Source: Pseudomonas sp. B21-056
GTDB lineage: Bacteria; Pseudomonadota; Gammaproteobacteria; Pseudomonadales; Pseudomonadaceae
Assembly: GCF_026016325.1 (NCBI RefSeq)
Contig: NZ_CP087203.1
Location: forward strand, 2,418,001 to 2,482,000
Direction of reading: 5' to 3'
Length of the DNA: 64,000 nucleotides
Made by a program: the position numbers and the translations under genes. Positions 1 to 64,000 of this stretch are shown piece by piece. Each line of letters opens with the position of its first letter. Positions within the stretch are counted from its first letter, which is position 1. Below the pieces are notes generated by a model. The model was not told the DNA's origin and made no database searches. It saw nothing but the letters and a program-made list of their open reading frames with translations.

Positions 1-1561
1 CTTCTGGCGGGAAGCCCACTTCGTTGACCAGGATGTCGTAGGAGCGCTTGCAGATTTCCTTCTTGCGCGCCTCGGTATCGGCCTGGCCGGCTTCGTCGAA
101 CGCCATCACCACCACGGCGGCACCGTAGCGCTTGCACAGCTTGGCGTGATGGATGAACTGCTCGACGCCTTCCTTCATGCTGATGGAGTTGACGATGCCC
201 TTGCCCTGGATGCACTTGAGGCCGGCTTCGATCACTTCCCATTTCGACGAGTCGATCATGATCGGCACGCGGGAGATGTCCGGTTCGCCGGCGATCAGAT
301 TGAGGAAGGTCACCATGGCCTTCTTCGAATCGAGCATACCCTCGTCCATGTTGATGTCGATCACCTGGGCGCCGGCCTCGACCTGTTGCAGGGCCACTTC
401 CAGGGCTTCGGTGTAGTTGTCTTCGCGGATCAGCCGGGCGAACTTGGCGGAACCGGTGATGTTGGTCCGCTCGCCGACGTTGACGAACAGCGAGCTGCGA
501 TCGATGGTGAACGGTTCCAGGCCCGACAGGCGGCAAGCCCGGGGAATCTCCGGAATCGGTCGTGGTGCGTAGCCGGCCACGGCTTTGGCGATGGCTTCGA
601 TGTGCGCCGGGGTAGTGCCGCAGCAGCCGCCGACGATATTAAGGAAGCCGCTCTGGGCGAATTCTTCGATGACCTTGGCGGTTTCCGCCGGCAGTTCGTC
701 GTACTCACCGAACTCGTTGGGCAGGCCGGCGTTCGGGTGCGCCGAGACGTGGGTGCTGGCCTTGTTCGACAGCTCTTCCAGGTACGGCCGCAACTCGCGG
801 GCGCCGAGGGCGCAGTTCAGGCCCACGGAAATGGGCTTGGCGTGGGCCACGGAGTTCCAGAAGGCCTCGGTGGTCTGCCCGGAGAGGGTGCGGCCGGAGG
901 CGTCGGTGATGGTGCCGGAAATCATGATCGGCAGTTCGACGCCGAGCTCTTCATACACGCCTTGCACGGCGAAGATCGCCGCCTTGGCGTTCAGGGTATC
1001 GAAGATGGTTTCGATCAGGATCAGGTCGGCGCCGCCTTCGATGAGGCCCTTGGTGGCCTCTGTGTAGTTCTCCACCAGTTCGTCGAAGGTCACGTTGCGG
1101 TAGCCGGGGTTGTTCACGTCCGGCGACAGCGAGCAGGTGCGGCTGGTCGGGCCGAGCACGCCGGCGACAAAGCGCGGCTTGTCCGGGGTTTCGAGGGTCT
1201 TGGCGTCGGCCACCTTGCGGGCCAGGCGCGCACCTTCCAGGTTCAGCTCATAGGCCAGGCCCTGCATGCCATAGTCGGCCTGGGACACCTGGGTGGCGTT
1301 GAAGGTGTTGGTTTCGAGGATGTCCGCGCCGGCATCCAGGTAGGCCTTTTCGATGGAGCCGATCACGTCGGGGCGCGTCAGCACCAGCAAATCGTTGTTG
1401 CCCTTGACGTCGCTCGGCCAGTCGGCGAAACGCTTGCCGCGGTAGTCCTGTTCTTCCAGCTTGTAGCTCTGGATCATCGTGCCCATGCCGCCGTCGAGGA
1501 TCAGGATGCGTTCCTTGAGGGCTTGCTGGAGAAGATAGAGGCGAGCGCTGCGATCAGACAT
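1..1561 (-). CDS. metH: Cobalamin-dependent methionine synthase, N-terminal part (cut by window start)
   Basis: Transfers a methyl group from methyltetrahydrofolate to homocysteine through cobalamin, in the cytosol. Only the first ~520 codons are present; the family is ~1230 residues. The ATG at 1559-1561 opens a protein whose early LDGGMGTM segment is typical of the homocysteine-binding TIM barrel. A GGCCG segment encoded near 612-630 supplies the zinc-binding Cys pair. The remaining visible part enters the pterin-binding domain. The gene is divergent from cti, which is the usual Pseudomonas arrangement. I see no cobalamin riboswitch in the 154 bp between the two genes. Truncation is due to the window edge, not to a mutation. 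Confidence 0.95.
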
Positions 1562-1715
1562 AGGACTACCTGGAAAAAAAGACCATTACGAAGCCAGGAA
1601 TCATAGCAAACCTGTGCCGGATTTGATCGCGGGCGACTTTTGCATGAATATCGCTCATGTTTGCAAGCCGGTGCTGGCCCGGTAGAATCGCCGTATACAT
1701 CTTAGGGACCGAGAC

Positions 1716-4007
1716 ATGCCGTACCGCGTCTTATTCGGCAGTCTGTTGCTGCTGTTGTCTTTTGCCGCAGCCGCCAAGGATCCCGCGCCAGCGCTGTCCT
1801 ACACCCGCGACATCCAGCCGATCTTTACGGAGAAGTGCGTGGCCTGCCACGCCTGCTACGACTCTGCCTGCCAATTGAACCTGGGCAGCGGCGAAGGCGC
1901 GGCTCGGGGTGCGAGCAAGCTGTCGGTGTATGACGGCGAGCGACGCCAGGCCGCGGCCCCGACCCGTTTGTTCTATGACGCTTCCGGCCCGAAGGCCTGG
2001 CAGCGCAAGGGCTTTTATTCGGTGCTCGATGCCCAGGGCAGCCAGGCGGCGTTGATGGCGCAGATGCTGGCGCTGGGCCGCGGCGCACCGCTGCAGCCCA
2101 ACGCCAAACTGCCGGAAGACATTGTCCTGGGCCTGGAGCGGGAAAACAGTTGCGCGATGCCGGGGCAATTCGACGGGTACGCCGCCGCGCACCCCAAGGA
2201 GGGCATGCCCCTGGCGGTCACCGGCCTGACCGACCAGCAATACCAGACCTTGCAGCGCTGGCTGGCCGCCGGCGCCCCCATCGACCAGCAGGCCCTGGCC
2301 CCGAGTGCCGCCGAAGCCTTGCAGGTGCTGCAATGGGAAAACCTGCTCAACGCCCCCGGCGCCCGGGAAAGCCTGGTCGCCCGCTGGTTGTTCGAGCACT
2401 GGTTCCTGGCGCACATCTATTTCAAGGATGGCGAGCCGGGGCATTTTTTCCAGTGGGTACGCTCGCGCACGCCCAGCGGCCAGCCAATCGATGTGATCAA
2501 TACCCGCCGTCCGAACGACGACCCCGGCACCCGCATCTATTACCGGCTCTGGCCGGTGCAAGGGGTGATCGTGCACAAGACCCACATCACCTACGGGCTG
2601 AGTGCGGCCAAGATGGCGCGGGTCAAGAGCCTGTTCTACAAGGGCAACTGGCAAGTCACGGCGTTGCCCGGCTACGGGCCGGAGCGCCGGTCGAACCCGT
2701 TCTCTACCTTCGAAGCGATCCCGGCCCAGGCCCGCTATCAGTTCATGCTCGATAACGCCGAATATTTCGTGCGCACCTTTATCCGCGGCCCGGTGTGCCG
2801 GGGGCAGATCGCCACGGATGTGATCCGCGACAACTTCTGGGCGCTGTTCCAGGCGCCCGAGCACGACTTGTACATCACCGATCCGAATTATCGCGGCCAG
2901 GCCACGCCATTGCTGGCAATGCCGGGGCAGAACGACGATGTGGGCAGCGTCCTCAGCCTATGGCTCAACTATCGGGACAAGCGCAACGAATATGAAGCCT
3001 TGCGCCGGGACAACTATGCCGAGCTGCCGGCGCCGAGCTGGTCGACGCTGTGGGCCGGTAACGACAACGCCTTGCTGAGTATTTTCCGGCACTTCGACAG
3101 CGCCTCGGTCACCAAGGGTCTGATCGGTGAAGTACCGCAGACCATGTGGCTGTTCGACTTCCCGTTGCTGGAACGCACTTATTATCAGTTGGCGGTGAAC
3201 TTTGATGTGTTCGGCAACGTGTCCCACCAGGCCCAGACCCGACTGTACTTCGACCTGATTCGCAACGGTGCGGAACAGAATTTCCTGCGTCTGATGCCGG
3301 CCGATTCCCGGGAAGGCTACCTCGACGACTGGTACCAGTCCGGCGGCAAAGTCAAGATGTGGCTGGATTACGAGAGCATCGACAATGACAAGCCGACTGC
3401 CCTCAAGCTTGACGAACGCGACCCCAAGGGCGATTTCACCCAGCAATTGCTGGTCCGCTATGGCGAGTTGAACGCGCGGCCCGATCCGATCAACCGTTGC
3501 GACGGTGCCTATTGCTCGCGCCCGAACATCGATCCGGCCCTGCAGAACGCCGAGCAAGCCCTCAGTCGCCTGGTGTCGCGCCCGGCGGCGGGGCTTCGGG
3601 TGATCGACCAATTGCCGGAAGCGACGATGCTGCGCATTGAAACCGCCGGCGGTGATCGTGAAATCTACAGCCTGCTGCGCAACCGTGCCCACAGCAACGT
3701 GGCGTTTTTGCTGGGCGAGGAGCGGCGCTACCAGCCTGGGTTGGACACCTTGACGGTGTACCCGGGTGTGCTCAGCAGCTACCCGAACTTCATCTTCAAC
3801 ATTCCTGCCGGACAAGTCCCGGCGTTCGTCGATGCCATGGAAAAAGCCCAGGATGAGCAGGCGTTCGAGCGGATTGTCGAGCGTTGGGGGATTCGTCGCA
3901 GTCATCCGCAGTTCTGGCACTACTTCCATGACCTGAGCCGTTACATCGAGGAAACCGAGCCCTTGGAGGCCGGCGTACTGGACATGAACCGCTACCAGAA
4001 CCTCTGA
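1716..4007 (+). CDS. cti: Fatty acid cis/trans isomerase, periplasmic c-type cytochrome
   Basis: Converts cis-unsaturated membrane acyl chains to trans, rapidly rigidifying the membrane under solvent, heat or osmotic stress. The protein is 763 residues, normal for Cti. Residues 1-20 form a hydrophobic signal peptide ending AAAA, so it is exported. A single heme c site CxxCH lies at Cys41, Cys44 and His45. Further cysteines follow at once (CYDSAC), as is usual for Cti. The ATG at 1716 is preceded by AGGGA. It is divergent from metH, as in other Pseudomonas. The family is usually constitutive and controlled by substrate access, and no operator is evident here. Confidence 0.95.
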   Translation: MPYRVLFGSLLLLLSFAAAAKDPAPALSYTRDIQPIFTEKCVACHACYDSACQLNLGSGEGAARGASKLSVYDGERRQAAAPTRLFYDASGPKAWQRKGFYSVLDAQGSQAALMAQMLALGRGAPLQPNAKLPEDIVLGLERENSCAMPGQFDGYAAAHPKEGMPLAVTGLTDQQYQTLQRWLAAGAPIDQQALAPSAAEALQVLQWENLLNAPGARESLVARWLFEHWFLAHIYFKDGEPGHFFQWVRSRTPSGQPIDVINTRRPNDDPGTRIYYRLWPVQGVIVHKTHITYGLSAAKMARVKSLFYKGNWQVTALPGYGPERRSNPFSTFEAIPAQARYQFMLDNAEYFVRTFIRGPVCRGQIATDVIRDNFWALFQAPEHDLYITDPNYRGQATPLLAMPGQNDDVGSVLSLWLNYRDKRNEYEALRRDNYAELPAPSWSTLWAGNDNALLSIFRHFDSASVTKGLIGEVPQTMWLFDFPLLERTYYQLAVNFDVFGNVSHQAQTRLYFDLIRNGAEQNFLRLMPADSREGYLDDWYQSGGKVKMWLDYESIDNDKPTALKLDERDPKGDFTQQLLVRYGELNARPDPINRCDGAYCSRPNIDPALQNAEQALSRLVSRPAAGLRVIDQLPEATMLRIETAGGDREIYSLLRNRAHSNVAFLLGEERRYQPGLDTLTVYPGVLSSYPNFIFNIPAGQVPAFVDAMEKAQDEQAFERIVERWGIRRSHPQFWHYFHDLSRYIEETEPLEAGVLDMNRYQNL

Positions 4008-4053
4008 TCGGCAGGCCCGGCGGCGAACCCCGTGCCGTCGGCTGCTTTCCTGA

Positions 4054-4707
<654 letters not shown>

Positions 4708-4716
4708 CAGGCGATT

Positions 4717-4850
4717 GTGGCGAGGGGATTTAGCGAAACGTCGCACCGCCCCGCTGGGCTGCGTAGCAGCCCCAATCCTGACTTTGTGGTATGTCAGGTC
4801 GTATGATGAGGGCCGCTACGCGCCCCAGCGGGGATAAATCCCCTCGCCAC
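4717..4850. repeat. Family A intergenic inverted repeat, copy 1
   Basis: A GTGGCGAGGGGATTTA element is followed ~100 bp later by its inverted copy TAAATCCCCTCGCCAC. The inner arms are GCTGGGCTGCG-like and partly degenerate in this copy. It lies between the convergent genes nfuA and cobM, where the pair can fold into a long hairpin. Five copies exist in this window. Confidence 0.8.
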
Positions 4851-4877
4851 AGGTTCTGTGTTGATCCGGCTGGCGAA

Positions 4878-5624
4878 TCAGGGCCTGTAAAGGTGGGCAT
4901 GCCCGGCGCGGTAGAGCGATGATTCGCTGAACACGTCGTTGCCCAGCACCCGTCCCACCAGAATCAGCGCCGTGCGGCGAAAGCCCTTGGCCTGGACCTT
5001 TTCGGCAATGTCCGCCAGCGTCCCCACCACCCAATCCTGATCCGGCCACGTCGCCCGGTGAATCACGGCAATCGGGCAATCCGCGCCGTAGTGGGGCAGC
5101 AGCTCACCGACGATCTTTTCCAGATGATTGACCCCCAGGTGAATCGCCATGGTCGCTCCGTGCTGCGCCAGGCTGCCCAGTTCTTCTCCGGCAGGCATCG
5201 CGGTCTTGTCCGCGTAGCGGGTGAGAATCACGCTCTGGGACACGTCCGGCAAGGTCAGTTCGGCGCCCAGCAGGGCGGCGCAGGCGGAAGTCGCGGTGAC
5301 CCCGGGAATGATCTCGAAGGGGATGTCCAGTTCCCGCAGGCAACGAATCTGCTCGCCGATGGCGCCGTACAGGCTCGGGTCGCCGGAATGCACCCGGGCC
5401 ACGTCCTGGCCGTTGCGATGGGCTGTCTCCATCAGCTCGATGATTTGTTCCAGGTGCAGCTCGGCGCTGTTTATCACCTGTTCGGCGCAGTGGCCCTCGA
5501 GCACGGCTGCGGGTACCAGGGAGCCGGCATAGATGATCACCGCGCAACTGCGCACCAGCCGCTGGCCTTTGACAGTGATCAATTCCGGATCGCCGGGGCC
5601 GGCGCCAATGAAGTAGACGGTCAT
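4878..5624 (-). CDS. cobM: Precorrin-4 C11-methyltransferase
   Basis: SAM-dependent methylation of precorrin-4 at C-11 in aerobic cobalamin synthesis. The 248-residue protein starts MTVYFIGAGPGDPELIT, the glycine-rich SAM-binding loop of the tetrapyrrole methylase family. It continues with the YAGSLVP, DPSLYGA and IPGVTATSACAA segments characteristic of CobM. The ATG at 5622-5624 is chosen over an upstream in-frame ATG because CAGGAACC sits just before it and homology begins there. It lies last in the cobE/cbtAB minus-strand group. Confidence 0.92.
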   Translation of the reverse strand: MTVYFIGAGPGDPELITVKGQRLVRSCAVIIYAGSLVPAAVLEGHCAEQVINSAELHLEQIIELMETAHRNGQDVARVHSGDPSLYGAIGEQIRCLRELDIPFEIIPGVTATSACAALLGAELTLPDVSQSVILTRYADKTAMPAGEELGSLAQHGATMAIHLGVNHLEKIVGELLPHYGADCPIAVIHRATWPDQDWVVGTLADIAEKVQAKGFRRTALILVGRVLGNDVFSESSLYRAGHAHLYRP

Positions 5625-5703
5625 GACCGGTTCCTGAAAAAAGGTGGGGGAGCGATGCCTGAATGAAGATCGCTCATGATCCATGGGGCGCGATTATCGG
5701 GTT

Positions 5704-6108
5704 TTACGACGCGACCGCCAATGCCAGTGTGGCCTGGGTGCATTTCTGGCGGGGAATTCGCAGGGTGGCGGCTGTCTGCCCCAGTTGCTCGGCGAGGGCC
5801 AGTGCCGCGCTTTCGGCGACGCCGTAGCAACCCGTGCGCTCGAAAGCGATCTGCGAGCGGTGAGTGAGCCTCTCCTGATAACCGGCCAACTGGGTGCCAC
5901 TGAAGAAGGTCAGCGGCAGCGCCAGTTCTCTCGCCAGCTCCAGCAGCCCCGGTTCGTCGCGCTTGAGATCGATACTGGCCAGGGCGTCTACCGCCTGAAG
6001 CGGTATTCCATGGGCCAGTAGCGTCTCATCCAACAATGTTCGCAACACGCTGGCCGGGCAACCGCGTTGGCAGCCCAGGCCGACCACCAGCACCTGCCCG
6101 CTGCTCAT
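5704..6108 (-). CDS. cobE: Cobalamin biosynthesis protein CobE (CbiG C-terminal family)
   Basis: A 134-residue protein of the CobE/CbiG-C family, which is tied to the aerobic corrin pathway and thought to bind tetrapyrrole intermediates. It begins with a VVGLGCQRGCPASVL segment. The core carries a GCYGVAESAALALA segment typical of the family. Its start overlaps the stop of cbtA by 4 bp, so the two are translationally coupled. Its exact reaction is not established for the family. Confidence 0.85.
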   Translation of the reverse strand: MSSGQVLVVGLGCQRGCPASVLRTLLDETLLAHGIPLQAVDALASIDLKRDEPGLLELARELALPLTFFSGTQLAGYQERLTHRSQIAFERTGCYGVAESAALALAEQLGQTAATLRIPRQKCTQATLALAVAS

Positions 6109-6812
6109 GCCTCGTGGCGGGCTTGACCGTCACGGCGAAACAGCCAGGCGCTGATCAGGCCCAAGGCCAGCCAGAACGCGACGTTGGTCAGTTGCGAGGC
6201 GATCTTGAACTGGCTTTCAAGGGCTTCGGGCGCCAGCATCGAGTGGACCTCCGGCTGCGGTGCACCGATGACGTGGGGCACCAGCAAGGTCGCCACGCCC
6301 AGCAGCTTGAGCAGCCAATGCCTGCCGAACGCGATCAGGGCGATGCCCACGGCCGTGGACGCTGCGGTACCGATCCACCACATCTGCCGTTGGGCCAGGT
6401 CGGCCGCTGCGGTGCCAGGCAGTTCCGGCGGAAGGCCGAGGGTCGGCGCCAGGACGAAGGTGGCGTAACCGGCCAGGCCCCAGAGCAGGCCCTGGGACGT
6501 GTGGGTCGGTGCGCGCAAGGTGTACAGGCCCGCCAGCATCAGGGCGAACCCCACCGCGACCACCAGGTTGCCACCGGTGGTGGACAGCACACGCTGCCAG
6601 CCATCTTCGGGCTCCCAGGCTTCGGCATCATGGGTATGGGCGACGCCGTCGGCGTGTTGATGGACCTCGAGAGGGGCTTCGGCGGTCGGGGCTTTTTCAT
6701 AGGTTTCGGCCTGCAGGATCAGCGGCGAAACCCAAAGGCTTTGCAGGAGGGTCAGCAGCAGGGCGGCCAGCAGACCCGTGAACCCGGCGGTTTGCGCGAT
6801 ACGCTTGATCAT
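6105..6812 (-). CDS. cbtA: Cobalt transporter subunit CbtA
   Basis: Predicted inner-membrane cobalt permease component that works with CbtB. The 235-residue protein has about five hydrophobic segments. An early His-rich periplasmic-type loop (HQHADGVAHTH, roughly residues 55-65) could bind metal. The ATG at 6810-6812 is chosen over a longer open frame, because the upstream extension is low-complexity and overlaps cbtB out of frame. The stop overlaps cobE by 4 bp. It is controlled with cbtB by the cobalamin riboswitch at 7128-7325. Confidence 0.88.
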   Translation of the reverse strand: MIKRIAQTAGFTGLLAALLLTLLQSLWVSPLILQAETYEKAPTAEAPLEVHQHADGVAHTHDAEAWEPEDGWQRVLSTTGGNLVVAVGFALMLAGLYTLRAPTHTSQGLLWGLAGYATFVLAPTLGLPPELPGTAAADLAQRQMWWIGTAASTAVGIALIAFGRHWLLKLLGVATLLVPHVIGAPQPEVHSMLAPEALESQFKIASQLTNVAFWLALGLISAWLFRRDGQARHEA

Positions 6813-6823
6813 GTCGGCAGGTC

Positions 6824-7012
6824 TCAATGGCACGGGAAGGCGGCGCTGTGGCGGGTGTCGTGGGCTGCGTTGTGCACCGCCTCGATGTGGGAGAAACCGG
6901 CGAAATAGACCAGGCCGGCACCGAGGACCGAGGCGAGGATCGCCGCGCTCAGGCGCTGGCTCAGGGTCGTGGTGCTGCTGGCGGTGCGGGCGGTGGTGCT
7001 GATGGTCGACAT
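6824..7012 (-). CDS. cbtB: Cobalt transporter subunit CbtB, small His-motif membrane protein
   Basis: A 62-residue protein with one transmembrane helix (roughly 17-40). Its C-terminal tail is His-rich: HIEAVHNAAHDTRH and a final CH. The family is the riboswitch-controlled partner of CbtA in cobalt uptake. The ATG at 7010-7012 is chosen because a longer in-frame extension would start inside the leader and has no homology. It is the first gene downstream of the minus-strand riboswitch, with 11 bp before cbtA. Confidence 0.88.
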   Translation of the reverse strand: MSTISTTARTASSTTTLSQRLSAAILASVLGAGLVYFAGFSHIEAVHNAAHDTRHSAAFPCH

Positions 7013-7127
7013 GGCGCTTCCCTCTGTTCTTGTCTTGGCCAGTGGGTAAATCGAGCGCAATGAAACCTCGGGCCAAAGCCCGTCAGGATCCGAACAGCGC
7101 CCGCCCACCGCGGGTTTGTTGATGATT

Positions 7128-7325
7128 GAGTCATGGGCCGGTCTCCGGGCTCACGAGGGGCAGGGCCTTGGCCTTGCCTGCAAGCGTCACCTTCCCATGC
7201 CATCGGGCACAGTGGTTCAGACGCTTCGCTCGCTTACCGTTGCGGGGGCAGCACCGGACTGACGTGGCCTTGAAGTAAAGCACACGATTCACCGGTTTCC
7301 CGTTTCACCCTGTGAAGGGCACCCA
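7128..7325 (-). promoter_or_regulatory. Cobalamin riboswitch controlling cbtB-cbtA-cobE-cobM
   Basis: Read on the minus strand, the leader has the cobalamin aptamer landmarks in order: GGGTGAAACGGGAA near the 5' end, AGTCCGGTGCTGCCCCCGCA, the B12-box-like GAACCACTGTGCC, GCATGGGAAGGTG, and the closing AGCCCGGAGACCGGCC. It ends ~115 nt upstream of cbtB. High B12 is expected to lower expression of cobalt uptake and corrin genes. Confidence 0.92.
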
Positions 7326-7387
7326 TTACTAGGCGCACAGGAGAGCATGGCTGGGGGTGGGGCGTCAATGAAACCGAGTCGGGGCCA

Positions 7388-7450
7388 TCGCGAGCAGGCT
7401 CGCTCTCACAGGGGAATGCATTTCAAATGTGGGAGCGAGCCTGCTCGCGA
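7388..7450. repeat. Family B (REP-type) inverted pair, copy 1
   Basis: TCGCGAGCAGGCTCGCTCTCAC and its inverted copy GTGGGAGCGAGCCTGCTCGCGA flank a short spacer. The pair lies between the two divergent riboswitch leaders. Seven copies of this family occur in the window, all intergenic. Confidence 0.85.
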
Positions 7451-7514
7451 TGGGGCCCGCTCATGCACCACCGAACCCGCAGACATTGACCCGCCCGCAC
7501 ACCCTGCGTAGCCT

Positions 7515-7706
7515 TGCGCCTTCGAGGTTCTTCGGTTTGCGCCGAAGCTAAGACGGGAACGCGGTCCAAGCCGCGGCTGCCCCCGCAACTGTGAACGGTG
7601 ACGTTCCTGCCAGGCCACTGTGCACGCAGCACGGGAAGGCGCAGGAATTGCCAGGGCTTTTTTGAAAAGCCGAGACCGGCCCGCCGTCAGCCAGGAGACC
7701 TGCCTC
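7515..7706 (+). promoter_or_regulatory. Cobalamin riboswitch controlling cobW-cobN
   Basis: On the plus strand the leader shows TTCGAGGTTCTTCGG, GCTAAGACGGGAACGCGGT, CGGCTGCCCCCGCAACTGTGA, the B12 box GCCAGGCCACTGTGC, CACGGGAAGGCGCAGG, and the closing GCCAGGAGACCTGCC. These are the standard cobalamin aptamer elements in order. The aptamer ends ~115 nt before cobW. A long open frame that reads through this leader is not coding. Confidence 0.93.
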
Positions 7707-7819
7707 GAGACAGATTCTCACTACAACCGGGCGGGGTGATCCGGTGGCGAAATCTTCCGCGCACGCCTGTGCCAGCGGTTGTCGTCCCGTTTGCCCGCCA
7801 TTTTGCCAAAGGGCATCCG

Positions 7820-8884
7820 ATGAAAACACTGGCCAAACTCCCCGTCACCATCGTCACCGGTTTCCTCGGCTCGGGTAAGACCACCTTACTGCGGCACATG
7901 CTCGACAACGCCCAGGGCCGGCGTATCGCAGTGATCGTCAACGAGTTCGGTGAGCTGGGCATTGACGGCGAGATCCTCAAGCAGTGCTCCATCGGTTGCA
8001 CCGAAGAAGAGGCTAACGGCCGCGTCTACGAACTGGCCAACGGCTGCCTGTGCTGCACGGTGCAGGAAGAGTTCTTCCCGGTGATGCGCGAGCTGGTGGC
8101 CCGGCGCGGCGACCTCGACCACATCCTCATCGAAACCTCCGGCCTGGCCTTGCCCAAGCCGCTGGTCCAGGCCTTTCAGTGGCCGGAAATCCGCAGCGCC
8201 TGCACCGTCGATGCGGTGATCACCGTGGTCGACAGCCCGGCCGTGGCCGCCGGCACCTTCGCCGCGTTCCCCGACCAGGTCGACGCCCAGCGTAAGCTCG
8301 ACCCGAACCTGGACCACGAATCCCCGCTGCACGAGTTGTTTGCCGATCAACTGGCGAGCGCCGACCTGGTAATCCTCAACAAGGCCGACCTGATCAGCCC
8401 CGAAGACCTGGCGAAAGTCCGCCTCGAAGTGGCCGAAGAACTGCCACCGGCGGTCAAGGTCATCGAAGCCAGCAGCGGCCGCCTGCCGTTGGAAGTGCTG
8501 ATCGGCCTGGGCGCCGGCTCCGAAGAACACATCGACAGCCGTCACAGCCATCACGACCACCACCATGACGGCGATGACGACGACCACGATCATGACGCCT
8601 TCGACTCCATCTCCATCGAACTGCCCCAGGCCGACGAAAGCCTGTTGCTGGACGCGCTGACCCAACTGGTGGTCCAGCACGGCGTGTTGCGGGTCAAGGG
8701 TTTCGCGGCGATCCCGAACAAGCCGATGCGCCTGTTGATCCAGGGCGTCGGCACGCGTTTCGACAAGCATTTCGACCGCCAATGGGGCGCCGATGAAGCG
8801 CGGGTCACGCGTCTGGTATTGATCGGCCAGGCGCTGGACGCGGCGCTGCTTGAAGCGCAGTTGCGCGCCGCCCTCAGCGTCTAA
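7820..8884 (+). CDS. cobW: CobW, metal-chaperone GTPase (COG0523)
   Basis: A GTPase of the COG0523 family, proposed to deliver or insert cobalt for cobaltochelatase. In the 354-residue protein the Walker A GFLGSGKTT is at 14-22 and the CxCC metal site (GCLCC) is at 76-79. NKAD, the GTP base-recognition motif, lies mid-protein. An acidic His-rich stretch rich in HH and DDDD spans ~237-260, and a CobW C-terminal domain follows. The ATG at 7820 is chosen because the upstream frame runs through the riboswitch. It lies 3 bp before cobN. Confidence 0.93.
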   Translation: MKTLAKLPVTIVTGFLGSGKTTLLRHMLDNAQGRRIAVIVNEFGELGIDGEILKQCSIGCTEEEANGRVYELANGCLCCTVQEEFFPVMRELVARRGDLDHILIETSGLALPKPLVQAFQWPEIRSACTVDAVITVVDSPAVAAGTFAAFPDQVDAQRKLDPNLDHESPLHELFADQLASADLVILNKADLISPEDLAKVRLEVAEELPPAVKVIEASSGRLPLEVLIGLGAGSEEHIDSRHSHHDHHHDGDDDDHDHDAFDSISIELPQADESLLLDALTQLVVQHGVLRVKGFAAIPNKPMRLLIQGVGTRFDKHFDRQWGADEARVTRLVLIGQALDAALLEAQLRAALSV

Positions 8885-8887
8885 GCC

Positions 8888-11800
8888 ATGCACCTGCTCA
8901 GGACTCAGCCCGGCGGCTTCGTCTCGGACGACAACATTGCCGACCTGGGGCAAACCCCCGCCGAGCTGGTGATCCTGTGCAGCGGCGACTCCAGCCTGGC
9001 GCTGCTGGCCGAAGCGGCGCGGCAGTTGCCGGACGACTACCCGCAATTTCGCCTCGCCAACCCGATGCAGGTGCAGAACCACGCCTCGGTGGACCTTTAC
9101 GTCGAGGACGTGCTGCGTCACGCCAAGGTCATCCTGTTGTCGCTGCACGGCGGCATCGGCTACTGGCGCTACGGCATCGAGCGCTTGATGGAGCTGGCCG
9201 GACGCGGGGTGAAGCTGATCCTGGTGCCGGGGGACGACCGTCCGGACCCGGAACTCAGCGACCTGAGCAACGTGCCCGCCGCCGATCGCGACCGGCTCTG
9301 GCAGTTTCTGCGCCAGGGCGGGTTGGGCAATGCCCTGGACCTGTTTCACAACCTTGGCAGCCAATGGTTCGGTCGCGACTACACCTGGGCTGAACCGCAG
9401 GCCCTGCCGCGTACGGCGATCTACCACCCGCAGAAAACCAGCGCCAGCCTCGACGACTGGCGAGCTGACTGGCAGGCCGATCAACCCGTGGCGGCGGTGC
9501 TGTTCTACCGTTCCCACCTGCAAGCGGCGAACACGGCGTTCATCGACGTGTTCTGCCAGCGGCTGCAAGTGGCGGGGCTGAATCCGTTACCGATTGCCGT
9601 GGCGAGCCTCAAGGAGCCTGGCTGTCTGACGCAGGTCGAAGACTGGCTGGACGAGGTGAAGGCGGGGGTGATCCTCAACACCACCGGATTTGCCCAATCG
9701 AGCCCGGAAGCGCCGCATGTGCGGCCGTTTCGGCGCAACATCCCAGTGATCCAGGCGATCTGCGCCCAGGACAACGAACCCGGCTGGCGCGCCAGCGAAC
9801 AGGGCCTGGGGCCGCGGGACCTGGCAATGCACATCGCCTTGCCGGAACTGGACGGGCGGATCATCAGCCGCCCCATCAGCTTCAAGGACATGGCCTGGCG
9901 CAGCGAGCGCAGCCAGAGCGATGTGGTCTGCTACCGCGCGGTGCCCGAGCGCATGGATTTCGTCGCGCAACTGGCCCGTCGCTGGACTGAACTGGCGCGC
10001 CTGCCCAATGGGCAGAAGCGCGTGGCGCTGATCCTCGCCAACTACCCGACCCGGGACGGACGCATCGGCAACGGCGTCGGCCTGGACACCCCGGCGGCGG
10101 CGTTGAATATGCTGCGCGCCATGCGGGACGAAGGCTATCCGCTGCCCGCCGAACTGCCTGCCAGTGGCACCGCGCTGATCCAGCAACTGCTGGGTGGTGT
10201 CAGCAACGACCTGGACAGCCTCGACCTGCGCCCGTGTCATCAAAGCCTGGCCCTCGATGCCTACCAGGCCATGTTCGACGCACTGCCCGAGGCCAATCGC
10301 CAGGCGGTGCTGGAGCGTTGGGGCTCGCCCGAGGCGGACCCGATGTTCCGCGCCGGTCGCCTGATGATCGCCGGCCTGCGCCTGGGCCTGACGTTCGTCG
10401 GCATCCAGCCGGCCCGGGGTTATCAGGTCGACCCGAGTGCGGTCTACCACGACCCGGACCTGGTGCCGCCCCATGGCTACCTGGCGTTCTATTTCTGGTT
10501 GCGCCACACCTACGGTGCCCATGGGGTGATTCACGTTGGCAAGCACGGCAACCTCGAGTGGCTGCCGGGCAAAGGCGTCGGGTTGTCGGAAAGCTGCTGG
10601 CCGGACGCGCTGTTGGGTCCTTTGCCGAATATCTATCCGTTCATCGTCAACGACCCGGGCGAGGGCGCCCAGGCCAAACGGCGCACTCAGGCCGTGATCA
10701 TCGATCACCTGATGCCACCGCTGACCCGCGCCGAAACCTACGGACCGCTGCGTAACCTCGAGCTGCTGGCCGACGAGTATTACGAAGCTCAACTACTCGA
10801 CCCGCGCCGCGCCCGGGAGCTGCAGCGGGACATCCTCAACCTGGTGCGCGAAACCCACATCGACCGCGAGCTGCAATTGGACGCCGACGCCGACGCGGCG
10901 ATCTGGCTGCCGCGCCTGGACACCTACCTGTGCGATCTGAAGGAGTCGCAGATCCGCGACGGCCTGCACATTTTTGGCGAGTCGCCCAGCGGGCGGCTGC
11001 GCATCGACACCTTGCTGGCGTTGCTGCGCATTCCCCGGGGCGATGGCAAGGGCGCGCAGTCGAGTCTGCTGCGGGCGCTGTCGAAGGCGTTCGGGCTGGG
11101 TTTCGATCCGCTGGATTGCGCCTTGGCCGACCCGTGGGCAGGCGCCTGTCCCGCGGCGTTGCGGCAGGTCAGCGATGAGCCCTGGCGCACCGCCGGCGAT
11201 ACCCGCGAGCGCCTGGAGCTGTTTGCCGCAAGCTTGATCGAGCAGGCCCTGGAAGGCGGGGTCGAGCAATTGCAGGCGCCGGGTTGGCAGGACGTGAGCG
11301 GCATCATCGAGAGCCTGCGGTCCGTTGTGGCCCCGCGCCTGGACGCCTGCGGCCCGGCGGAAATGCGCGGCCTGCTCGATGCCTTGAGCGGACGCTTCGT
11401 GCCGGCGGGCCCCAGCGGTGCGCCGAGTCGCGGGCGCCTGGACGTGTTGCCCACCGGACGCAATTTCTTCTCGGTGGACGTGCGCAACCTGCCCACCACC
11501 ACGGCGTGGCGCATCGGTTTCCAGTCGGCGAACCTGATTCTCGAACGGCACCTGCAGGATCAAGGCGATCACCTGCGCCAGCTCGGTCTGTCGGTGTGGG
11601 GCACCGCCACCATGCGCACCGGCGGCGACGACATCGCCCAAGCCATGGCACTGATGGGCGTGCGCCCGGTATGGGCCACGGGCAGCCAGCGGGTGGATGA
11701 TTTCGAGATCCTGCCGCTGAGCCTGCTGGATCGGCCCCGGGTCGATGTGACACTGCGGGTATCGGGGTTCTTCCGGGACGCTTTTGCCAACCTGATCCGG

Positions 11801-12649
11801 CTGTTCGATGCGGCGGTACAGGCCGTAGCCGCGCTCGATGAGCCCGAGGACATGAACCCCCTGGCGGCCAAAGTACGGAATGAGCGGGAGGCCCTGTTGG
11901 CTTCGGGCCTCGAGGCGGACACCGCCGCCCGACAGGCCGGCTGGCGAATCTTCGGCGCCAAGCCCGGAGCTTATGGCGCGGGCGTGCAGGGTGCCATCGA
12001 CGGTCGCCTGTGGCAGAGCCGCGAAGACCTGGCCGAGGTGTACCTGAACTGGGGCGGCTATGCCTACGGCGGCGGCGATGAAGGCACCGCCGCGCGGGAT
12101 CAGTTTTCCCGGCGCTTGAGCCAGGTGCAGGCGGTGTTGCAGAACCAGGACAACCGCGAGCACGACCTGCTCGATTCCAACGATTACTACCAGTTCCAGG
12201 GCGGCATGCTGGCGGCGGTGGAAACTCTCGGTGGAAGTGCCGCGGCCAGTTACCACGGCGATCACAGCCAGCCGGACCTGCCCCGGATCCGCACCCTCAA
12301 GGAAGAACTCAACCGCGTCATCCGTTCCCGGGCGGCGAATCCGAAGTGGATCGACGGGGTCAAGCGTCACGGTTACAAAGGCGCGTTCGAACTGGCGGCG
12401 ACGGTGGACAACCTGTTCGCCTTCGACGCCACCACGCAACTGATCGACGATCACCAGTACGCCTTGCTGGCCGACGCCTACCTGCTTGATCCGGACACCC
12501 GGGACTTCGTCCGCCAGCACAACCCCGACGCCTTGCGCGATATGACCGAGCGCATGCTCGAAGCGCAGCAGCGGGGGATGTGGCAGGCGCCGGGGGCGTA
12601 TCGCGAGGCGTTGGAGAATCTGTTGCTCGACATCGAAGAAGATGGTTGA
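8888..12649 (+). CDS. cobN: Cobaltochelatase large subunit CobN
   Basis: ATP-dependent insertion of Co(II) into hydrogenobyrinate a,c-diamide. The 1253-residue length is normal for CobN. Family landmarks include LHGGIGYWRYG near residue 80, RIGNGVGLDTPA near 395, and the strongly conserved HVGKHGNLEWLPGKG near 550. GWRIFGAKPGAYGAGVQ and LNWGGYAYG appear in the C-terminal third. It starts 3 bp after cobW and is probably co-transcribed under the same riboswitch. The partner AAA+/VWA subunits are encoded just downstream by the frameshift locus. Confidence 0.95.
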   Translation: MHLLRTQPGGFVSDDNIADLGQTPAELVILCSGDSSLALLAEAARQLPDDYPQFRLANPMQVQNHASVDLYVEDVLRHAKVILLSLHGGIGYWRYGIERLMELAGRGVKLILVPGDDRPDPELSDLSNVPAADRDRLWQFLRQGGLGNALDLFHNLGSQWFGRDYTWAEPQALPRTAIYHPQKTSASLDDWRADWQADQPVAAVLFYRSHLQAANTAFIDVFCQRLQVAGLNPLPIAVASLKEPGCLTQVEDWLDEVKAGVILNTTGFAQSSPEAPHVRPFRRNIPVIQAICAQDNEPGWRASEQGLGPRDLAMHIALPELDGRIISRPISFKDMAWRSERSQSDVVCYRAVPERMDFVAQLARRWTELARLPNGQKRVALILANYPTRDGRIGNGVGLDTPAAALNMLRAMRDEGYPLPAELPASGTALIQQLLGGVSNDLDSLDLRPCHQSLALDAYQAMFDALPEANRQAVLERWGSPEADPMFRAGRLMIAGLRLGLTFVGIQPARGYQVDPSAVYHDPDLVPPHGYLAFYFWLRHTYGAHGVIHVGKHGNLEWLPGKGVGLSESCWPDALLGPLPNIYPFIVNDPGEGAQAKRRTQAVIIDHLMPPLTRAETYGPLRNLELLADEYYEAQLLDPRRARELQRDILNLVRETHIDRELQLDADADAAIWLPRLDTYLCDLKESQIRDGLHIFGESPSGRLRIDTLLALLRIPRGDGKGAQSSLLRALSKAFGLGFDPLDCALADPWAGACPAALRQVSDEPWRTAGDTRERLELFAASLIEQALEGGVEQLQAPGWQDVSGIIESLRSVVAPRLDACGPAEMRGLLDALSGRFVPAGPSGAPSRGRLDVLPTGRNFFSVDVRNLPTTTAWRIGFQSANLILERHLQDQGDHLRQLGLSVWGTATMRTGGDDIAQAMALMGVRPVWATGSQRVDDFEILPLSLLDRPRVDVTLRVSGFFRDAFANLIRLFDAAVQAVAALDEPEDMNPLAAKVRNEREALLASGLEADTAARQAGWRIFGAKPGAYGAGVQGAIDGRLWQSREDLAEVYLNWGGYAYGGGDEGTAARDQFSRRLSQVQAVLQNQDNREHDLLDSNDYYQFQGGMLAAVETLGGSAAASYHGDHSQPDLPRIRTLKEELNRVIRSRAANPKWIDGVKRHGYKGAFELAATVDNLFAFDATTQLIDDHQYALLADAYLLDPDTRDFVRQHNPDALRDMTERMLEAQQRGMWQAPGAYREALENLLLDIEEDG

Positions 12650-12681
12650 TGTGCACCGTCAGTTGGCCATGTGCAGAACCT

Positions 12682-12809
12682 GTGGCGAGGGGATTTATCC
12701 CCGTTGGATCGCAACGCGATCCCCTATCGGCCCGCCTCGGTGTGTCAGTTTCACCAAGTGATATTTTGGGGCTGCTGCGCAGCCCAGCGGGGATAAATCC
12801 CCTCGCCAC
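12682..12809. repeat. Family A intergenic inverted repeat, copy 2
   Basis: GTGGCGAGGGGATTTATCCC opens the element and GGGATAAATCCCCTCGCCAC closes it. GGGGCTGCTGCGCAGCCC lies just inside the right arm. The element separates cobN from the chlD-like gene within one strand, so it may lower read-through between them. Confidence 0.85.
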
Positions 12810-12855
12810 AAGCTCTCTCCAAACCGACTTTACCGACCACCTTTGAGAATCGACC

Positions 12856-13860
12856 ATGACCGACACCCCCCATTTCCCGCTCTCCGCCGTGGTCGGCGCC
12901 GATGACTTGAAACTGGCCCTGTGCCTGGCCGCCATCGATCCGAAAATCGGCGGCGTGCTGATCGAAGGTCCTCGCGGCATGGCCAAGTCGACCCTGGCCC
13001 GGGGCCTTGCCGATCTGCTGGCCAGCGGTCAGTTCGTCACCTTGCCCTTGGGCACCACCGAAGAACGACTGGTGGGCACCCTCGATCTGGACGCCGCCCT
13101 GGGGGAAGGGCGCGCGCAGTTCTCTCCCGGTGTGCTGGCCAAGGCCGACGGTGGCGTGTTGTACGTCGATGAAGTGAACCTGCTGCCCGATCACCTGGTG
13201 GACCTGCTGTTGGATGTGGCCGCCAGCGGCACCAACCTGATCGAGCGCGACGGTATTTCCCATCGGCATCCGGCGCGTTTCGTGCTGATCGGCACCATGA
13301 ACCCGGAAGAGGGCGAGCTGCGCCCGCAGTTGCTCGACCGGTTTGGCCTGAACGTGGCCCTCGACGGCCATACCGCGCCGACCGAACGCGGGCAGATCAT
13401 TCGGCGGCGGTTGGATTTCGACAATGATCCGACGGCCTTTTGTGCTGAGTGGGAGACGGCCCAGAGCCAATTGCGCGAACGCTGCCAGAACGCTCGCGAA
13501 CGGTTGCAGCAGATTCCCCTGGATGATCAGGCCTTGGCACAGATCACCGAGCGTTGCTTCGCCGCCGGGGTCGATGGCTTGCGCGCCGACCTGGTCTGGC
13601 TGCGGGCCGCACGGGCCCATGCGGCCTGGCGCGGGGCGCAGGTTATTGCCGCCGAGGACATCGATGCGGTCGCCGAGTTTGCCTTGCGCCACCGCCGGCG
13701 AGGGCACTGCGCCCCGGCGCCTTCGCCGTCCCAGGCCCCTTCGGCCGGTGACCGTACCGCCGAACCGAGCGAAGGCCAGGGCCAGTGGGGCGATCTGCCG
13801 GCCCAGGCGCTGTCGACCGGTGCCCGGCGTGAAGTACCGAGCTGGCCAAAAAAGCCCTAG
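12856..13860 (+). CDS. AAA+ ATPase subunit of magnesium/cobalt chelatase family (ChlI/CobS-like), zero-frame product
   Basis: A 334-residue AAA+ protein of the BchI/ChlI/BchD-N family. The N-terminal IEGPRGMAKSTLARGLA is the P-loop region with MAKST in place of the classical GKS/T. VDEVNLLPDH is the Walker B plus helix-2 insert, followed by GTMNPEEGELRPQLLDRFGL (sensor 1/arginine finger region). A Pro/Gly-rich linker begins at ~295. Translation stops at TAG 13858-13860, only 4 nt after a slippery A_AAA_AAG. It should work with CobN in place of CobS, because no cobS/cobT gene is seen here. Confidence 0.9.
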   Translation: MTDTPHFPLSAVVGADDLKLALCLAAIDPKIGGVLIEGPRGMAKSTLARGLADLLASGQFVTLPLGTTEERLVGTLDLDAALGEGRAQFSPGVLAKADGGVLYVDEVNLLPDHLVDLLLDVAASGTNLIERDGISHRHPARFVLIGTMNPEEGELRPQLLDRFGLNVALDGHTAPTERGQIIRRRLDFDNDPTAFCAEWETAQSQLRERCQNARERLQQIPLDDQALAQITERCFAAGVDGLRADLVWLRAARAHAAWRGAQVIAAEDIDAVAEFALRHRRRGHCAPAPSPSQAPSAGDRTAEPSEGQGQWGDLPAQALSTGARREVPSWPKKP

Positions 13861-14525
13861 GCATTCGCCCCCGTTCGCTCGCGGGGGCGAATGCCAGACC
13901 CCGTGCCGGGCGGTTGGAGCAGGGACGCCAGGGCCGTAGCAAAGCCGCGGCCAGCGGCGTGGTGAACTGGCCGGGGACATTGCTCAACGGTCGTCCGAAC
14001 CTGCGTGAAGACCTGCGTTGGCACGCACGTCACCGCTCGTCCCATGAGCTCTGGCTGGTGATTGTCGACGCGTCGGCCTCGACCCGTCGTCATCGGGCCT
14101 TGAGCGATGGCAAGGGCCTGCTGGCGCAGCTGTTCGACGACGCTTACCGGCAGCGCGCCCGGTTGGCGCTGCTGACGGCCAGCGGTAGCGTTCCGAACTG
14201 GCAGGTGCAGGGGCTCAAGGCCTCGGCCGGGCTTCGGGATTGGCTCGACGGGCTGGGCGCCGCGGGTGGTACGCCGTTGCTGGCGGCGCTGAATGAGGCA
14301 GGGCGCTGGCTGGTGGCCCGGCGCAAGCGCTATCCGGCGGAGCAGCAGCGGGTGTTGCTGATGACGGACGGCCGGGTGAAGGAGGGCTTGTCACTGCCGC
14401 CACTCGATTGCCCGTGTTTGTTGATCGACATCGAGCGAGGTCCGATCCGGCTGGGCCGGGCTCGGCAGTTGGCGGGGCAGTTGGGGGCTGAGTATCGGCA
14501 TATCGATGATGGGGTATCTGGCTGA
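12856..14525 (+). CDS. BchD/ChlD-like AAA+/VWA chelatase subunit made by -1 frameshift at 13848-13854
   Basis: If ribosomes slip -1 on A_AAA_AAG, the AAA+ protein continues in the next frame as KKALGIRPRSLAG and then a VWA domain, giving about 556 residues, as in full-length BchD/ChlD. The downstream part has an intact MIDAS: DASAS at the first strand, GGTPL, and TDGR. The -1 frame is open from 13833 to 14525 and contains no ATG with a ribosome site before the VWA core. A perfect 13-bp hairpin starts 6 nt after the slippery site. Two subunits from one gene would replace separate CobS and CobT. The frameshift itself is inferred. Confidence 0.78.
13848..13894 (+). promoter_or_regulatory. Programmed -1 frameshift signal (slippery heptamer plus hairpin)
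   Basis: AAAAAAG at 13848-13854 is phased as A_AAA_AAG relative to the zero frame (CCA AAA AAG). The TAG stop is at 13858-13860. The hairpin arms GCATTCGCCCCCG (13861-13873) and CGGGGGCGAATGC (13882-13894) pair perfectly around an 8-nt loop. The 6-nt spacer matches dnaX-type signals. No strong upstream Shine-Dalgarno stimulator is evident. Confidence 0.8.
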
Positions 14526-14549
14526 TCTCCATTGGCTGGTCGGGCCCCA

Positions 14550-14622
14550 TCGCGAGCAGGCTCGCTCCCACATGGGATGTGCTGTGAATCACGGCTCCCT
14601 GTGGGAGCGAGCCTGCTCGCGA
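14550..14622. repeat. Family B (REP-type) inverted pair, copy 2
   Basis: TCGCGAGCAGGCTCGCTCCCAC and GTGGGAGCGAGCCTGCTCGCGA arms lie after the chlD-like locus and before the PLD gene. Confidence 0.85.
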
Positions 14623-14702
14623 TAGCATCACCTCGGTACTCGATCTGCCAACCCCAACTGGATCGCTGTTCTATGCTGAGGCAACTTCACAAGGAGTGAA
14701 CC

Positions 14703-16349
14703 ATGCGCCTACTCGCCACCAACCCCCAGGACGATTTTCGGGTCAAGGCCTATGCCGGCACCAACGGTGTGCTGCTCGCCATGGACCTGGCCGAACCCCG
14801 GCGCAAGGGCCTGCTGGGGTTTGCCATCGAGAAACAGCAGGGCGACAAGCCCTGGCTGTTCCTGTTCAACAGCCTGACCTTCCCCGACAAGGCCCACACC
14901 TTCCCACAGTTCCACGCCACCCCCAGCGATAAGGCGCCTTTGCAGAAATTTCGCTGGGCCGATTACGCCGTCAATCCTGGTGTGACCATCCACTACCGCG
15001 TGCACCTGGCCTATGGCAGTCCCGATGCGCCGCAGTTGGGCGAGTCCCTCGAGGTCACGGTCACCAGTGATAACGGCCAACCGGCCAACCAGCGAGTGAT
15101 CTTCAATCGGGCCGTGGCCGCCAGCCAGGCATTCCAGCGCAAGTTTCCCGAGCTGGACGCGTTGATCAGTGCCAACCGCAACCTGTCCATCGACGACTGG
15201 CCCGAAGCGCCGCGTCGCTGGCTGGAGAACGGTCTGCTGGGACGCCTGACCGGCTTCATCGACCGGGCGTTGGATGCCACCTGGGCCCTGGATGTCGCCA
15301 TCTACGAGTACGAATTGCCGGTGATCGTCGATGCGGTGAATGCCGCTTTCACCCGTGGCGCCCAGGTGCGGGTGCTGTACCACGCCGAACCGGGCGACGA
15401 CACCACGCTGCGCAACGAAGCCAGTCTCGAAAAACTGCCGGCGGCCAACAAGCGCGGGCGGGTGACCCAAAGCATTTTCCACGACAAGTTCATCGTCTTG
15501 AGCAAGGTAGATGGCGGTGGTGCGTTGCACCCCGAGGCCGTGCTCTGCGGCAGCACCAATTTCACCGCCAACGGTGTCTACCGCCAGGCCAATGTCGTTC
15601 ACGTGCTGGACGATCCGCGGGTGAGCGACAGCTATCGCCAGGTGTTCGAGCAGATCTGGGCCGCCCCGCAGGACGTCGATGCCACGCGCCAGTGGCTGAC
15701 CCAGCGCAATCCCATGGACCCGCAGGAGCCCTTGTTCGTCGGGTTTTCGCCGCGCACGGGCGAAGGCGACCTGGACCGCTTCGTCGACATCATCAATGCC
15801 GCGCGCAAGGACCTGTTGTTCGTCACCGCCTTCGTCCTGCCCGACCGGATCCTCGACGCCTTGCTCGGCCAGCCCAACGACGACGTCCTGCGCTATGGCC
15901 TGCAAAACACCACCAGTCGCATCACCGGATTCCATGCCGACCGCACCGCCGAATTCGCCGCCACCGCGCTGCTCAACACCGGGCTGGAAGGCTGGCTCAG
16001 GGAAAACATGAAAGGCCAGAAGGGCAACCTGCTGGTGCACACCAAAGCCATCGTCACCGACTTCACCAGCGACACGCCGACCATCATCAGCGGCAGCCAC
16101 AACCTCAGCGCCGCGGCCAGCAGCAATAACGATGAAAACTACCTCATCATCCAGGGCGACACCGACCTGGCCGACCGCTACGGGCTGGAACTGCTGCGTT
16201 TCTACGAGCATTACCGCTTTCGGTATTTTGCGAAGAAGCTTGCGCTCAAGCAGGTCAAGCCGTTGGCGGTGGATGACAGCTGGAGTGACGATTATTACCG
16301 CGACGGGGATCTGCGGATGTTGTCGAGGGTGAGGTTTTGTGGGCGCTGA
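14703..16349 (+). CDS. Phospholipase D-like (HKD) domain protein
   Basis: A 548-residue cytosolic-looking protein with no signal peptide. Two PLD-type repeats lie in the C-terminal two thirds. The first motif region, at His260, reads HDKFIVLS...GSTNFTANG: His and Lys are kept, but the usual Asp is replaced by Ser. The second, at His446, reads HTKAIVTD...GSHNLSAAA and has the full HxKx4D. The N-terminal ~150 residues look like a beta domain. PLD-superfamily members cleave phosphodiesters of lipids or nucleic acids, and the substrate cannot be told here. Its ATG follows AAGGAG. It stands alone, with no neighbouring immunity or secretion gene to mark it as an effector. Confidence 0.8.
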   Translation: MRLLATNPQDDFRVKAYAGTNGVLLAMDLAEPRRKGLLGFAIEKQQGDKPWLFLFNSLTFPDKAHTFPQFHATPSDKAPLQKFRWADYAVNPGVTIHYRVHLAYGSPDAPQLGESLEVTVTSDNGQPANQRVIFNRAVAASQAFQRKFPELDALISANRNLSIDDWPEAPRRWLENGLLGRLTGFIDRALDATWALDVAIYEYELPVIVDAVNAAFTRGAQVRVLYHAEPGDDTTLRNEASLEKLPAANKRGRVTQSIFHDKFIVLSKVDGGGALHPEAVLCGSTNFTANGVYRQANVVHVLDDPRVSDSYRQVFEQIWAAPQDVDATRQWLTQRNPMDPQEPLFVGFSPRTGEGDLDRFVDIINAARKDLLFVTAFVLPDRILDALLGQPNDDVLRYGLQNTTSRITGFHADRTAEFAATALLNTGLEGWLRENMKGQKGNLLVHTKAIVTDFTSDTPTIISGSHNLSAAASSNNDENYLIIQGDTDLADRYGLELLRFYEHYRFRYFAKKLALKQVKPLAVDDSWSDDYYRDGDLRMLSRVRFCGR

Positions 16350-16413
16350 AAAACATCTAACACAGATTTGAATGCTTCTTTTAAGTCACTAAGAGTATTT
16401 AAGGACTCCTGTC

Positions 16414-16662
16414 ATGACACGTCATGTGCTTTCTCAAGTTGTAACCAGTGTAGCTGAATTCAAGAAGGACCCGATGGGCATTGTGGCTGCTGGTGAAGGA
16501 TCCTCAGTGGCGATCCTTAATTGCAATGTGCCGGTCTTTTATTGCGTTCCCGCGAGGGAATATGAACTCATGATGGACCGGCTTGAGGATTTTGAGTTGG
16601 TTGTTCTTTGTGTCGAACGTGAAAAAGATCCAACGTTCAAGGTTTCGTTCGAAGATTTGTGA
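16414..16662 (+). CDS. Type II antitoxin, Phd/YefM (StbD-like), without adjacent toxin
   Basis: An 82-residue protein starting MTRHVLSQVVTSVAEFKKDP. This matches the Phd/YefM/StbD N-terminal DNA-binding fold, and the C-terminus is acidic as in toxin-neutralising tails. In complete loci a RelE/ParE toxin starts within a few bases. Here the 65 bp to the next gene contain no toxin start, and the next gene encodes an unrelated exported protein. The composition is less GC-rich than that of its neighbours. It is probably a remnant, or an antitoxin acting in trans. Confidence 0.75.
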   Translation: MTRHVLSQVVTSVAEFKKDPMGIVAAGEGSSVAILNCNVPVFYCVPAREYELMMDRLEDFELVVLCVEREKDPTFKVSFEDL

Positions 16663-16727
16663 GTTGAAGGGCCCGGCAAGCTCAGCTGGGTGCTAGCATA
16701 GGGCCATCTACCAGCCTGGAAGCTGCC

Positions 16728-17069
16728 ATGAACCCTTGCCACGGAATGCCCGGTCTGCTTCGCTCAAGTGTCGCCATTCTGTTGTTGATTTTCTCTGCGT
16801 CCGCTGTCGCTGCCAATACGCCGTGTTCCGGGCGCAAGGGCGGGATTGCCGGGTGTGATGGCGATACGTTCCTGTGTAACGACGGCTCCATCAGCGCGTC
16901 GAAAAAATCCTGTTCCGCTGTGCTGGGGCTTCGCAATGAGGCCCGACCGCAATCGTTGCTCAAGCAGGCCGATGGTTGCCAGTGCGGGAGCGGCAATTAT
17001 TGCGTCGGTCCCCGGGGCGGGGTGTATTGCCTTACGCCTGGGGGCAGCAAGAGCTACAAGCGCAAGTAG
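16728..17069 (+). CDS. Small exported cysteine-rich protein, unknown function
   Basis: A 113-residue protein. Residues ~10-28 form a signal peptide (SVAILLLIFSASAVAA). The mature part is ~85 residues with eight cysteines, suggesting four disulfides in the periplasm or outside the cell. The C-terminal GPRGGVYC...GGSKSYKRK segment is Gly/Lys-rich. I do not recognise the function. The start at 16728 follows GGAAG; an in-frame ATG at 16746 would also leave a signal peptide. It appears monocistronic, with a family B repeat pair after it. Confidence 0.7.
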   Translation: MNPCHGMPGLLRSSVAILLLIFSASAVAANTPCSGRKGGIAGCDGDTFLCNDGSISASKKSCSAVLGLRNEARPQSLLKQADGCQCGSGNYCVGPRGGVYCLTPGGSKSYKRK

Positions 17070-17089
17070 CCCCGGCACCGCCGATCCTT

Positions 17090-17177
17090 GTGGGAGCGAG
17101 CCTGCTCGCGAAGGCGGCATCACATTCAACATCGGTTCAAGCTGACCCACCGCCATCGCGAGCAGGCTCGCTCCCAC
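17090..17177. repeat. Family B (REP-type) inverted pair, copy 3
   Basis: GTGGGAGCGAGCCTGCTCGCGA and its inverse TCGCGAGCAGGCTCGCTCCCAC lie ~45 bp apart. The rest of the 352-bp gap to the ABC operon holds a likely promoter/operator at its right end and no gene. Confidence 0.85.
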
Positions 17178-17360
17178 AAGGAGCATGGCGTGGCACCGGT
17201 TTGGGGCCTTGCTACTCGCACGCCGTAGCCAACGGTAGCAGTCCCAGGACACTGTCCGAAGTCGTCCATGCACGTCTGGATTCTCCATCTCCCTGATTCC
17301 ATTCACTTTCCATTTTTCTCGCCCATGGCTATCAAGCCTGTGGCACACTTTCTGCTGTCT

Positions 17361-17398
17361 ATTCCGTTGTTACATACCATGTTCCGGTATAGCGGAAT
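17361..17398 (+). promoter_or_regulatory. Candidate IclR-type operator overlapping the ABC-operon promoter
   Basis: TTCCG-N6-CGGAA is at 17382-17397. An outer half-site ATTCCG at 17361-17366 mirrors CGGAAT at 17393-17398, and a nested ATACC-N7-GGTAT lies at 17374-17390. It sits 24-60 bp before the binding-protein start. An IclR-family gene closes the same cluster. Confidence 0.4.
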
Positions 17399-17421
17399 AA
17401 ACCCATCCTGGAGTGCTTGCC

Positions 17422-18270
17422 ATGCATCGCCGACCTTCCTTGTTCAAAGCGTGTGTTTTTCTCTTCGCGGCCACGACGGCTGCCATGGGGGTCGCTCAGG
17501 CGGCCGACAGCAAGCTGGACAGCGTGCTGCAGCGGGGGAAATTGATCGTGGGCACGGGCAGCACCAACGCGCCGTGGCACTTCCAGGGAGCGGATGGCAA
17601 GTTGCAGGGGTTTGATATCGACATCGCACGGATGGTCGCCAAGGGTCTGTTCAACGACCCGGAAAAAGTCGAGTTTGTGGTGCAGTCTTCCGATGCACGT
17701 ATTCCCAACCTGCTGACCGACAAGGTCGACATGAGCTGCCAGTTCATCACCGTGACCGCCAGCCGCGCCCAGCAAGTCGCTTTCACCTTGCCGTACTACC
17801 GCGAAGGGGTGGGCCTGTTGCTGCCGGCCAACAGCAAGTACAAGGAAATCGAAGACCTCAAGGCCGCCAGCAACGGCGTCACCGTGGCGGTGTTGCAGAA
17901 CGTCTACGCCGAAGAGCTGGTGCACCAGGCGCTGCCCAAGGCCAAGGTCGACCAGTACGACAGCGTCGACCTGATGTACCAGGCAGTGAACTCCGGTCGT
18001 GCCGATGCCGCGGCCACCGACCAGTCCTCGGTCAAGTACCTGATGGTGCAGAACCCTGGCCGCTATCGCAGCCCGGCGTATGCCTGGAGCCCGCAAACCT
18101 ACGCCTGTGCGGTCAAGCGCGGCGATCAGGATTGGCTGAACTTCGTCAACACCACCTTGCATGAAGCCATGACCGGCGTGGAATTCCCCACCTACGCCGC
18201 GTCGTTCAAGCAGTGGTTCGGCGTCGAGCTGCCGTCGCCGGCGATCGGTTTCCCCGTTGAATTCAAATGA
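17422..18270 (+). CDS. Polar amino-acid ABC transporter, periplasmic binding protein
   Basis: A 282-residue class III solute-binding protein (PBPb/HisJ type) with a signal peptide ending near AQA (residue ~27). The LIVGTG, GFDIDIARMVA and DKVDMSCQFITVT segments are typical of the amino-acid binding family. The ATG at 17422 is preferred over an in-frame GTG 9 bp earlier because TGGAG precedes it. It is the first gene of an operon with two permeases, an ATPase and RidA. The ligand is unknown; the D-amino-acid enzyme downstream suggests a D-amino acid or related compound. Confidence 0.88.
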   Translation: MHRRPSLFKACVFLFAATTAAMGVAQAADSKLDSVLQRGKLIVGTGSTNAPWHFQGADGKLQGFDIDIARMVAKGLFNDPEKVEFVVQSSDARIPNLLTDKVDMSCQFITVTASRAQQVAFTLPYYREGVGLLLPANSKYKEIEDLKAASNGVTVAVLQNVYAEELVHQALPKAKVDQYDSVDLMYQAVNSGRADAAATDQSSVKYLMVQNPGRYRSPAYAWSPQTYACAVKRGDQDWLNFVNTTLHEAMTGVEFPTYAASFKQWFGVELPSPAIGFPVEFK

Positions 18271-18324
18271 CCCCGTGAGCCCGGGATGCCCCTTGCGGGC
18301 GTCCCGTCGAAGGTATTGCCGACC

Positions 18325-18987
18325 ATGAACTATCAGTTGAACTTTGCCGCCGTCTGGCGCGATTTCGACACCTTGCTGGCGGGGCTCGGCCTGGGGCTCA
18401 GCCTGGCGCTGGTGTCGATCGCCATCGGTTGCGTGATCGGCCTGGCGATGGCATTCGCGCTGCTCAGCAAACACCGGGTCTTGCGCGTGCTGGCGTCGGT
18501 GTATGTCACGGTGATCCGCAACACGCCGATCCTGGTGCTGATCCTGTTGATCTACTTCGCCTTGCCGAGCCTCGGCATTCGCCTGGACAAGCTGCCGTCG
18601 TTCGTCATCACCCTGTCGTTGTACGCCGGTGCCTACCTCACCGAAGTGTTCCGCGGTGGGTTGATGAGCATCCACAAGGGCCAGCGCGAAGCAGGCTTGG
18701 CGATCGGCCTGGGCGAGTGGCAGGTGAAAGCCTATGTCACCGTGCCGGTGATGCTGCGCAACGTGTTGCCGGCCTTGTCGAACAACTTCATTTCGCTGTT
18801 CAAGGACACCTCCCTGGCGGCGGCGATTGCCGTGCCGGAGCTGACCTATTACGCCCGCAAGATCAACGTGGAGAGCTACCGGGTGATCGAAACCTGGCTG
18901 GTGACCACGGCCCTGTATGTCGCGGCCTGTTATCTCATTGCCATGGTGCTGCGGTATTTCGAGCAGCGCCTGGCGATCCGCCGTTAG
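18325..18987 (+). CDS. Amino-acid ABC transporter permease 1 (HisM/GltJ-type)
   Basis: A 220-residue inner-membrane protein with about five helices. It carries the His/Glu/Gln-family signature YVTVIRNTPILVLILLIYF and the EAA loop EAGLAIGLGEWQ...VPVMLRNVLPALSN that docks to the ATPase. The ATG at 18325 is chosen because homology starts there and GAAGG lies upstream. It forms a heterodimer with the permease encoded 9 bp downstream. Confidence 0.9.
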   Translation: MNYQLNFAAVWRDFDTLLAGLGLGLSLALVSIAIGCVIGLAMAFALLSKHRVLRVLASVYVTVIRNTPILVLILLIYFALPSLGIRLDKLPSFVITLSLYAGAYLTEVFRGGLMSIHKGQREAGLAIGLGEWQVKAYVTVPVMLRNVLPALSNNFISLFKDTSLAAAIAVPELTYYARKINVESYRVIETWLVTTALYVAACYLIAMVLRYFEQRLAIRR

Positions 18988-18996
18988 GAGCGTCCC

Positions 18997-19659
18997 ATGT
19001 ACGAATCCCCCAGTTGGTTGCATGAGTTATGGGTCGCCCGGGATACGCTGTGGGCCGGTTTCCTGACCAGCGTGCAGTGTTCGGTGCTGGCGATTTTGCT
19101 GGGCACCTTGATTGGCCTGTTCGCCGGGCTGGTGCTGACCTACGGCCGCACCTGGATGCGCGCGCCGTTTCGCTTCTATGTCGACCTGATTCGCGGCACG
19201 CCGGTGTTCGTGCTGGTGCTGGCCTGTTTCTATATGGCTCCGGCGCTGGGCTGGCAGATCAGTGCGTTCCAGGCCGGTGTCCTGGGCCTGACGCTGTTCT
19301 GTGGCTCGCACGTGGCCGAGATCGTGCGCGGTGCCTTGCAGGCGTTGCCCCGTGGACAGATGGAAGCCAGCCAGGCCATCGGCCTGACGTTCTTCCAGGC
19401 TCTGGCCTATGTGCTGTTGCCCCAGGCGCTGCGGCAGATCCTGCCGACCTGGGTCAATTCCTCCACCGAGATCGTCAAGGCCTCGACCCTGCTGTCGGTG
19501 ATCGGCGTTGCCGAGCTGCTGCTCAGCACCCAGCAGATCATCGCCCGGACCTTCATGACCCTGGAGTTCTATCTGTTCGCCGGGTTTCTCTTTTTCATCA
19601 TCAATTACGCCATCGAATTGCTCGGGCGGCACATTGAAAAGCGGGTGGCCTTGCCATGA
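18997..19659 (+). CDS. Amino-acid ABC transporter permease 2
   Basis: A 220-residue paralogue of the preceding permease, with the [20 protein letters not shown] signature and an EAA-type loop ([26 protein letters not shown]). Its stop overlaps the ATPase start by 4 bp, so translation is coupled. It is predicted to complete the transmembrane heterodimer. Confidence 0.9.
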
Positions 19660-20447
19660 CTGACGTTTCGACTCCCTCCAACGCCCAACCGCTGCTGGAC
19701 ATTCGCGGTCTGCACAAACAATACGGCCCGCTGGAAGTGCTCAAGGGCGTCGACCTGAGCATGCAGCGCGGCAATGTCGTCACGCTGATCGGCTCCAGCG
19801 GTTCGGGCAAGACCACACTGCTGCGCTGCGTGAACATGCTGGAAGAATTCCAGGGCGGGCGGATCATGCTCGACGGCGAGTCCATCGGCTACGACGAAGT
19901 CGATGGCAAGCGTGTGCGCCATCCCGAAAAAGTCATCGCCCGGCACCGCGCGATGACCGGCATGGCGTTCCAGCAATTCAACCTGTTTCCCCATCTGACT
20001 GCGTTGCAGAACGTCACCCTGGGCCTGCTCAAGGTGAAGAAACTGCACAAGGACGAAGCGGTGGCCCTGGCCGAGAAATGGTTGGAGCGGGTCGGCCTGC
20101 TGGAACGCCGCGATCACTTTCCCGGTCAGTTGTCCGGCGGCCAGCAACAGCGGGTGGCGATTGCCCGGGCGATTGCGATGAACCCCAGCCTGATGCTATT
20201 CGACGAGGTCACTTCGGCCCTCGATCCGGAACTGGTGGGCGAGGTGCTGAACGTGATCAAAGGCCTGGCCGAAGACGGCATGACCATGTTGCTGGTGACC
20301 CACGAAATGCGTTTCGCCTTCGAGGTCTCCGACAAGATCGTGTTCATGAACCAGGGCCGTATCGAAGAGCAGGGGCCGCCAAAGGAATTGTTCGAGCGGC
20401 CGCAGTCGCCGCGCCTGGCGGAATTTCTCAAGAACACCCGTTTTTAA
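19656..20447 (+). CDS. Amino-acid ABC transporter ATP-binding protein
   Basis: A 263-residue ATPase with Walker [11 protein letters not shown]-loop [10 protein letters not shown], signature [15 protein letters not shown], Walker [15 protein letters not shown] and switch VTHEM. This is the GlnQ/HisP class. All catalytic motifs are intact. It overlaps the upstream permease by 4 bp. Confidence 0.93.
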
Positions 20448-20472
20448 TCCCATTCAAGTAAGGAGAACACCC

Positions 20473-20859
20473 ATGAGCATCAAGCGCTACGGCACCGGCA
20501 GCACCGCAGGCGGCGGCCAGCCACGGCCATTCGCCCGCGCCGTCGAGGCCGATGGCTGGCTGCATGTGTCCGGCCAGGTCCCGGCGCTGGACGGCGAGAT
20601 CATAGTCGGCGGCATCGTCGAGCAGACGCACCAGACCATGAAGAACCTGATCGCCATTCTCGAAGAGGCCGGTTACGGCCTGGAAGACGTGGTGCGTTGC
20701 GGTGTCTGGTTGGAAGACCCGCGGGATTTCTGGAGCTTCAACAAGGTGTTCGGCGAATACTTCAGCCCCGAACACGCCCCGGCCCGGGCCTGTGTGCAGG
20801 CGAGCATGATGGTGGATTGCAAGGTCGAGATCGATTGTGTGGCCTACAAGAAGAAATGA
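20473..20859 (+). CDS. RidA family protein (2-iminobutanoate/2-iminopropanoate deaminase type)
   Basis: A 128-residue YjgF/YER057c/UK114 protein that hydrolyses reactive enamine/imine intermediates released by PLP-dependent dehydratases and by amino-acid oxidases. Family segments ARAVEADGWLHVSGQVP and the terminal VQASMMVDCKVEIDCVAY are present. The classical RidA catalytic Arg region appears as ARACVQAS. AAGGAG precedes the ATG. Its place between an amino-acid transporter and a D-amino-acid PLP enzyme fits removal of an imine made by that enzyme. Confidence 0.88.
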   Translation: MSIKRYGTGSTAGGGQPRPFARAVEADGWLHVSGQVPALDGEIIVGGIVEQTHQTMKNLIAILEEAGYGLEDVVRCGVWLEDPRDFWSFNKVFGEYFSPEHAPARACVQASMMVDCKVEIDCVAYKKK

Positions 20860-20865
20860 TCACCT

Positions 20866-20995
20866 GTGGCGAGGGGATTTATCCCCGCTGGGCTGCGGAG
20901 CGGCCCCCAACAAGCCACTGCGGTGTGTCAGATTGCATGCAGTCAGCTTTATTGGGGCTGCTCCGCAGCCCAGCGGGGATAAATCCCCTCGCCAC
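20866..20995. repeat. Family A intergenic inverted repeat, copy 3
   Basis: GTGGCGAGGGGATTTATCCC opens the element and its exact inverse closes it at 20995, with GGGGCTGCTCCGCAGCCC inside. It separates the transporter genes from the regulator, so the latter may need its own promoter. Confidence 0.85.
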
Positions 20996-21058
20996 AGGGA
21001 GCTGTGGGCAGCTTGTAGTCTGGGTACACTCGCGGCCATCTGAATGGGAACCAACGAC

Positions 21059-21823
21059 ATGACCGAAGACACCATCAAACGCCGGGCCCGGGGACTGGAT
21101 CGGGCGTTCGATATCCTCGATTTCCTCAAGGAGATCGGCCAGCCGCTGCGCCCGAACGACATTGCCAGCGGCATCGGCAGCCCCAAGTCCACGGTCTACG
21201 AACTGGTGGCGTCGCTGCTGGAGCGACGCATCCTTGAACCGGTGGGCAAGGAAGGCCACGTCTACCTGGGCCGCCAGCTGTACTTTCTCGGGCAGGCGCA
21301 CCTGCGGCATTTCGACCTGAGTCGCGAGGCCGATCACGCCTTGCAGGAGATCGTCAGCCGGACCCGGGAAACCGCGCAGATGTGCCTGCTCAATGGGCGC
21401 AAATACACGGTGGCGCTGATGAAGGAGGGCGAGCGGCATTTTCGCATTTCATCGGACATCGGTGAAAACGCGCCGATTCCCTGGACTGCCTCCGGTCGCC
21501 TGTTGCTGGCGCATCTGAGCGACCAGCAGATCGTCGACCTGATCGACCCCGACGATTTCATCCTGCCGGACGGCGAGCGCCTGCCGGTGGAGCAGTTCCT
21601 CAAGGAAATCCGCCAGGCCGGCCTCGATGGATTTTTCTCCTTCGACAGCGTCGCCGACACCTTCACCCACTGCTTCGCCGCCCCGGTCAAAGACCCCAAC
21701 GGCGTGGCCATTGCGACCCTGTGCATCGTCGCCCCCCGGGCCGACGCCAAGAACAATTACGCCGACTACCGCCGGGTGCTGATCGACAGCGCGAACAACC
21801 TGGCCCGGCGCATCAATGAATAG
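21059..21823 (+). CDS. IclR family transcriptional regulator
   Basis: A 254-residue regulator with an N-terminal winged helix (residues ~10-75, including DIASGIGSPKSTVYELVASL) and a C-terminal IclR effector domain with IPWTASGRLLLAHLS and a CFAAPVKDPNG segment. The ATG at 21059 is preferred over one 15 bp upstream because TGGGAA is well placed for it. It probably controls the surrounding transport and catabolic genes. A TTCCG-N6-CGGAA palindrome in front of the operon is a candidate site. Confidence 0.88.
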   Translation: MTEDTIKRRARGLDRAFDILDFLKEIGQPLRPNDIASGIGSPKSTVYELVASLLERRILEPVGKEGHVYLGRQLYFLGQAHLRHFDLSREADHALQEIVSRTRETAQMCLLNGRKYTVALMKEGERHFRISSDIGENAPIPWTASGRLLLAHLSDQQIVDLIDPDDFILPDGERLPVEQFLKEIRQAGLDGFFSFDSVADTFTHCFAAPVKDPNGVAIATLCIVAPRADAKNNYADYRRVLIDSANNLARRINE

Positions 21824-21862
21824 ACAATAGCGGTCAGCCGCGACCGCGAGAGGAGTTCGACC

Positions 21863-23080
21863 ATGTCTTCTGCCATTCAGGACGCTGCTGTAGAGAAGGG
21901 CGCCGCTGCCGTCGGCGCCCACCTGTTGCGCGACGTCAGCCTGCCCGCACTGGTGCTGCATCGCGAGGCGCTTGCGCACAACATTCGCTGGATGCAACAG
22001 TTCGTCAGCAACAGCGGCGCCGAACTGGCGCCCCACGGCAAGACCAGCATGACCCCGGCGCTGTTCCAGCGGCAGCTCGATGCCGGTGCCTGGGGCCTGA
22101 CCCTTGCCACCGCCGTGCAGACCCGTGCCGCCTACGCCCATGGCGTGCGCCGGGTGCTGATGGCCAACCAGTTGGTGGGCACGCCGAACATGGCGCTGAT
22201 CGCCGATCTGCTGGCCGACCCGACGTTCGAGTTCCACTGCATGGTCGATCATCCGGACAGCGTGGCGGACCTGGGCGCGTACTTCGCATCACGGGGCGTG
22301 CGGTTGAATGTGATGATCGAATACGGCGTGGTCGGCGGTCGTTGCGGCTGCCGGAGCGAGGCCGAAGTGTTGGCCCTGGCCGAGGCGATCCGGGCGCAAC
22401 CGGCGCTGGCATTGACCGGTATCGAAGGCTACGAAGGGGTGATCCACGGTGACCACGCCGTCACTGGCATCCGCGCGTTCGCCGCGTCCCTGGTGGGGTT
22501 GGCGGTGCAGTTGCAGGACAGCGGCGCGTTTGCCCTCGATAAACCGATCATCACCGCCTCGGGGTCGGCCTGGTATGACCTGATCGCCGAATCCTTCGAG
22601 GCCCGCAATGCCCACGGGCGTTTCCTCAGCGTGTTGCGTCCCGGCAGTTACGTGGCCCACGACCATGGCATCTACAAGGAGGCCCAGTGCTGCGTACTGG
22701 AACGGCGCGATGACCTGCACGAAGGTCTACGGCCAGCCCTGGAGGTCTGGGCCCACGTGCAGTCGCTGCCGGAACCGGGTTTTGCGGTCATTGCCCTGGG
22801 CAAGCGCGACGTGGCTTACGACGCAGGGCTGCCGGTGCCGCTCAAGCGCTACAAACCCGGATCGGACGCGGTGGCCGGTGACGACGTGAGCGCCTGCAAG
22901 GTGACGGCGGTGATGGACCAGCACGCGTTCATGACGGTGGCGCCGGGGGTCGAGTTGCGCATCGGCGACATTATTGCGTTCGGTACTTCCCACCCGTGCC
23001 TGACTTTCGACAAGTGGCGGGTGGGGTGCCTGGTGGATGAGCAGTTGCGGGTGGTCGAGAGCATGGAGACCTGTTTCTAG
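21863..23080 (+). CDS. D-threonine aldolase-like / amino acid deaminase, PLP-dependent (alanine racemase fold)
   Basis: A 405-residue fold-type III PLP enzyme. The N-terminal LPALVLHREALAHNI is followed by LAPHGKTSMTPALFQ, whose Lys is the expected Schiff-base residue. The C-terminal D-serine-dehydratase-like domain has ITASGSAWYD, and a Cys/His pair near the end (SHPCLTF) suggests the metal site of this group. Members act on D-threonine, D-serine or other beta-hydroxy D-amino acids. AGAGGAG precedes the ATG. It follows the IclR gene by 39 bp. Confidence 0.82.
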   Translation: MSSAIQDAAVEKGAAAVGAHLLRDVSLPALVLHREALAHNIRWMQQFVSNSGAELAPHGKTSMTPALFQRQLDAGAWGLTLATAVQTRAAYAHGVRRVLMANQLVGTPNMALIADLLADPTFEFHCMVDHPDSVADLGAYFASRGVRLNVMIEYGVVGGRCGCRSEAEVLALAEAIRAQPALALTGIEGYEGVIHGDHAVTGIRAFAASLVGLAVQLQDSGAFALDKPIITASGSAWYDLIAESFEARNAHGRFLSVLRPGSYVAHDHGIYKEAQCCVLERRDDLHEGLRPALEVWAHVQSLPEPGFAVIALGKRDVAYDAGLPVPLKRYKPGSDAVAGDDVSACKVTAVMDQHAFMTVAPGVELRIGDIIAFGTSHPCLTFDKWRVGCLVDEQLRVVESMETCF

Positions 23081-23102
23081 CCTTGGGACCGAGTCGTGGC
23101 CA

Positions 23103-23166
23103 TCGCGAGCAGGCTCGCTCCCACAGGGGGAATGCGTTTCAAATGTGGGAGCGAGCCTGCTCGCGA
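23103..23166. repeat. Family B (REP-type) inverted pair, copy 4
   Basis: TCGCGAGCAGGCTCGCTCCCAC and its inverse lie in the 126-bp gap between the PLP enzyme and the sugar kinase. Confidence 0.85.
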
Positions 23167-23206
23167 TGACGGCCTGCCAGACACCACCGAATCATCAGGA
23201 TTATCC

Positions 23207-24124
23207 ATGAGCAACCCGAAACCCCGCATCGCCCTGATCGGTGAGTGCATGATCGAACTGCAACAACGCGCCGACGGCAGCTTGCAGCAAAGCTTCGGCG
23301 GCGACACCCTGAACACCGCGGTATACCTGTCCCGCGCCTTGGGCGACAGGGCCTCGGTGGATTACGTCACGGCCCTGGGCGATGACAGTTTCAGCGACGC
23401 CATGTGCCAGAGCTGGGCCGAGGAAAACATCGGCCTGGACAGGGTCCAGCGCCTGCCCGGCCGCTTGCCGGGTTTGTATTGCATCCAGACCGATGCGGAG
23501 GGCGAGCGACGGTTTCTGTACTGGCGCAACGAAGCGGCGGTGCGCGATTGTTTCACCACACCGGCCGCCGCACCGATCCTGGCGGCGTTGCCGGATTACG
23601 ATGTGCTGTATTTCAGCGGCATCACCCTGGCGGTACTGGGCGAGCAGGGGCGCGGCAAGCTTATCGAAACCCTGATCGAGGCACGTCGACGCGGGGCAAA
23701 GGTAGTGTTCGACAACAACTATCGGCCCAGGCTCTGGGCCTCGGTCGACGCCGCCCGCGCCGCCTATCGCAGCGTACTGCCTTACGTGGAGCTGGCGCTG
23801 CTGACCCTGGACGACGAGCAAGCGCTGTTCGGGCATGCCGACAGCGAGGCAGTGTTCGCCGCCTACGAACAACTTGGCACTCCGGAAGTGGTGCTCAAGC
23901 GCGGCGCCGAGGCGCGCCTGATCCGGTGCGCTGGCCAGTCGTATGAAGTGCCGGGCCAGCGGGTCGAACGGGTGGTGGACACCACGGCGGCGGGGGATTC
24001 GTTCAGTGCGGCGTACCTGGCGAGCCGCTTGATGGGTGGGAGCCCGGTGGCGGCCGCGGAGGCCGGGCATCTGTTGGCGAGTCGGGTGATTCAGGTGCCG
24101 GGGGCGTTGATTCCCCGGTCATGA
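23207..24124 (+). CDS. PfkB family sugar kinase (2-keto-3-deoxygluconate kinase-like)
   Basis: A 305-residue ribokinase-fold enzyme. The N-terminal IALIGECMIELQ and GGDTLNTAVYLSRAL segments are typical of KdgK. The PfkB signature 2 region VDTTAAGDSFSAAYLA holds the catalytic Asp in GAGD form (AAGD). The start at 23207 is chosen because AGGA precedes it and the upstream frame runs through the repeat. Its presence beside D-amino-acid genes is unexpected, and the substrate may be a keto sugar acid. Confidence 0.82.
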   Translation: MSNPKPRIALIGECMIELQQRADGSLQQSFGGDTLNTAVYLSRALGDRASVDYVTALGDDSFSDAMCQSWAEENIGLDRVQRLPGRLPGLYCIQTDAEGERRFLYWRNEAAVRDCFTTPAAAPILAALPDYDVLYFSGITLAVLGEQGRGKLIETLIEARRRGAKVVFDNNYRPRLWASVDAARAAYRSVLPYVELALLTLDDEQALFGHADSEAVFAAYEQLGTPEVVLKRGAEARLIRCAGQSYEVPGQRVERVVDTTAAGDSFSAAYLASRLMGGSPVAAAEAGHLLASRVIQVPGALIPRS

Positions 24125-24143
24125 ACCCACCACAGAACCTCAT

Positions 24144-24230
24144 GTGGGAGCGAGCCTGCTCGCGATGGCGGTGTGTCAGTCAGCATCAATTCAACTGACC
24201 CACCGCTTTCGCGAGCAGGCTCGCTCCCAC
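24144..24230. repeat. Family B (REP-type) inverted pair, copy 5
   Basis: GTGGGAGCGAGCCTGCTCGCGA and its inverse lie ~45 bp apart between the convergent kinase and parvulin genes, and may serve as a bidirectional transcription or RNA-decay barrier. Confidence 0.85.
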
Positions 24231-24254
24231 ATTTGATCGGTGCTGAATGGGGCA

Positions 24255-24530
24255 TCAATCCCGATAAAACACCTGCACCAGGTGATAGCCGAACTTGCTC
24301 TTGATCGGCCCATGGACCACCCGCAGCGGCTTCTTGAAGATCACTGCGTCGATCACGCCGACCATCTGTCCCGGCCGCACTTCACCCAGGTCGCCGCCGC
24401 GTTTGCCGGAGGGGCAGGTGGAGTATTTCTTTGCCAGCACGTCGAACGCCTCGCCCTTGGCGATGCGTTGCTTGAGCTGTTCGGCTTCTTCGGCGGTTTT
24501 CACCAGGATATGGCGGGCTTGGGCTTTCAT
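24255..24530 (-). CDS. Small parvulin-type peptidyl-prolyl isomerase (PpiC)
   Basis: A 91-residue stand-alone rotamase domain, cytosolic with no signal peptide. It begins MKAQARHILVKTAEEAEQLK and has CPSGKRGGDLGEVRPGQM and FGYHLVQV, the core of E. coli PpiC. It is a paralogue of the 93-residue protein at 40368-40649. It is monocistronic and upstream genes are unrelated. Confidence 0.92.
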   Translation of the reverse strand: MKAQARHILVKTAEEAEQLKQRIAKGEAFDVLAKKYSTCPSGKRGGDLGEVRPGQMVGVIDAVIFKKPLRVVHGPIKSKFGYHLVQVFYRD

Positions 24531-24574
24531 CGCAGCGCTGACCTGAACAAAAAAGGGGGCGATTATGCCTCAAC

Positions 24575-27112
24575 TCAGGAGACATGGTTGATCATCGTCC
24601 GAATCTTGTTCGCCAGCAAATCAAGGGTGAAGGGCTTGGCAACCATGTCCATGCCCTGTTCCAGGAAACCCTGGCGTTCGGCGGCTTTCTGCGCGTAACC
24701 GGTCATGAACAGCACCTTCAGGTCGGGCCGATGCTGACGGGCGATTTCCGCCAGTTGCCGGCCATTCATGCCGGGCAGGCCAACGTCGGTGACCAGCAAG
24801 TCGATGCGCTGGCCCGACTCCAGCAGCGGCAGGGCGGTCTTGGCGTCTTCGGCTTCAAGGGCGGTGTAGCCCAGCGCCTGCAACAGGTCGAGCACCAGCA
24901 TCCGCACCGCCGGCTCGTCTTCCACCAGCAGCACGGTTTCTCCTGCGATTGCGGCCGGTGCCTCCGTGGCCGAAGCCTGGGTCGGCTGTTCGGCGGGCGC
25001 CATGCGCAGCCGCGGCAGGTACAACTGCACCCGTGTGCCCTGGCCCGGTACGCTGTCCAGGTTCAGCAGCCCACCCGACTGTTGGGCAAACCCGTAAATC
25101 ATCGACAGCCCCAGGCCGGTGCCCTGGCCGATGGGCTTGGTGGTGAAGAACGGGTCGAAGGCCTTGGCCAGCACGGACGGGGTCATGCCGCTGCCATTGT
25201 CGCTGACGGCAATCATCACGTAGTCCCCGGCCTTGACCGGCTCCAGGGTGCTGATGTCGCTGCCGTCGAGGTAGATATTGGCGGTTTCGACGGTCAGTTC
25301 GCCGCCGTCGGGCATGGCGTCCCGCGCGTTGATCACCAGGTTGAGCAGGGCGTTTTCCAACTGGCTGGCATCGGTGCTGACCGGCCAAAGCTCATCGGCC
25401 AGTTGCAACCGCAGCGCGATGTGGTCACCGGTGGTACGGCTCAGCAGGTCTTCAAGGGAAAGCACCAGGCTATTGGCGTCCAGCGGCTTGCGGTCCAGGG
25501 ACTGGCGCCGGGAAAAGGCCAACAGCCGATGGGTCAGGGCCGCCGCACGGTTGGCCGAGGACACCGCCGCTTCGGTAAAGCGTCCGATCTCGTCGGCGCG
25601 GCCGTTGGCGATGTAGCGCTGCATCAGGTCCAGGCTGCCGAGGATGCCGGTGAGCATGTTGTTGAAGTCATGGGCGATGCCCCCGGTGAGCTGGCCCACG
25701 GCCTCCATCTTCTGGGCATGGCGTAGCGCTTCTTCGGCGCGCTCGCGTTCGAACATTTCGTTTTGCAGGCGGTGGTTGGCTTCGGCCAGTTGCTGGGTGC
25801 GGGCGATCACCCGTTCTTCCAGGGTTTCGTTGAGGTTGCGCAAGGCTTCCTCGGTCTTCTTGCGCTCGGTTTCGTCGATCACAAAAATGTAGAAACCGTT
25901 CACGGCGCCGTCCGCGCCATGGCGGGGCAGGTAGTTGGTCAGTGCATGCCGTGGCCGGCCGTCGCGGTGGGCCGCCTCCACGGCGAAGCTGCACGGTTTA
26001 CCCGCCAGGGCCGCGGCAATCTGTTCGGCGCGGACCGCATAGCCGTCCTCGCCGATCACTTCGCGAATGGTCTTGCCATAGAGTTCCTGCGGGGTCAGGC
26101 CGTACCAGTCCAGGTAGGCGCTGTTGTTCAGGCGGAACCGTTCTTCACGGTCCACGTAGCTGATGAGAATCGGCATGGCGTTGATGATCAGTTGCAGCTC
26201 GGTCTGGCTCTGGCGCAGGGCCTGCTCGGTGCGCTTGCGCTCGGTCAGGTCCAGGGCCGCGCCGAGAAAGCGCTTGGGCCGGCCGTGGCGATCCTTGTAG
26301 CAGCGCCCGCGCACGAACACCCAGCGCAGTTCGCCGTCGGGCTGCAGCAGGCGGTATTCCTCGGCATATTCGGTGCCATGGGTGATGCAATGCTTGATGC
26401 TGCGGGCGACCATCGCCCGGTCCTCGGGGTGCACACCTTCGAGGTAGGCGCTGATGGGCAACTGCCGTGACAGGCTGGGATCGATTCCGTGCAACACGGC
26501 GAAATGCGCGTCGGCGATGAAGCGGTCTTCGCTGATATCCCAGTCCCAGGTGCCCAGGGTATCGGCGGCCGCCAGGGCCAGTTGCAGGCGCTCCTCGCTT
26601 TCCTGCTGGGCCTTGAGGCTGGCCTCGGAGCGTCGTTCGAATTCCAGGGCCAGGCGTCGCCGCTCGCTGGTCTCGATGGCCGTCACCAGGATGCCGGCGA
26701 CAGCGCCGCTTTCGTCACGCACCGGGCTGTAGGTCAAGTCCAGCCAGAGATCGCAGAGGCGGCCGGCGAAAGGCAGGCGCCATTGCTGGTCGCGGCTGGT
26801 GTGCGTGCGGCCTTGCAACACGTTGTGATAAATCGGTTCGCTGACGCTTTTGAGTTCAGGCCATGCCGTGTGGGTCGGCTGGCCGAACGCCTGGGGATGC
26901 TTGTCGCCAGCCAGGCGGGAGAAGGCGTCGTTGTAGAAATGGATCAGCTGCGGCCCCCACAGCACGGCCATCGGCATCGGCGAGTGCAGCACGATGTCCA
27001 CCGCAGTGCGCAGGCTCTGGGGCCAGGCTTGGGCAGCGCCCAGCGGGCTGGAACGCCAGTCCAGTCGGTCGATCAGGCGCTGTGTGCCGCTGCCGGCGGG
27101 TGTTGCGTTCAT
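24575..27112 (-). CDS. Hybrid sensor histidine kinase with PAS domains and C-terminal receiver
   Basis: An 845-residue soluble protein with no clear membrane helix. Order: an N-terminal PAS-like region (to ~150), further PAS/PAC modules (~180-300 and ~310-430), a coiled-coil linker, a HisKA box with [14 protein letters not shown], an HATPase domain with [17 protein letters not shown] and [11 protein letters not shown], then a receiver with [12 protein letters not shown] (phospho-Asp) and MTGYA. The AHDFNN form is typical of PAS hybrid kinases lacking a fixed partner. The ATG at 27112 is preferred to a GTG 3 bp upstream. No response regulator is adjacent; the signal is unknown. Confidence 0.9.
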
Positions 27113-27235
27113 CACGGAGTCCCAGGTTGTCGTGTCGCGTCTACTATCCTCTGAAGGAGGTAAGCGCGGGTTGGTCTGCAGAGGTACGTGCTCGGGTCAG
27201 CTTGTTTCATTGATGTCTCGCGGAAGTTTCAGACC

Positions 27236-28351
27236 ATGGAAATCGATCCCTTGTTACGCATCCTGGCCAGCCAGGAAGGCTCCGATCTTTACCTGTCTAC
27301 CGGGGCGCCGCCGTGTGCCAAGTTCGAGGGCGTGCTCAAGCCGTTGGGCAACCAGGTGTTCAAGGTCGGTGACATCGCCGGGCTCGCCGAGTCTTTGATG
27401 GACGCCGAACAGCGCCTTGAGTTCGATCGGGAACTGGAAATGAACCTGGCGATTTCGTTGTCGGGTGTCGGGCGATTCCGGGTCAATATCTTCAAGCAGC
27501 GCAACGACGTGTCCATGGTGATTCGCAACGTCAAGCTGGACATCCCGCGCTTCGAGGACTTGAAGCTGCCCAAGGTGCTGCTGGAGACCATCATGCAGAA
27601 GCAGGGGCTGATGCTGTTCGTCGGCGCGACGGGCTCAGGCAAGTCCACCTCCCTGGCGGCATTGATCGATTACCGCAATCGCAACAGCAGCGGTCATATC
27701 ATCACCATCGAGGACCCGGTGGAGTATATCCACCGGCACAAGAAGTCGATCATCAACCAGCGGGAAGTCGGTGTCGACACCCGCAGTTTTCATGCAGCCC
27801 TGAAGAACACCCTGCGCCAGGCACCGGATGTGGTGCTGATCGGCGAAATTCGCGACCGGGAAACCATGGAACACGCCCTGGCCTTTGCCGACACCGGGCA
27901 CCTGGTGATCTCCACCTTGCATGCCCATAACGCCAATCAGGCGTTGGACCGGGTGATCAACTTCTTCCCGGAAGAACGCCGGTCGCAGTTGCTGAGCGAT
28001 CTGGGCAACAACCTCCAGGCCTTCGTGTCCCAGCGCCTGGTACGCACCCGTACCGGCCAGCGCCGCGCCGCGGTGGAGGTCATGCTTGGCTCGCCCACGG
28101 TGGCCGACCTGATCCGGCGCAACGAGCTGGGTGAACTCAAGGGCATCATGGAGAAGTCGGAAGAACTGGGCATGCAGACCTTCGACCAGGCCCTGTTCAA
28201 CCTGGTGGTGGAAGGGGTGCTGGATGAGGAAGAAGCCCTGAAGAACGCCGATTCGGCGAACAACCTGCGGTTGCGGTTGAAGTTGTATGCCGAGTCGGGC
28301 GCCGCGCCTGCGGCCGATCCGGCGGCGGGGGAGTGGGGGTTGATGGATTGA
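27236..28351 (+). CDS. PilT/PilU family type IV pilus retraction ATPase (PilU-like)
   Basis: A 371-residue hexameric AAA ATPase. The N-terminal PAS-like domain is followed by Walker A GATGSGKST, the Asp box ITIEDPVEYIH, Walker B VVLIGEIRDRETMEHAL, and the His box HLVISTLHAHNA. The C-terminal NADSANNLRLRLKL resembles PilU more than PilT. It acts at the base of type IVa pili to depolymerise pilin. No other pil gene is nearby. The ATG at 27236 is chosen by homology over an upstream frame. Confidence 0.88.
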   Translation: MEIDPLLRILASQEGSDLYLSTGAPPCAKFEGVLKPLGNQVFKVGDIAGLAESLMDAEQRLEFDRELEMNLAISLSGVGRFRVNIFKQRNDVSMVIRNVKLDIPRFEDLKLPKVLLETIMQKQGLMLFVGATGSGKSTSLAALIDYRNRNSSGHIITIEDPVEYIHRHKKSIINQREVGVDTRSFHAALKNTLRQAPDVVLIGEIRDRETMEHALAFADTGHLVISTLHAHNANQALDRVINFFPEERRSQLLSDLGNNLQAFVSQRLVRTRTGQRRAAVEVMLGSPTVADLIRRNELGELKGIMEKSEELGMQTFDQALFNLVVEGVLDEEEALKNADSANNLRLRLKLYAESGAAPAADPAAGEWGLMD

Positions 28352-28368
28352 TGGGGTTTGGCCCCCCT

Positions 28369-28498
28369 GTGGCGAGGGGATTTATCCCCGCTGGGCTGCG
28401 AAGCAGCCCCAAAGCAGTCAACACAGTCTGTCTGATACACCTCGGTGTCTGGATTTAGGGCTGCTTCGCAGCCCAACGGGGATAAATCCCCTCGCCAC
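28369..28498. repeat. Family A intergenic inverted repeat, copy 4
   Basis: GTGGCGAGGGGATTTATCCC and its inverse flank GCTGGGCTGCGAAGCAGCCC and the mirrored GGGCTGCTTCGCAGCCC. It lies between the convergent PilU-like and acetoacetyl-CoA synthetase genes. Confidence 0.88.
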
Positions 28499-28521
28499 AG
28501 AAAAGCAGTTTTGTGGGGTGC

Positions 28522-30477
<1,956 letters not shown>

Positions 30478-30548
30478 GGGGTGCCTCTTGTTCTTGATGT
30501 ACACACAAACTATAGAGCGAGCCGGGGCGTCAGGTGGAATGCAATCCT

Positions 30549-30678
30549 GTGGCGAGGGGATTTCTCAACGCTGGGCTGCGAAGCAGCCCTAAATCCTGAC
30601 ACCTCGGTGCATCAGACAGATGGTATTGGCTGTATTGGGGCCGCTTCGCGGCCCAGCGGGGATAAATCCCCTCGCCAC
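30549..30678. repeat. Family A intergenic inverted repeat, copy 5
   Basis: The left arm GTGGCGAGGGGATTTCTCAA is slightly diverged and the right arm GGGATAAATCCCCTCGCCAC is canonical. It splits the 3-hydroxybutyrate dehydrogenase and acetoacetate-CoA ligase genes, which run in the same direction. Confidence 0.85.
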
Positions 30679-30694
30679 AAGGGATTTCTCAACG

Positions 30695-31471
30695 CTACTG
30701 AGCCAACCACCCACCATCGATATTCCACGCCGCGCCACGCACCTGGCTGCCGGCTTCGCTGCACAGGAACAGCACCAGTTCCCCCAGTTGCGGCGGGGTG
30801 ACGAATTCCAGGGACGGTTGCTTCTCGGCCAGCAGGTCATGCTGGGCCTGTTGCGGGTCGATGCCGCTGGCGATGCGGTCGTCGATCTGCTTCTGCACCA
30901 GCGGGGTCAGCACCCAGCCGGGGCAGATGGCGTTGCAGGTGACGTTGCTGGTGGCGGTTTCCAGGCCGACCACTTTGGTCAGGCCGATCACCCCGTGCTT
31001 GGCCGCGACATAGGCAGCCTTGCCCAGCGAGCCGACCTGGCCGTGGACCGAGGCGATGTTGACGATCCGCCCCCAGCCCTTGCTGCGCATCCCCGGCAGG
31101 CTCAGGCGGGTGGCATGGAACACCGAGGACAGGTTGATGGCGATGATCGAGTCCCAGCGCTCCACCGGGAAATCTTCCACGGCGGCCACATGCTGGATGC
31201 CGGCGTTGTTCACCAGAATGTCGACGCCGCCGAATTCCCGTTCGGCATAGGCGAGCATGTCGGCGATCTGCGCCGGGTCACTGACATCGGCCGGATGATG
31301 GCCGACCTTGCCGCCGAATTGTTGCACTTCAGCGATCACCGCCGAGGCATCGCCAAAGCCGTTGAGGATCAAGTCGGCGCCGGCCTTGGCCAGGCTCAGG
31401 GCGATGCCCAGGCCGATGCCGCTGGTAGAGCCGGTGACCAGGGCCGTCTTGCCGCTAAGAGTTATCGTCAT
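30695..31471 (-). CDS. bdhA: D-3-hydroxybutyrate dehydrogenase
   Basis: NAD-dependent oxidation of (R)-3-hydroxybutyrate to acetoacetate. The 258-residue short-chain dehydrogenase has TGSTSGIGLGIA (cofactor loop), NNAG, the catalytic Ser in NIASVHG, and YxxxK as YVAAK. The ICPGWVLTPLV and QKQIDDRI segments match bacterial 3-hydroxybutyrate dehydrogenases. The ATG at 31471 follows AGGTTCC-type spacing and lies 7 bp after the permease stop, so the two are co-transcribed. Confidence 0.92.
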   Translation of the reverse strand: MTITLSGKTALVTGSTSGIGLGIALSLAKAGADLILNGFGDASAVIAEVQQFGGKVGHHPADVSDPAQIADMLAYAEREFGGVDILVNNAGIQHVAAVEDFPVERWDSIIAINLSSVFHATRLSLPGMRSKGWGRIVNIASVHGQVGSLGKAAYVAAKHGVIGLTKVVGLETATSNVTCNAICPGWVLTPLVQKQIDDRIASGIDPQQAQHDLLAEKQPSLEFVTPPQLGELVLFLCSEAGSQVRGAAWNIDGGWLAQ

Positions 31472-31478
31472 AGGAACC

Positions 31479-32870
31479 TCACACAATGCCAGTGGCATAG
31501 AACACGCCGATCACCACGAAAACCGCGAGGGTCTTGATCAGCGTAATGCAGAAAATGTCTTTGTAGGCTTCACGGTGGGTCAGCCCGGTGACCGCCAGCA
31601 GGGTGATTACCGCGCCGTTGTGAGGCAGGGTGTCCATGCCGCCGCTGGCCATGGCCGCCACCCGGTGCAGCACTTCCAAGGGAATGTTGGCGGCATGGGC
31701 GGCGCTGATGAAGGTTTCGGACATCGCCGCCAGGGCGATGCTCATGCCCCCCGACGCGGAACCGGTGATGCCCGCCAGCAGCGTCACTGTCACGGCTTCG
31801 TTGACCAATGGGTTGGGAATGCTCTTGAGCCAGTCGGCCAGTACCAGGAAGCCCGGCAAGGAGGCGATAACCGCGCCGAAGCCGTATTCCGAAGCGGTAT
31901 TCATCGCCGCGAGCAACGCACCGCCTACCGCACTTTTACTGCCTTCGGCCAGCTTGCTGCGAATGGCCCGGAAGCCGAACAGCAACACCATGATGATGCC
32001 CACCAGCAGCGCGGCCTGGACCGCCCAGATCGCGGTGAGCTTGGCGACATCGCTGGTCACCGGTGCCGCCATGCCCGGCAGCGCCAGGCTGTGGGTCTTG
32101 CCGTACCACTGGGGGAGCCACTGGGTGAACAGCAGGTTCATGATGCCGACCGCCAGCAGCGGCGAAACGGCGATCCAGGGATTGGGCAGTTGGATGTCTT
32201 CGGCGGTTTCCGGCTCGTTGCGCAGTTCGGTGCCGTAGCCTTCGCCCACGCGCTGGGCCTTGTTGCGCTGGCGTTGCAGGAACAGCATGCCGATGCTGAA
32301 CACGAACAGCGTGCCGATCACCCCCAGCCACGGCGCGGCCCAGGCGGTGGTGTTGAAGAAGGTGCTGGGGATGATGTTCTGGATCTGCGGCGTGCCGGGC
32401 AGGGCGTCCATGGTGAACGAGAACGCACCGAGGGCGATGGTGGCCGGGATCAGGCGCTTGGGGATATTGCTCTGGCGGAACATTTCGGCGGCGAACGGGT
32501 ATACCGCGAACACCACAACGAACAGCGACACGCCACCATAGGTCAGCAGGGCGCAGACCAGCACGATCACCAGCATCGCCTGACGGGTGCCCAGCAGGCG
32601 AATCGCCGCGGCCACGATGGAGCGGGAGAAGCCCGACAACTCGATCAGCTTGCCGAACACCGCGCCGAGCAGGAACACCGGGAAATACAGTTTGATGAAC
32701 CCGACCATTTTCTCCATGAACACCCCGGTGAAAGCAGGGGCGACGGCGGAGGGATCGGTGAGCAGGACGGCGCCGAGGGCGGCGATGGGGGCAAAGAGGA
32801 TGACGCTGTAGCCACGGTAGGCGGCAACCATCAGCAGCGCGAGGGCTGCCAAGGCAATGATCACACTCAT
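31479..32870 (-). CDS. GntP family permease, predicted 3-hydroxybutyrate transporter
   Basis: A 463-residue inner-membrane symporter with about 12 helices. The GSASGGMSIALAAM and ASGGMDTLPHNGAVITLLAV segments are conserved in the GntP/hydroxybutyrate-permease group. It is the first gene downstream of a sigma-54 promoter and is directly followed by bdhA, which supports 3-hydroxybutyrate as the substrate. The start ATG is preceded by AGGAGACAC. Confidence 0.88.
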   Translation of the reverse strand: MSVIIALAALALLMVAAYRGYSVILFAPIAALGAVLLTDPSAVAPAFTGVFMEKMVGFIKLYFPVFLLGAVFGKLIELSGFSRSIVAAAIRLLGTRQAMLVIVLVCALLTYGGVSLFVVVFAVYPFAAEMFRQSNIPKRLIPATIALGAFSFTMDALPGTPQIQNIIPSTFFNTTAWAAPWLGVIGTLFVFSIGMLFLQRQRNKAQRVGEGYGTELRNEPETAEDIQLPNPWIAVSPLLAVGIMNLLFTQWLPQWYGKTHSLALPGMAAPVTSDVAKLTAIWAVQAALLVGIIMVLLFGFRAIRSKLAEGSKSAVGGALLAAMNTASEYGFGAVIASLPGFLVLADWLKSIPNPLVNEAVTVTLLAGITGSASGGMSIALAAMSETFISAAHAANIPLEVLHRVAAMASGGMDTLPHNGAVITLLAVTGLTHREAYKDIFCITLIKTLAVFVVIGVFYATGIV

Positions 32871-32920
32871 GGTGTGTCTCCTGGGATTGTTATTTTTGTG
32901 GTGAAGCGGTGGGAGGGGCT

Positions 32921-32940
32921 ATAGCGGGTTTTGTGCCAGG
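32921..32940 (-). promoter_or_regulatory. Sigma-54 (-24/-12) promoter of the 3-hydroxybutyrate operon
   Basis: On the minus strand TGGCAC is followed by CGCT, with GG and GC exactly 12 nt apart (CCTGGCACAAAACCCGCTAT). The expected transcript start is ~40 nt upstream of the permease ATG. A sigma-54 activator gene sits immediately upstream. Confidence 0.75.
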
Positions 32941-33038
32941 TTTGTAACTTGTTGAAATATATGAGGTTTGTTGTTTGGCTTGAGAAGATATGGAGAGTGC
33001 TGTCTCTATTTGGAGATTTTTTGATTCGGATGGCCTCA

Positions 33039-33101
33039 TCGCGAGCAAGCTCGCTCCCACGAGATTACCGCATTCCCCTGTGGGAGCGAGCTTGCTCGCG
33101 A
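33039..33101. repeat. Family B (REP-type) inverted pair, copy 6
   Basis: TCGCGAGCAAGCTCGCTCCCAC and its inverse lie between the sigma-54 activator gene and the promoter it probably controls. Confidence 0.83.
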
Positions 33102-33153
33102 TGAGTGCAAAGCACTCAAAATCGCTATCTCGATAAGGAGAATGAATATCTCT

Positions 33154-34569
33154 TTATTGAGACTCGACAATCCCCAACGCCACCATCTTCTTGTACAACG
33201 TCGACCGTCCCAGCCCCAACCGCTCCGCTGCCTCGACCACCTTGCCCCCGCATTGCGCGAGGGTGGTTTCGATCAACTGCCGATCGAATCGAGCCCGGGC
33301 CTGGCTGAAGGTTTCCTGCGCCAGCGGCTCCAGGCTTGGGCTGGCCGTGCGGGTCACCGGCATGAACGTGCCGATGGCGGCGCGGATGTCGGCAGCGGTC
33401 AGCAGCAGGTTATCGCTGAGCAATGCGGCCCGCTCCAGCACGTTGCGCAATTCGCGGATGTTGCCCGGCCAGGCGTGTTGCCCCAGCAGGTCGAGGGCGT
33501 CGTGGTTCAGTTCGTGCTGGCTGCGCAGTTCTTCGAGGATCGCTTCGCTCAGGGCCGGCAGGTCATCCAGGCGCTCGCGCAGGGGCGGGACCTGGATCGG
33601 CAGTACGTTGAGGCGGTAATACAGGTCGGCGCGAAATTCGCCGCGTTTGATCGCGGCTTCCAGGTCCATTGAAGTGGCGGCGATCACGCGCACATCGCTT
33701 TGCAACACTTCGTTGGAGCCCACCGGTTCGTATTCCTTTTCCTGCAGCACCCGCAGCAGTTTGCTTTGCAGCGGCAAGGGCATGTCGCCGATCTCATCCA
33801 GGAATAACGTGCCGCCCTGGGCGATCTGCAGTTTGCCGGCGCGGCCCTTGCGGTCGGCCCCGGTGAACGCTCCAGGCGCGGTGCCGAAGAACTCGGCTTC
33901 CAGCAGCGATTCCGGAATCGCCGCGCTGTTGATGCTGACGAATGCCTTGTGCGCCCGTGGCGAGGCACTGTGGATCGCCTGGGCCAGCAGCTCTTTGCCG
34001 GTACCGGTTTCGCCGAGCAGCAGCACCGGCGAGTCGGTGCTGGCGCTGCGTCGGGCGCGGCGCTTGACCTCAAGGCCGGCGCTGCTGGTGCCGATGAAAT
34101 GGGCGAAGTTGTACTTGGTCTGCCGCGCCCGCAGCAGGGAGCGGGTCGAGGCGAGTTCTTCCTGCATGCTCTGGTAGCGCTTGAGCATCGGCGACAGGCT
34201 GTGCAGTTCACCGAACAAGGCAAAACCGATGGCGCCGATGACCGCGCCGGCGCTGTCATGGATCGGCAGGCGCATGACCACCAGCGGCTCCTTGGGCATG
34301 TCCTGCATGTCCAGCAGGATCGGCCGCCCGGTCCGCACCACTTCGCGCAGCAGGCTGCCGGGGATCACGCTCTCGCAGGCCCGACCGATGGCCTCCTGGG
34401 CCGAGTTCAGGCCGAAGCGCCGGGCGTAGCGCTCGTTCATCCAGACGATGTTCGCGTCACGGTCGACAATCACCGTGCCTTCGCTGGACTGCTCGATGAT
34501 CTCGAACAAGGAGCGGATTGCCAGGGTGCGTACGCGCTTGTAGTCCTTGAGGTTTTCGGTGGGGGTCAT
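33154..34569 (-). CDS. hbcR: Sigma-54-dependent activator of 3-hydroxybutyrate use
   Basis: A 471-residue enhancer-binding protein. The N-terminal PAS domain (~15-130) has VIVDRDANIVWMNERYARRFG. The central AAA+ domain has Walker A GETGTGKELLAQ, the sigma-54 contact loop GAFTGA and Walker B GGTLFLDEIGDMPL. The C-terminal Fis-type helix-turn-helix has EAAERLGLGRSTLYKKM. It lies upstream of, and in the same direction as, a -24/-12 promoter driving the permease and bdhA. In P. aeruginosa a homologous activator (PA2005, HbcR) does this with RpoN; assignment here is by synteny and domains. Confidence 0.85.
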   Translation of the reverse strand: MTPTENLKDYKRVRTLAIRSLFEIIEQSSEGTVIVDRDANIVWMNERYARRFGLNSAQEAIGRACESVIPGSLLREVVRTGRPILLDMQDMPKEPLVVMRLPIHDSAGAVIGAIGFALFGELHSLSPMLKRYQSMQEELASTRSLLRARQTKYNFAHFIGTSSAGLEVKRRARRSASTDSPVLLLGETGTGKELLAQAIHSASPRAHKAFVSINSAAIPESLLEAEFFGTAPGAFTGADRKGRAGKLQIAQGGTLFLDEIGDMPLPLQSKLLRVLQEKEYEPVGSNEVLQSDVRVIAATSMDLEAAIKRGEFRADLYYRLNVLPIQVPPLRERLDDLPALSEAILEELRSQHELNHDALDLLGQHAWPGNIRELRNVLERAALLSDNLLLTAADIRAAIGTFMPVTRTASPSLEPLAQETFSQARARFDRQLIETTLAQCGGKVVEAAERLGLGRSTLYKKMVALGIVESQ

Positions 34570-34604
34570 GGTCCGGTCCTTGTGTGTTGCCTGTCAGGCC
34601 GCCA

Positions 34605-34663
34605 TCGCGAGCAGGCTCCCCACAGGTGTCCGCATTCCAATGTGGGAGCGAGCTTGCTCGCGA
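34605..34663. repeat. Family B (REP-type) inverted pair, copy 7 (one arm shortened)
   Basis: The left arm TCGCGAGCAGGCTCCCCAC lacks the internal CGCT seen in other copies. The right arm GTGGGAGCGAGCTTGCTCGCGA is intact. It lies between yejF and the sigma-54 activator gene. Confidence 0.8.
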
Positions 34664-34696
34664 TGGGCGCGACACGGTGTCAAGTCATGCGCCGCA

Positions 34697-36307
34697 TTAT
34701 GCCCACCCCGGATGCGCCGCCGCCAACAGCTCCTTGGTGTAAGGATGTTGTGGCGCCTCGAACACCTCATGGCTGGCGCCGCATTCGACGACCTTGCCGT
34801 CCTTGATCACGATCATGTCGTGGGCCAGGGCGCGGACCACCGCCAGGTCGTGGCTGATGAACAGGTAGGTCAGGCCGTGCTTCTCCTGAAGCTGACGGAG
34901 CAGGGCGACCACTTGTTTCTGCACGGTGCGATCCAGCGCCGACGTGGGTTCGTCCAGCAGGATCAGCGCCGGCTTGAGCACCAGGGCCCGGGCAATGGCG
35001 ATGCGCTGACGTTGCCCGCCGGAAAATTCGTGGGGGTAGCGGTGGCGGCTCTGTGGGTCGAGGCCGACTTCCTTGAGGGCCTGGATCACCCGGGCTTCGC
35101 ATTCCTGGGCACTGGACGGATTGTGGACCTCAAGGCCCTCGCTGATGATCTGCTGCACCGACATCCGTGGGCTGAGGCTGCCGAACGGGTCCTGGAACAC
35201 CACCTGCATCTGCTTGCGCCAGGGCCGCAGTGCTTTCTGCGACAAAGCGTCGAGGGCTTCACCCTGGAAGCGAATGCTGCCTTCGGATTCGATCAGCCGC
35301 AGGATCGCCTGGCCAAGGGTGGACTTGCCGGAGCCAGACTCGCCGACGATGCCCAGGGTCTTGCCGCGCTGGATATTCAGGCTGATGCCGTCGACGGCGT
35401 GCAGGTATTCCTTGCGCCGGAACAACCCGCCGCCCAGGGCGAAACTGACCCTCAGGTCCTGGACCTGCAGCACGTCTTCGCGCGCGTCCCGGGGCAGGGC
35501 TTCACCCTCCGGTTCGGCGTGCAGCAGTTCACAGCTGTAGGGGTGCTTCGGCGCGCTGAAGAGGGTTTCGCACGGCGCCTGTTCGACGATTTCCCCGGCC
35601 TTCATCACGCATACCCGCTGGGCGATGCTGCGCACCAGGTTCAGGTCGTGGCTGATCAGCAGCAGGGACATGCCGAGCCGTTGCTGGAGTGACTTGAGCA
35701 GCAGCAGGATCTTGCGCTGCACCGTCACGTCCAGCGCGGTGGTCGGCTCATCGGCGATCAGCAACTCCGGCTCACAAGCCAGGGCCATGGCGATCATCAC
35801 CCGCTGGCGCTGGCCGCCGGAGAGTTGATGCGGGTAGGCCTTGAGCCGTTCGACAGGTTTCTGGATGCCGACCAGGGCCAGCAGTTCCAGGATGCGTTGC
35901 CGCGCCGCTTTGCCGCCCAGGCCCTTGTGCAGCATCAGGGTTTCGCCGATCTGCTTTTCGACGCTGTGCAGCGGGTTCAGGGAGGTCATCGGCTCCTGGA
36001 AGATCATCGCGATGCGGTTGCCGCGCAGCGCCCGCAGGGTGCTGGCCTGGGCACCAACCAGTTCCTGGCCGCGATAGCGAATGCTGCCGCTGGTGCGGGC
36101 CTCGGTTGGCGGCAGCAGTTGCAGGATCGAATGGGCGGTCACCGACTTGCCGGAGCCCGACTCGCCGACCAGGGCCAGGCACTCGCCAGGGCGGATGTCC
36201 AGGCACAGGTTGCGCACGACGGTTTGGTCGTTGAAGGCCACGCTCAGGTCGCGGATCTCGATCAGGTTGTCACGCACGTCCGGATCAGGACCTGGGATCG
36301 AATGCAT
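34697..36307 (-). CDS. yejF: Peptide ABC transporter ATPase YejF (two fused ATPase domains)
   Basis: A 536-residue ATPase with two ABC domains in tandem, as in YejF. The first has [31 protein letters not shown] and [11 protein letters not shown]. The second has [32 protein letters not shown] and [10 protein letters not shown]. Both Walker pairs are intact. The ATG at 36307 is preferred over an in-frame TTG 18 bp upstream because GCGAGG precedes it. Its start overlaps yejE by 23 bp. It powers uptake of oligopeptides with YejA, YejB and YejE; in enterobacteria the system also imports microcin C. Confidence 0.9.
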
Positions 36308-37307
36308 CACGCAATGCCTCGCCAATGAACACCAACAGGGAAAGAATCAGGGCCAGGGTGAAGAATGCCGTCAGCCCCAGCCAGGGTGCTTGCAGGTTCT
36401 GTTTGCCTTGGGCAATCAGTTCGCCCAGGGACGCGCTGCCGGCCGGCATGCCGAAGCCGAGGAAGTCCAGGGCGGTGAGGGTGGAAATCGCCCCGGTGAG
36501 GATGAACGGCAGGTAGCTCAGGGTGGCGTTCATCGCATTGGGCAGGATGTGCCGCACGATCACCTTGCGGTCGGTCAGCCCCAGGGCCCTCGCAGCCTTG
36601 ACGTATTCAAGATTGCGCCCGCGCAGGAATTCGGCGCGGACCACGTCCACCAGGGCCAACCAGGAGAACAGCGCCATGATCCCCAGCAGCCACCAGAAAT
36701 TCGGTTCGACGAAGCCGGACAGGATGATCAGCAGATAGAGCACCGGCAGCCCCGACCAGACTTCCAGCAGGCGTTGCCCCAACAGGTCCACCCAGCCGCC
36801 GTAGTAACCCTGCAACGCCCCGGCAGCGATGCCGATCAGCGCACTGATGGTGGTCAGCGCCAGGGCGAACAGGATCGAGACCCGGGCGCCGAAGATCACC
36901 CGGGCCAATACGTCCCGGGACTGGTCGTCGGTGCCCAGCCAGTTCACCGAGGTGGGCGGGCTCGGGGCCGGTCGGTTGAGGTCGTAGTTGGGCGTGTCGT
37001 CGCTGAACGGGATCGGCGGGAACAGCAGCCAGCCGCCGTCCTTGTGGATCAGGTTCTGCACGTAGCTGCTGCGATAGTCGGCCTGGAACGGTAGCTGGCC
37101 GCCAAATTCCTGTTCGGTGTAGCGCTTGAACACCGGGAAATACAGAGAGTTCTGATAGCTCACCAGCAGTGGCTTGTCATTGGCGATCAACTCGCCGCCC
37201 AGGGTCAGGATGAACAGGCCGATGAACAGCCACAGCGACCACCAGCCGCGGCGGTTCTTCTTGAAACGCTCGAAGCGCCGTCGGCCCAAGGGGGAAAACT
37301 GCAGCAT
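36285..37307 (-). CDS. yejE: Peptide ABC transporter permease YejE
   Basis: A 340-residue inner-membrane permease of the DppC/OppC type with a long periplasmic insert after the first helix (containing FPPIPFSDDTPNYD, typical of YejE). The EAA motif region is RALGLTDRKVIVRHILPNAMN. The ATG at 37307 coincides with the last base of the yejB stop, so the genes are coupled. An earlier in-frame start has no homology. Confidence 0.9.
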   Translation of the reverse strand: MLQFSPLGRRRFERFKKNRRGWWSLWLFIGLFILTLGGELIANDKPLLVSYQNSLYFPVFKRYTEQEFGGQLPFQADYRSSYVQNLIHKDGGWLLFPPIPFSDDTPNYDLNRPAPSPPTSVNWLGTDDQSRDVLARVIFGARVSILFALALTTISALIGIAAGALQGYYGGWVDLLGQRLLEVWSGLPVLYLLIILSGFVEPNFWWLLGIMALFSWLALVDVVRAEFLRGRNLEYVKAARALGLTDRKVIVRHILPNAMNATLSYLPFILTGAISTLTALDFLGFGMPAGSASLGELIAQGKQNLQAPWLGLTAFFTLALILSLLVFIGEALRDAFDPRS

Positions 37308-38365
37308 CAGGCGTTCCTCGCGGCGAAGTCGATGCGGGGGTCCACCAGGGTGTAGCAAAGGTCGCCGATGAGTTTGATCAGCAGGCCGAACAACGTGAAG
37401 ATGAACAGCGAGCCGAACACCACCGGATAGTCCCGGGACACGGCCGCCTCGTAGCTCATGCGGCCCAGGCCATCGAGGGAAAAGATCACCTCGATCAGCA
37501 ACGAGCCGGCGAAGAACACGCTGATGAACGCCTGGGGGATCCCCGACACCACCAACAGCATCGCGTTGCGGAACACGTGGCCATACAGCACCCGTCGTTC
37601 GCTCATGCCTTTGGCCCGTGCCGTGACCACGTATTGGCGGGTGATTTCATTGAGGAACGAGTTCTTGGTCAGGATCGTCAGGGTGGCGAAGCCGCCAATC
37701 ACCAGGGACGTGACCGGCAGCACCAGGTGCCAGAAGTAGTCGGTGATCTTGCCCAGGGTCGACAGCGATTCGAAGTTGTCCGACACCAGCCCGCGCACCG
37801 GAAACCAGTTCAGCGACGTGCCGCCGGCGAACATCATGATCAGGAACATCGCGAAGAGGAACGCCGGCATGGCATAGCCGATGATGATCGCCGTGCTGCT
37901 CCACACGTCGAAGGCGGAACCGTGGCGCACCGCCTTGCGAATGCCCAGCGGGATCGACACCAGGTAGGTAATCAGCGTCGCCCAGAGCCCGAGGGAAATG
38001 GTCACCGGCATCTTTTCCAGGATCAGGTCGGTGACCGTGGCGCCACGGAAGAAACTCTTGCCGAAGTCCAGGCGGGCGTAGCTGCTGAGCATCAGCCACA
38101 GGCGCTCATGGGCCGGTTTGTCGAAGCCGTATTGTTTCTCGATGTCCTTGATCAATTGCGGGTCCAGGCCGCGGCTGGCCCGGGAACTGCCGGTCATGGC
38201 GTTGCCCGAACTGCCGACGCTGGCGCCGCCGATGCCTTGCAGGTGGGCGATGGCCTGTTCCACCGGGCCGCCCGGCGCCGCCTGGACGATGACGAAATTC
38301 ACCAGCAGGATGATCACCAACGTTGGAATGATCAGCAGCAAGCGCCGCGCGACATAAGCCCACAT
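37307..38365 (-). CDS. yejB: Peptide ABC transporter permease YejB
   Basis: A 352-residue DppB/OppB-type permease. The N-terminal [20 protein letters not shown] is the first helix, and the EAA region is [20 protein letters not shown]. The ATG at 38365 is chosen because GGAGGG precedes it and it overlaps the yejA stop by one base. An insert at ~55-80 ([14 protein letters not shown]) is Ser/Gly-rich, as in other Yej permeases. Confidence 0.9.
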
Positions 38366-40233
38366 CAGTGACGCCCTCCAGAGGTGCCACGCCTGATGTG
38401 TTCGGCGGTCATCTGTTCGTTGGTTAGCGGTGTGGTGCTGACTTCCCACCAGCTCTCGATGGCTTCGTCATTGGCGGCCTGCACCTTCGGCATGCCGAAG
38501 CGGTTCCACCATACCGTCGAGCTGCCCGGCGGATAGTAGTTGGGGATCCAGTAGTAATTCCATTGCAGCACCCGGTCCAGGGCGTGGGCGTGACGGAGCA
38601 TGTCGTCCTGGGTGGTGGCCTTGACCAGCCCGTCGATCAGGGCATCGACAGCGGGGTTCTGCAACGCCATGTAGTTGTTGGCGCCCGGATCGTTGGCCGC
38701 CGCCGAGCCGAAGTAATTGGAGAGCTCGGTGCCGGGCGAGGTGCTGACCGGGTAGCCGGTGACGATCATGTCGTAGTCGCGACTCATCAGGCGGTTGACG
38801 TACTGGGACGGGTCGATGCGACGGATGCTCATGTCGATGCCGATCTGCGCCAGGGTACGCTTGTAGGGCAGCAGCAGGCGGTCCATGCCGTTCTGGCTGT
38901 TGAGGAAAGTGAAGCTCAGCGGCTCACCTTCGGCATTTACCAGGCGGTCGCCGTCGGGTTTCCAGCCGGCCTGTTTCAACAGTGCCAGGGCTTGCAATTG
39001 CTTGTCGCGGATCACGCCGCTGCCGTCGGTCTTCGGCGCCTGGAACACCTGGGTAAAGACCTCGTCGGGGACTTTCCCGCGCAACGGTTCAAGGATCGCC
39101 AGCTCGCTCGCGTCGGGCAGTTCTCGGGCGGCCAGGTCGGTGTTGGAGAAGAAACTCTGCTGGCGCACATAGAGGTTGCGCATCATCTGACGGTTGCTCC
39201 ATTCGAAATCCCAGAGCATCGCCAGGGCCTGGCGTACCCGGCGATCCTGGAACACCGGTTTTTGCAGATTGAACACGAAACCCTGGGCCGTTTGCGGGGC
39301 TTCGGTGGCCAGGTGGGCTTTTTGCAGGCGTCCGTCGCGCAGCGCCGGACTGTCGTAGCCGATGGAGAAACCCGTGGCGGAGAATTCGCGGTTGTAGTCG
39401 TAGGCACCGCCGCGCAGCACCTGGCGCGCCACGTCGGTGTCGCCGAAATACTCGATGCTGAAATGATCGAAGTTGTAGAGCCCGCGGCTGACCGGCAGGT
39501 CCTTGCCCCACCAGTCGGCGTTACGTTCGAAGGTGATGCTGCGTCCGGAATCGACCTTGCCGACCCGGTACGGCCCGCTGCCCAGCGGCGCTTCATAACC
39601 GCCTCCGCTGGCGAAATCGCGGGTTTTCCACCAGTGCTCGGGAAACACCGGCAGGGTGGCGATGTCCAGGGCCAGGGTGCGGCTTTCGTTGTTCTTGAAA
39701 TCGAAGCGCACGGTGCGCTCGCCTTCTACTTCGACGCCTTTGACGGCCGCGAACTGGGTGCGATAGCGCAGGCTGCCCTGGGTCATCAATAGCTCGAAGC
39801 TGTAGCGCACGTCTTCGGCGGTGATGGGCTTGCCATCGGCGAAGCGCGCCTTGGGGTTCAGGTAGAAACGCAGGGACAGGCCATCGTCGGCGCGTTCCAT
39901 GCTTTGTGCGACCAGGCCATAGACGGTGTAGGGCTCATCCAGGGAACGCTGGGCCAGGGGCGAATAGAGCATGCCGTCGATCTGACTGACGCCGATGCCT
40001 TTATCGATATAGGGTAGTACGTGGTCGAACTGGCCGATCTCGATGGCCGAGCGGCGCAGGGTGCCACCTTTGGGGGCCTGGGGGTTGGCGTAGACGAAAT
40101 GGCTGAAGCCTTCAGGGTATCTGGCCGGTTCACCATAGACGGTCAATGCGTGTTGCGGTGCGGCAGACACGCCGGCAACGCCTGTCAGCAGGAGCGCGGC
40201 AGTCAAGAGCAGGGAGGGGAACGCCAGTCGCAT
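38365..40233 (-). CDS. yejA: Peptide ABC transporter periplasmic binding protein YejA
   Basis: A 622-residue family 5 solute-binding protein. Residues 1-25 are a signal peptide ending [36 protein letters not shown] is the usual YejA start of the mature protein (given in part: [13 protein letters not shown]). It is the first gene of yejABEF, all overlapping or touching, so one transcript is expected. It binds short peptides in the periplasm. Confidence 0.9.
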
Positions 40234-40367
40234 TGTCAGCCTTAAAGCCGGGTGATCGATGACACGATTTGTACGCGAGCGGCGCGCTGATCGCCAGCCC
40301 TGTGGTCAAGGAGATGTTACGAGGGAGTTGTGTGGTGAGGGGGCAGGCTCCCTCACCACCGTCATCC

Positions 40368-40649
40368 TCAGTCCTGGCGGCTGGTTACTTCCAGCAGGTG
40401 GTAGCCGAATTGGGTCTTGACCGGGCCCTGCACCACATTGATCGGGGCGCTGAACACTACGGTGTCGAATTCCTTGACCATCTGGCCCGGGCCGAACGAA
40501 CCCAGGTCACCACCCTGACGGCTGGACGGGCACGAGGAGTTGGCTTTCGCGACTTCGGCGAAATCGGCGCCGGCTTCGATCTGGGCCTTGAGTTCGTTGC
40601 ACTTGTCTTCGCTGGACACCAGGATGTGGCGGGCAGTGGCTTTGGCCAT
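40368..40649 (-). CDS. Small parvulin-type peptidyl-prolyl isomerase (PpiC), second copy
   Basis: A 93-residue cytosolic parvulin. MAKATARHILVSSEDKCNEL starts the domain. CPSSRQGGDLGSFGPGQM and FGYHLLEV complete the active-site scaffold. It is closer to E. coli PpiC than the copy at 24255-24530. AGGAATTTCC precedes the ATG. It stands alone between yejA and the lipase homologue. Confidence 0.92.
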   Translation of the reverse strand: MAKATARHILVSSEDKCNELKAQIEAGADFAEVAKANSSCPSSRQGGDLGSFGPGQMVKEFDTVVFSAPINVVQGPVKTQFGYHLLEVTSRQD

Positions 40650-40743
40650 GGGAAATTCCTTTCAATGGATTTAAAGGGTGAGAGCCTACCGGAATCATTA
40701 AAGGGTTGTTGTCAAAAATGCGTCAAAACCATGAGCCTGTCGA

Positions 40744-41622
40744 TCATAGGCCCGCTTTGCGCAGGCGTTCGGCGTGCCGCACATAAAGGTCCAGTGCAGT
40801 TGTTCCCTTGTGCGTGCACCCAGGCGGTTGGTTGATGGCTTGCATGTGATCCATCGGATAGTCGGAGCGGATGACCTTGCCCAGGTGCGAGCTGAAACGC
40901 CCGACCAGGCCGTCGTTCTGCCCGGCTTCGGTGATGAAGTACTCGGAAAAGGCCCGGCAGAACACCTGGAAGGGGTCCATCGTCTCGGGCCCTTCGCCGG
41001 ATGCGTCTTGCAACGTGCCGCTCCAGGAGTAGTAGCGCACGCCGTTGACCCGTTCCGGGCCCTTGCTCCCCCAGCTCCTGGGCAAGCCTTGCGGGTACTT
41101 GTCGTTGAATGCGCCGACGCCTTCGGTGGTCAGTGCCGCCAGTGCGGCAATGGCATTGTGGGGGAGCTGTGCCTGGCCGCTCAGCAATGAAATGAAGTCG
41201 GCAAACAACGTGGCGACCCTGCTTGCCACATGCTCGGGCAGGCGCCCGGGGGTGAGGGCCTTGCGCAGGAAGTCGGCCAGTTCGGAGCCGTGGTTGGGCC
41301 CGCTGACCGATGTCACCGAGGCGACCCGCTCGGGTGCCATTGCTGCGGCGTAACGGGCCGCCAACGCGCCTTGGCCATGGCCGATCAGGTTGACCCGGGT
41401 GGCCCCGGTTCCGCTCAGGACCCGATCGATCTGGGCCAGCAACTCTTCGCCGCGAGCCTCATTGGTGTAGGTTGCCGACAGGTAGGGAATGAATACCCGG
41501 GCGCCGGCGGTGCGCAGTGTCTGCTTGATGCCTTGGAAAAGTTCGGAGCCTGCGACCCTGTCAAACCCGAACAAACCATGTACCAACAGAATAGGAAATT
41601 GAGTGGTTGCATTCCGTTGCAT
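40744..41622 (-). CDS. Triacylglycerol-lipase family protein with Ser-to-Gly nucleophile change
   Basis: A 292-residue alpha/beta hydrolase of the Pseudomonas lipase family I type. The FPILLVHGLFGFD oxyanion region is at ~9-21, and the acid and base residues are Asp237 (NDGLVG...SSHLG) and His259 (PMDHMQAINQ). The nucleophile elbow reads GHGQG, with Gly83 in place of the catalytic Ser (codon GGC instead of AGC). No signal peptide or foldase gene is seen, so it is not a typical secreted lipase. The ATG at 41622 is preferred over one 27 bp upstream because AAAAGG precedes it. If the base is correct, classical lipase activity should be lost. Confidence 0.82.
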   Translation of the reverse strand: MQRNATTQFPILLVHGLFGFDRVAGSELFQGIKQTLRTAGARVFIPYLSATYTNEARGEELLAQIDRVLSGTGATRVNLIGHGQGALAARYAAAMAPERVASVTSVSGPNHGSELADFLRKALTPGRLPEHVASRVATLFADFISLLSGQAQLPHNAIAALAALTTEGVGAFNDKYPQGLPRSWGSKGPERVNGVRYYSWSGTLQDASGEGPETMDPFQVFCRAFSEYFITEAGQNDGLVGRFSSHLGKVIRSDYPMDHMQAINQPPGCTHKGTTALDLYVRHAERLRKAGL

Positions 41623-41948
41623 GTTCGTACCTTTTTCGAAGAGGTTCATGTTGAATTTGCGACACCACTGTAAAGCAGGCTCCTGCGCCGAGGTGTAGGA
41701 AGAAACCGCTGTGGCCGACCGAAAACGGACTAAAGAAGGCGGGAAGAATCAGAAAAGTGGCCGAATGATGGGTTTGGTTTCGGGATGCGTCTGATAGCCC
41801 CTGTCGCATGCAGCTACAGTCTCAAGCGCAAGGGACCACCCGTGCTGTCGTCTCGTCTGACTGCGGGTTCCGGATGATCAGGCTTTAATGGTTCTATCAG
41901 GCGCCTTCATCTGGAGATGGCGTCTTCATCCAAGGACTGGATCTATAC
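41623..41948. other. Intergenic region without a recognisable gene (326 bp)
   Basis: This lies between the divergent lipase homologue and the three-repeat protein gene. It must hold both promoters. I see no RNA gene, terminator or repeat-family copy here; a short GGCGCCTTCATCTGGAGATGGCGTC imperfect hairpin lies near 41900. Confidence 0.5.
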
Positions 41949-43034
41949 ATGACCTCTGACCCATTTGGCCGGCGCGCCCGGCTTACCGCTCGGACGAAAC
42001 TCCGGGCGCCCATTCTGGCGGCGGCAAAGGGTGGGGTGATCAACCCCGCCTGGGGCAAGGTTGCCATCACCCTTAAACCCTACCCGATGATGACGTGCGG
42101 CGATGAAGTGCTGCTGTTCTGGCACGGGCTCAATTCGGACGGCGAGCCGTACCGACATGAAATACGCAGGTCCATCACCGAGCGACAAGTCGACCGGGAC
42201 ATCATTTTCGTGGTGCGCGAACCCCACATCGCCGAGCTCGACAGTGGTTCCCTGGAGATCTCCTATCGGGTTACCGGTAAACGGCTTCCGGCCCCGATGC
42301 ATTCGGAGCCCCTGCAACTGGTGATCGGCGACGTACCCCCGCAGCTGCTGCCGGCCATTGCCAACGATGCCGTGGGCGGCAGTCTCGATCCGAAGCGTGT
42401 GCCCGATGGCACCTGCGTGAGCATCCGGCCCTATTCGAGAATGGCTGTCGGGGACCGGCTGATCCTGATCGGCAGCAGGGACTCCAAGGCGCTCTGGCGC
42501 GATGTGCTGGACATCGAGGCTCATGCCGTCGGCCGCGAGGTGTCGTTCTGGATGGAATACGCGCAGATCGCTCCGCACCTGGGGCATCACCTGGATCTGG
42601 CTTACGTCGTCAGGCGCGGGCATTCCGTACGCCGCGCCGAATCCTTGTCGCTGCATATCGGCGCCCTGGTGCGCCCGCCGCTTAGGGCGCCCAGGATCCT
42701 GGGGCTGAAGGAAGGGGAGTTGGACGTCGACGAGCAAGAGAAGGGGGTGACCGTGATCATCGACAATGCCGGGTTCGAGATTGGCGAGTTGGTCTGGTTG
42801 CAATGCGACGGCAGCTACGCCCATGTCGGTGAGCGTGAGATTGTCCAGGCCAATGTCGGTCAACCGATTACTTTCCTGGTCCCGGCGGACTATTGGCAGA
42901 GTCAGCGGGGCAGATCGGTGCGCGTTCGGTACCAGATCGAGCGGCTGGATGATGTGAGCCAGCATTTCGCCGGGGTCGAGATTCACGTGCGCGCCCTCTC
43001 GAGGGAGGGCGCGCACGGCAACTCAGGTGGCTGA
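41949..43034 (+). CDS. Hypothetical protein with three beta-rich (Ig-like) repeats
   Basis: A 361-residue cytosolic-looking protein with no signal peptide or membrane helix. Three diverged repeats of ~90-100 residues can be aligned by eye at ~28-127, 151-238 and 255-348. The first two share a KPYPMMTCGDEVLL / RPYSRMAVGDRLIL strand pair, and the third has IDNAGFEIGELVWL in the same place. Each repeat ends in a Tyr/Val-rich strand such as LEISYRV, LDLAYVV or VRVRYQI. I do not recognise the function; such repeats suggest a binding or adhesion role. AAGGA lies 13-17 bp before the ATG. Its stop overlaps the aro gene's 3' end by 12 bp. Confidence 0.7.
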   Translation: MTSDPFGRRARLTARTKLRAPILAAAKGGVINPAWGKVAITLKPYPMMTCGDEVLLFWHGLNSDGEPYRHEIRRSITERQVDRDIIFVVREPHIAELDSGSLEISYRVTGKRLPAPMHSEPLQLVIGDVPPQLLPAIANDAVGGSLDPKRVPDGTCVSIRPYSRMAVGDRLILIGSRDSKALWRDVLDIEAHAVGREVSFWMEYAQIAPHLGHHLDLAYVVRRGHSVRRAESLSLHIGALVRPPLRAPRILGLKEGELDVDEQEKGVTVIIDNAGFEIGELVWLQCDGSYAHVGEREIVQANVGQPITFLVPADYWQSQRGRSVRVRYQIERLDDVSQHFAGVEIHVRALSREGAHGNSGG

Positions 43035-44093
43035 TATCAGTTGGCGATGGGCCTGGAGCAACAGTTGCTCGGTGGATTCCCAGCCGAGGCATCCGTCGGT
43101 CACCGACACGCCGTAGCGCATCGACGGGCTGATCGCCTGGCAGCCTTCGAACAGGTGGCTCTCGATCATCATGCCGATCAGCGCGTGGTTACCTTGCAGC
43201 CGCTGCGCCAACACGTCATTGAAGACCTGTGGCTGGCGCGTGGGATCCTTGCCGCTGTTGGCATGGCTGCAATCCACCATGATGCGGGCCGGGATTTTCA
43301 GGCGGCTCAGGTCATTGTGGATCTGCGCGACGCTTTGCTGGTCGTAGTTCGGACCGCGATGCCCACCACGCAGTACCAGGTGGGTGTCGGGGTTGCCCTG
43401 GGTCTGGATGATTGCCGGATGGCCCTGACTGTCGACGCCGAAGTGCCGGTGGGGATGGGCGGCGGAGCGCATGGCGTCGCAGGCGATGCCGACCCCGCCG
43501 TCGGTGCCGTTCTTGAAACCGACCGGCATGCCCAGGCCGCTGGCCATTTCCCGGTGGATCTGCGATTCGGTGGTGCGGGCGCCGATGGCGACCCAACTGA
43601 GCAGGTCGTCGAAGTAGTTGGCGGCCATGGGCTGCAACAGTTCGGTGGCAACGGGCAGGCCGAGCTGCAGCATTTCACGCATCAGTTCCCGGGACAGCGT
43701 CAGGCCGGCGGCCATGTCATCGCTGCCATCCAGGTCGGGGTCGTACGCCAGGCCTTTCCAGCCCACGGTCGTGCGGGGCTTTTCCACGTAGGCGCGCATC
43801 ACCAGCAGCATGCTGTCGCTCACCTCGTGGGCCAGGCGAGCCAGGTTGGCGGCGTATTCGAGGGCGGATTTCGGATCGTGGATCGAGCAGGGGCCGACGA
43901 TGACCAGCAAGCGAGCATCCTCGCCATCGAGGATTGCGCGGATGGCCTGGCGATGGGCGTCGACTTGTTGGCTCAACGCGTGGTTGAGCGGCAATTGGTG
44001 CTTGAGCTGCAACGAGCTGGGCAGTCGCAGGGTCAGGGCTTCATTGGCAGGGTTGAGCGTGGACAGCGGCAAAGCGGAGACGGACGAGTTCAT
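43023..44093 (-). CDS. 3-deoxy-7-phosphoheptulonate (DAHP) synthase, class I
   Basis: First enzyme of the shikimate pathway: condenses phosphoenolpyruvate with erythrose 4-phosphate. The 356-residue protein matches class I AroFGH. LLVIVGPCSIHD, MRAYVEKPRTTVGWKGL, GFKNGTDGG and IMVDCSHANSGKDP carry the substrate and metal ligands (Cys in GPCS, His, Glu, Asp). AGGAAG precedes the ATG. Which aromatic amino acid inhibits it cannot be read safely from the sequence. Its leader contains two aromatic-rich small ORFs and a terminator, implying control by charged Phe/Tyr/Trp tRNA. Confidence 0.92.
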   Translation of the reverse strand: MNSSVSALPLSTLNPANEALTLRLPSSLQLKHQLPLNHALSQQVDAHRQAIRAILDGEDARLLVIVGPCSIHDPKSALEYAANLARLAHEVSDSMLLVMRAYVEKPRTTVGWKGLAYDPDLDGSDDMAAGLTLSRELMREMLQLGLPVATELLQPMAANYFDDLLSWVAIGARTTESQIHREMASGLGMPVGFKNGTDGGVGIACDAMRSAAHPHRHFGVDSQGHPAIIQTQGNPDTHLVLRGGHRGPNYDQQSVAQIHNDLSRLKIPARIMVDCSHANSGKDPTRQPQVFNDVLAQRLQGNHALIGMMIESHLFEGCQAISPSMRYGVSVTDGCLGWESTEQLLLQAHRQLISAT

Positions 44094-44138
44094 GATCTGG
44101 CTTCCTGGGCGAGCAGCGGGTTCGTTCCCGCGCCGGCC

Positions 44139-44288
44139 CTAGTGGGGTGTTCGACAGTTGGCCGTACTGGCCTGGAGTGTTGGTTTGCCACCGATAGGTG
44201 ACCGATCGGAGGCGGCAGGCTGTCCCGAGCGGAGGCTGGTAAATCGCCAGGCGCAAAAGTCGTAACGGTAATAAGTGGCGTAGTTCAT
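44139..44288 (-). CDS. Proximal aromatic-rich leader peptide of the DAHP synthase gene
   Basis: A 49-codon ORF whose first 16 residues, M followed by NYATYYRYDFCAWRF, contain four Tyr, two Phe and one Trp. GAGGA lies 7-8 nt before the ATG, a strong ribosome site. It ends 45 nt before the synthase ATG. A small GCGGG/CCCGC stem lies directly after its stop, without a U tract. It lies downstream of the attenuator at 44341-44372, so it is translated only in read-through RNA. It may act by translational coupling or as a second sensor. Confidence 0.6.
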   Translation of the reverse strand: MNYATYYRYDFCAWRFTSLRSGQPAASDRSPIGGKPTLQASTANCRTPH

Positions 44289-44330
44289 GGCTCGATCCTC
44301 AAGTTGTCGGTGTTGCAAAAAGGCAGGGGC

Positions 44331-44372
44331 TGAAAAAACAAAACCCCCGGTCGGGAGGCCGACCGGGGGTTT
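44331..44372 (-). terminator. Attenuator terminator in the DAHP synthase leader
   Basis: The perfect arms CCCCCGGTCGG and CCGACCGGGGG surround a GAGG loop (44344-44369), extended by AAA/TTT pairs. On the minus strand they are followed by TTTTGTTTTTT. It starts ~47 nt after the stop of the distal leader peptide, the geometry of amino-acid attenuators. Confidence 0.85.
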
Positions 44373-44418
44373 ATGAACTCTGGAAGGCGACCCGTTTAAA
44401 GTGGGCGCCGGTTGGGTA

Positions 44419-44547
44419 TCAGGCGCGCCAGTGGCTAAACCAATACCCAAAATAAAAGTTGACCGGAGCAGCAACGCCGTTCACCCGGACAGCCGCAACC
44501 GAGCGCGGGGCGCTGACGGGTTGAAGTTGTGAGAGGGCGTTGAACAT
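44419..44547 (-). CDS. Distal aromatic-rich leader peptide of the DAHP synthase gene
   Basis: A 42-residue ORF ending FYFGYWFSHW-RA, with seven aromatic residues among ten codons (31-40). CGGAGA precedes its ATG at 44545-44547. The Phe-Gly-Tyr-Trp codons lie in an 8-bp perfect stem TTGGGTAT/ATACCCAA (44412-44419 with 44443-44450) that spans the stop codon. The downstream arm continues into AACCGG, which can pair with CCGGTCGG of the terminator. This is a classical 1:2, 2:3, 3:4 attenuator layout. Confidence 0.75.
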   Translation of the reverse strand: MFNALSQLQPVSAPRSVAAVRVNGVAAPVNFYFGYWFSHWRA

Positions 44548-44696
44548 GGTCTGTCTCCGATGAATGGTCCTGAGCTTACTCGAGCCTGGGGCGACCGTTC
44601 AATAAGAAGTTTCTATCACCGGGATGCAATTGTTCATGGCGTTGAGTCTGGCTGGCATTATGACAAACTCAGGTTTTGAACCTTGACGAGGTGCTC

Positions 44697-45131
44697 ATGG
44701 GTTTCCAGTGGCGTGCGGCCACGGCTACGGACATCGGGTTCGCCCGGCAACTGACCTGCACCAACATGCTGCCGTATTACCTGCGCCATGATTTGCTCTG
44801 GCAGGACGAGGCGTTCGACCTGGCGTGGATCATTCGTCAGAACTGGATCATTAGCCGTGAAGGCCAGGACCTGGGTTTTGTCAGCCTCAGCCGGGATGCC
44901 CGGGCGCTGTATATCCGGGAATTGCAGATCGACCAGGCATTCCGGGGGCAGGGCGCCGGTACCTGGGCGATCGGACAGGTCTGGGACATGGTCGCGCTGG
45001 AGCGACGGCCGGCGTTGCGTCTGACGGTGTTCAAGGACAACCCGGCCAGGAAGCTCTACGAACGCATGGGGCTATACGTCGCGGGCGAGGATGAGTGTTT
45101 CCTGAGAATGCAGCGAGACGCCGGTGCTTGA
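44697..45131 (+). CDS. GNAT family N-acetyltransferase
   Basis: A 144-residue acetyl-CoA-dependent acyltransferase fold. The acetyl-CoA loop appears as QAFRGQGAGTWAI (motif A, R/QxxGxG/A), followed by RLTVFKDNPARKLYERMGL, the conserved motif B. The acceptor substrate is unknown. The ATG at 44697 is preferred over an in-frame TTG upstream because GAGG precedes it. It is monocistronic and ends ~130 bp before gacA. Confidence 0.85.
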   Translation: MGFQWRAATATDIGFARQLTCTNMLPYYLRHDLLWQDEAFDLAWIIRQNWIISREGQDLGFVSLSRDARALYIRELQIDQAFRGQGAGTWAIGQVWDMVALERRPALRLTVFKDNPARKLYERMGLYVAGEDECFLRMQRDAGA

Positions 45132-45208
45132 GGCCTCGGCTAGCTTGTCCCATGAAGATTTGCTGTAACTTTTTAATGCCCCTTGGCGCTAGGTCTGCCC
45201 GAAGCTTT

Positions 45209-45237
45209 TTGCTAAGGTGTGGGGCAGTCCATATAAG
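45209..45237 (+). promoter_or_regulatory. Sigma-70-like promoter of gacA
   Basis: TTGCTA (-35) and TATAAG (-10) are separated by 17 bp, ~22 bp before the TTG start. The assignment is by pattern only. Confidence 0.4.
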
Positions 45238-45258
45238 ACCGAATGGTGAGGTGTCTGC

Positions 45259-45900
45259 TTGATTAGGGTGTTAGTGGTCGATGACCACGATCTCGTTCGT
45301 ACGGGCATTACACGAATGCTGGCTGACATCGACGGTCTGCAGGTGGTTGGCCAGGCTGAATCCGGGGAAGAGTCCCTGATCAAGGCGCGTGAATTGAAAC
45401 CCGATGTGGTCCTCATGGACGTGAAGATGCCCGGCATCGGCGGTCTTGAGGCCACGCGCAAACTGCTGCGCAGTCACCCGGATATCAAGGTGGTCGCGGT
45501 AACCGTCTGTGAAGAGGATCCGTTCCCGACCCGGTTGTTGCAAGCGGGGGCGGCGGGTTACCTCACCAAGGGCGCCGGTTTGAACGAGATGGTCCAGGCC
45601 ATCCGCCTGGTGTTCGCCGGGCAGCGTTACATCAGCCCGCAGATTGCCCAGCAGTTGGCAATCAAGTCATTCCAGCCGACCAACGAATCGCCTTTCGACG
45701 CCTTGTCCGAGCGGGAAATCCAGATCGCGCTGATGATTGTCGGCTGCCAAAAAGTACAGATCATCTCCGATAAGCTGTGCCTGTCGCCGAAAACCGTCAA
45801 CACCTACCGTTACCGTATCTTCGAGAAGCTTTCGATCAGCAGTGATGTCGAGTTGACGTTGCTGGCGGTGCGCCACGGCATGGTCGATGCCAGCGCCTGA
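45259..45900 (+). CDS. gacA: Response regulator GacA
   Basis: Global regulator of secondary metabolism and biofilm traits; phosphorylated by GacS, it activates Rsm small-RNA genes. The 213-residue protein has a receiver domain with phospho-Asp54 ([10 protein letters not shown]) and a LuxR-type helix-turn-helix ([13 protein letters not shown]...[17 protein letters not shown]). Translation starts at TTG: GTGAGGTG is ideally placed 7 nt upstream and homology begins exactly there; a TTG start is usual for Pseudomonas gacA. The uvrC ATG lies 2 bp after its stop. Confidence 0.96.
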
Positions 45901-45902
45901 TA

Positions 45903-47726
45903 ATGACCGAACTGTTTGATCCCAGTGCTTTCCTGTCCACATGCAGTGGCCGCCCCGGCGTGTACCGCATGTTCGACAGCGATGCGCGCCTGCTGTACGT
46001 GGGCAAGGCCAAGAATCTCAAGAAGCGCCTGGCCAGTTACTTCCGCAAGACCGGCCTGGCCCCCAAGACCGCCGCACTGGTGGGGCGCATCGCGCAGATC
46101 GAAACCACCATCACCGCCAATGAAACCGAAGCACTGCTGCTCGAGCAGACGCTGATCAAGGAATGGCGGCCGCCTTACAACATCCTGTTGCGCGACGACA
46201 AATCCTACCCCTACGTGTTCCTGTCCGATGGGGCGTTCCCGCGCCTGAGCATCCACCGTGGCGCGAAAAAGGCCAAGGGCCGCTATTTCGGTCCATACCC
46301 TAGCGCCGGTGCGATTCGTGAAAGCCTGAGCCTGCTGCAGAAGACCTTCTTCGTGCGCCAGTGTGAAGACAGCTATTACAAGAACCGCACCCGGCCTTGC
46401 TTGCAATACCAGATCAAACGCTGCAAGGCGCCTTGCGTGGGGTTTGTCGAGCCCGAGGTCTACGCCGAGGACGTGCGCCACTCGGTGATGTTCCTGGAAG
46501 GTCGCAGCAATGCACTGACCGATGAATTATCGGCCGCGATGGAAGAGGCGGCGATCAATCTCGAATTTGAAAAAGCCGCCGAACTGCGGGACCAGATCGG
46601 CCTGCTGCGCCGTGTGCAGGACCAGCAGAGCATGGAAGGTGGCAGCGGCGATGTCGACGTGATCGCGTCGTTCATCAACCCGGGCGGCGCCTGCGTGCAC
46701 CTGATCAGCGTGCGTGGCGGCCGTGTGCTCGGTAGCAAGAACTTCTTCCCCCAGGTGGGTATCGAGGAAGACGTGGCCGAGGTCATGTCGGCGTTTCTCG
46801 GCCAGTACTACGTCAGCAGCCCGGAACGCGACCTGCCGAGCGAATTGATCGTCAACGTGGTTCATGAGGACTTCCCGACCCTGATCGAAGCCATTCATAC
46901 GCTTCGCGGTCGCGAGCTGACCATCAGCCATCGAGTGCGCGGCACCCGCGCGCGCTGGCAGCAACTGGCCGTGACCAACGCCGAACAGGCCCTGGGTGCG
47001 CGCCTGGCCAACCGTCAGCACGTCGCGGCGCGGTTCGATGCCTTGGCCGACGTCCTCAATCTGGACGAACCACCGCAGCGGCTGGAGTGCTACGACATCA
47101 GCCACTCCAGCGGCGAGGCCACCGTGGCCTCCTGCGTGGTGTTCGGCCCGGAAGGCCCGATCAAGTCCGATTACCGCCGCTATAACATCGAAGGCGTGAC
47201 CGCCGGCGATGACTATGCGGCGATGCACCAGGCCCTGATGCGACGCTTCGGCAAGCTGAAGGACGGGGAGGGCAAGCTCCCGGACATCCTGTTGGTGGAC
47301 GGCGGCAAGGGCCAACTGTCCATGGCCCGCGATGTGCTCAACGAACTGATGGTTCCCGACCTGATCCTGCTCGGCGTGGCCAAGGGTGCCACGCGCAAGG
47401 CCGGTTTCGAGACCCTGTACCTGAACGACGCGGCCCATGAATTCACCCTGAAAGGGGATTCTCCGGCGTTGCACCTGATCCAGCAGATCCGCGACGAAGC
47501 CCACCGGTTCGCCATCACCGGCCACCGCGCCCGCCGTGGCAAGACTCGCCGCACCTCCACCCTGGAAGGCGTGGCGGGAGTTGGCCCGACACGGCGACGG
47601 GACCTGTTGAAACATTTTGGTGGATTGCAGGAGCTGTCTCGTGCCAGCATCGAAGAGATCGCCAAAGCCCCCGGTATCAGTAAAAAGCTCGCAGAGTCGA
47701 TTTATGCAAACCTGCATAGCGAGTAG
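45903..47726 (+). CDS. uvrC: Excinuclease ABC subunit C
   Basis: Makes the dual incisions in nucleotide-excision repair with UvrAB. The 607-residue protein has an N-terminal GIY-YIG nuclease (GVYRMF...[14 protein letters not shown]), a UVR motif ([18 protein letters not shown]), a UvrC RNase-H-like domain with YDISHSSG and LVDGGKGQL, and a C-terminal helix-hairpin-helix ([17 protein letters not shown]). It sits in the conserved gacA-uvrC-pgsA group. Confidence 0.97.
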
Positions 47727-47758
47727 AATGCCCGTCAACCTCGCAGCCAGTTGTGCCG

Positions 47759-48319
47759 ATGAATATCCCAAATCTGCTTACCGTTCTACGCGTCCTGCTC
47801 ATTCCGATCTTCATACTGCTGTTCTATTTGCCGTACCACTGGAGCTACGTGGCCTCTGCTTCGGTCTTTGCCTTCGCCGCCGCGACGGACTGGCTGGACG
47901 GCTACCTGGCCCGCCGCCTGGAACAGAGCACACCGTTTGGTGCGTTCCTCGATCCGGTGGCCGACAAGCTGATGGTCGCAGTGGCCCTGGTGCTGCTGGT
48001 GCAGGAACACGGCAACCTCTGGCTGACCTTGCCGGCGGCGGTGATCATTGGCCGCGAAATCGTCGTCTCGGCACTCCGCGAATGGATGGCCGAACTGGGC
48101 GCCCGCGCCCAGGTGGCCGTGTCGAACCTGGGCAAATGGAAAACCGCCGCGCAAATGCTCGCTCTGGTCATCCTGCTGGCCAACCCCTCGGACTTCAGCT
48201 TCTGGGTGTTGCTGGGTTATGCACTGCTGCTGATTTCCGCCGGCCTGACGCTGTGGTCGATGGTCCAGTACCTACGCGCCGCTTGGCCGCATCTGCGGAC
48301 CGATGTGGGACAGAAATAA
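47759..48319 (+). CDS. pgsA: Phosphatidylglycerophosphate synthase
   Basis: Makes phosphatidylglycerol phosphate from CDP-diacylglycerol and glycerol 3-phosphate in the inner membrane. The 186-residue protein has the CDP-alcohol phosphotransferase motif DGYLAR...G...D...D ([10 protein letters not shown], then [12 protein letters not shown]). It has about five membrane helices. The ATG at 47759 begins [11 protein letters not shown], the usual start; an in-frame GTG two codons earlier is less likely. Confidence 0.95.
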
Positions 48320-48339
48320 AACTTTTTTGAATCAAAGGG

Positions 48340-48367
48340 TTGACGGCGTAATCTGAATCTATAGAAT
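48340..48367 (+). promoter_or_regulatory. Promoter of the tRNA-Gly gene
   Basis: TTGACG and TAGAAT are separated by 16 bp, 15 bp before the mature tRNA 5' end. Confidence 0.6.
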
Positions 48368-48382
48368 GCGCCACACCAAGAC

Positions 48383-48458
<76 letters not shown>

Positions 48459-48468
48459 GGATTCAGAA

Positions 48469-48499
48469 AAAAAGCCACTCAGATGAGTGGCTTTTTTTT
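48469..48499 (+). terminator. Rho-independent terminator after tRNA-Gly
   Basis: Perfect arms AAAGCCACTC (48471-48480) and GAGTGGCTTT (48485-48494) with an AGAT loop, then a run of T. The A-rich left flank makes it functional on both strands. Confidence 0.9.
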
Positions 48500-48731
48500 G
48501 CGCGTCATACATGTTGACTGGATCAAGCTAATAATCATCGCTACCTGTATGGGTGCGATTCGCAAGAGTGAACGACAACCATACCGCAGATGCTTGATCC
48601 TAATGAGCGGCAACTAGTTGCTAATAGTTGTTAGCCCTGACGGAGCCGCTTTTGTTGGTCTGGTCGTAAGGGTCAGTTGCCGGCTCCGCTGGCCTTGGCA
48701 GTGAAGGTCAATTCATTCCGTCCGGTCTGAA
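48500..48731. other. AT-richer gap after tRNA-Gly, no gene recognised
   Basis: This is the junction between the conserved gacA block and the accessory catabolic region. It holds a CGGAGCCG/CGGCTCCG inverted repeat (48641-48648 and 48681-48688) with a 32-nt loop and no T tract. I see no integrase or direct repeat of the tRNA 3' end. Confidence 0.5.
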
Positions 48732-49634
48732 TTAGAAAGGAAAGGAGAACTGAAACCAGAGTTTTCCGCCTTGACTTTGATTCTCTGCGATGACATCTCG
48801 CTGGTACTTCAACGCCATGGCCACGCCAGGTTTGGGTGAGTATCGAATTTGTGGGCCGATAGCCGCGGCTCGACTGCGATTACCGTCGAGGAACACCTGT
48901 CCGTCCAGTTTGTCATCAGATAATTGATCATAATAATACCCCTGGAGCCCCAACTGGATGGTTGGTGAGATGGAGTAGCCAATCATTTGTTCGAGGTGGA
49001 CGGTTGCGCCGGATTTATAGTCTGTTTCTTTATTTTTGCTGTTGATAGCGGCGGATACCGTCCCACTGACCTCGATGTTGGTAGAGGGGAACCATGTATA
49101 CCCGTAGGAAGGTTGCCAGGAGTAGTAATGGAATCCGGGATTGGCAAGTCTATCCTTGTCATAGGAGCCTGTAGGAATCACCAGGTCCAGAGGAGAGAAG
49201 ACTTGATGCAGCGTCCCGCTCTCATTGACGAGGCCGAATATGATCGGCTTGATAGTGAAGTTGCCCATCCCGAACTTGTTTGATTCCTGATTACCCACAG
49301 TGATCGAAGTATTCAACATGGTCGCGACAATACCAGACGACAAAGTGAAGTCGGCCAGGCGTGTTTCCCAGCCATGGTCAAGACGCAGGGCTTCGATGGC
49401 AATTTGTGCTTTGAATTTGACCGGCAGCTTATTACCGTCACTGTCGTTTATTCGGTTGGCCGAAGCAAAGGCGGTGTAGTTGTAAACCCTGTTCTCACCC
49501 GGTTGAGTCGTGAGCCCATTTAATACCGAGTGAACGCCGACAGGAAAGGCGACGACTCCGTTTTCTACCGCATAAACCTGAGTGGAGATTAACGTGAACA
49601 ATGCAATATATTTTGTTTTTTTAAGCATTTTCAT
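48732..49634 (-). CDS. MetA/SphA-like outer-membrane transporter of aromatic degradation clusters
   Basis: A 300-residue exported beta-barrel-type protein with a signal peptide at ~1-22 (ending QVYA). It has alternating strands and ends in FQFSFPF, a C-terminal aromatic consistent with outer-membrane insertion. NGVVAFPVGVHSVLNG and LVIPTGSYDKDRLANPGFHYYSWQPS are typical of the phenol meta-pathway MetA family (Phenol_MetA_deg), which is linked to uptake of hydrophobic or aromatic substrates. It is the last gene of the minus-strand set and markedly less GC-rich than the core genes. Confidence 0.8.
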   Translation of the reverse strand: MKMLKKTKYIALFTLISTQVYAVENGVVAFPVGVHSVLNGLTTQPGENRVYNYTAFASANRINDSDGNKLPVKFKAQIAIEALRLDHGWETRLADFTLSSGIVATMLNTSITVGNQESNKFGMGNFTIKPIIFGLVNESGTLHQVFSPLDLVIPTGSYDKDRLANPGFHYYSWQPSYGYTWFPSTNIEVSGTVSAAINSKNKETDYKSGATVHLEQMIGYSISPTIQLGLQGYYYDQLSDDKLDGQVFLDGNRSRAAAIGPQIRYSPKPGVAMALKYQRDVIAENQSQGGKLWFQFSFPF

Positions 49635-49667
49635 AGATCACCGTTTGGCGCAGATTCAGTGGTTAAG

Positions 49668-50471
49668 TCAGTTGCTGCGGCTACAGAAGGACGCTATAAG
49701 TTGGCGGCTGGTCTTGGACTCATCGAGGAGCAGGTGGCCGACGGCTTCCAGTAGCTCAAGCTCAATACCGGGGAACTTGTGTAGCCAGGCGTAGGCTTGG
49801 TCGACGGGGATCACACGGTCTTTTTTACCCCAGACCAGCAACGTCGCAGCCGGTAGAGGATCCTGCGTCGAGTTGATGAGCAGGCTGCGAAACCCATGGC
49901 GCGTGAGTCCCCCCACAGTCGCTGATTCGCGGGCACGGAGGGCGGTGAATTCAGGGTCGTCCGTCGTTGGGAGAAAGGGCGCGAGCGTGCTCGTGTCTTC
50001 AACCAAGTAACTGGGTAACTCCTGAGGTGAAATAGCGCCGAGATTGGTCATCGGTGCTTCTGGGCAATCGAGCCCGGCAGGGCACAGCAAGGCCAGGCTT
50101 TCAATATGCTCTGGGTGAGTAAGAGCAAATTCAGCCGCCAGGCGGCCGCCCAAGGAGCAGCCGACCAAGTGGATTTTAGCCAGGCCCAGTGCATCCAATA
50201 ATCCCTTGTAGTGAGCAACATAATCCAGGGTGGATGTCAGGTGAGGGGCATCAGCGGATTCGGCGAACCCCGGGTGATACGGAACATAAACTTTGAAATC
50301 ATTTATCCAGTCGCGGGCAAAATCAAAACCGTGAAAGGTACTGGCGCCATGAAAATAGAACAGAGGGCGCCCAGTGCCAGCCGTATACAGAACTTGCTCA
50401 ACACCCTGAACAGTAATTTCAAGGCGTTCAAAGTCGCGCGTGCTGACGCGTGAATCTTTCAGTCGAGTCAT
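49668..50471 (-). CDS. Alpha/beta hydrolase (C-C or ester hydrolase of a catabolic operon)
   Basis: A 267-residue hydrolase with oxyanion HGAS, nucleophile elbow GCSLGG, acid Asp in GKKDRVIP and base His in AVGHLLLDE, so the triad is complete. The family includes meta-cleavage-product hydrolases (MhpC/BphD) and lactonases. The ATG at 50471 begins MTRLKDSRVS; the longer open frame upstream has a poor ribosome site and no fold features. It lies between the monooxygenase and the MetA-like channel, which fits hydrolysis of a ring-cleavage product. Confidence 0.8.
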   Translation of the reverse strand: MTRLKDSRVSTRDFERLEITVQGVEQVLYTAGTGRPLFYFHGASTFHGFDFARDWINDFKVYVPYHPGFAESADAPHLTSTLDYVAHYKGLLDALGLAKIHLVGCSLGGRLAAEFALTHPEHIESLALLCPAGLDCPEAPMTNLGAISPQELPSYLVEDTSTLAPFLPTTDDPEFTALRARESATVGGLTRHGFRSLLINSTQDPLPAATLLVWGKKDRVIPVDQAYAWLHKFPGIELELLEAVGHLLLDESKTSRQLIASFCSRSN

Positions 50472-50595
50472 TTTAATTATCTCACTGGTTAAAGAGTCCG
50501 CATGCACGCGCATTGAATGCAGGCTCAAGCGAGCACACGGCGCGCTCTTACGCGACGTGGAGTTGCATGCAGACAGTTCAGTGTGTCGGTATTGA

Positions 50596-51849
50596 TCAGC
50601 GGAATTGCGATTGGCGCTGGCTGAGATCGATGCCGGCGTTTGGAGTAGGGTCGGTGCCCTCCCAGCGTGAACCAGGGCGGATGACATCGCCAATCAGTTT
50701 GAATGGGTACAGCATCATCTGGCGTCCTGCCTCGGGGTTGTCAGCCGTGGCCTGAAGCCGTTCCATGTCCAGGCGACGTTGGATCGGATCCTTCTCTTCG
50801 ACCATGCGTTTGTTCTCCGACGCGCCAGCCGAGGCGACCTCCCAAAATACCCGCTTGCGCTCAATCGCCCATTGATCAAGGACGTCATCCTTGGATTCGT
50901 TGCGCAGAACCGCAGCCAGCAGATCAGCGAGAATCATGCCGTCCCAGAGTCCACCGGTAAGCCCTAGACCACCCAGCGGATTGGTGGCGTGAGCCGCATC
51001 ACCTGCCAGCAGCGTTCTGCCGACGCGAAATGACGAGGCTGCGCGTTGGTGAATGGTGTAGGGGTTCGAGGCCACCAATTCGAACGGTTCGTCCTTGGGC
51101 ATGATTCGGGCATAGCGCTGCATAATCCGCTCGCGATGGGTTTCGGGCGCCAGCGTGCCGTCTTCGGCATAGGTAACCCGCCAGAAGTCGGGTTTGCCCA
51201 GGGACATGACAACGCCACCGTCGATTGGGTCGAGCATGATGTTTGCGGGACAATAACCATGCTTGGTGAAATTACAGTAGACGTTGGTCGCAACGAAACG
51301 AGTGGGCCATGTATGGCCGTCAAAGCTCAGGTCCAGCAGCTTCCGAATTGTGCTGCGTGCGCCGTCGCAGCCGATCACATAGTCGGCTTTGAGAACCTGC
51401 TCTCCCTCCGGTGTCATGACGGTTAATGCGACGCCGTGACTATCTTGCGACAGGGCCAGCACCCTATGGTTAAAACGAATATCAACACCGACTTTTTCCG
51501 CGTGGCGAATGGCGATCAATGCCAGTTCATCCTGACCGCAATGAAGCTGATACTCATAGGTAATGCCCTTCATCACCGAATGCTGAATCTCTGAAATAAA
51601 CCCGAACTCCGGAATTCGCGTAGCGAAGGATATTCCGCGCTCGGACGCAGCAGTCACGTCTTGAAGCATGCCCAACTTATCAAGAGCGGTGATCGTCGAT
51701 GGAAAATAGACGGAGGCACGTGGTGCGTCCGACACCTTGGCATCTGCCTCAAGGACGATTACCGAAACGTTCTCCTGAGCGAGTGCGAGAGCAGTCAGAA
51801 GACCCACGGGGCCGGCACCGACAATGATTACTTGAGCGCTGTGTTTCAT
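50596..51849 (-). CDS. FAD-dependent aromatic monooxygenase (group A, PHBH fold)
   Basis: A 417-residue NAD(P)H-dependent hydroxylase. The Rossmann loop VIIVGAGPVGLL is at the N-terminus. YVIGCDGARSTIRK is the DG motif, binding FAD and NAD(P)H. TLLAGDAAHATNPLGGLGLTGG is the GD motif. No C-terminal thioredoxin-like extension is present, as in salicylate or hydroxybenzoate hydroxylases. ATG 51849 is preferred over a GTG 9 bp upstream. It is probably the first oxidation step of the minus-strand pathway; the aromatic substrate is not known. Confidence 0.85.
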   Translation of the reverse strand: MKHSAQVIIVGAGPVGLLTALALAQENVSVIVLEADAKVSDAPRASVYFPSTITALDKLGMLQDVTAASERGISFATRIPEFGFISEIQHSVMKGITYEYQLHCGQDELALIAIRHAEKVGVDIRFNHRVLALSQDSHGVALTVMTPEGEQVLKADYVIGCDGARSTIRKLLDLSFDGHTWPTRFVATNVYCNFTKHGYCPANIMLDPIDGGVVMSLGKPDFWRVTYAEDGTLAPETHRERIMQRYARIMPKDEPFELVASNPYTIHQRAASSFRVGRTLLAGDAAHATNPLGGLGLTGGLWDGMILADLLAAVLRNESKDDVLDQWAIERKRVFWEVASAGASENKRMVEEKDPIQRRLDMERLQATADNPEAGRQMMLYPFKLIGDVIRPGSRWEGTDPTPNAGIDLSQRQSQFR

Positions 51850-51907
51850 CTGGATCACCCATTATTATTGTTAGTTGTCTTATGTTCATTGATGATAATT
51901 GTTGCTG

Positions 51908-52528
51908 TCAGAACCCCGTCTCGCTGGCAACCCAGCCTGCGCCACGGTGTGCGTTATTGCCCGCGACTTCATCCTCCGTGAGCCATTTCTTCAACATTTC
52001 GTGAGCGCTGACGGCAGCCTCATCCATCATCTGCTGGCTCTGTGGCACGAGGGTGGTGAGCTCTACTTGCATGCCGTTTGGATCGTGGAAGTAGATCGAA
52101 TAGCAGTAGCCGTGGTCGGTCTCGAAAGCCTGTACACCGGCGTCGCTCAAGCGGGCCTTGAAGTACTGGATTTCGTCGCGCCCAGCTACGGTTAATGCCA
52201 GGTGGTGAGCGAAGGGGTTGATGTCTGCGAAGCGGTTGATGGATTGTTCCAGCGAAGCGTCTTGAGACTTGAACTGAAAAAAAGCCAGGCAACTGCCATC
52301 GGACAGCTCGAAGAAGGTGTGAATGTAATTGTCTGGCTGGCCAGTCACTGGGTTGACACGCTCGACCCAGGTCCCCACCAGCGGCATTCCCAGAATGTCT
52401 TCATAAAAGTGACGTGTGGCCTCCATGTCTTTCGCCAGAAAGGCATGATGGTGCAATTTGCCCACTCGGTTAGCGGCGCGCCGTGCGTCCACATGCAAAT
52501 GAGTGGACTTGATTGTTGTTGTCGTCAT
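51908..52528 (-). CDS. VOC family protein, extradiol-dioxygenase-like
   Basis: A 206-residue protein of the vicinal-oxygen-chelate superfamily with paired beta-alpha-beta-beta-beta modules. Candidate metal ligands are a His in LHHHAF (~26-28), a His in FAHHLAL, and Glu in MQVELT, the 2-His-1-Glu set of type I extradiol dioxygenases and glyoxalases. The C-terminal ~45 residues are extra. The flavin monooxygenase and hydrolases on either side argue for ring cleavage rather than glyoxalase activity, but single-domain members can also be isomerases. Confidence 0.78.
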   Translation of the reverse strand: MTTTTIKSTHLHVDARRAANRVGKLHHHAFLAKDMEATRHFYEDILGMPLVGTWVERVNPVTGQPDNYIHTFFELSDGSCLAFFQFKSQDASLEQSINRFADINPFAHHLALTVAGRDEIQYFKARLSDAGVQAFETDHGYCYSIYFHDPNGMQVELTTLVPQSQQMMDEAAVSAHEMLKKWLTEDEVAGNNAHRGAGWVASETGF

Positions 52529-52558
52529 CTCAGTGCCTCCTGTAGTTGAGAGTGCTGC

Positions 52559-53326
52559 CTAACGGGATAAGGATTGGGTGAGCCATGTCTGCATGGCGAG
52601 GTTGATACTCTCCGGCGCTTCCATCGTCGGCATGTGGCCGCAACCCTCGATCACCAGGAAACGTGAGTGGGTAATAGCGAGGTGCATCTCTTCAAGTAAG
52701 GCGGGCGGCCGCAAGACGTCCTGTTCTCCGGCAATCAGCAGGGTCGGACAGGTGATGGAGGAAAGGAGAGCATGGGCATCCGGGCGGGTTCTGCCCGCTT
52801 CGATGTGATGGGCTAGCGTTTCGACTGAGTGGGCACTGATCATCGCCCTCAACGCGTCTTGTACACGCCTATCATTCTGTGACCTGGGGCCCAGCAGAGC
52901 AGGTATCCAGGCATTGGCCATGGCTTGCATACCCTGGTCGACGGCCAGCTTCAGCAAGCCCATCCGTGTACTGTCTTCAGCTTGTCCTCGCTCACCTTCT
53001 GGACGTGCACGACTTTCCGTCGCGATCAAACACAGGCCTAGAACACGATGGGGCGCCAGGCGGTAGATCTCCAGCGCAACCCTTGCTCCCATTGAGTGCC
53101 CGGCCAACAGCAAGGGGGCATCGAAGAATGCCAGTAACTGACGGGCCATGACGGTGATGTTGTCCGCAGAATCGTAATCGGCGATAACGATCTGAACATT
53201 CCCTGCTAGGGCCTCTGCTTGCTGTTGCCAGGAGGCTGGGCCGCATACCATGCCTGGGAGCATCAGCAGTACTGGCGCGGCAATGCCTGGCGGCAGCTGA
53301 TTGGTGAGGGGTGTTGAAGGTTGCAT
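52559..53326 (-). CDS. Alpha/beta hydrolase (enol-lactonase-like)
   Basis: A 255-residue hydrolase with nucleophile elbow AGHSMGARVA, acid Asp in IAGEQDVLRPP and base His in GCGHMPTMEAP. It resembles 3-oxoadipate enol-lactonase and related small hydrolases. It is the first gene of the minus-strand operon, 30 bp before the VOC gene. Having two hydrolases in one operon suggests separate steps, such as C-C cleavage and ester or lactone opening. Confidence 0.82.
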   Translation of the reverse strand: MQPSTPLTNQLPPGIAAPVLLMLPGMVCGPASWQQQAEALAGNVQIVIADYDSADNITVMARQLLAFFDAPLLLAGHSMGARVALEIYRLAPHRVLGLCLIATESRARPEGERGQAEDSTRMGLLKLAVDQGMQAMANAWIPALLGPRSQNDRRVQDALRAMISAHSVETLAHHIEAGRTRPDAHALLSSITCPTLLIAGEQDVLRPPALLEEMHLAITHSRFLVIEGCGHMPTMEAPESINLAMQTWLTQSLSR

Positions 53327-53491
53327 GTGCGGGCCCCGTTTTTATTGGTTTTGGTTCATGGAAAGAATGTTAGGGGGCAATTAACTCACATGAAAATGAT
53401 GATTTTCTCTAATATCAATCGATGGGGTAGATTGATTGGCCGGCGATGCACTGTAGGGGCAAGGCGCCAGGCCGATCTCGGTGCCGACGCT

Positions 53492-54388
53492 TCAGTCGTC
53501 GCTCGTATCATCCTGATTCAACTGTCTACGTACGACTTTGGAAAACTCCTGGCTGCCCAGGTTCTTCGTTCCACCACGTAACCAGAGCAGCCCGGGTGTA
53601 CGCATTGGGGTCGGATCTTCCAGGGGAACCACGCTGAGCCCGGTGCGATCAGCAACGGCGGTTGCCGCGACTATGCCCGCCAGTTCGGTTTGACGAATCA
53701 GCTCGATCATGGGGCCTATGGTATTCAGTTCCACAACTACCTGCGGCCGGGCACCTGCCGACCGAAAACACTCATCAAGCAGCAGTCGTGTGCTGTAGAT
53801 AGACGGTAGAAGCGTCATGCGCAGGTTGTGTAACTCGACCATGCGAACACGCTTACGCAACGCCAGTGGATGCCAATCTGCGACCACCAGTACCAGCTCT
53901 TCGTTATAAAGCGGTTCAAACCAGAGGTTATGTTCTTCGAACGGCCGGTATGCAATACCAAGGTCCAGGTCGCCCGACTGCAGGCGTTCGACGATACGCT
54001 CCTGAGATAACTCCTCCACGGTGATCTTCAGGCTTGGGTATCTGTCCAGGAAACTGGCGACGCATTTGGGCACCAACCGGGTATTGAAGCTATGGGTGGC
54101 GCCAATCCGTATCTGTCCGGTGAGTTCGTCCGGCGTGTCGTGGATTTCGCTGACGGCGCTGTCTATCTGCTCCAGCGCCGGCAAGATCCGTCCAAGTAAG
54201 GTGTCGCCCGCCTCGGTGATGACCACTCGTTTGCCCACGCGATCGAACAGCGGAGCGCCCAGCTCCTCCTCCAACTGCTTGATCTGGTGCGACAGCGTTG
54301 ATTGGGTGACGTGGCACTTCATTGCAGCTCGTGTGAAGTTCAACGTCTCTGCCAGCGCGGCAAAATAGCGCAGATGCCTTAGTTCCAT
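53492..54388 (-). CDS. LysR family transcriptional regulator
   Basis: A 298-residue LTTR. The N-terminal helix-turn-helix (MELRHLRYFAALAETLNFTRAA, shortened here to its LRHLRYF and LNFTRAA parts) is followed by the effector domain with RIGATHSFNTRLVP. It is divergent from the citryl-CoA-lyase-like gene and upstream of the minus-strand operon, so it may control both. An ATCAC-N8-GTGAT site lies in the divergent gap. Confidence 0.9.
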   Translation of the reverse strand: MELRHLRYFAALAETLNFTRAAMKCHVTQSTLSHQIKQLEEELGAPLFDRVGKRVVITEAGDTLLGRILPALEQIDSAVSEIHDTPDELTGQIRIGATHSFNTRLVPKCVASFLDRYPSLKITVEELSQERIVERLQSGDLDLGIAYRPFEEHNLWFEPLYNEELVLVVADWHPLALRKRVRMVELHNLRMTLLPSIYSTRLLLDECFRSAGARPQVVVELNTIGPMIELIRQTELAGIVAATAVADRTGLSVVPLEDPTPMRTPGLLWLRGGTKNLGSQEFSKVVRRQLNQDDTSDD

Positions 54389-54430
54389 AATGGTTACCAG
54401 TGATGGGGTCGATCATTTTTATGGAAATTT

Positions 54431-54448
54431 ATCACTTCTAAATGTGAT
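54431..54448. promoter_or_regulatory. Candidate LysR operator in divergent promoter region
   Basis: ATCAC-TTCTAAAT-GTGAT is an interrupted palindrome of LTTR-box type. It is 43 bp upstream of the regulator start and ~100 bp before the divergent operon. Confidence 0.4.
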
Positions 54449-54548
54449 TGGCTGCTTCTACTCTCTGCTTCACCAAGGCTCTGGCGCTTGTCGGTATTAC
54501 ACAGGGGTTGTGCATGACTAATGACGCCTTTCACAGCAGGCTATAAAA

Positions 54549-55358
54549 ATGAAAATTGGCAAAGAAACGATACCTCGCACTGCGATCTGCACAGCCAATC
54601 AAGACACTATCGTGATTCGGGGGCTCGATCTGTGTGATGACGCAATCGGCAAAATGGGTTTCACGGAATACTTCTATCTACTGCTCACCGGTAAAAAGCC
54701 AGGCCCTGCAGCGCTGGCGGTGTTGGATGCGACGTTGGTAGCTATCGCAGAGCATGGCCTTGTGCCGAGTGTTCAAACGGCGAGAATGACCTTTGCTGCT
54801 TCTCCCGAAGCGTTGCAAGGAGCGGTCGCCGCCGGACTGTTGGGGTGTGGTTCGGTGATTCTTGGTGCTGCCGAACAAGCTGGCGTGTTGTTCGAATCTG
54901 TTCGCCAGCGCCAGATGGCGGCCGGCGTGACGCTCGATGACGCGGCCCTGGCTGTAGTACGTGCATATCGTGAAGAGCGCCGCTCTATTCCTGGTTATGG
55001 TCACCCTCTGCACAAAGCGCGCGACCCGCGGGTCGATGCTTTGTTTACCGTATCGGAGCAAGTCGGGGCCGGTCAGGAATACATCCGCATTGCCGAGGCG
55101 GTTGAGCGGGCGATTCTTGAGGTTACAGGCAAGGATCTTCGACTCAACGTGTCAGCAGCCATCCCGGCCGTATTGCTAGGGGTCGACTATCCACTGAGGG
55201 CACTGCGCGGTGTGCCTATCCTTGCGAGAAGCGCCGGATTGATCGCCCACCTCTTTGAGGAGATGAATCGCCCGATCGGCTTTGCGCTTTCGTACCAGGC
55301 TGGCCGAGCGACGGAGTATGACGGTGAAGTCCCTCCCGGTTTCCAAGCCGATCACTGA
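54549..55358 (+). CDS. Citrate-synthase-like citryl-CoA lyase family protein
   Basis: A 269-residue short citrate-synthase-fold protein, annotated elsewhere as citryl-CoA lyase. Family features are GFTEYFYLLLTG near the N-terminus and GYGHPLHKARDPR at 149-161, where His152 is the acetyl-CoA enolisation His. It lacks ~150 residues of true citrate synthase. Such proteins run the retro-Claisen cleavage of 3-hydroxyacyl-CoA diacids to acetyl-CoA (or another acyl-CoA) and a 2-oxo acid. It is the first gene of the plus-strand set and is followed 26 bp later by a CoA-transferase that could make its substrate. Confidence 0.8.
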   Translation: MKIGKETIPRTAICTANQDTIVIRGLDLCDDAIGKMGFTEYFYLLLTGKKPGPAALAVLDATLVAIAEHGLVPSVQTARMTFAASPEALQGAVAAGLLGCGSVILGAAEQAGVLFESVRQRQMAAGVTLDDAALAVVRAYREERRSIPGYGHPLHKARDPRVDALFTVSEQVGAGQEYIRIAEAVERAILEVTGKDLRLNVSAAIPAVLLGVDYPLRALRGVPILARSAGLIAHLFEEMNRPIGFALSYQAGRATEYDGEVPPGFQADH

Positions 55359-55384
55359 TCCCTTCAATTTTCCAGGAGTAATCT

Positions 55385-56545
55385 ATGGCTAAAGTCCTAG
55401 AAGGCGTCCGTGTTATCGAGCAAGGTACATTCATCACCGGCCCCAACGCCGGCATGCTGCTGGCCGATCTGGGGGCGGAAGTTATTAAAGTTGAACAGCC
55501 TGGAACGGGAGATCCGTTTAGAGCCTTTAAGGGCGGGTTGTACAGTCCGCACTTCCAAACTTATAACCGCAACAAGCGCAGCGTCACTCTCAACACCAAG
55601 GTTGCCGAAGAGCGCGAGCTCTTCGATCAACTCATTCGTGATGCCGATGTGTACATCCAGAATTTCCGACCCGGTGCGGCGGATAGACTGGGCGCAGGAT
55701 ACGAACGCTTGATGGATTTGAACCCGCGTCTGATTTATTGCGCGATCAGCGGGTTCGGCCAGGACGGTCCGGCAGCGGGAAGGCCTGCCTACGACACGGT
55801 GGCACAGGCCGCAAGTGGTTTTCTTAATCTACTGATCAACCCCGCTAATCCTCGTGTGGTAGGACCTGCCCTGGCTGACTCGATCACCGGCTTCTACGCC
55901 GCGTACGGCGTTCTCGGCGCTTTGTACGAACGTAACAAGACTGGCAGAGGGCGGCTGGTCGAGGTCTCGATGTTGGAATCGATGTGCCATTTCAATCTCG
56001 ATGCCTTCACCCATTTCTTCGCCGAGGGTGAGGTGATGACTCCCTACAGCCGACCCAGCGTATCGCAGTCTTATGTGCTTAAGTGTCGAGACGGAAAGTG
56101 GATTGCGCTGCACATGTCATCGCCGGAGAAGTTTTGGCAGGGATTGGCCAATGCCATCGAAATGCCGAATCTGTTTCAAGATGAACGCTTCTCGACCCGG
56201 GCGGTACGGATCGAAAACCAGGATCAACTGATTGAGCTGTTGGGGCAAAACTTCGCCCGCCATGATCGAGCGCAGTGGTGCGCTCGCCTTGAGCAAGAGG
56301 ATGTGCCGCACGCGCCGATGTATGACACCAGCGAAGCGCTTCAGGATCCCCAGGCACAGCACCTGCAGTTGGAAATCAGCGCTGTTCAGCCGGATGGCAG
56401 CCTGTGGCGTACTGTACGTTCTCCTTTGAGCTTTGACCATGAGCGGCCGTTGTCGGTGACGCCGCCGCCGCAGTTGGGTGAGTACGATGCCGCATTGCGC
56501 GAGAAAATGAGTGTCGCTAAGCGCAATGGTGGCGGTGTTTCATGA
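55385..56545 (+). CDS. Class III (CaiB/BaiF) CoA-transferase
   Basis: A 386-residue CoA-transferase. [35 protein letters not shown] N-terminus ([17 protein letters not shown]) and NRNKRSV match the family. Asp165 in [11 protein letters not shown] is the likely acyl-anhydride nucleophile. It moves CoA from an acyl-CoA such as succinyl-CoA to a carboxylic acid. It overlaps leuC-like by 4 bp and follows the lyase, consistent with activation of a hydroxy-diacid before cleavage. Confidence 0.85.
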
Positions 56546-57963
56546 CAACGGCACGAACACTTTACGATAAACTCTGGAGCGGACATCTTGTTGATCCCAC
56601 CGGAGATATTGATCAGGACCAACTGCTCTATATCGACCGTCATCTGATCAACGAGGTAACCAGCCCACAAGCTTTCGAAGGTTTGCGAATGGCCGGCCGT
56701 CGCACTTGGCGTTCAGCCAGCGTTATCGCAACTGCCGATCATAGTGTGCCAACTGACGGCACGGACAACCCCATCAGCGATGAGCTGGCGCGGATTCAGG
56801 TGCAGACGCTGGAGCGCAACATCGATCAGCATGGAGCGTTGGCATGGTTTCCTTATCGTGCTCCAGGGCAAGGTATTGTCCATGTAGTGGGGCCAGAGTT
56901 GGGCGCGACGCAGCCGGGAATGACCATCGTCTGTGGCGACTCACACACATCTACTCACGGCGCATTTGCAGCCTTGGCCTTCGGTATCGGCACCTCGGAG
57001 GTCGAGCACGTACTGGCCACGCAAACGCTATCGACACGGCGATCGAAAACCTTACTCGTGGTGCTGGAAGGTGAGCTGCCAGCGGGTGTGTACGCCAAGG
57101 ATATGGCTTTGGCAGTCATCGCGGAGCTGGGTACTGCTGGAGCAAGCGGCCATGTTATCGAGTTCTGTGGGAGTAGCGTCCGTTCGCTGTCGATGGAGGG
57201 ACGCATGACGTTGTGCAACATGGCCATTGAAGCCGGCGCTCGTGCAGGTCTGATCGCAGTCGACGCGGTCACCCTCAACTATTTGAAAGGTCGCCCAATG
57301 GCGCCTAAAGAACAGTATTGGGATCAGGCCGTTGCTTACTGGTCCACGCTGGTATCTGATCCAGGTGCCACTTTTGATCGTCAATTGCGAATAGATGTTC
57401 AGCGCTTGCAGCCCATGGTGACATGGGGCACCACTCCTGAAATGTCTGTGGGGGTGAATGGGAGCGTCCCTGATCCGGCGCGAGAGACCAATCCAATAAG
57501 GCGGCGTAGCCTCGAACGTGCGTTGAGCTATATGAACTTACGTGCTGGCCAAGCCCTGCGAGGTCTTGTTATCGACAAGGTTTTTATAGGCTCCTGCACA
57601 AACGCGCGGATTGAAGATTTGCGTATCGCCGCATCTATAGTTGCAGGACGCCGTATTGCCAGTACCTTACTGACAGCCCTGGTGGTGCCTGGCTCCGGTG
57701 CAGTGAAACGCCAGGCTGAAGATGAAGGTCTTGATCGTATTTTTATCGCGGCTGGCTTTGAATGGCGCAGCCCGGGTTGCTCGATGTGCCTGGGCATGAA
57801 TGATGATCGACTTTCTCCGGGTGAACGCTGTGCTTCAACGTCGAACCGAAACTTCGAAGGCCGTCAGGGGGCAGGAGGGCGCAGTCATCTGCTTAGTCCG
57901 GCGATGGCTGCCGCCGCAGCGCTGGCGGGCTGTTTGACCGACGTTAGGGAGTGGACGGTATGA
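56542..57963 (+). CDS. Aconitase-family hydro-lyase large subunit (LeuC-like)
   Basis: A 473-residue [4Fe-4S] hydro-lyase subunit. Family segments are DHSVPTDG near 65, [26 protein letters not shown] near 120 (shortened: [12 protein letters not shown]), [14 protein letters not shown] near 350 with the first cluster Cys, and [11 protein letters not shown] near 410 with the other two. All three cluster cysteines are present. True leuC is normally beside leuB, which is absent here. The catabolic neighbours suggest hydration of another unsaturated diacid (citraconate- or dimethylmaleate-type). The stop overlaps the small-subunit ATG. Confidence 0.85.
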
Positions 57964-58601
57964 AAGCAATAGATCGCCATGATGGACTGGTCGCCGTGCT
58001 CAACCGAAACGATGTCGACACCGACGCAATCTTGCCTAAGCAGTTCATGAAATCCGTCAGTCGCTCAGGCTATGGTCCTCACGTCTTTGATGAGTGGCGC
58101 TACACCGATAGCGGAGTGCTCGGCATGGATTGCACTCTTCGACCGGTTAACACTTCTTTTGAACTCAACCAGCGGCAATATCTCGGCGCCTCGGTGCTTC
58201 TGACTCGACGCAATTTCGGCTGCGGTTCCTCGCGCGAACATGCTGTCTGGGGATTGCTAGAGTACGGATTCAGCGTCGTGATTGGCGAAAGTTTCGCTGA
58301 TATCTTCCGTTCCAATTGCGTCAACAACGGTCTGTTGACGATACAACTGAGTATGCGTCAAATTGAGGATCTCATCGTCGCAGTCAATGCCAATCCGGGG
58401 TATCGATTGTCGGTCAGGCTAGGCGAGCAGTACGTGGAAATGCCGGGCGGAAATAGACTGGCGTTTGATGTTCCTCTGCCAGATAAGCAACGACTTATGG
58501 CTGGGCTGGATACCATCGGCAATACCCTTCAGCAGCGCGACAAAATCAGCGCTTTCGAACAGAGGCAGAAAACACGGTTTCCCTGGCTTTACTCAGACTG
58601 A
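57960..58601 (+). CDS. Aconitase-family hydro-lyase small subunit (LeuD-like)
   Basis: A 213-residue swivel-domain subunit. [19 protein letters not shown] and [15 protein letters not shown] are the LeuD substrate-recognition and dehydratase signatures, and [18 protein letters not shown] follows. The ATG at 57960 overlaps the large-subunit stop as ATGA, with GGAG 9 nt upstream. It pairs with the preceding gene in the same operon. Confidence 0.85.
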
Positions 58602-58662
58602 TTTCCCTAGGTCGCGGAGGTTCCTTGAGAAATCACCGAGCTTTCCGAGATAGGTCCCTTGA

Positions 58663-59406
58663 TCAAAATCTTGGAACAGGTCGCTCCACGACGCTCCAAT
58701 ATGACGATGTGTCGATAAGGCTCAGGACGCGACTCTGTTCCTGGTCCAGGCTCAGGGTGCCTCGGATCAAATCACCAGCTAGCCAGCTCGGTGTGTTAGC
58801 CGCCAACACTCTACCTTCGGCATTAAGTAACAACGCCTCGTTACTAACCCGCATAAGGCTGCGCACGAGTAAGGGTTCCAACGAGTGCAAAGAAATATCG
58901 GCAGCAGCTACACCAATGAAGCGATCTGCAAAAAAAATAGGGACCGAGAAGGCGACGATGTATTGCTCTGTGCCGTACAAATCCACAAACGGGCCGTCTA
59001 TAGATGGCTGTCGGGTTTGCTGGGGGCGGGTGTACCAGGGCATGTGCAGATAATCGTAGAAGCGCTCACTACGGCTATTGAAGTTCAGTGTCAAAGGCTG
59101 AATCTCCGCTTTTTGGTTTCGGCACCACCACTCCAGATGCATTTCGCGATCTTCCAGTTCACCAGGAGCGAAGACCACTCCGGCGCCATGAAACTTGAGG
59201 CTTTCCGAGTTCAGGATCTGCCGGATTATCGGCAGCAATGGCTTGAGGTCGCCTTGGCGGGGGCGCTCCGTTGTGCAACACAGATGTTCCCAAATTCTCA
59301 ATACCTGGGCGCTTATATCGTTGAGCCCCTTGAATACGTTACTAATGGAAGCGTTGATCAGCGTCGCACATTGGGACAACTCGTTTGTCGACATTTCGTT
59401 GGTCAT
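58663..59406 (-). CDS. Soluble Cache-domain protein, probable ligand sensor
   Basis: A 247-residue protein with no signal peptide or membrane helix. It consists almost only of a Cache-like fold: N-terminal long helix (ATLINASISNVFKGLNDISAQVLRIW in part: NVFKGLNDI), a PSIDGPFVDLYGTEQYIVAFSVPIF-type strand set (VDLYGTEQYIVAFSVP) and FADRFIGVAAADISL, the usual VVGVDI-like Cache strand. No kinase, HAMP or methyl-accepting part follows. It is convergent with leuD and adjacent to the GntR gene on the same strand. GAGG lies 7 nt before its ATG. Confidence 0.7.
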   Translation of the reverse strand: MTNEMSTNELSQCATLINASISNVFKGLNDISAQVLRIWEHLCCTTERPRQGDLKPLLPIIRQILNSESLKFHGAGVVFAPGELEDREMHLEWWCRNQKAEIQPLTLNFNSRSERFYDYLHMPWYTRPQQTRQPSIDGPFVDLYGTEQYIVAFSVPIFFADRFIGVAAADISLHSLEPLLVRSLMRVSNEALLLNAEGRVLAANTPSWLAGDLIRGTLSLDQEQSRVLSLIDTSSYWSVVERPVPRF

Positions 59407-59511
59407 GGCTCTACCTCATGACTCAGAGAAGATACTGCGATGCCTGCAGTCGACGAGGTACGCGACGGCGACCTGCACTGCGAGTAAATAATTCAGCAAG
59501 TTTCGTTCCAT

Positions 59512-60261
59512 TCACAAGTCGCCTTCTGCCATCTGTTGTAGTCGTAGGGTGCTCAGGCGGCGAACACCTCGTGTTACATGCGCTTCTGCCAGGGCGCCGG
59601 CCAGATTGGCGTCGTTCGCTACGATGGCTTCCAGGATAGCTCTGTGTTCCCGTTCGATGGTCTGTGGATCCGGTTGACCGGAAAACGGCAGCCATAACAG
59701 TTCCCCAAGTTCCGCCTGCAAGCGCGCTTCGCTGTGTGTCAGGCGCACAGACTGCGCTGCCACGGCTATTTCGATATGGAATCTGGCGTCGGCTCGTCGG
59801 CGTTCTCGCCGCTCTTGAGCGTTGGCCAGGGCGTCGACAAAGCTGCTCAGTCTTGCATGTTGCTCAGGCCCGGCGCGCTGAGCTGCCAGTCGGGCGGCTG
59901 CGCCTGAAATGGCAGCGTGTTCGTCTGCGAGGTCGCGTAGCTCAAGCGTGCTGATTTCAGAAAGTTGATCGAACAGAGACTGATCCGAGGCTTGCGGCGC
60001 TGCGCAGATGAAGCTCCCGCCACTGCGTCCGCGCCGGGTTTCGATAACCCCACGTGCTCGCAAGATCGCCAGCGCGTCCCGGAGTGTGACCGTCGCAACC
60101 CCAAGTTGTGTGGCCAGGACACTCTCATTGGGGAGCTGTTCGCCTTCTGAAAACAAACCCAGATCGATCATTTCTACCAGGCGACGGGTAACAGACTCGG
60201 TTTTACCTTCCTGGTTAAGGCGTATGAGGCTTGAAGTAGGGCTCATCGTCGATTCTTTCAT
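59512..60261 (-). CDS. FadR/GntR family transcriptional regulator
   Basis: A 249-residue regulator. The N-terminal winged helix (~20-85) has EGEQLPNESVLATQLGVATVTLRDALAILRARGVIETRRGRSGG in family form (LPNESVLATQLG, VTLRDALAIL). The C-terminal FCD helical bundle has metal/ligand His residues (HAAIS, RFHIEIA, HVTRG). It is divergent from the aldehyde dehydrogenase and probably represses it. The start could also be an ATG 15 bp downstream; neither has a strong ribosome site. Confidence 0.85.
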   Translation of the reverse strand: MKESTMSPTSSLIRLNQEGKTESVTRRLVEMIDLGLFSEGEQLPNESVLATQLGVATVTLRDALAILRARGVIETRRGRSGGSFICAAPQASDQSLFDQLSEISTLELRDLADEHAAISGAAARLAAQRAGPEQHARLSSFVDALANAQERRERRRADARFHIEIAVAAQSVRLTHSEARLQAELGELLWLPFSGQPDPQTIEREHRAILEAIVANDANLAGALAEAHVTRGVRRLSTLRLQQMAEGDL

Positions 60262-60517
60262 GGGCGGCGCCGTTTACGCCTGTGGCAATGGCCGGGGTAG
60301 CGTCAAGCACCCGGATGTGGCTCTTTAAAATTCTATTTCATATTTAATATTGTTTTTGTGGGCATTTTTCGGGTGATTCTAGAATTTAAATGCATAAAAA
60401 GTCAAAAAAATCACCTTTTCATTGCTTTTTTGGGGTTCTCATAAATTTAAAGATATGGTTCCATATGTTTAAGGCGATTCGAGATCGCGTCCATCCGAAC
60501 CAGGAGCGTTTTTAACC
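60262..60517. promoter_or_regulatory. AT-rich divergent promoter region with an ATATGG-N2-CCATAT palindrome
   Basis: This 256-bp gap is strongly AT-rich compared with the rest of the window. The palindrome at 60453-60466 lies ~52 bp before the aldehyde dehydrogenase ATG and could bind the divergent GntR regulator. No repeat-family copy is present. Confidence 0.4.
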
Positions 60518-62011
60518 ATGAGTCAGTTGACCCGATCAGAGTGGGAAGCCCAAGCCATGACGCTGAACATCGAAGGGCGAGCCTTTATCAATGGCAAATA
60601 TGTGTCGGCCAGCTCCGGTGCAACCTTCGAATGCATAAGCCCTATCGACGGGCGTGTGCTTGCCCTGGTCGCGAGTTGCGATACGGCGGATGCTGATTTG
60701 GCGGTCGCCAGCGCCCGGTCGGCGTTTGAGTCCGGCGTCTGGTCGCGCCAGGCACCTGCCATGCGCAAGGCAGTGATGGTGCGTTTTTCCGAATTGTTGG
60801 AGGCTCATGCCGAAGAGCTGGCCCTGCTGGAAACGTTGGACATGGGCAAGCCGATTTCTGATTCGCTGTCTGTCGACCTCCCAGGCACCGTTGACAGTAT
60901 CCGCTGGTGCGGTGAGGCAATCGACAAGATCTATGATGAGGTGGCAGCGACCTCGGTCGATCAGCTCGGGCTGGTTACTCGTGAGCCGGTTGGGGTGGTT
61001 GCTGCTATCGTGCCGTGGAATTTCCCGCTGATGATGGCGTCCTGGAAGCTGGGGCCGGCGCTGGCTACTGGCAACTCGGTAATCCTGAAGCCCTCGGAAC
61101 GTTCTCCGCTGACCGCTATCCGCATTGCACAGCTAGCTCTGGAAGCCGGCCTACCAGCGGGTGTCCTCAATGTCTTGCCAGGCTATGGCATCACCGTGGG
61201 CAAGGCGTTGGCCTTGCACAGTGACGTTGATACCTTGGCATTTACCGGGTCTACCCAAGTGGCCAAGCAATTACTGGTTTATGCGGGTGAGTCGAATATG
61301 AAGCGAGTTTGGCTCGAGGCAGGCGGCAAGAGCCCCAATATTGTATTTGCCGATGCCCCCGATCTGCAGGTGGCGGCCGAAGCGGCAGCAGCAGCCGTTG
61401 TTTTCAATCAGGGCGAGGTTTGCACCGCTGGTTCACGTTTGTTGGTGCAGGCGTCAATCAAGGAGCGTTTTGTGCCGATGGTTGTAGAGGCCATGAAGGG
61501 TTGGAAACCAGGGCATCCACTCAGTCCTGAAACCAATGTCGGTGCACTGGTGGACGGCCGTCATCTGGAAGGAGTATTGCAGTCCATCCACGACGGTCAG
61601 GTACAAGGTGCGCGGCTACTGCTGGGGGGGCGCGCGGTACTGGTAGAAACCGGTGGCAGTTATGTTGAGCCAACCCTATTCGACAATGTCAGCAACTCGA
61701 TGAAAGTCGCCCGGGAAGAGATCTTTGGTCCCGTACTGTCCGTGATCGAATTCGACGAAGCCGAGGATGCGGTACGCATCGCCAACGACACCCCTTACGG
61801 GCTGGCGGCAGCTGTCTGGACGGCTGACCTGTCTCGAGCCCACAACATGGCCCGCGCCCTTCGTGCCGGGAGCGTTTGGGTCAATCTCTATGATGGCGGT
61901 GACATGATGGCGCCGTTCGGCGGCTTTAAGCAGTCCGGTAATGGCCGTGACAAATCCCTGCATGCCTTTGACAAGTACACCGAGATCAAGGCCACCTGGA
62001 TTCAACTCTGA
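60518..62011 (+). CDS. NAD(P)-dependent aldehyde dehydrogenase (PuuC/KauB-like)
   Basis: A 497-residue aldehyde dehydrogenase. Catalytic Cys302 is in GEVCTAG, general base Glu267 in WLEAGGKSP, and Asn168 in PWNFP. The cofactor segment is FTGSTQVAKQL. All key residues are intact. The closest style is gamma-glutamyl-gamma-aminobutyraldehyde/omega-amino-aldehyde dehydrogenase. CCAGGAG precedes the ATG. It is followed by an APC permease, so it may oxidise an aldehyde made from an imported amine. Confidence 0.9.
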   Translation: MSQLTRSEWEAQAMTLNIEGRAFINGKYVSASSGATFECISPIDGRVLALVASCDTADADLAVASARSAFESGVWSRQAPAMRKAVMVRFSELLEAHAEELALLETLDMGKPISDSLSVDLPGTVDSIRWCGEAIDKIYDEVAATSVDQLGLVTREPVGVVAAIVPWNFPLMMASWKLGPALATGNSVILKPSERSPLTAIRIAQLALEAGLPAGVLNVLPGYGITVGKALALHSDVDTLAFTGSTQVAKQLLVYAGESNMKRVWLEAGGKSPNIVFADAPDLQVAAEAAAAAVVFNQGEVCTAGSRLLVQASIKERFVPMVVEAMKGWKPGHPLSPETNVGALVDGRHLEGVLQSIHDGQVQGARLLLGGRAVLVETGGSYVEPTLFDNVSNSMKVAREEIFGPVLSVIEFDEAEDAVRIANDTPYGLAAAVWTADLSRAHNMARALRAGSVWVNLYDGGDMMAPFGGFKQSGNGRDKSLHAFDKYTEIKATWIQL

Positions 62012-62096
62012 GGCTCCTCCTTAACTGCGCTACCGGCGGGATTACACCGTCCGATCAACGCCTACTAAAACAAATTCCTTTTTGAAGGATGCTGGA

Positions 62097-63575
62097 ATGA
62101 ACAGCTCAATAAGCCCCTCGGTTGCTGCGGACCAGGATGCGGAGCAACTCCGCGCTCTGGGGTACACCTCAAGTTTCGAACGTAGTATGAGTCTATGGCA
62201 GAACTTTGCCCTTGGGTTCACTTATCTATCCCCGGTGGTCGGGGTCTACACCTTGTTCGGCCTGTGCCTGGCTGCTGGTGGGCCGCCAATGTTGTGGTCC
62301 TACCTGCTGGTGGGGTTTGGCCAGATGCTGGTATGCCTGATTTTTTGCGAAGTGGTGTCTCAGTACCCGATTTCCGGTGGCGTCTATCCTTGGGCTCGTC
62401 GTCTGGTTGGCAAGAAGTGGGCCTGGATGGTCGGGTGGATCTATGCCATTTCTCTATGCGTTACCATTGCCGCCGTCGCGCTAGGGGCTGGGCCTTATAT
62501 TGCTAACCTTCTAGGTTTCGAGTCGTCGCCGGTGACTAATACATTGGTCGCGCTATTTCTGACGGCCACCGCGACGGTCTTGAATCTCAGTGGCACCAAG
62601 CTGTTGGCTCGGGTGGCGATGTTTGGTTTTCTCTGCGAATTGGTCGGGGCTTTGTTGATCGGTGGTTACCTGCTGATCTATGAACGCCACCAGCCCTTGA
62701 GCGTATTGTTCGACACTTTTGATATTTCTATCGATGGGGCCTATTGGCCTGCCTTCCTGACGGCCTCGTTAGCGGGAATGTTCCTGTACTACGGTTTTGA
62801 GGCCTGCGGCGATGTAGCCGAGGAAACTCCAAATCCTAGCCGCCAGGTTCCCAAGGCGATGCGAATGACTATTTGGATCGGCGGCGCCGCCTCGATCTTT
62901 GCCGCCTTGGCGTTGATCCTGGCAGTGCCTGACATGGCCGCAGTTATTTCCGGAGAAGACAAGGACCCAATGTCCACAATCTTCGGCGCAGCGTTCGGTC
63001 CTGTCGGCTCTCGGGTAGTCATGGCGGTGATTACGGTTTCGTTCGTTTCCTGCGTGCTGAGTTTGCAGGCATCTGCCAGTCGCCTGCTCTATGCCTATGC
63101 TCGAGACGAAATGCTTATGGGCAGTAACGTGTTGAAGAAACTCTCGCCTGCGACTCATGTCCCGACCGCAGCCCTGGTGGTATGTGGCGTGCTGCCGGCG
63201 ATCATCGTGTGCGTCGGCTTCTACCTTCAGAATGCCGTTGCCTTGGTGGTGAGCTTTGCTGCCATCGGTATCTACCTGGCGTTCCAAATGATTGTCGGTG
63301 GTGCGCTGTACGCCCGCATTCGAGGATGGAAACCCAAGGGCCAGTTCACCATGGGACGTTGGGGGTGGGTAGTGAACATCGTTGCGCTCTGCTACGGCTT
63401 GTTTGCCATCGTCAACATGTCCTGGCCACGTACCCCGGATGCTCCCTGGTACGTGAATTATGGCATCGCGCTTGTCGGTGTCATCGTCATCCTCGTCGGT
63501 GTTCTTTACATGACCCTGTTTCGTCCCTATGAAAAGGGCAGGGCACCAGCTTCGGATGCCTGGAAAAACCGCTAG
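62097..63575 (+). CDS. APC superfamily amino acid/amine permease
   Basis: A 492-residue inner-membrane transporter with about 12 helices. The first helix is SLWQNFALGFTYLSPVVGVYTLF, with the unwound Gly segment of the APC fold (given in part: FALGFTYLSPVVGVY). FYYGFEACGDVAEETPNPSRQVPKAM is the conserved loop after helix 6 (given in part: GDVAEETPNPSRQVPKA). The ATG at 62097 is preferred over an in-frame TTG because AAGGA is 7 nt upstream. The substrate is not readable; amines and amino acids are typical. Confidence 0.88.
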   Translation: MNSSISPSVAADQDAEQLRALGYTSSFERSMSLWQNFALGFTYLSPVVGVYTLFGLCLAAGGPPMLWSYLLVGFGQMLVCLIFCEVVSQYPISGGVYPWARRLVGKKWAWMVGWIYAISLCVTIAAVALGAGPYIANLLGFESSPVTNTLVALFLTATATVLNLSGTKLLARVAMFGFLCELVGALLIGGYLLIYERHQPLSVLFDTFDISIDGAYWPAFLTASLAGMFLYYGFEACGDVAEETPNPSRQVPKAMRMTIWIGGAASIFAALALILAVPDMAAVISGEDKDPMSTIFGAAFGPVGSRVVMAVITVSFVSCVLSLQASASRLLYAYARDEMLMGSNVLKKLSPATHVPTAALVVCGVLPAIIVCVGFYLQNAVALVVSFAAIGIYLAFQMIVGGALYARIRGWKPKGQFTMGRWGWVVNIVALCYGLFAIVNMSWPRTPDAPWYVNYGIALVGVIVILVGVLYMTLFRPYEKGRAPASDAWKNR

Positions 63576-63641
63576 GTGACATCAATGCCTGCCGCTGAGC
63601 GTGGCAGGCAAACTCATTTCCCAACAAAACGGTTGAATGCC

Positions 63642-64000
63642 ATGACGCCTCGAATCCACTCGCTGCTGTTTGGGCTGCTTCTGGTTCTGACCAGCCATAC
63701 AAGTTTTTCGGCAGGCCGAAACGACACTCTCGATGTGATCCATGACTATATGAAGGCTTGGAATGCTCACAATGCGGATGCTGCGGCTGAGTACTTTTCT
63801 GATGATGTTGAGTTCCTTGACGCTTCGGTGGGCACGCCCCAGGTTGGTCGCGACAACGCCAAGACCAATGTAATTCAGGTATTCATGCAGGCGGTACCTG
63901 ATCTGAAGTGGAAAATGCTCGGCAAGCCGATAGTCAACGGCGATAGCATTGCCTTCGAATGGGAGTTTAACGGCAACAACACCGGCCCCTGGAGCGCCGA
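63642..64000 (+). CDS. Exported SnoaL/NTF2-like protein, 3' end cut by window
   Basis: 119 codons are visible. Residues ~1-24 form a signal peptide (LLFGLLLVLTSHTSFSAG). The mature part starts a cone-shaped NTF2-like fold with VIHDYMKAWNAHNADAAAEYF and VEFLDASVG, the usual first helix and strand of SnoaL-like polyketide-cyclase/ester-cyclase relatives. It lies 66 bp after the permease on the same strand. The function is unknown, and truncation is due to the window edge. Confidence 0.7.
   Translation, partial: MTPRIHSLLFGLLLVLTSHTSFSAGRNDTLDVIHDYMKAWNAHNADAAAEYFSDDVEFLDASVGTPQVGRDNAKTNVIQVFMQAVPDLKWKMLGKPIVNGDSIAFEWEFNGNNTGPWSA

Follow-up and report, generated by a model that had tools for sequence, protein, structure and literature searches.

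Among the genes for which programmed -1 ribosomal frameshifting has been proposed are the fs-chlD genes of the magnesium chelatase family, which Antonov reportedly treated in MBE in 2020. Twenty-three Mg-chelatase frameshift genes are recorded from six genera, Pseudomonas among them, and three cassettes of this gene family shifted at 63, 40, and 10% in E. coli (Antonov 2013, PMC3711429). Section 18 of a later account describes the Pseudomonas A_AAA_AAR site as being under purifying selection and prints the stem of P. protegens, calling the stem sequence not strongly conserved (Atkins 2016, PMC5009743). fs-chlD has also been treated as the source of both Co-chelatase subunits (Kuznetsov 2022, PMC9227772). 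The idea that chlD frameshifting yields two cobalt-chelatase subunits, which an earlier note on the DNA studied here also brought up, is indeed in the literature (PMC9227772).

The gene analyzed here lies in a 64-kb window, i.e., the whole stretch of DNA under study, of a Pseudomonas genome that consists of a single 6.45-Mb contig. Since the frameshift has been published for Pseudomonas (PMC3711429, PMC5009743), this gene adds one more example to those already described. Gene family, -1 shift, A-rich site, structure, and CobN are all shared with the fs-chlD genes as described in PMC3711429 and PMC9227772. The tested cassettes presented in PMC3711429 have A runs of 11, 9, and 7, whereas the window has A6G and a strong stem; this is no difference in kind, but none of those cassettes combines A6G with a stem, which weighs against the frameshift reading. 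Both the window and P. protegens, as shown in section 18 of PMC5009743, have an A_AAA_AAR site and the same CTAGGCAT start. The two stems are nearly identical (GGCATCCGCCCCC in P. protegens, GGCATTCGCCCCC in the window) and differ by one compensatory change from a C-G to a U-A pair and in the loop. Relative to the sections of these three reports on which we draw, we add comparatively little, namely counts of how often the signal is conserved, evidence of stem covariation, and a tentative lead on two frame-splitting devices.

E. coli dnaX (tau/gamma) likewise combines A_AAA_AAG, a downstream stem, and the specification of two AAA+ subunits of one complex by one gene. However, the shifted dnaX product is the short one (PMC3711429), whereas in fs-chlD it would be the long one, and the dnaX-style upstream Shine-Dalgarno stimulator is absent from the window (-2.2 kcal/mol). 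The fs-chlD products would share with CobS and CobT the proposed role of small and medium subunits beside CobN, but they are of the ChlI and ChlD types by sequence, and a profile search of both frames returned no match to TIGR01650 or TIGR01651.

Reading frames and their junction

We hold it highly probable, at about nine in ten, that in this chlD-type gene a programmed -1 ribosomal frameshift at A_AAA_AAG joins the two frames, the gene thereby encoding cobaltochelatase subunits of 334 and 556 aa. Translation without a shift would end at the TAG and yield the shorter, ChlI-like AAA+ subunit. Slipping of two Lys-tRNAs from AAA AAG to AAA AAA would instead carry the ribosome into the -1 frame and yield the longer, ChlD-like subunit, in which a VWA/MIDAS domain follows the shared AAA+ module. 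The hairpin 5 nt downstream of the heptamer is the predicted stimulator of the slip. Both products are predicted to act as the motor of the cobaltochelatase CobN, whose gene directly precedes fs-chlD (Table 1). The earlier note had interpreted the locus in this way; heptamer conservation and stem covariation support it, the shift itself being a prediction.

Table 1. Positions in the window of fs-chlD, its junction elements, and the upstream genes
Feature	Position	Strand	Basis or remark
Cobalamin riboswitch upstream of cobW-cobN-chlD	7508..7721	+	Rfam RF00174, 114.4 bits, E 6.2e-28
cobW	7820..8884	+	TIGR02475, E 1.9e-159, over cut-off
cobN, large cobaltochelatase subunit, 1253 aa	8888..12649	+	TIGR02257, 1729 bits, over cut-off
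fs-chlD zero frame, ChlI-like AAA+ protein, 334 aa, ATG start, TAG stop	12856..13860	+	
-1 frame, open, VWA domain, ChlD-like	13833..14525	+	stop at 14523-14525
Slippery heptamer A_AAA_AAG	13848-13854	+	sequence; in 89/92 readable genus junctions
Zero-frame stop TAG	13858..13860	+	10 nt after heptamer's first base
Stem 5' arm, 14 bp	13860..13873	+	sequence, fold, alignment
Stem 3' arm, 14 bp	13882..13895	+	sequence, fold, alignment
TTG, nearest possible -1 frame start, position not conserved	13914..13916	+	
MIDAS motif DASAS in -1 frame	14067-14081	+	

In profile searches, the zero frame matches the N part of TIGR02442 (E 8.5e-123) as well as TIGR02030 (E 2.6e-102), in each case below the whole-protein cut-off, and contains AAA_lid_2 and AAA_5 domains; the ChlI structure PDB 6l8d matches it as well (E 3.2e-84). 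The length of 334 aa that the earlier note gave for the short subunit stands, whereas its label "CobS-like" gives way to ChlI/BchI and TIGR02442 matches in the absence of TIGR01650. The -1 frame, which overlaps the zero frame over 25 nt upstream of the stop, holds VWA_2 (E 2.2e-6) and the C part of TIGR02442 (E 1.6e-19), and its sole match to a solved structure is the BchD chain PDB 2x31 (E 8.3e-7). ChlI-like AAA+ and VWA parts thus occupy two frames related by -1, the second being open into an intact VWA domain as had been noticed at the outset. Joining the pre-slip portion of the zero frame to the -1 frame gives a predicted ChlD-like fusion whose computed length, 556 aa, agrees with the earlier estimate. 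Among 80 listed loci, a set that may leave out records of the window's own genome, the protein finds its closest named relatives in Pseudomonas sp. ICMP22404 and PSB18 (95%) and in P. kilonensis (90%).

The zero frame ends in CCA AAA AAG CCC TAG, with the heptamer in the phase that the earlier note had assigned to it. AAAAAAG alone is not rare, occurring 11 times in the window against 3.8 expected, so that the argument is carried by its phase and position here together with the stem and the conservation. From the G of the TAG onward, GGCATTCGCCCCCG and CGGGGGCGAATGCC form a stem of 14 bp with an 8-nt loop. A perfect stem with this loop had been noticed before but slightly understated at 13 bp and a distance of 6 nt; the outer pair adds one base pair and brings the distance to 5 nt. 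The fold of 13848-13910 reaches -37.6 kcal/mol (z -4.97), and 0 of 200 shuffles are as stable. No terminator was called at the stem; the sole terminator-like site within 12500-14800 lies at 13410-13433, with 1.4 expected.

Heptamer and stem across the genus

Conservation was assessed in an even sample of 99 Pseudomonas genomes, the source genome included. The N part of the gene, counted as present at an E value of 1e-90 or better, occurs in 93 of them, and as one gene runs off its contig end (L094), 92 junctions are readable. A_AAA_AAG, a form of the A_AAA_AAR site, stands before an open -1 frame at 89 of these. Its lack at the other three (L031 in G052, L092 in G080, and L093 in G034) is a point against the frameshift reading, albeit one confined to genes with further frame breaks; cobN is fragmented too in G052 and G034, and these three loci may reflect decay or poor sequence. 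A second collection, comprising in part the same species, has the -1 relation with A_AAA_AAG in 64 among the 80 loci listed, the rest being A_AAA_AAA (three, Caballeronia), single-frame (eight), or unscorable (five). A homopolymer at a frame break could betray a sequencing error or a pseudogene. Recurrence of the same break and phase in 89/92 and 64/80 listed loci rules out an error at the A run, and Walker A, Walker B, and MIDAS motifs, identified by pattern matching, are intact in 89/89 genus copies, so that the chance of either is negligible.

The -1 frame is open over 219-251 codons in all 89 copies. Frame overlap upstream of the zero-frame stop is often longer than in the window (median 91 nt, range 16-1000, 60 nt or less in 25/89). 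A_AAA_AAG falls within this overlap in 89/89 copies, which were selected by the heptamer; four other slippery-type heptamers occur there, once each. The stop begins 10 nt after the heptamer's first base in 86 copies, 28 nt in two, and 7 nt in one; it reads TAG in 56 copies, TGA in 30, and TAA in 3. In two copies (L043 and L047), CAG replaces the usual TAG and the zero frame stops 18 nt later, within the hairpin, with the heptamer retained. Other Lys codons of the genus copies are AAG in 638 cases versus AAA in 333. Therefore, AAA AAG is not merely the usual spelling of Lys in these genes.

An A run at the junction also brings transcriptional slippage to mind, in which RNA polymerase adds or drops an A and the resulting two mRNAs specify two products. 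Relatives from the order and class with 9-10 As, mostly with no stem at the expected spacing, would suit such polymerase slipping. However, the criterion used in PMC3711429 for poly-A is a run longer than 7, whereas the window has 6 As and the genus exactly 6 in 87/89 copies and 7 in two, which makes transcriptional slipping unlikely here. Phase, stop distance, and a co-varying RNA stem are, moreover, needs of ribosomal slipping, and we regard the polymerase alternative as very improbable.

Alternatively, the VWA protein could be a separate gene product, starting alone or by termination-reinitiation past the TAG. The zero-frame stop and the second frame are indeed close, RefSeq annotated such genes as two adjacent ones (PMC3711429), and the window TTG begins 54 nt past the last base of the stop. 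This TTG had been pointed out in the earlier note as the nearest initiator and as lacking a ribosome site; it is present, and no site is visible by eye. In 65/89 copies, the -1 frame has no ATG, GTG, or TTG among its initial 25 codons, and those found within 50 codons in 76/89 copies lie mostly inside the conserved domain. We rejected an independent start, since no start codon is conserved among the 89 copies. Separate genes would also leave the conserved heptamer and stem unexplained, and are in our judgment extremely improbable.

The homologue alignment that the earlier note had proposed as a check bears on the stem as much as on the heptamer. Gap-free stems of 5-16 bp start 5 nt (53 copies) or 6 nt (34) past the heptamer in 87/89 copies. 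An alignment of 79/89 genus rows (A1) was used for pair statistics and excludes ten rows that are divergent or differ in loop length (L055, L056, L060, L062-L065, L068, L080, and L091). Across these 79 rows, 89.5% of the cells of the named 14-pair stem are paired, against 33-50% when one arm is slid by 1-3 columns. The clearest column pair, 18/43, has C-G 39, U-A 25, and U-G 8 times with zero mismatches. Six stem pairs show changes on both sides, a number reached by 4/500 shuffles, and 0/500 match the covariation score; these shuffles ignore kinship. Weaker pairs are the outermost (unpaired in 26/72 rows) and the three innermost (17-19/72), and the RNAalifold consensus on A1 is shorter, with 8 pairs, the counts given here referring to the named 14-pair structure. 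Downstream fold z is not below -2 in 15/89 genus copies. With hairpin energies at 99 control positions averaging -10.4 kcal/mol (5th percentile -20.9), energy at the expected spacing does not by itself set every copy apart from the GC-rich background. The inner stem of L156 and the whole stem of L157 differ from those in the window, the spacing being the same. L091, an A6G locus with a genus label, has a 7-bp stem at 9 nt. Shine-Dalgarno-like pairing at -6 or lower is found in 19/89 copies versus 5.4% of 890 control positions, and an upstream stimulator of this kind may act in a minority of copies.

Codon constraint, with z values between about 2 and 3.7, is raised at a limited set of positions: the final Ser and Pro codons ahead of the heptamer; codons 0, 2, and 4 downstream of it; codons 9 and 11-13, which fall within the 3' arm; and codon 15. 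Other codons nearby show no such rise. This profile is pertinent to the suggestion in section 18 of PMC5009743 that the stimulator is a triplex with a bound divalent cation. Fluorescens-type copies, with one C-rich and one G-rich arm, would fit such a structure. Against it, the constraint fades within about two codons past the 3' arm, and arms of mixed composition occur in several relatives that carry this heptamer too (for example, L157, CACGGCAGCC, 50% pyrimidine; L118, TGCAACGA, 38%). The comparative data thus do not require a triplex, to which we assign a small chance, and we favor the hairpin as the predicted stimulator of frameshifting.

Gene neighbourhood and other chelatase subunits

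fs-chlD belongs to a gene group behind a cobalamin riboswitch (Table 1; we placed the start of cobW inside the ORF 7598-8884), and co-transcription would extend to chlD. The cobN-chlD gap holds a 33-nt inverted repeat, 91% complementary, at 12675-12816, which by eye resembles a Pseudomonas REP-type element and might affect read-through into chlD. A second cobalamin riboswitch at 7119-7341 (-) points away from the one on the forward strand and faces ORFs that resemble, by eye, the cobalt transport gene CbtA and the precorrin methyltransferase CobM. Elsewhere in the window, the Pseudomonas sRNA P15 (Rfam RF00627) maps to 44344-44461 (-).

Presence of the N part (E 1e-90 or better) and of CobN (over the family cut-off) agrees in 99/99 genomes, 93 having both and 6 neither, with kinship ignored. 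A CobN match is absent from G014, G041, G042, and G069, and G060 and G082 have only distant, sub-cut-off matches. A profile search of the source genome retrieved no CobS or CobT match, and its best other ChlI-like match is 5.4e-10 at 30% identity; cobN is thus accompanied by no separate small-subunit gene. These associations suggest that the fs-chlD products would assemble with CobN, with cobalt as the presumed substrate. CobS/CobT-like pairs, which score above 400 bits for CobS and above 230 bits for CobT but in every case below the family cut-offs, occur in 7/99 genomes. Four of these (G013, G015, G038, and G054) keep the frameshift signal, which therefore need not be the sole source of the small subunit there. 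The other three (G041, G042, and G060) miss both fs-chlD and an over-cut-off CobN; hence, their pair may serve another task, possibly in a different complex.

Split and single-frame relatives outside the genus

In the order, 25 loci were read: 9 have an A run and frames split by -1, 14 are single-frame, and 2 (L123 and L124) resemble separate BchI genes. The split loci have A6G (L100, L101, L106, and L118), A9-10 (L102, L104, L105, and L110), or A7 (L120); the single-frame chlD relatives are L103, L107-L109, L111-L117, L119, L121, and L122. Among the 14 single-frame genomes, a CobS-like match is strong in G153 and weaker in G104 (114 bits), and the best second ChlI-like match is 4.5e-11 at 31% identity. 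Since most of these genomes have no CobS-like or close ChlI-like match, a short subunit made separately is perhaps dispensable. One 0.4-Mb genome (G228) retains a single-frame chlD relative (L136) with many A runs in its linker. On a tree of 72 rows, 13 of them from the 89 genus loci, the split label changes five times, at least three changes being forced by well-supported branches; this tree leaves out a duplicate (L101), the BchI-type loci (L123, L124, and L138-L143), and the sole +1 case (L131).

Outside Pseudomonadaceae, copies with A6-7 have a stem at 4-8 nt in 7/7 cases (-10.5 to -25.8 kcal/mol; control mean -10.4), whereas 6/7 copies with A9-10 have no stem or one of -3.9 or weaker, L129 being the exception at -21.5. 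The contrast (7 versus 7, "no stem" taken as 0, kinship ignored; L091, L242, L243, L250, and L251 outside the comparison) gives a Mann-Whitney p of 0.010. The L120 stem equals the control mean, and the long-run L110 (z -2.15) and L166 (z -3.88) fold well, though not at the stem spacing. As only 4/7 short-run copies stand out with z below -2 (L132, L133, L134, and L157), this contrast is a lead rather than a result. It is conceivable, though we lean against it, that chlD frames split more than once in the order by two devices, one being A6-7 followed by a hairpin at a distance of 5-6 nt and the other A9-10 with no hairpin at that place. On this tentative joint reading, the A6-7 type, which is that of Pseudomonas, would represent ribosomal slipping, and the A9-10 type, nested among single-frame relatives, might represent polymerase or unaided slipping.

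Covariation and the genus-wide count back the published case of one bacterial gene likely encoding two metal chelatase subunits. Since the two products would have an AAA+ module in common, the subunit stoichiometry of the B12 cobaltochelatase would be governed by the slip rate. If the contrast between stem-type and long-A-type relatives holds, they allow ribosomal slipping to be compared with transcriptional slipping in nature, and if the two-device reading were true, one gene would have found two independent molecular answers to the need for two subunits.
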